19,098 nt of DNA, taken from positions 1 through 19,098 of the forward strand of contig CAMNZV010000009.1 of NCBI GenBank assembly GCA_946575275.1. The letters are read 5' to 3'. Each line of letters begins with the position of its first letter. Position 1 is the stretch's first letter. Below are positions 1 to 19,098 of this stretch, piece after piece. Source of the DNA: an uncultured Clostridium sp. (GTDB taxonomy: Bacteria > Bacillota > Clostridia > Clostridiales > Clostridiaceae). A program made the position numbers and the translations under genes. The notes beneath the pieces are model-generated. The model was not told the origin of the DNA, made no database searches, and saw only the letters and a program-made list of their open reading frames with translations.

Positions 1-88
1 GAATATAAGTTGTAGAGCCGTATACGAGACCCGTATGTACGGTTCAATGAGAGGGAAATAATTCTTAGCAATTATTTCTCTACTCTAT
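1..88 (+). mobile_element. Group II intron, 3' end (domains V and VI), truncated by window edge
   Basis: Bases 15-45 fold as a group II domain V: an 8-bp basal helix (15-22 with 38-45) carrying the AGC catalytic triad at 16-18, a two-base TG bulge at 36-37, and a short upper stem closed by a small loop. Bases 49-85 form domain VI: GAG (49-51) pairs with CTC (83-85), the following stem (52-63 with about 70-81) is nearly perfect, and an unpaired A at 82 is the expected branch point. The intron should end in AT at 87-88, six bases beyond the branch point, which is near the usual distance. The rest of the intron, including any reverse transcriptase, lies upstream of the window. The domain V call is strong; the exact 3' boundary is inferred. 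Confidence 0.8.
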
Positions 89-143
89 TAGAAATTAACA
101 ATAGATAATTAGTTGTTTCACTATAGGAAGTGGTTGGATAAAT

Positions 144-175
144 TTGTATAAGTGCAGAGAATATGTTAATATAAT
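144..175 (+). promoter_or_regulatory. Candidate promoter of the 239-6476 operon
   Basis: A perfect TATAAT lies at 170-175, about 63 bases before the first start codon. The best -35-like hexamer is TTGTAT at 144-149, but the 20-base spacer is long. The rest of 89-238, between the intron end and the gene, is A/T-rich with no other structure I can support. In DNA this A/T-rich the hexamers carry little weight; the call rests mainly on the position upstream of a tight operon. Confidence 0.3.
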
Positions 176-238
176 GGAAATAGAAATTCATGTGTGTATT
201 TTTAATTAAATAAAATATTTTTAAATGGAGTTGAATAA

Positions 239-2524
239 ATGAAGAATATAATAATGAAGGCTATTTCCATAATAATGATGTGTATATTTACATCAACAGT
301 ATTTGGATGTACAAGTAAAAATAATAAGATTTCAGAAACAAGATATTCAGAAGAACAAATTAACATTCCAGAGCTAACTAATGTATACGATGTGAAATTA
401 TTTGAAAATCAAATTAGTCTTATTGGAAGTGATTCAAACAATACATTAGTAGATACTTATAACAGTGATAAAGACACATGGATATATTCTCCTATAAATA
501 TTCACTATGAAGGAAAAATAACTGATGATGATGCTACCCTTCAAGCATTATCAAATGATAAGTCTATAGAAAAATATGCACCTATTGATGCAACAGTATC
601 AGATGAAGGAAATATGGCATATATTGACTATGAAAAAGCTAAGGGAAAAGATAATATTAATCATAATATTTATACAACTGATAGAAAAACAATAGCTATA
701 GATATAAATAAAGAAATATTAGATAGCTTAGGTGATATTAACTATTTAAACAGCAAGGATTTATTTGCTATTTCAGAGAAGGATATATATCAATATAATG
801 GAGAAACTGGAAAGCTAAAGTTTCAATACCATATTGAGACAGGAAGTATACTAAGTCAATGTTACATAGACAATAATTTATATGTAGTAACTACAAGTGG
901 ATTTGAAAAATATGACACTAATACAGGAAAAAAGGTAGAGGATATAGATTCTCTTAGGGAATATGTCGATTCAAACACTAAGATATTTAAAGGTATTGGA
1001 ACAAAGATATTAATTAGAAATTCAAAAGGTTTATTTAGATATAAAACAAATGATGGAACAATTGAAAAAATAATTGATGGATCCTATACATTACTAGGTG
1101 ATAGTCAATTAGATGTGGTAAGTATATTAGAATATAATAAAACAAATACAAATTCAAAGTATGAATACATGGTATTATACAAGGACAATAGCAACAATAA
1201 ATTCAGCCTTTATAAATATAAATATTCTGAGAAGCTATCCAATAAAGAATTAACAGAAATAAGTATTTATTCATTATATGAAAATGAAAGCATAAAACAG
1301 TTTGCAAGGAAATATCAAAATGATAAAGATGATATTAAAATAAATTATGAATTTGGTATAGGGACTTATGGAGGATTAACTGAAGATGATGCTCTAAAGA
1401 AACTTAATACTGAGATAATGGCAGGAAAGGGTCCAGATATACTTTTATTAGATGGTATGAATTCAGAATATTATGAAGAAAAAGGTATATTAGAAAACTT
1501 AGATGATATTGTAGAGGAAAACAAAGAGGATTTATTTTCAAATATCATAGATAGCTTTTATAAAGGTAATAAAATATATCTAATTCCAATTAATATAAAA
1601 ATACCAATGATTATGGGTAAAAAGGATGTAGTTTCAGATGGGGAAGATATAAAAAGTTTAGCCAATAGTATAGAAGATAATTTAAAAAATCAAGATATAA
1701 GTATTATGAAAATATATAATCCAGAAGATATTATAAATCTTATGTATTTCACATCATCAAAGGATTTTATTGATGGAAAAGATTTGAATGAAGAAAGTGT
1801 AAAAAGTTTTCTAGAAAATACTAAAAAGATTTATGATATATCAAAAAATAAAACTAATAAAGATGAGTACAAGCTATATAATGAGTCAAGTAATAAATAT
1901 AAAGAACAATATGGAGATGGAGAATTATTTTCTAAAAATATATTCTTAACTAAGTCAATAGGACCAAATGATTTTGTGAAAAAGGATATTACAAATGTAG
2001 ATTTGGGTTATGTAAGTTCATTGGCTGATGTATCAAGGGTATTAGGAACTGTAAATAATAGAGACGATATAAGTTATAAATATTTTTCGGGAAATGGTGA
2101 AAAGTTATTTTTGCCTGGAAATGTTGTAGCTGTAAATTCCAAAAGTAAGAATAAAAAGATGGCAAAGGAAATAGTTTCTGATATATTAAAGAATGAATAT
2201 TTTAATTCAGATACAGAAGGTATATTTACTACTAATAAGAAATTGCTTGAGAATAGTTTTCAGATAAATAAGGATAAGGGTATTGGTAGTATTGGAATAG
2301 GAAATGAAGATGGAGAAGTTTTAATTCCAATAAAGTGGCTAGATAATGAAAATTACAACTATATAATAGATACCATAAATAGTTTAGAAGGTAGTATAGA
2401 TACTAATACAATAGCTTTAGATCCTATTTTAGACTATGGGAAGAAATATATTTTAGGGGATATGTCTATAGATGAGACCTTAAATAAGATTTCTAAGGAT
2501 TTGAATATAAAATTGGAGGAATAA
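239..2524 (+). CDS. Large lipoprotein: repeat/propeller-like N-terminus plus ABC-type solute-binding domain
   Basis: Probably the extracytoplasmic substrate-binding subunit of the ABC system encoded just downstream. The 761-residue product starts with a lipoprotein signal: a hydrophobic stretch at about residues 6-22 and a lipobox VFGC with the lipidated Cys at 24. The C-terminal part (about 338-760) resembles family 1 (sugar-type) solute-binding proteins: it opens with a beta strand and ends of an amphipathic helix ('SIYSLYENESIKQFARKY'), followed by the typical 'AGKGPDILLLD' at about 395-405. The part before it (about 40-330) consists of short strand-rich units such as 'IYQYNGETGK' and 'FEKYDTNTGK', recalling beta-propeller blades. 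Usual family length is about 400-450, so this protein has an extra domain of about 300 residues. The start has GGAG at 227-230, eight bases upstream. The gene is one base from the next start. Ligand unknown. Confidence 0.75.
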   Translation: MKNIIMKAISIIMMCIFTSTVFGCTSKNNKISETRYSEEQINIPELTNVYDVKLFENQISLIGSDSNNTLVDTYNSDKDTWIYSPINIHYEGKITDDDATLQALSNDKSIEKYAPIDATVSDEGNMAYIDYEKAKGKDNINHNIYTTDRKTIAIDINKEILDSLGDINYLNSKDLFAISEKDIYQYNGETGKLKFQYHIETGSILSQCYIDNNLYVVTTSGFEKYDTNTGKKVEDIDSLREYVDSNTKIFKGIGTKILIRNSKGLFRYKTNDGTIEKIIDGSYTLLGDSQLDVVSILEYNKTNTNSKYEYMVLYKDNSNNKFSLYKYKYSEKLSNKELTEISIYSLYENESIKQFARKYQNDKDDIKINYEFGIGTYGGLTEDDALKKLNTEIMAGKGPDILLLDGMNSEYYEEKGILENLDDIVEENKEDLFSNIIDSFYKGNKIYLIPINIKIPMIMGKKDVVSDGEDIKSLANSIEDNLKNQDISIMKIYNPEDIINLMYFTSSKDFIDGKDLNEESVKSFLENTKKIYDISKNKTNKDEYKLYNESSNKYKEQYGDGELFSKNIFLTKSIGPNDFVKKDITNVDLGYVSSLADVSRVLGTVNNRDDISYKYFSGNGEKLFLPGNVVAVNSKSKNKKMAKEIVSDILKNEYFNSDTEGIFTTNKKLLENSFQINKDKGIGSIGIGNEDGEVLIPIKWLDNENYNYIIDTINSLEGSIDTNTIALDPILDYGKKYILGDMSIDETLNKISKDLNIKLEE

Positions 2525-2525
2525 G

Positions 2526-3395
2526 ATGATTAATGGAATAAATATAAGCAAAAAAGTGAATAGAAACTATAATAAAAAAGGATTAGTTTTTATTTTACCA
2601 AGTTTGCTAGGATTAATAGTGTTTATATTTATTCCTTTTTTAGATGTAGTAATTAGATCTTTTCAGGATGAAATATCTAGAGAATTTATAGGATTGTCAA
2701 ATTATAAGGATATATTTACTAATAGTGCTTATAAATTAGCTTTATTTAATACAATTAAGTTTACAATTATATGTATTCCATTACTATTAGCAATTTCATT
2801 GATTATATCAGTTTTACTAAATAGAATTGTAAATAGTAAAATTTCAAATTATATAAAAACAGGTTTCCTTCTTACATATGTTGTTCCCACTGCTTCAGTT
2901 GTATTAATATGGAAGATATTTTTTAGTGAAAAGGGATTAATAAATGGAATGTTTTTTAAGTTGGGATTTCAAGAAATAGATTGGATGAATAGCAAATATG
3001 CCTTCATTGTACTTATAATTAGCTATTTATGGAAGAACCTTGGGTATAGTATTATTTTATGGTTAACTGGAATAAATGCAATTAATAAAGAAATTATTGA
3101 AGCAGCAATGATAGATGGAGCTGGAGAGTATATTATATTTAAAAATATAATACTACCTAATTTAAAAACTTCTTTTTACATAATTACTATTATTTCTATA
3201 ATAAATACTTTTAAAGTATTTAGAGAAGCCTATCTTGTTGGTGGAAATTATCCAGATGAGAGTATGTACATGTTACAGCATGTTTTTAATAATTGGTTTG
3301 TTGCTTTATCCTTTGGAAAGATTGCAGCAGCGTCAGCAATAATGGCAATTATTATTACTTTATTAATTATTGTTCTTAAAAATCAGTGGAAATAA
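2526..3395 (+). CDS. ABC importer permease, MalF/UgpA type
   Basis: Membrane subunit of a carbohydrate-type ABC importer. The 289-residue product has about six hydrophobic segments, with the first near residues 18-42. The EAA cytoplasmic loop that docks the ATPase is clear at about 189-211 ('EIIEAAMIDGAG' followed by 'ILPNLK'). Length fits the family. The start codon follows the preceding stop by one base, and the ribosome binding site GGAGG lies in the end of the solute-binding gene, so the two are probably translationally coupled. It should pair with the next gene as a heterodimer. No ATPase is encoded here, so a shared MsmX/UgpC-type ATPase elsewhere in the genome is the likely energy source (inference). 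Confidence 0.88.
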   Translation: MINGINISKKVNRNYNKKGLVFILPSLLGLIVFIFIPFLDVVIRSFQDEISREFIGLSNYKDIFTNSAYKLALFNTIKFTIICIPLLLAISLIISVLLNRIVNSKISNYIKTGFLLTYVVPTASVVLIWKIFFSEKGLINGMFFKLGFQEIDWMNSKYAFIVLIISYLWKNLGYSIILWLTGINAINKEIIEAAMIDGAGEYIIFKNIILPNLKTSFYIITIISIINTFKVFREAYLVGGNYPDESMYMLQHVFNNWFVALSFGKIAAASAIMAIIITLLIIVLKNQWK

Positions 3396-3416
3396 GAATA
3401 TTGGGTAGGTGAAAAG

Positions 3417-4256
3417 ATGAAGAGGAAAATAATCACAATAGCACTTGTACTTATGGGATTTCTATTTACAATGCCCATAATTCTTCTTATTATATTTTCT
3501 TTAATGGGAAAACAAGAATTACTAGACAGTTTAGGGTCTATATTATCAAATTCAGATAAATATATAAAATTAATATTTATGCCAAAGTATCCAACATTTA
3601 AATCCTATATAAAGGTATTATTTGATTCGCCAGAGTTTTTCGTTACATATTGGAATTCAGTTAAAATTGTTATTTTTGTTTTATTTGGACAGATAATTAT
3701 AGGAGTTCCTGCAGCATGGGGATTTGCAAAATATAATTTTAGATTTAAAAGCTTCTTTTTCACCTTATATATAGTTGTTATGCTTATGCCATTTCAAGTT
3801 ACAATGCTATCAAGTTATTTATTACTTGATAAATTGAATCTTATAAATACTCACCTAAGTATAATATTACCAGGTGTTTTTTCTACATTTTCAATATTCA
3901 TAATGTATAGATCCTTTAAGGTAATACCAAATGAAGTTATTGAAGCTGCAAAGGTAGATGGGGCAGGAGATCTAAATATATTTTTAAAAATAGGACTACC
4001 CCTTGGAAAAAGTGGGATTATATCGGCAATGTTATTACAGTTTTTTGAATATTGGAACATTATGGAGCAACCCTTAACCTATCTTTCAGATAAGGCTTTA
4101 TGGCCACTATCACTATATCTTCCAAATATAAGTTTAAGTTATGCAGATATTAGTTTTGTAGCATCAACAATTGTTTTAGCAACATCAATATTAATATTTC
4201 TTTCAGGTGAAAAATATTTAGAAGAGGGTATTTCTACATTAGCAGAAAAGGAATGA
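3417..4256 (+). CDS. ABC importer permease, MalG/UgpE type
   Basis: Second membrane subunit of the importer. The 279-residue product has about six transmembrane segments, the first near residues 5-29, and an EAA loop at about 173-195 ('NEVIEAAKVDGAG' followed by 'LPLG'), the contact site for the ATPase. Residues 30-75 form a larger than usual soluble stretch between the first two membrane segments. The gene begins 21 bases after the upstream permease, with AGGTG at about 3406-3410 as ribosome binding site. As an ordinary MalF/MalG pair these two would form a sugar or other small-solute pore, but the adaptor and MacB-like genes that follow are not part of standard sugar importers. Confidence 0.88.
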   Translation: MKRKIITIALVLMGFLFTMPIILLIIFSLMGKQELLDSLGSILSNSDKYIKLIFMPKYPTFKSYIKVLFDSPEFFVTYWNSVKIVIFVLFGQIIIGVPAAWGFAKYNFRFKSFFFTLYIVVMLMPFQVTMLSSYLLLDKLNLINTHLSIILPGVFSTFSIFIMYRSFKVIPNEVIEAAKVDGAGDLNIFLKIGLPLGKSGIISAMLLQFFEYWNIMEQPLTYLSDKALWPLSLYLPNISLSYADISFVASTIVLATSILIFLSGEKYLEEGISTLAEKE

Positions 4257-4260
4257 TTAT

Positions 4261-5466
4261 ATGAAGTTTGAATTTAAAATACCAAATAAGATAAATAATA
4301 AATATATAAAGATATTAATATATTTCCTAATTACTATGATATTGCTTACATTTGTATCTAGATTATCTAAATCACTTACTGTACCAGTGGTACAAACTGT
4401 AAAAATACAGTCAGCAGAAATAAAGAATACTGTTTCAATTAATGGAATGGTAAAGGGAAATGAAAATGTTACTATAAACAGTATAGAAGGATGTAAGGTA
4501 AATAATATTTTTGTCTCAATTGGAAGTCAGGTTAATAAGGGAGATATACTATTTCAGATTGATTTAGGCAGTATTTCAGAAAAGCTATTAGATATTCAAA
4601 ATCAGATTGATGTAAAAAGTAAAGCCTTAGAAAGAGCCAATGAAGATTATAATTATGCAAAAAAGTCAGAAGAACAAAAAATAAATAATGCAAGAAATGC
4701 AATGATAAAGGCAGAAGGATTGCCAGAGTATGAAGAACTTAAAAATAATTATGAAAATTTATTAAGTGATAAGGATTATAGCCTTACCTCATATAAAAGA
4801 GCTATAGAGGATTTAAAACAGGATAATTCTTTGCAAACCTTAGAAAGTATCAAAAATAATTATAATAATATAATTAAGGAAAATGGTAACATAACAGCAA
4901 GCTGTAGTGGTGTTGTTTCAGAAATTTTCATTTCTAATGATACTGTGTCTGATGTTGTATCTGCAATGGTAATTACAGATATATCAAAAGGTATAAGATT
5001 TGAAGGTAATGTTTCAGCTTTAGAAGGAGAAAAAATAAAGAATGGAATGAAGGCAACACAAAATAGTGGTGACTTAGAATATACTATAAAGTCTTGCGTT
5101 GTAGATAAAAAGGATAGCAATATGGCAAATGTTATAGCAACAATAGATTATGACAAGGATATTGAAATAAACTTTGGTAAGAATATTACTATTGATGTTG
5201 TTTTATCTCAGGAAGAATACAGTGATTGCATACCATTTGAGGCATTAAGAGCTGATTCAAATAAATATTTTATACTTATACTTAAAGAGGAAAATTCTTT
5301 TGTTGGAACTATATATAAGGCTGAAAGAATTAATGTGGAAATAATTGATAAAAATTCTAGGTTAATAGCAATTAAAAATACTGAAATTAATTTGGATGAT
5401 GAAATTATTATAGGTAGCAATAAAAATGTATTTACAGGTGATGAGGTAAGGAAGGATAATGAATGA
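4261..5466 (+). CDS. Membrane-fusion/adaptor protein, HlyD/MacA/YknX type
   Basis: An extracytoplasmic adaptor anchored by one N-terminal membrane helix (about residues 16-33). It has the split-hairpin layout of the family: a first half of a biotinyl-lipoyl-like domain at about 70-102 ('VNKGDILFQIDLG'), a lysine/glutamate-rich coiled coil at about 103-205, the second lipoyl half at about 209-242 (beginning 'ITASCSGVVSEIFI'), then a beta-barrel region from about 245. At 401 residues it is a normal length for MacA/YknX-like proteins. In Gram-positive bacteria such adaptors usually work with MacB-type ABC permeases, which fits the next gene. It starts four bases after the MalG-type gene and overlaps the next gene by four bases, so it belongs to the same operon. 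Role with an importer-type permease pair is unknown. Confidence 0.8.
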   Translation: MKFEFKIPNKINNKYIKILIYFLITMILLTFVSRLSKSLTVPVVQTVKIQSAEIKNTVSINGMVKGNENVTINSIEGCKVNNIFVSIGSQVNKGDILFQIDLGSISEKLLDIQNQIDVKSKALERANEDYNYAKKSEEQKINNARNAMIKAEGLPEYEELKNNYENLLSDKDYSLTSYKRAIEDLKQDNSLQTLESIKNNYNNIIKENGNITASCSGVVSEIFISNDTVSDVVSAMVITDISKGIRFEGNVSALEGEKIKNGMKATQNSGDLEYTIKSCVVDKKDSNMANVIATIDYDKDIEINFGKNITIDVVLSQEEYSDCIPFEALRADSNKYFILILKEENSFVGTIYKAERINVEIIDKNSRLIAIKNTEINLDDEIIIGSNKNVFTGDEVRKDNE

Positions 5467-6476
5467 AAAGATTAATTGTCAATTTAATTTTAATAATTAT
5501 TATGATTTTTTCAGTAGGAAGGGCAATATATAATTATGAATATCTATCTAAAAAAAGTAATGTAGTAAATGTATATTTAAATGACTCTAAATATACCAGT
5601 GAATATTTTGATAACATAAAAAAGGATGAGGATTCTTACAGTTTTGTACCTTGGAGGCAAGCTGATAATAAGCAAATATTCAATGAAGATTTAAATAGAA
5701 GTTTGGAAGCTAATATTTTTCAGCTGTATGGTGATTCATCATTTCTTTTAGATGGTAGTATACTTTTTAGAGATGATATTAATGGGTGTTTAATAGATGA
5801 AGATACGGCATATGGTCTTTTTGGGTCTATAGATGTTAAGGGTAGAAGTATACTTGTAGATAATAGGGAGGTAGTGGTTAGAGGAGTTAATAATAAATAT
5901 GAAACTACTATATTTATACAGGGTATTTCAAATAGTAAGGAGCAGGTGGAGGGAATTTCTTTATGGATTCCTTCAAAGGGAGATGTATTTAATTCAAAGG
6001 ATTTTGTAACTACATTTATTATGAAATATGATTTGAATAATTGTACTGTAGATAGCAATATATATAATACTATTGCAAGTGTTTTTATGATGATATTGTT
6101 TATTCTTATAGTAATATCCATGATAAATTATATAATTAAATATAAACCTATAATGGCATTATCATATATGGTAGTTGGATTAATATTAACTTTAATTACA
6201 AAATTAATTCTTAAAATAAGATTTATTATACCAATAAATAGTATTCCAAGTAATTGGTCAGACTATAAGCAATTTAGGGAGGTATATATCAGCGCAGTTG
6301 AAAATTTTAAATATTTTTTATATGTAAAGAAATATAGTATAGATATAGATAGGTTAAATAGTACCATTAATGTGTCTATGTATATTATATTAACCATTAT
6401 TTTATTTTTTATTGTAACTAAAAGGCTAAGAAAAGTTTCAAGGAAAGAATTAAATTTACTTGATGATTTAAAATGA
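5463..6476 (+). CDS. MacB/FtsX-like membrane protein without ATPase domain
   Basis: I do not recognise a named family member, but the layout is that of a MacB/FtsX-type permease. There is one N-terminal membrane helix (about residues 5-22), an extracytoplasmic region of about 180 residues, then three membrane helices (about 203-225, 230-250 and 303-319). Residues 107-143 resemble the MacB periplasmic core: 'GCLIDEDTAYGLFGS', then 'DVKGRSILVD' and 'VVVRGV', matching the family pattern of a conserved Ala plus LFG, a G-rich turn, and a final V-x-GV strand. The ATG overlaps the adaptor's TGA (ATGA), indicating translational coupling, as for MacA and MacB partners. No nucleotide-binding domain is fused or adjacent. 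The MacB link is inference from short motifs and topology; it could be a divergent membrane protein of another kind. Confidence 0.6.
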   Translation: MKRLIVNLILIIIMIFSVGRAIYNYEYLSKKSNVVNVYLNDSKYTSEYFDNIKKDEDSYSFVPWRQADNKQIFNEDLNRSLEANIFQLYGDSSFLLDGSILFRDDINGCLIDEDTAYGLFGSIDVKGRSILVDNREVVVRGVNNKYETTIFIQGISNSKEQVEGISLWIPSKGDVFNSKDFVTTFIMKYDLNNCTVDSNIYNTIASVFMMILFILIVISMINYIIKYKPIMALSYMVVGLILTLITKLILKIRFIIPINSIPSNWSDYKQFREVYISAVENFKYFLYVKKYSIDIDRLNSTINVSMYIILTIILFFIVTKRLRKVSRKELNLLDDLK

Positions 6477-6558
6477 ATATGTTATCATAAGGTAGTGATT
6501 TTTATATATAAAATCAAGGTAGTATGGAGAGTCTTTAAATTATTTATAATTTAAAAGG

Positions 6559-6600
6559 ACGCTTTAAAGCGTAAAGGTGCAAATCCTTTGCTCACCACCA
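6559..6600 (+). other. tRNA-like 3' half (class II variable arm, T arm, acceptor strand, CCA)
   Basis: The segment reads like the 3' half of a tRNA with a long variable arm. A palindromic stem lies at 6559-6572, then a T arm with a 5-bp stem and 7-base loop (6573-6577, loop 6578-6584, 6585-6589), then exactly seven acceptor bases (6590-6596), an A discriminator (6597) and CCA (6598-6600). The loop keeps G53, T54, C56, A58 and C61 of the T loop but has G where T55 is expected. The A discriminator with a long variable arm would suit tRNA-Tyr or tRNA-Leu better than tRNA-Ser. I cannot find a matching 5' acceptor strand (GGTGAGC-like), D arm or anticodon stem upstream, so this is not an intact tRNA. 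It may be a remnant or part of the SRP RNA leader. Confidence 0.4.
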
Positions 6601-6602
6601 TT

Positions 6603-6870
6603 GCCGTGCTAGATGGGGAGTTAGCGGTGCCCTATAACCTGCAATCCGCTATAGCAGGATTGAATTCCCTAGGTAGGTACTAATTTGTATGGCCTGCCCT
6701 ATATAAGTGGTGTTGATAGTTGGGTCCCACGCAAGGAAACCCATGAACCTCGTCAGGTCCGGAAGGAAGCAGCGATAAGTGGTCACTTTTCTGTGCCGTG
6801 GATCAATCTGACTTGAGCTAACTGTATAGGTAACGCATATAAATTTTTACCGAGCTAGGGTGCACGGTTC
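6603..6870 (+). ncRNA. ffs/scr: Signal recognition particle RNA (long, Bacillus-type scRNA with Alu domain)
   Basis: This RNA is the scaffold of the signal recognition particle, which targets nascent membrane and secreted proteins. The diagnostic apical region is at 6752-6773 (GTCAGGTCC, a GGAA tetraloop at 6761-6764, then GGAAGCAGC), the binding site of Ffh. Terminal pairing of GCCGTGC (6603-6609) with GCACGGT (6862-6868) closes the molecule. The 5' part (about 6605-6670, with GGGGAG, GCGGTGCCC and CCTGCAATCCGCT) matches the Alu domain I recall from Bacillus subtilis scRNA, which the short E. coli 4.5S RNA lacks. Length of about 268 is close to the 271 nt of B. subtilis. Its position upstream of dnaX is also conserved there. 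Exact mature ends are inferred from the terminal helix. Confidence 0.95.
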
Positions 6871-6931
6871 ATATTTATATGAAATTACATAGGTTACTCT
6901 TCATAGGATTAACAATATAGGACAAGGATGA

Positions 6932-6964
6932 GAGAATTACAAGTTATTTTGGAAATTCTCTTTT
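6932..6964 (+). terminator. Candidate terminator of the SRP RNA transcript
   Basis: GAGAATT at 6932-6938 pairs with AATTCTC at 6954-6960 across a 15-base loop and is followed by TTTT. The stem is short and A/T-rich, so it is a weak terminator on its own; the stronger hairpin at 6976-7012 backs it up. Bases 6871-6931 between the mature RNA end and this hairpin show no other feature I can support. Confidence 0.5.
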
Positions 6965-6975
6965 CTCATTTAAAC

Positions 6976-7017
6976 AAGGATACTTCTGAAATTATAGTTC
7001 AAAAGTATCCTTATTTT
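6976..7017. terminator. Bidirectional terminator between SRP RNA and folA
   Basis: A perfect 10-bp stem pairs AAGGATACTT (6976-6985) with AAGTATCCTT (7003-7012); inner TGAA/TTCA bases can extend it. On the plus strand it is followed by the T-rich ATTTTAT. It lies only 12 bases beyond the folA stop on the minus strand, so it probably ends both converging transcripts. The minus-strand T tract (TTGTTT) is weaker. Confidence 0.7.
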
Positions 7018-7024
7018 ATATAAT

Positions 7025-7510
7025 TTATAAAATTATATAGTTTATAAATTTATATGAAATACCCTTATCTTCTTTATCTTCAGATTCATAAACCTTAGTC
7101 CAATTAGAATAATTTATCTTAGGGAAATAAGTATCTCCTTGGAAATCCTTATTAACCTTAGTTAAATACAATTTATTACAATAAGGTAGCATTAGGCTGT
7201 ATATTGAACCACCACCTATTATAAAGGCTTCATTAGGGCTATCCTTATATAAAGCTAATATTTCATCTAAGCTATGGACTACTTGAACCATATCAGAGCA
7301 AGCAGTATAGTTTTTATCCTTTGTAAGGACTATGTGTTTTCTACCTGGAAGTACATTTGGAAGGGATTCAAAGGTCTTTCTTCCCATAATAATAGTGCTA
7401 TTCATTGTAATTTCTTTAAATCTTTTAAGATCCTCTGGTATATGCCAAAGTAATTTATTATCTCCCCCAATGATATTGTTGTTTGCAATGGCAACAATTG
7501 CTGATAACAT
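7025..7510 (-). CDS. folA: Dihydrofolate reductase
   Basis: Reduces dihydrofolate to tetrahydrofolate with NADPH in the cytoplasm, restoring the cofactor consumed by thymidylate synthase. The 161-residue length is typical. Visible hallmarks are 'AIVAIANNNIIG' at the N-terminus, the substrate-loop 'LLWHIPEDLKRFK' at about 20-32 with the acidic catalytic residue E26, the NADPH-binding 'IIMGRKTFESLP' at about 40-51, and the glycine motif 'IIGGGSIY' at about 97-104. The ATG overlaps the thyA stop by one base (TAATG), so it is very likely translated by coupling in a thyA-folA operon. It ends facing the SRP RNA gene. Confidence 0.96.
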   Translation of the reverse strand: MLSAIVAIANNNIIGGDNKLLWHIPEDLKRFKEITMNSTIIMGRKTFESLPNVLPGRKHIVLTKDKNYTACSDMVQVVHSLDEILALYKDSPNEAFIIGGGSIYSLMLPYCNKLYLTKVNKDFQGDTYFPKINYSNWTKVYESEDKEDKGISYKFINYIIL

Positions 7511-8301
7511 TATTTTGCCACCTCCATTTTAATTGCAGGATGATAGTTGTAATCTATTAATTTAACATCATCAGCTGTAAAGTTATAAAAATCTGTAATA
7601 TCTGTATTAATCCAGAATTTTGGAGCATCGTAAGCTTCAGCTTTACGTGTTAACTGTAATTTTAAACCTTCTACTTGATTTTCATAAACATGGGCATTGT
7701 TAATAACATGAGTTAGTAGTCCAGGCTTATGACCAGTTACTTGTGCTAGCATATGAGTTAATACTGCAAATTGGCAGGTGTTAAAAGGTACACCAAGGCC
7801 CATATCTCCAGATCTTTGAATTAACATACAATTAAGGTGTCCTAAGCTAACGTCCCACATAGTTAAAAAGCAACATGGAGCAAGGTTCATTTCAGGTAAA
7901 TCTGACCAATTCCAAAGATTAATCATCATCCTTCTATCCTGTGGATTGTTTTTAAGAGCCTTTATAAGCTCATCCATTTGGTGAAATTTTTTAACTTGGT
8001 AACCATAAGCCTTACCTATAGTTCCATCTTCACCTTCCCACTCGTTCCAAACTTTAACATTTTCTTTTCTTAAATCCTCAACTATATTTGATTGCTTTTG
8101 ATATATCCAAAGCATTTCCTTTGTTGCTGTTTTAAAAGCAACAAATTTTGTTGTTAGTATAGGGAATTCTTTTTGAAGATTAAATTGCATTATTTTATGT
8201 GGCAATTTATATGTAGCAATTCCAGTTCTATTACTGTCATAATAGCCATTATTAAGTAAATCATCAATTAATGATAAATATTGTTCATCATAGTTACTCA
8301 T
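7510..8301 (-). CDS. thyA: Thymidylate synthase (ThyA type)
   Basis: Converts dUMP to dTMP using methylene-tetrahydrofolate. The 263-residue product matches the compact bacterial ThyA length (E. coli 264). The phosphate-binding arginine pair is in '[14 protein letters not shown]' (about 122-135), the catalytic cysteine is C143 in 'LAPCCFL', and '[13 protein letters not shown]' (about 162-174) holds the substrate-binding Arg, Asp and Asn. The usual His after the catalytic Cys is a second Cys here. A strong AAGGAGG at about 8309-8315 on the minus strand precedes the start. It is divergent from dnaX and heads a two-gene operon with folA. Confidence 0.97.
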
Positions 8302-8315
8302 TATAAAAAAACCTC

Positions 8316-8357
8316 CTTAAAGTAAAAGTATAATTTTATTTTAACATATAGTATAAT
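8316..8357. promoter_or_regulatory. Divergent thyA / dnaX promoter region
   Basis: The 95-base gap 8302-8396 must contain start signals for both directions. On the plus strand TATAAT at 8352-8357 stands 39 bases before the dnaX ATG, with no good -35 at the proper distance. On the minus strand a TATACT (about 8327-8332) could serve thyA. The region is too A/T-rich for a firm call. Confidence 0.35.
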
Positions 8358-8396
8358 AAAAGGTAGAATTTTTATTGATAGTGGAGGTGGAATTTT

Positions 8397-10028
8397 ATGG
8401 AGTATACAGCATTATATAGAGAGTGGAGACCTAAGAAATTCCAGGATGTTGTTGGACAGGAGCATATTACAACAACATTAAAAAATCAAATTCAAAATAA
8501 TAGAATTGCTCATGCATATTTATTCTGTGGAACTCGAGGTACTGGGAAAACTTCTACAGCTAAAATAATGGCAAAGGCGTTAAATTGTTTAAATATTATA
8601 GATGGTGAACCTTGTAATGAATGTGAAATGTGCAAAAAAATAAATAGTGGCTTGGCAATAGATGTTACAGAACTTGATGCAGCTTCAAATAATGGAGTGG
8701 ATAAAATTAGAGATATAATTGAAGATGCAAAATATCCACCACAGGAGGCAAGATACAAGGTTTATGTTTTAGATGAGGTGCATATGCTTTCAATTGGAGC
8801 TGTTAATGCATTTTTAAAAACTCTTGAAGAGCCACCATCTAATGTAATATTTATTTTGGCGACTACAGACCCTCAAAAATTACCTATAACTATACTTTCA
8901 AGGTGTCAGAGGTTTGATTTTAAGAGAATAGTAAGTAAAAATGTTTGTGGACTACTTAGAAGAATTGTTGATACTAAGGGTATTTTAGCAGATGAAAAAA
9001 GTCTAGAGCTAATAGCTAGAACCTCTGATGGTGCTATGAGAGATGCTTTAAGTATATTAGATCAGGCAATTGCTATGGGAGATGGGAAAATTGATTATAA
9101 TGATTTAGTTAGTATGCTTGGACTTGTAACTAATGATAGTCTATTTGACATAACATCTGCAATAATAAGTAAAAATATTGAAGGCTCAATGAGAATTATT
9201 GAAGAGGTAGTTTATTCTGGTAAGGATATGTATTTGTTTATTAAGGACTTAATAGTACATTTTAGAAATCTTCTAATGATTAAGGTAACAAATAATCCAG
9301 AGGAAGTATTAGATATGTCTATTGAGAATATTAATAGGATTACAGAACAAGGTGGAAGAATTAGAGTAGAAGAAATAATGAGGGATATTAGGATTCTTCA
9401 AGAGGCTGAAGGTAATGCAAAGCTCAGTAAGGATTCAAGGCTTTATATAGAACTTGCAATAGTTAAAATATGCAAAATAGAATATGACACCTCAAATGAG
9501 GTTATACTATCTAGAATTAATAGACTTGAAGAAGGGCTTAAATCAGGTGAAATTAAGGCTGTAGCTGTATCAAATGAAGTATCCTCAATTAAAGAAAATA
9601 CTTCTTTAATTCAGGATAATAAGCCTATACAAAACACTATAGATAAACCTATTGTAATTAATAAGGTATCTGAAAATCCGGATTCTAAGGCTACAATTGT
9701 TGATATTCAAAGAAACTGGAAGGATATTTTAGAAAGATTCAAGGCAAGAAGGGCAATGATAGTGTATGCCTCTATTTTAACAGGGAAACCTATAGAATGC
9801 AGTAAAGGGATTGTAACAATACATTATACAGAGGAATACGCCTTTAGCAAGGAAAGACTTGAAAAGGCAGAAAATAATAAAATTGTTAATGAGGTAATAT
9901 CAGAGATTATGGGTGAAGATATCAAAACAAAATTTGTTGTTGATAAGGGAAATCAGTTACCTAAAAATACTGAAAATTTATTATCAGATAGTATAGATTC
10001 TGAAATCTTTGAAGTAATTGACAATTAA
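8397..10028 (+). CDS. dnaX: DNA polymerase III subunit gamma/tau
   Basis: Clamp-loader ATPase that loads the sliding clamp and, through its C-terminus, organises the replicative polymerase. The AAA+ core has Walker A 'GTRGTGKTS' (about 45-53), a zinc module with Cys 64, 73, 76 and 79, Walker B 'VYVLDEVH' (about 122-129), sensor 1 'ATTDP' (about 155-159) and the 'SRC' arginine-finger motif at 168-170. Residues beyond about 370 are the variable tau-like tail; 543 residues is normal for a clostridial tau. GGAGGTGG at about 8383-8390 precedes the ATG. I saw no convincing programmed frameshift site in the usual place for making a shorter gamma form. Only 51 bases separate it from dltX, with no terminator between. 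Confidence 0.97.
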   Translation: MEYTALYREWRPKKFQDVVGQEHITTTLKNQIQNNRIAHAYLFCGTRGTGKTSTAKIMAKALNCLNIIDGEPCNECEMCKKINSGLAIDVTELDAASNNGVDKIRDIIEDAKYPPQEARYKVYVLDEVHMLSIGAVNAFLKTLEEPPSNVIFILATTDPQKLPITILSRCQRFDFKRIVSKNVCGLLRRIVDTKGILADEKSLELIARTSDGAMRDALSILDQAIAMGDGKIDYNDLVSMLGLVTNDSLFDITSAIISKNIEGSMRIIEEVVYSGKDMYLFIKDLIVHFRNLLMIKVTNNPEEVLDMSIENINRITEQGGRIRVEEIMRDIRILQEAEGNAKLSKDSRLYIELAIVKICKIEYDTSNEVILSRINRLEEGLKSGEIKAVAVSNEVSSIKENTSLIQDNKPIQNTIDKPIVINKVSENPDSKATIVDIQRNWKDILERFKARRAMIVYASILTGKPIECSKGIVTIHYTEEYAFSKERLEKAENNKIVNEVISEIMGEDIKTKFVVDKGNQLPKNTENLLSDSIDSEIFEVIDN

Positions 10029-10079
10029 TTATTTCAAGGCTTAATGCTTTAAATTTGAGTTGGAAAGGATGGATTAAGG

Positions 10080-10220
10080 TTGATAAAGAAATTAATAACT
10101 ATTTTAAAAGATAAATATATACAGTTTGCAATTATTTGCTCCATAGCAATTATTTTAGCAGTGTTAATAATAGCTTTCGAACCATTTGCAGAACTTCCGT
10201 TTATATACAATCAATTTTAA
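10080..10220 (+). CDS. dltX: DltX, small teichoic acid D-Ala incorporation protein
   Basis: A 46-residue protein with a short basic N-terminus, one membrane helix (about residues 16-33) and the C-terminus 'LPFIYNQF'. DltX proteins are about 50 residues long, single-pass, end in a conserved FIYN-type motif, and are encoded directly upstream of dltA, exactly as here. The published role is in moving D-alanine from DltC onto lipoteichoic acid at the membrane. The start is TTG at 10080; upstream in frame a TGA at 10056 closes the frame, and the only nearby ATG (10069) meets a stop two codons later. AAGGAT at 10065-10070 is a suitable ribosome binding site. dltA begins 12 bases after the stop. Family call is strong from motif plus context; the start is slightly less certain. 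Confidence 0.85.
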   Translation: MIKKLITILKDKYIQFAIICSIAIILAVLIIAFEPFAELPFIYNQF

Positions 10221-10232
10221 AGGGGAAAATAA

Positions 10233-11744
10233 ATGAAGATTTTAGAAGGAATATTAAAATATTCAGAAACTAATAGAATAGCTTTAGTATGTGATAATGA
10301 AAAAATGAAATATAGTGAACTTAATACAAATTCTGAGGCCATAGCAGCTTTTATATTAGAAGCCTTAGGAAAGGATAATACACCAATAGTTATTTATGGG
10401 AATAAGGAAAATTTAATGATGTGTTGTATGATGGCCGCATTAAAATCAGGAAGAGCATATATACCTATAGATATTTCCTATCCTAAGGAAAGGGTTGAGG
10501 CTATAATTAATGAAGTAAAACCTAAAATACTTTTTGATTTTAGTCATGAAAATACCTTTAGTAACATAAAAACAATAAAACCATCAGATATAGACTTAAT
10601 TATTAAGGAATATAAAAATATAAAGATAGATAAAATAAATTGGGTAAAAGATGATGAAAATGCCTATATTCTTTTTACCTCTGGAAGTACAGGAAAGCCT
10701 AAGGGAGTTCAGATTAGCAGTAATAATTTAAATAATTTTGTATCATGGATTGTAGATTATTTAAAACTAGATGACAGTGAAGAAATCTTTATGAATCAGG
10801 CAGCATATTCCTTTGATTTATCCGTTACATCAATATATCCAGCATTAAGTTATGGAAAGACATTACATGGATTTTCAAAGAAAACCTTAGAAAATTTAAA
10901 GGATTTATTTGAAGACATAAGTAGTTCTGATATTAATTTCTGGGTATCAACTCCATCCTTTGCAGGAATGTGTGTGGCAGAAGATAGCTTTAATTCACAA
11001 ATGTTAAAAAATCTTAAGGCAATGATATTTGTTGGGGAGGTTTTGCCAAGACCATTAAGTAAAACATTATTAGACAGATTTGAAAATACAAGAATAATTA
11101 ATGGATATGGACCTACAGAAGCTACAGTTGCAATAAGTGCAAATGATATTACAAGGAAAACCATTGAAGAAAATGAAAGTCTTCCTATAGGCTATCCAAT
11201 GAAAACATCAATAGTTAAAATAGTTGATGAAAAATTAAATATTTTAAAGGAAGGTGAAAAGGGAGAAATAATAATAGTTGGACCTAGCGTAAGTAAGGGA
11301 TACTATAATAATGAAGAAAAAACAAATGCAAGTTTTTATTTTGATGATTATAATGGAAAAAAGATGAGAGCCTATAAAACAGGGGATTTAGGATATTTTA
11401 TTAATAATAACCTATTTTACTGTGGCAGAAAGGATTTTCAGATAAAACTTAATGGTTATAGAATAGAAATAGAAGATATTGAAAATAATTTAATTAGGGT
11501 TAACAATGTAAAAAATGCAGCAGTGGTACCTATTATAAAAAATGATAAAATTGCATATTTAACAGCTTTTGTACAACTTACAGAAAAAAGTGACTTAGGA
11601 AGTTTAAAAACAGGAATACTTATAAAAAAGGAAGTATCAAAATTAATTCCTTCTTATATGGTACCAAGAAATATAAAAATAATAGATGAATTTCCTACTA
11701 ATATTAATGGAAAAATTGATAGAAAAAGATTGTTGGAGGAATAA
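10233..11744 (+). CDS. dltA: D-alanine--DltC ligase (D-alanyl carrier protein ligase)
   Basis: Activates D-alanine with ATP and loads it on the DltC phosphopantetheine arm in the cytoplasm, the first step of teichoic acid D-alanylation. The 503-residue product is a standalone adenylation enzyme: 'LFTSGSTGKPKG' at about 147-158 (ATP loop), 'NGYGPTEAT' at about 290-298, 'KTGDLG' at about 382-387, 'GRKDFQIKLNGYRIE' at about 398-412, and the C-terminal catalytic lysine in 'NGKIDR' (K494). At residues 266-271 it reads 'FVGEVL' where the family, as I recall it, has 'FCGEVL'; that Cys has been linked to choosing D- over L-alanine. AGGGG at 10221-10225 is the ribosome binding site. The identity is firm from motifs and the dltX-A-B-C order. 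Confidence 0.93.
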   Translation: MKILEGILKYSETNRIALVCDNEKMKYSELNTNSEAIAAFILEALGKDNTPIVIYGNKENLMMCCMMAALKSGRAYIPIDISYPKERVEAIINEVKPKILFDFSHENTFSNIKTIKPSDIDLIIKEYKNIKIDKINWVKDDENAYILFTSGSTGKPKGVQISSNNLNNFVSWIVDYLKLDDSEEIFMNQAAYSFDLSVTSIYPALSYGKTLHGFSKKTLENLKDLFEDISSSDINFWVSTPSFAGMCVAEDSFNSQMLKNLKAMIFVGEVLPRPLSKTLLDRFENTRIINGYGPTEATVAISANDITRKTIEENESLPIGYPMKTSIVKIVDEKLNILKEGEKGEIIIVGPSVSKGYYNNEEKTNASFYFDDYNGKKMRAYKTGDLGYFINNNLFYCGRKDFQIKLNGYRIEIEDIENNLIRVNNVKNAAVVPIIKNDKIAYLTAFVQLTEKSDLGSLKTGILIKKEVSKLIPSYMVPRNIKIIDEFPTNINGKIDRKRLLEE

Positions 11745-11747
11745 TTA

Positions 11748-12905
11748 ATGAATTTTGATCAATATGGAGACTATTTATATTTATATTTATTATTAATTAC
11801 ATTAATTCCAGCAATAATATTAATTTTAAATAAAAAATCTATAAAATATTATGGGATTATATCCTCATTTTTTATAATAATATTATTAATGGGCTTTAGA
11901 ACTACGCAATTTCAGCTTTTCATAAGTTTTCTTATTGGAGAATTTGTAGTTATATTTGGGTATCTGTATATAAGAAAGAAAACTGATAACAAATATTTAT
12001 ATTGGCTATTTTTATTAATGTCAATGTTTCCATTAATAATAACAAAACTAGCTGGTTTAACAGAATATGCTTCAATAATTGGATTTATAGGTATATCATA
12101 TTTAAGCTTTAAGGCAATACAAATGATAATTGAGATTTATGATGGAGCTATAACTAAAATAAATATAGGAACATTTATATGCTTTATTACTTTTTCACCT
12201 ACATTAAGCTCAGGGCCTATTGATAGATGGAAAAGATTTAATGAAGACATTGAAAGACGGTTAGATAAAAAGGAATATATAGAAGATTATTTATTAATTG
12301 GAATACAAAAAATTGCAATGGGTGTTGTATACAAGTTTGTTTTAGCTTATTTAATAAATACATATTTATTATTAAAAATACCTACAACAATTTCCTTATT
12401 AAGTAGTATTCAATATATGTATGTATATACACTTTATCTATTCTTTGATTTTGCAGGATATAGCCTATTTGCAGTAGGTACTAGTTATATTTACGGAATA
12501 AAGACTCCGGAAAATTTTAACAAACCATTTAAAAGTAAGGATATGAAGGAGTTTTGGACAAGATGGCATATATCTTTATCAAGGTGGTTTGGAGATTATA
12601 TTTTCTCAAGATTTGTACTTAATTCTATGAGAAAAAAGAGATTTAAAAGTAGATTTACAGCTTCCCATGTTGCACAAATCTTGACAATGTTTATAATGGG
12701 ATTATGGCATGGATTTACTGTGTATTATATTTTATATGGACTATATCAAGGGATAATATTAGTATTAACTGATATATATCAAAGAAAATCCAAGTTTTAT
12801 AAAAAAAATAAAAAGAATAAGTGGTTCAATTTGGTTCAGGTCATAGTTACCTTCCATCTAATTTGTTTTGGAATGCTTATTTTTTCAGGATATTTATTTA
12901 AATAA
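11748..12905 (+). CDS. dltB: D-alanyl transfer protein DltB (MBOAT family)
   Basis: Membrane-bound O-acyltransferase that uses D-alanyl-DltC on the cytoplasmic side to pass D-alanine across the membrane toward teichoic acid. The 385 residues are dominated by hydrophobic helices. The two MBOAT histidines are visible: H274 in 'FWTRWHISLSRWFGDY' and H321 in 'GLWHGF'. 'SSGPIDRWKRF' at about 154-164 is also a conserved family stretch. It is slightly shorter than the roughly 400-415 residues common elsewhere. It starts three bases after dltA, using the GGAGGA at the end of dltA as ribosome binding site, so expression is coupled. dltC follows after 11 bases. Confidence 0.93.
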   Translation: MNFDQYGDYLYLYLLLITLIPAIILILNKKSIKYYGIISSFFIIILLMGFRTTQFQLFISFLIGEFVVIFGYLYIRKKTDNKYLYWLFLLMSMFPLIITKLAGLTEYASIIGFIGISYLSFKAIQMIIEIYDGAITKINIGTFICFITFSPTLSSGPIDRWKRFNEDIERRLDKKEYIEDYLLIGIQKIAMGVVYKFVLAYLINTYLLLKIPTTISLLSSIQYMYVYTLYLFFDFAGYSLFAVGTSYIYGIKTPENFNKPFKSKDMKEFWTRWHISLSRWFGDYIFSRFVLNSMRKKRFKSRFTASHVAQILTMFIMGLWHGFTVYYILYGLYQGIILVLTDIYQRKSKFYKKNKKNKWFNLVQVIVTFHLICFGMLIFSGYLFK

Positions 12906-12916
12906 GGAGGAAGATT

Positions 12917-13144
12917 ATGAAGGAAAAGGTTTTAGAAATATTAATTGAAGTTACAGGAAATGATGATATTCAAGAGGACTTAGATTTAAATTTATTTGAA
13001 GCAGAATTACTAGATTCTTTGGGAATTATTGAAGTATTATTACAAATTGAAGAAAAACTTAAAATAAAGCTTCAACCAACAGATTTAGAAAGAGAAGATA
13101 TGTCTACAGTAAATAAGCTTACTGCTTTTCTTGAAAAAAGGTAA
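12917..13144 (+). CDS. dltC: D-alanyl carrier protein DltC
   Basis: Small acyl-carrier-type protein that holds D-alanine as a thioester on a 4'-phosphopantetheine arm and delivers it to DltB. The 75-residue acidic helical protein has the attachment motif 'LLDSLGIIEVL' with the modified Ser at 34. AGGAGG at about 12904-12909 precedes the ATG. In many Firmicutes the next gene would be dltD; here ybaB follows after 50 bases. The operon therefore ends without dltD, which must be elsewhere in the genome or absent. Confidence 0.92.
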   Translation: MKEKVLEILIEVTGNDDIQEDLDLNLFEAELLDSLGIIEVLLQIEEKLKIKLQPTDLEREDMSTVNKLTAFLEKR

Positions 13145-13154
13145 TGAAATAGTA

Positions 13155-13160
13155 TATAAT
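13155..13160 (+). promoter_or_regulatory. Possible -10 element upstream of ybaB
   Basis: TATAAT sits 35 bases before the ybaB ATG, within a palindromic A/T run. No credible -35 was seen. It could give ybaB transcription independent of the dlt genes, but could equally be chance in A/T-rich DNA. Confidence 0.2.
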
Positions 13161-13194
13161 AAATTTATTATTTATATAGGGAGGAAATTAAATT

Positions 13195-13539
13195 ATGGCT
13201 AAAGGTGGATTTGGAGGCTTCGGCGGAGGCAACATGAATAACTTAATGAAGCAAGCACAAGCTATGCAAAAACAAATGGAAGATATGCAAAAACAAATGG
13301 AAGTAGCTGAGTTTGAGGCATCTACAGGTGGTGGTGCTGTATCAGTTAAGGTAAATGGTAAAAAGGAAATATTAGCTGTTAACATAAAACCAGAGGTAGT
13401 AGACCCAGAAGATGTTGAAATGTTAGAAGACTTAGTATTAAGTGCTGTAAATGAAGCCTTAAGAAAGGCAGATGAAGAATCAAGCGAAAAAATGGGTAAA
13501 CTAACAGGAGGAATGAATCTTCCTAAAGGATTATTCTAA
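13195..13539 (+). CDS. ybaB: YbaB/EbfC-family nucleoid-associated protein
   Basis: Small dimeric DNA-binding protein almost always encoded between dnaX and recR. At 114 residues it has the family layout: a glycine-rich start ('[11 protein letters not shown]'), a glutamine/methionine-rich helix with two copies of 'MQKQME' (about 24-40), then '[15 protein letters not shown]' and '[13 protein letters not shown]', and a C-terminal '[10 protein letters not shown]'. The GGGAGGAA ribosome binding site is at about 13180-13187. Here the dlt cassette separates it from dnaX, while recR follows after a terminator-like hairpin. The precise cellular role of the family is not settled. Confidence 0.95.
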
Positions 13540-13550
13540 AATTTTGTGCA

Positions 13551-13580
13551 AGGATGTTTCTTTGAAACATCCTATTTTTT
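13551..13580 (+). terminator. Intrinsic terminator/attenuator between ybaB and recR
   Basis: AGGATGTTTC (13551-13560) pairs perfectly with GAAACATCCT (13564-13573) around a three-base TTT loop, followed by A and six Ts (13575-13580). It lies 11 bases after ybaB and directly before recR, so it should reduce or regulate read-through into recR. CATCCTAT (13568-13575) can pair instead with ATAGGATG (13583-13590), which contains the recR ribosome binding site. Confidence 0.8.
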
Positions 13581-13598
13581 ATATAGGATGGTGAAGAT

Positions 13599-14195
13599 AT
13601 GGATTTTTATCCAGTTGCAATAGAAAAACTAATAGAAGAATTTTCTAAACTACCAAGTATCGGAAAGAAAACAGCTCAAAGATTAACGTTACATATATTA
13701 AATTTACCTAGTGATGAGGTAAATGAATTTGCAGAAGCTTTAATAAAGGCAAAGGGAACAATCAAATATTGTTCAGTATGTGGAAACTTTACAGATTCTG
13801 ATCCTTGTGCAATTTGTAATAATCCCAATAGGGATAATAGTGTTATTTGTGTTGTAGAAGAACCAAAGGATATTATGACCTTAGAAAAGGTAAAGGAATT
13901 TAATGGGTTATATCATGTACTACATGGAAATCTTTCACCTATGCAAGGAAGAGGACCACAGGATATTAAAATAAGAGAACTTGTTTCAAGAATGAATGAC
14001 AAGGTAAAGGAAGTAATAATTGCAACTAATCCTAACGTAGAGGGAGAAGCTACAGCTATGTATATTTCTAAAATATTAAAACCTCTTGAGGTAAAGGTTA
14101 CAAGAATTGCAGCAGGAATACCAGTTGGTGGAGATTTAGACTATGCTGATGAAGTTACATTATCTAAAGCTTTAGAAGGAAGAAAAGAAATATAA
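13599..14195 (+). CDS. recR: Recombination mediator RecR
   Basis: Works with RecO (and RecF) to load RecA on gapped single-stranded DNA during repair. The 198 residues match the family length. The helix-hairpin-helix region '[13 protein letters not shown]' is at about 17-29; the zinc finger uses C58, C61, C70 and C73 ('[17 protein letters not shown]'); the Toprim domain runs from about 81 ('[10 protein letters not shown]') to '[17 protein letters not shown]'. The start follows AGGATGGTG at 13585-13593. It belongs to the conserved dnaX-ybaB-recR block, but the hairpin before it may set its own expression level. Confidence 0.97.
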
Positions 14196-14222
14196 AAGAA
14201 ATACTGTATATTATTACCATGA

Positions 14223-14231
14223 TGTGGATAA
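14223..14231 (-). promoter_or_regulatory. Single DnaA-box consensus match
   Basis: TGTGGATAA is the exact reverse complement of the DnaA box TTATCCACA. It lies in the 77-base gap between recR and yaaL. I noticed no second box near it, so it could be a chance match; dnaX-recR blocks are often origin-proximal in Firmicutes, which makes it slightly more plausible. Confidence 0.3.
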
Positions 14232-14272
14232 ACTTATTATAAGGAGTTTAACTAAATTTAGGAGGATAATGT

Positions 14273-14551
14273 ATGGAAAAGGAAAAGATTACCCGTATAA
14301 TACTTCACTCAATAAATAAAAGGTGTGAGGGCAAAGAAATACTTTCTGCAATGGAAACTGCCATAACAGAAATGGAAGTAGCAAGAAGTTTATTTAACAA
14401 TGCAACAGATGGAAGATTAATTGAAGTTGCAATATATTCAGAACAAGTGGCCAAAAAAAGATATGATTACTTATTAAAAATAGCAAAAGACAAGGGGTTA
14501 ACTGTTAGTAATGATTATGTAATAGATCAGTGCTCAAAATTAGCCGAATGA
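14273..14551 (+). CDS. yaaL: YaaL family protein (DUF2508)
   Basis: A 92-residue helical protein of unknown function. In Bacillus subtilis a small yaaL gene sits between recR and bofA, as here, and the helical pattern 'AMETAITEMEVARSLFNNATDGRLIEVAIYSEQVAKKRYDYL' is cut here to its recognisable core: 'EMEVARSLFNNATDGRLI' at about 34-51 resembles the family. AGGAGG at about 14262-14267 supports the ATG. It is followed after 15 bases by bofA, forming a pair that may share a promoter in the 77 bases after recR. Assignment relies on position plus the motif. Confidence 0.8.
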   Translation: MEKEKITRIILHSINKRCEGKEILSAMETAITEMEVARSLFNNATDGRLIEVAIYSEQVAKKRYDYLLKIAKDKGLTVSNDYVIDQCSKLAE

Positions 14552-14566
14552 TAAAAGGAGGAAGAG

Positions 14567-14815
14567 ATGGATAATGAATTGATTATTTACGGGATAATAG
14601 GAATTGTAATATTATTTATAGTATTAAAAGTATTTAAATGGCCATTAAAGATATTATTAAATGGAATATTTGGGGTAGTATTATTATACATTGTAAACTT
14701 AATTGGTGGATATTTTGATTTTTATATAGCAATAAATATAGTAACAGCATTGGTTGCAGGTATACTTGGGATACCTGGAGTTGCAATATTAATTATATAC
14801 AAACTATTTTTTTAA
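14567..14815 (+). CDS. bofA: BofA-family pro-sigma-K processing inhibitor
   Basis: Integral membrane protein of 82 residues. In Bacillus, BofA holds back the SpoIVFB protease in the outer forespore membrane until engulfment is complete. Two to three hydrophobic segments cover about residues 4-20, 25-46 and 55-80, and the C-terminal 'AGILGIPGVAILIIYKLFF' fits the conserved 'G-x-P-G' ending of the family. AAAGGAGG at about 14554-14561 precedes the ATG. The recR-yaaL-bofA order matches Bacillus. It supports a spore-forming host. A strong terminator closes the unit immediately after the stop. Confidence 0.87.
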   Translation: MDNELIIYGIIGIVILFIVLKVFKWPLKILLNGIFGVVLLYIVNLIGGYFDFYIAINIVTALVAGILGIPGVAILIIYKLFF

Positions 14816-14853
14816 GGGCTTTGGCACTAACTATTTAGTGCCAAGGCCTTTAT
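14814..14853 (+). terminator. Strong intrinsic terminator after bofA
   Basis: A stem of about 17 bp pairs 14814-14830 with 14835-14851 around a four-base loop, with one or two G-T wobbles. The central GGCACTAA/TTAGTGCC is perfect. The T tract after it is short (TTTAT), but the stem is the strongest in the window; a T run of seven precedes it, so it may also work on the minus strand. It marks the end of the dnaX-to-bofA block. Confidence 0.85.
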
Positions 14854-14886
14854 AAACATAATTTAAGGTTAATTTAACTATTTTAA

Positions 14887-14918
14887 TTGATAAACATTTG
14901 GTATTATAAATTTATAAT
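14887..14918 (+). promoter_or_regulatory. Candidate promoter of the ABC transporter pair
   Basis: TTGATA at 14887-14892 and TATAAT at 14913-14918 lie between the bofA terminator and the next gene, but the 20-base spacer is long and the -10 is very near the ribosome binding site. A promoter is expected in this 80-base gap because of the terminator; the hexamers themselves are uncertain. Confidence 0.3.
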
Positions 14919-14923
14919 GCTTA

Positions 14924-14930
14924 AGGAGGT
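14924..14930 (+). promoter_or_regulatory. Ribosome binding site that sets the ABC ATPase start
   Basis: AGGAGGT at 14924-14930 directly abuts an ATG at 14931, leaving no spacing. The in-frame ATG at 14937 is six bases downstream, the normal distance, and is therefore the likely start. Confidence 0.8.
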
Positions 14931-14936
14931 ATGGTA

Positions 14937-15851
14937 ATGAGTATACTGGAGGTCAAAGGTATAGCAAAAAAGTTAGGCAAAAGAGAAATAATAAAGGAAT
15001 TAAATTTTCAAGTTAATGAGGGTGAAATATTTGGATTTCTAGGACCAAATGGTGCTGGTAAAACCACAACTATAAGAATGCTTGTGGGGCTAATTTCTTA
15101 TGATAAAGGTGAAATTAGAATATGTGGAGAAGATTTAGGAAAAAATAAAGAGAAGGCATTAAAAAGTGTTGGGGCTGTAGTTGAAAATCCTGAATTATAC
15201 AATTATTTATCTGGAAAAGAAAATTTAATGCAAATTGCAAGAATTAGAAAAGTTTCAAAGGAAGAAATAGATGAATTAATTGAACTTGTAGGTCTTACAA
15301 ATAGAATTAATGATAAGGTTAAAAAGTACTCATTGGGTATGAAACAAAGATTAGGCCTTGCAGCTGCATTAATTGGAAATCCTAAACTATTAATATTAGA
15401 TGAACCTACAAATGGTCTAGATCCATCAGGTATTATGGATTTTAGAGGAATAGTAAAAAAGGCAGCCAGAGAAAGAGGCATGGCAGTATTTATATCATCC
15501 CACATATTAAGTGAGGTTCAAAATTTATGTGATAGGGTTGCATTTATAAATAACGGTGTAATAAAATCTGTTGAGGATATTAAAGAGTCTAACATAAAAA
15601 CAGATTATGAAAGTTTAACTTTAAAGGTAAGCAATAATATAAACAATACTTTTGAAATTATTAAACAATTGGAGTATGTTAATTCAGTAAATCTTATTAA
15701 TGAAGAATTAAACATAATAATTGTAAGTGGAAAAACAAATGAATTATTAAAACAGTTAATAGAAAATAATATAAATATAGAAGAGTTATTTAAAAATAGA
15801 AAGGGACTTGAACAAAGATATATGGAGCTTGTTGAAGGGGGTGTAAGATAA
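14937..15851 (+). CDS. ABC transporter ATPase, BcrA/CcmA-type
   Basis: ATP-binding subunit of an ABC-2 type transporter. With the start at 14937 it has 304 residues. Walker A is 'GPNGAGKTT' (about 36-44), the signature is 'YSLGMKQRL' (about 131-139), Walker B is 'LLILDEP' (about 151-157) and the H-loop is 'SSH' (about 187-189). At the Q-loop position it reads 'VVENPELY', with Glu in place of Gln, a trait of the bacitracin/lantibiotic-resistance (BcrA) type. The C-terminal 90 residues are the accessory region usual in that group. The stop overlaps the permease ATG by one base (TAATG). Substrate unknown; peptide antibiotic export or defence is the usual guess for this group, not shown here. Confidence 0.92.
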   Translation: MSILEVKGIAKKLGKREIIKELNFQVNEGEIFGFLGPNGAGKTTTIRMLVGLISYDKGEIRICGEDLGKNKEKALKSVGAVVENPELYNYLSGKENLMQIARIRKVSKEEIDELIELVGLTNRINDKVKKYSLGMKQRLGLAAALIGNPKLLILDEPTNGLDPSGIMDFRGIVKKAARERGMAVFISSHILSEVQNLCDRVAFINNGVIKSVEDIKESNIKTDYESLTLKVSNNINNTFEIIKQLEYVNSVNLINEELNIIIVSGKTNELLKQLIENNINIEELFKNRKGLEQRYMELVEGGVR

Positions 15852-17053
15852 TGTTATTAAGTCTTATAAAAAATGAATTAAGAAAAATTTTTAGAAGGAC
15901 AAAGACATGGGTTGTATTTGGGTTGTTTGTAATATTCACCATACTTATGATAGTTAGCAGTAAAATTTCTTCAGATAATATGAAATACTATAATTCATTA
16001 GAGTATACAATAACAAACATGGAGCAAAACATAAATAATCAAAAGGAGTATATGAAAAACTCTATAGAAGGGCAAAAGCTAGAAACAGATGATTACTTAA
16101 AGGAAAGTGAACTTACATTAGAAAAATACAAGCAAATTCAAGCCAACACTCCAAAAGAAGAACAGTGGAAGGAAATGCTAAAGATTGAAAAGGAAGGTCT
16201 TGAAAATAATATTAATTTATATGGTGAAAAGCAGGATGATTTCACCTATGAAAAGGAAAGAATTAAGGAAATAGATGAGGCATTAAAAACAGGCATAGAG
16301 CCAAATAATGACTGGGAGTTTGAAGCTGTTAATTTCTCCACATCACTTATAACGATTATGGGAACATTAATTCTTGCAGCAGGTATAGCAATATTTATTA
16401 GTGATATAGTATCTGGAGAGTCAACACCTGCTACTTTTAAGTTCTTATTAGTACAACCTGTTAAAAGAGGAAAGATTCTTTTATCAAAATTTATAGCCTC
16501 TATTATTTCAGTAGTAGGACTTATTGCAACTTCTGAAATTGTATCATTCTTAATTATAGGTATTTTTACAGGATTTAAGAATGCTAGTAAGTTAGTAAAT
16601 GTAGGGATAAAGTATAAGTGGGATTATACAAATGCTGAAATGTATGGAGGACCACAACTTGTATCAATAGAAAACAGTGGTAAGTTTATTTCAAAGATGG
16701 AATTATTGTTATCAGGCTTTGGAATGCAAATATTATTTATAGTTGCTTGCTGTGCCTTTGTATTTATGATCTCTACTATATTTAAAAGCAGTATGTCTAC
16801 TATGGCATTATCAGTTATGATAACTATTTTATTCTCAATAGTTACTAATATGTCTTCAGCAATAAGAAAGATAGCTCATTTAATCTTTTTTAGTTATGGT
16901 GATACCATTAGCTTAATTGAGGGAAATATTGCCATGCAATATCAAAATATAAACTTTTCACCTGTTATGGGGGTAGGAGTTATGCTGGTAACAATTGCAC
17001 TTTGTTATGGAGTATCCTATATTGTATTTAATAAAAAGGATATGTTAATATAA
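15851..17053 (+). CDS. ABC-2 type transporter permease
   Basis: Membrane partner of the ATPase encoded directly upstream, to which it is joined by a one-base overlap. The 400-residue protein has a basic start ('KNELRKIFRRTKTW'), a first membrane helix at about 19-37, and then a hydrophilic, Lys/Glu-rich, probably coiled-coil region of about 125 residues (about 38-162) outside the membrane. Five more hydrophobic segments follow at about 163-187, 210-240, 288-310, 318-338 and 372-395. 'VSGESTPATFKFLLVQPVKRGKIL' is here shortened to its core 'LVQPVKRGKIL', the cytoplasmic turn typical of ABC-2 permeases. Large loops after the first helix are common in bacitracin- and Na+-type exporters. Substrate is not evident. 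Confidence 0.88.
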   Translation: MLLSLIKNELRKIFRRTKTWVVFGLFVIFTILMIVSSKISSDNMKYYNSLEYTITNMEQNINNQKEYMKNSIEGQKLETDDYLKESELTLEKYKQIQANTPKEEQWKEMLKIEKEGLENNINLYGEKQDDFTYEKERIKEIDEALKTGIEPNNDWEFEAVNFSTSLITIMGTLILAAGIAIFISDIVSGESTPATFKFLLVQPVKRGKILLSKFIASIISVVGLIATSEIVSFLIIGIFTGFKNASKLVNVGIKYKWDYTNAEMYGGPQLVSIENSGKFISKMELLLSGFGMQILFIVACCAFVFMISTIFKSSMSTMALSVMITILFSIVTNMSSAIRKIAHLIFFSYGDTISLIEGNIAMQYQNINFSPVMGVGVMLVTIALCYGVSYIVFNKKDMLI

Positions 17054-17085
17054 TAGAAAAATAAAAGGGAAGGGATGAAATAATC

Positions 17086-17265
17086 TTGGCAGCAGGAAAT
17101 GGAGTTAATTGTAGTGATTGTCCTGAACTTAAAGCAGGAAAATGCTCTGGGACAGATTTAAGTTGTTTATGCTATAAATGTCCTAGAAAGCTTGCACAAT
17201 GCCTATGTGTAAAATATTGCAGAGAAACTGAATCAGTTTTAGATCTAGCATATACTAATTATTAA
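17086..17265 (+). CDS. Small cysteine-rich protein (59 aa, nine Cys), unknown function
   Basis: I do not recognise a named family. The 59 codons encode nine cysteines at about residues 9, 12, 20, 27, 29, 32, 39, 41 and 45, including CxxC, CxC and CxxxC spacings, in 'CSDCPELKAGKC' and 'CLCYKCP'; the tail 'RETESVLDLAYTNY' has none. No signal peptide or membrane helix is present, so a cytosolic metal- or Fe-S-binding protein is plausible (inference). The start is TTG at 17086; the only nearby ATG (17075) hits a stop after two codons. AGGG at about 17071-17074 is the ribosome binding site, 11 bases upstream. It lies 32 bases after the permease and 130 bases before serA. The even Cys spacing argues for a real gene. 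Confidence 0.75.
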   Translation: MAAGNGVNCSDCPELKAGKCSGTDLSCLCYKCPRKLAQCLCVKYCRETESVLDLAYTNY

Positions 17266-17312
17266 AAAAGTAATTGTACTACAAGGTAAAAAGTAGTAAA
17301 ATTAAATCTAAG

Positions 17313-17364
17313 TTGATTTTTAATCAATGAAAATTGTGGGGATTTGTTTATAATTATAAACAGA
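17313..17364 (+). promoter_or_regulatory. Candidate serA promoter/operator region
   Basis: The 130-base gap before serA holds TATAAT at 17349-17354 inside a perfect palindrome GTTTATAATTATAAAC (17346-17361), plus a TTGATT/AATCAA hairpin-like repeat at about 17313-17326. No -35 sits at the right spacing. The palindrome over the -10 could be an operator, but this may be chance in A/T-rich sequence. Confidence 0.25.
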
Positions 17365-17395
17365 TATAAAAAAATTATTTTGGGAGGAATCGTAA

Positions 17396-18304
17396 ATGAT
17401 AAGAATTTTGGCAAATGATGGCTTAGAGGCATCAGGGGTAAAGGCACTAGAGGCAGCAGGAGCAGAGGTTGTAACAGACCATATAGCTCAAGATGAACTT
17501 GGAGTAGCAGTTAGGGATTTTGATGTACTTATAGTAAGATCAGCTACTAAGGTAACTGCAGATGTTTCAGAGAAGGCTAATGGAGGAAAATTAAAACTAG
17601 TTATTAGAGCAGGTGTTGGAGTTGACAATATAGATATTCCAGCTGCAAAGGCTAATGGAATTGAAGTTAAAAATACACCAAATGCAAGTTCAAATTCTGT
17701 TGCAGAATTAGCAATAGGTCATATGTTTGCATTAGCTAGATTTATTGGAATTTCAAATGTAACTATGAGAAATGGTGAATGGAATAAAAAGCAATATGAA
17801 GGATCAGAAATTTCAGGTAAGACTTTAGGAATAGTTGGAATGGGAAGAATAGGACGTTCATTAGGTGCAAAGGCAGAAGCCCTTGGAATGAAGGTTGTAT
17901 ATACTGATTTATTTGGGAAACAAGATTCATTAAGCTATGAATTTTTACAATTAGAAGATTTATTAAAGGTATCAGACTTTATTTCATTACATGTACCTTA
18001 CGATAAGAATCAAGGTTCATTAATAGGAAAGAAAGAATTTGATATTATGAAGGATGGGGTATTCTTAATTGACTGTGCTAGAGGTAAAGTTGTAGAGGAA
18101 ACTGCATTACTTGAAGCATTAAATAGTGGTAAGGTTGCAGGTGCAGGTCTTGATGTATTTGAAGAAGAACCAACAAAAAATACCACATTAGTTAATCATC
18201 CAAAGGTAAGTGCTACACCACATATTGGAGCAGCAACAAATGAAGCTCAAACTAGAATAGGTGAAGAAGTAGTATCAACTGTAAAAGAATTCTTTAATTT
18301 ATAG
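17396..18304 (+). CDS. serA: D-3-phosphoglycerate dehydrogenase, short form
   Basis: Oxidises 3-phosphoglycerate with NAD+, the first step of serine synthesis. The 302 residues cover the substrate- and NAD-binding domains only. The Rossmann motif 'GMGRIG' is at 148-153, and the active-site residues of the D-2-hydroxyacid dehydrogenase family are present: R229 ('DCARG'), E258 ('EEEP') and H276 ('TPHIG'). The C-terminal ACT regulatory domain of longer SerA enzymes is missing, so feedback by serine through that domain is not expected. GGGAGGAA at about 17381-17388 supports the ATG. A DUF1015 gene follows after 13 bases; that neighbour often accompanies serine-synthesis genes. Other D-2-hydroxyacid dehydrogenases are a small possibility. 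Confidence 0.9.
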   Translation: MIRILANDGLEASGVKALEAAGAEVVTDHIAQDELGVAVRDFDVLIVRSATKVTADVSEKANGGKLKLVIRAGVGVDNIDIPAAKANGIEVKNTPNASSNSVAELAIGHMFALARFIGISNVTMRNGEWNKKQYEGSEISGKTLGIVGMGRIGRSLGAKAEALGMKVVYTDLFGKQDSLSYEFLQLEDLLKVSDFISLHVPYDKNQGSLIGKKEFDIMKDGVFLIDCARGKVVEETALLEALNSGKVAGAGLDVFEEEPTKNTTLVNHPKVSATPHIGAATNEAQTRIGEEVVSTVKEFFNL

Positions 18305-18317
18305 GAGGGAAATCTAG

Positions 18318-19098
18318 ATGACTATTGTTAAACCATTTAATGGTATAAGACCAGTAAAGGAATTAGCATCAAAGATTGCAGCACTTCCATATGATGTTAT
18401 GAATACTGAAGAGGCAAGAGAAATGGTTTTGGGAAATCCATACTCATTTCTACATGTAGATAAAGCTGAAATAGATTTAGAACCATCAATTGATGTTCAT
18501 GATGAAAAAGTTTATTTAAAGGCAAGAGAAAATTTAGATAAAATGATTAATGATGGACAATATACTCAAGATGAAAACCAATGTCTATATATATACAGAC
18601 AAATAATGAATGGTAGAGCACAAACAGGATTAGTATTTTGTGCATCTATAGATGAATATATAAACAATAAAATTAAGAAACATGAATTTACAAGGGCTGA
18701 TAAAGAACAAGACAGAATTAATCATGTTGATTATTGTGATGCTAATACAGGTCCAATATTCTTAACTTATAAGGAACACGATATAGCATCAGAAGTTATA
18801 AAGGCATGGGCAAAATCTGAAAAAAGAAAACCAATTTATGATTTCACATCAGAAGATGGTATACAACATATTGTTTGGGTTATTGATAACAGCATAATAG
18901 TTGATGAAATAACTGAATTATTTAAAGAGGTAAAAAGCTTCTATATAGCAGATGGTCATCATAGATCAGCATCCGCAGTAAAGGTTGGACTTAAAAGAAG
19001 GGAAGAAAATCCAAACTATACTGGAGAAGAAGAATTTAATTATTTCTTGGCAGTTGCATTTCCAGACAATGATTTAATGGTTATGGATTATAATAGAG
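18318..19098 (+). CDS. DUF1015 family protein (partial, continues past window)
   Basis: The first 260 residues of a DUF1015 protein; the 3' end is beyond the window. Recognisable features are the start 'IVKPFNGIRPV', 'AALPYDVMN', 'PYSFLHVDKAE', 'FTRADKEQDR' and the His-rich 'YIADGHHRSASA', all typical of the family. AGGAGGG at 18303-18309 precedes the ATG, and the 13-base gap indicates an operon with serA. The family is widespread next to serA/serC; it has been linked to serine metabolism (a serine kinase in some archaea and bacteria), but I cannot say which activity applies here. Confidence 0.9.
   Translation, partial: MTIVKPFNGIRPVKELASKIAALPYDVMNTEEAREMVLGNPYSFLHVDKAEIDLEPSIDVHDEKVYLKARENLDKMINDGQYTQDENQCLYIYRQIMNGRAQTGLVFCASIDEYINNKIKKHEFTRADKEQDRINHVDYCDANTGPIFLTYKEHDIASEVIKAWAKSEKRKPIYDFTSEDGIQHIVWVIDNSIIVDEITELFKEVKSFYIADGHHRSASAVKVGLKRREENPNYTGEEEFNYFLAVAFPDNDLMVMDYNR

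Follow-up and report, generated by a model that had tools for sequence, protein, structure and literature searches.

A sugar-type ABC importer gene cassette with MacA- and MacB-like members in an uncultured Clostridium sp. and its class

We find that genes for a sugar-type ABC importer form one operon with genes for a MacA-type adaptor and a MacB-like membrane protein in an uncultured Clostridium sp., and that these genes recur together in other genomes of the class, so that their coupling is not a matter of chance. The cassettes make up a widespread branch of bacterial sugar-type importers that is apparently undescribed; at the level of titles and abstracts, mostly outside subscription journals, no description of MFP or MacB-like subunits in a sugar-type importer was found. 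The explanation that we favor, and to which we give about an even chance, is a type I (MalFG-like) clade of ABC importers with outside subunits derived from MacA and MacB, powered by a shared ATPase of the MalK/MsmX type. The system is present in about one in eight of the sampled genomes of the class, where the gene names suggest a sugar importer next to efflux components. Nature may here have reused parts of MacB and MacA without an ATPase of their own, which bears on the mechanical role of those domains.

The operon and its conservation

The window, by which we mean the whole analysed stretch of 19,098 nucleotides, is one complete contig, and the operon occupies positions 239-6476 with five open reading frames on the + strand. 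The gene order is SBP (lipoprotein solute-binding protein), PM1 and PM2 (MalF/MalG-type permeases), MFP (MacA/HlyD-type adaptor) and MAC (MacB-fold protein). The tight operon described in an earlier note on this DNA was reproduced, with spacings of 1, 21 and 4 bases followed by an overlap of 4 bases, and so was its reading that an ATPase is missing, as no ATPase gene lies within or beside the operon on the contig, where the view starts at base 1. The features are as follows.

239..2524, + strand: SBP lipoprotein, 761 aa, lipobox Cys24; N-terminal beta-propeller-like part and C-terminal solute-binding domain
344..1243, + strand: beta-rich part of SBP (residues about 36-335), read as a propeller; the structure matches listed for the whole SBP are taken up by the solute-binding domain
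1247..2521, + strand: solute-binding domain of SBP (residues 337-761); nearest solved structure CbpC of C. thermocellum
2526..3395, + strand: PM1, MalF/UgpA type, 289 aa (Pfam PF00528)
3099..3125, + strand: EAA loop of PM1, EAAMIDGAG, read from the sequence
3417..4256, + strand: PM2, MalG/UgpE type, 279 aa (Pfam PF00528)
3942..4001, + strand: EAA loop of PM2; E176, D181, G182 and P195 do not vary among 19 cassette PM2 proteins
4261..5466, + strand: MFP, MacA/HlyD type, 401 aa, one N-terminal TM; RND_mfp E 1e-14, under the model cut-off
4486..4563, + strand: lipoyl-like half motif of MFP (PF13533, under cut-off)
5212..5451, + strand: C-terminal, presumably membrane-proximal part of MFP, which the reduced MFPs of relatives retain together with the TM anchor
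5463..6476, + strand: MAC, MacB-fold membrane protein, 337 aa, 4 predicted TM helices, without NBD and without FtsX match
5562..6056, + strand: MacB-like extracytoplasmic core of MAC (residues about 34-198), fold like MacB/YknZ
6243..6266, + strand: IPSNWSDY motif of MAC between TM3 and TM4, near-invariant in a 19-member subfamily

The first three genes have the hallmarks of a MalFG (CUT1-like) ABC importer, namely two BPD_transp_1 permeases with EAA loops and an SBP of the SBP_bac_1/8 fold, and we take the EAA loop of PM1 to be the docking site for a MalK-type ATPase. The SBP, the paired EAA-loop permeases and an ATPase that is encoded elsewhere or is of the MalK kind are shared with MalFGK2 and with CUT1-type importers using a shared MsmX-type ATPase. 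MFP has the architecture of MacA/HlyD adaptors (N-terminal anchor, lipoyl and membrane-proximal domains); its matches to the RND_mfp, MacA and HlyD models are all under the cut-offs, and MacA structures were matched by profile.

The earlier note had joined importer and MacA/MacB-like parts into one combined set, a proposal that depended on co-occurrence elsewhere and is supported by the conserved linkage. Of the 22 named loci, 18 hold all five genes together, three more are truncated at the end of a contig and one is incomplete; L046 is a named locus with PM2-MFP-MAC and without SBP or PM1. In three genomes the order is altered yet the genes stay together, as SBP-SBP-MFP-MAC-PM1-PM2 (G250, G364) or MFP-MAC-SBP-PM1-PM2 (G195). 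Among the 391 genomes of the class that were searched, PM2 of the cassette clade was found at 51 places in 47 genomes, which is a lower bound, with 19 family codes. In the reverse search from the permease, MFP adjoins 50 of these 51 places, the single miss being a cut contig, and MAC adjoins 43, whereas neither stands beside the lower-scoring sugar permeases (0/15). The cassette PM2 proteins are separated from these lower-scoring permeases with an SH-aLRT of 100, in a quick, midpoint-rooted tree that carries a long-branch warning from the program. The cassettes differ from MalFGK2 and CUT1 importers in this separate position in the tree, in the adjoining MFP and MAC genes and in the SBP, which is often 700-900 aa long.

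Four otherwise complete cassettes have MFP and no MAC, and one further has a protein without family at that place; a fixed five-part machine is therefore not universal. The distance matrices of the components agree (r 0.83-0.90, n=52, 5 of 6 pairs computed, with 0 of 999 permutations as high), which would also be expected from shared descent alone. No fusions between the five components were seen among 729 ORFs with matches. Pairs of MFP and MAC without cassette permeases or a recognised ATPase, which were omitted from the cassette counts, occur under family code f19 (L112, L113, L115, L119, L122, L123, L131).

The MacB-like protein and the supply of ATPase

MacAB-TolC, YknWXYZ and Spr0693-0695 (type VII ABC efflux) likewise combine a MacA/HlyD-type adaptor with a partner of the MacB fold, encoded close together. 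In the cassettes, however, MFP and MAC touch at 54 of the 54 places that have both (gap of -219 to +24 bases), so that there is no room for an ATPase between them, whereas an ATPase ORF lies between MFP and permease in 17 of 17 canonical MacAB/YknXYZ-type loci. We base the missing intervening ATPase on gene distances because the Walker/signature test misses real ATPases, as judged by Pfam, in L132, L138, L106, L110 and L117. The cassette has neither an ATPase of its own, fused or beside MFP, as in MacB and type VII transporters, nor the MFP-ATPase-permease set of the YknWXYZ and MacAB efflux pumps.

MAC of the window matches MacB_PCD with an E of 3.7e-5 and 24.5 bits (cut-off 27) and has the MacB-like periplasmic core of MacB and type VII ABC transporters. 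The label "MacB/FtsX" in the earlier note is half right: the core and the four predicted TM helices stand, but the FtsX domain PF02687 is absent from the family (0/19 members by Pfam), Pfam being used for the assignment, with a pattern for the coupling motif matching just 3 of 16 comparison proteins. The coupling helix of MacB sits between TM2 and TM3. In the window model of MAC this segment is a turn of about 3 residues, the loop reaches about 30 residues in some distant cassettes (L064/L104), and an FtsX domain with a TM2-TM3 coupling helix was not found in MAC. The number of predicted TM helices is also variable, 1-6 in cassette MACs compared to 4-5 in the 17 canonical ones, with two helices only in 18 of 52. 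The IPSNWSDY site is seen as WS(D/N)(F/Y) in 16 of the 52 wider cassette MACs. Another difference from the efflux systems is the reduced MFP of four relatives (L214, L221, L223, L224), in which the middle part is gone and the TM anchor and C-terminal part are all that is left. That the weak MAC matches were ordinary MacB permeases was considered and rejected, as the loci inspected, sampled as 49 places plus loci already in the set, proved to be cassettes in many cases. The MAC of Vagococcus gave no match in a search against plasmids.

These observations bear on whether two machines merely share one operon, with MFP and MAC as a small, co-transcribed efflux pump that depends in trans on an ABC ATPase, of the YknY/MacB type or another. 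The MacB fold of MAC and the occurrence of YknXYZ-type loci in the same class are in line with this, as are ABC ATPases unlike MalK just upstream of the cassette (301 aa in L106, L110 and L117; 311 aa in L212), an ATPase and an FtsX protein downstream of L027, and the Vagococcus cassette, which is preceded by a C39 peptide exporter and a double-glycine-type peptide. We nevertheless find such a pump quite improbable in view of the touching genes, the short TM2-TM3 turn, the MACs with two helices only, and the retention of MFP with the permeases even under changed gene order.

A shared ATPase, as the earlier note had suggested and as our favored explanation holds, gains in plausibility from the five cassettes that an importer-like ATPase adjoins (L027, L108, L200, L203, L214) and from a MalK-type ATPase in the window's own genome that is 61% identical to one of these adjoining ATPases. 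An ATPase 58-63% identical to that of L027 was present in 9 of 9 genomes tested, including the window's own, and one with OB_MalK lies outside the operon at G000:C132:1881-2981. Sharing of ATPases has been described for Bacillus and C. thermocellum (PMC5730181, PMC9601137).

We suggest that a MacA-type adaptor, and in the majority of copies also a membrane protein derived from MacB, may have become permanent subunits of a type I (MalFG-like) clade, and that a shared MalK/MsmX-type ATPase would drive both permeases via their EAA loops. The membrane-proximal part of MFP and the MacB-like core would not themselves pump. They could instead build an external collar or funnel, anchored in the membrane, that receives one or several SBPs and leads a glycan or peptide ligand, large or wall-associated, into the permeases. 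The adaptor and the MacB-like protein likely act together, although four cassettes keep the adaptor without the MacB-like gene. That a MalK/MalFG motor powers a MacA/MacB-derived extracytoplasmic device without an ATPase of its own, be it for import of very large ligands through an outside funnel or for mechanical work on the envelope, is a claim that we make with considerable doubt.

The solute-binding protein and CbpC

The SBP domain of the window protein is under the Pfam threshold and is predicted there by structure; it has a Pfam match in four relatives (L025, L035, L038, L040) and none in the 222-aa piece of L009. The beta-rich part carries an SxDxGxTW motif in relatives, which is presumably Asp-box-like.

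CbpC of Clostridium thermocellum, besides being the nearest solved structure, is itself encoded in a cassette (G429, L143; 100% over 381 residues), and its locus has the same five-part gene set as the window and groups with the cassettes in the PM2 tree. It differs in that CbpC has 460 aa and no long N-terminal part, compared to 761 aa in the window SBP, in that the reading of MFP spans two overlapping frames, and in an AAA-type ORF between SBP and PM1. CbpC, first described reportedly by Nataf et al. in 2009, is the only studied relative found, and it is puzzling for not behaving like a sugar transporter. In passages of one study no tested sugar was bound, the pocket was reported to be blocked by a loop, and a knock-out grew normally on three substrates (PMC9601137). 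Transporter C is treated as a sugar transporter in the literature, in passages that make no mention of the MacB-like gene. Its membership of the cassette offers a testable explanation for the contradictory sugar-binding results.

A blocked pocket would also be compatible with work outside the cell, in which the MacB-like core and adaptor are set in motion by permeases that MalK drives, a form of mechanotransmission with swapped motor that could, for example, extract or reposition an envelope ligand. MacB uses mechanotransmission and passes no substrate across the membrane, as stated in passages of one paper (PMC5985334), and MAC is not accompanied by a motor of its own. However, contact between PM1/PM2 and MAC would have to be assumed, and the cassettes that are complete except for MAC speak against such a device, which we regard as rather improbable.

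Neighbouring genes and possible sensing

The lack of sugar binding by CbpC in that one study could alternatively reflect that the cassette is a sensor and not an importer, with SBP, permeases, MFP and MAC sensing an envelope ligand and their activity being read by a neighbouring two-component system, as in BceAB-type sensing and resistance modules. A two-component gene lies within 4 kb of 15 of 61 cassette loci compared to 0 of 15 lower-scoring sugar permease loci, a difference biased towards cassettes by the six query proteins, which came from cassette loci. In L036 an HK/RR pair even lies between SBP and PM1. On the other hand, 46 of the 61 loci have no two-component gene within the available flank, many flanks being short, and canonical MacAB-type loci have one nearby at a similar rate (5/17). 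None was found downstream of the operon in the window, where the upstream side is beyond the contig. The likeness to BceAB-type modules consists of these neighbours in a quarter of the cassette loci, while the cassette has a different type of permease and, in addition, SBP and MFP. As the EAA loops and the adjoining importer-like ATPases suggest ATP-driven transport, we hold a sensor to be unlikely and prefer the importer with a shared ATPase.

The recurrent neighbour genes encode mainly ABC ATPases, response regulators and kinases, with no metabolic theme among them. Among the loci scanned for GH-family enzymes, L109 has GH94 genes nearby and L223 has a GH36 gene.

Conservation of the operon as one unit

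There is good support for regarding the importer and the MacA/MacB-like proteins encoded at 239-6476 (forward strand) as a single functional unit that is inherited together. The five open reading frames and their spacing agree in position with the earlier note. Pfam and NCBIfam assign the two permeases (PM1 and PM2) to BPD_transp_1, with GlcT/UgpA and GlcU/UgpE as nearest models, the adaptor (MFP) to the RND_mfp/HlyD-like proteins, and the last protein (MAC) to the MacB periplasmic core. The solute-binding protein (SBP) of the window gave no Pfam domain match, and Pfam matched an SBP domain in four of its relatives. The window is an entire contig (C9) of a draft genome that is 71% complete, and no ATPase gene was found within or adjoining the operon on this contig, which ends 238 bases upstream of it. 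Two RNA features flank the operon:

13-88, group II intron domain (Rfam, 45.7 bits), at the contig start, within the 238 bases 5' of the operon
6604-6867, SRP RNA, downstream of the operon

With the intron domain at the contig start, the operon lies just 3' of an intron end, and what preceded it in the genome is lost. Further downstream (10233-13144) are AMP-binding, MBOAT and 75-aa carrier-like frames, which we take to be DltA-, DltB- and DltC-like and to lie between dnaX and YbaB/RecR genes; DltD was not seen among the window's listed frames.

A profile scan of genome contigs with the MacB-like alignment yielded 22 named loci (L numbers), about half of them from Clostridium. The order SBP-PM1-PM2-MFP-MAC is found on a single strand in 18, including loci of Clostridium, Paraclostridium, Robinsoniella and Vagococcus, and counting L036, where a two-component pair on the opposite strand is inserted between SBP and PM1. 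Three of the others are truncated at contig ends (L042, L044, L045), and L046 keeps PM2-MFP-MAC with other genes at the SBP and PM1 positions. Rearranged orders are found in genomes G250 and G364 (SBP-SBP-MFP-MAC-PM1-PM2) and G195 (MFP-MAC-SBP-PM1-PM2), and a Subdoligranulum plasmid carries the cassette in the usual order. At L110 three SBP genes follow a single cassette, and L103 holds two successive PM1-PM2-MFP-MAC sets, the second with a fragmented MFP.

We also searched in reverse, with a PM2 alignment against 391 genomes drawn from the class; scoring was limited to roughly the six best candidates of each genome, which makes the PM2 counts lower bounds. At least 51 places in at least 47 genomes, representing 19 family codes, reached 238 bits; the best score below these was 224 (L225). 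All 51 were inspected, among them the window, G070 (the contig of L030), L077 and L078. MFP adjoins PM2 in 50, and the sole exception is L217, where the sequence stops 148 bases past PM2. MAC was found at 43, 42 by profile and one more (L222) by Pfam, the search profiles having been built partly from some of the 51 places; profile matches at L078, L149, L218, L219 and L220 were weak (25-51 bits). Of the eight places lacking a MAC match, L213, L216 and L217 are truncated, L214, L215, L221 and L223 lack MAC, and L224 encodes a membrane protein of 303 residues with no family assignment. Neither MFP nor MAC was present at any of 15 lower-scoring sugar-permease places (L225-L239; 12 picked as controls and three just below the score gap).

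In a quick maximum-likelihood tree of 83 PM2 proteins, midpoint-rooted and with a program warning of long branches meeting, one branch (SH-aLRT 100) parts 63 cassette rows from 20 others; the one row labelled cassette among the 20 is an ordinary permease adjoining the L120 cassette. Protein distances correlate at 0.83-0.90 (n = 52) in the five pairs computed (PM1-PM2, PM2-MFP, PM2-MAC, MFP-MAC and PM1-MAC), a value as high arising in 0 of 999 permutations; common descent contributes to these correlations.

The adaptor and MacB-like pair and its ATPase

In all 54 cassette places holding both genes (38 from the PM2 search and 16 others, window included), the open frames of MFP and MAC either overlap or leave a gap of no more than 24 bases, whereas an ABC ATPase frame separates MFP from the MAC-type gene in 17 of 17 canonical MacAB/YknXYZ-type loci, classified by us among 49 loci (ATPase recognized by motif in 14, by Pfam in L132 and L138, and by locus table in L148). 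By a simple hydropathy count, which may overlook helices and takes in a few partial sequences, 52 cassette MACs have one (4), two (18), three (4), four (14), five (8) or six (4) transmembrane helices, and the 17 canonical proteins four (12) or five (5). The WSDF motif of the window's MAC subfamily is present in 16 of the 52.

Four cassettes (L214, L221, L223, L224) have reduced MFPs of 122-252 residues, which match only about positions 1-72 and 343-433 of the 436-position profile (the first match weak in L221), so that the intervening lipoyl and hairpin part is missing. In MacAB, it is the membrane-proximal domains of MacA that are described as contacting MacB (PMC5985334, in the part available), and we infer that the part kept is the docking part and that the tube is dispensable. 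Some other cassette MFPs are enlarged to 600-760 residues. Within the unit, MFP and MAC may act as scaffold, funnel, sensor or work-performing part.

Genomes of one family (f19; L112, L113, L115, L119, L122, L123, L131) carry MFP-MAC pairs without recognized ATPase or cassette permeases, which may be another MacAB derivative that lacks an ATPase; the pair is followed by a two-helix protein of 521-545 aa in L112 and L115. At L128 (7677-8402) a 241-aa ABC-ATPase-like frame between MFP and MAC failed the Walker/signature test and is possibly a degenerate ATPase.

Importer-like ATPases adjoin the cassette in L027, L108, L200, L203 and L214. OB_MalK is present in the ATPases at L027, L108 and L203 and, at L200, in the terminal fragment of an ATPase lying upstream of PM1, the downstream ATPase there being truncated; it was not found in the L214 ATPase (322 aa). 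All nine genomes tested encode an ATPase 58-63% identical to that of L027. The window's own genome has one at 61%, with OB_MalK, whose neighbours look like starch/maltose genes. Judged from sequence, this distribution fits a shared MsmX-type ATPase as putative partner of the permeases. Other ABC ATPases directly upstream of the cassette (L106, L110, L117, L212) and an ATPase-FtsX pair after it at L027 count against so simple a picture.

At L106 (13803-16848) and L110 (1540-5001) a 301-aa ABC ATPase and a nine-helix protein of 724-730 aa immediately precede PM1, with a GntR-type regulator joining them at L110; these genes form an additional module attached to the cassette.

The CbpC locus and neighbouring genes

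CbpC, the solute-binding protein of Clostridium thermocellum transporter C, is encoded by genome G429 (100% over 381 residues) in a cassette, L143, that consists of CbpC, an AAA-type frame, PM1, PM2, MFP and a MAC of 473 aa. Its adaptor is split:

L143:9634-10987, C. thermocellum MFP, two overlapping frames of 300 and 152 aa

This cassette may therefore be impaired. In the available portion of one report, CbpC bound no tested sugar, a loop blocks its pocket, a mutant in transporter C showed no growth defect on glucose, cellobiose or Avicel, and a figure legend names an 'acra' gene, the cluster not being given in that portion (PMC9601137). Elsewhere, in papers likewise available in part, CbpC is reported as binding glucose or cellodextrins (PMC8303734, PMC3492117, PMC11212667), and its operon is given as Cthe_2125-2128 (PMC8303734), which by our reading omits the MFP and MAC genes.

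Searched with query proteins taken from cassette loci, two-component genes were located within 4 kb at 15 of 61 cassette loci and 5 of 17 canonical loci, and at none of the 15 lower-scoring permease loci. In one case, Vagococcus silagei (L038:2201-4699), a C39-peptidase ABC exporter immediately precedes the cassette, and 5' of the exporter is encoded a 68-residue Cys/His/Tyr-rich peptide with a VSGG-type (double-glycine-type) leader. In the Clostridium celatum group (L007:4111-4923) the cassette is directly preceded by genes for an undecaprenyl-phosphate-translocase-like protein (PF04018) and for cation efflux.
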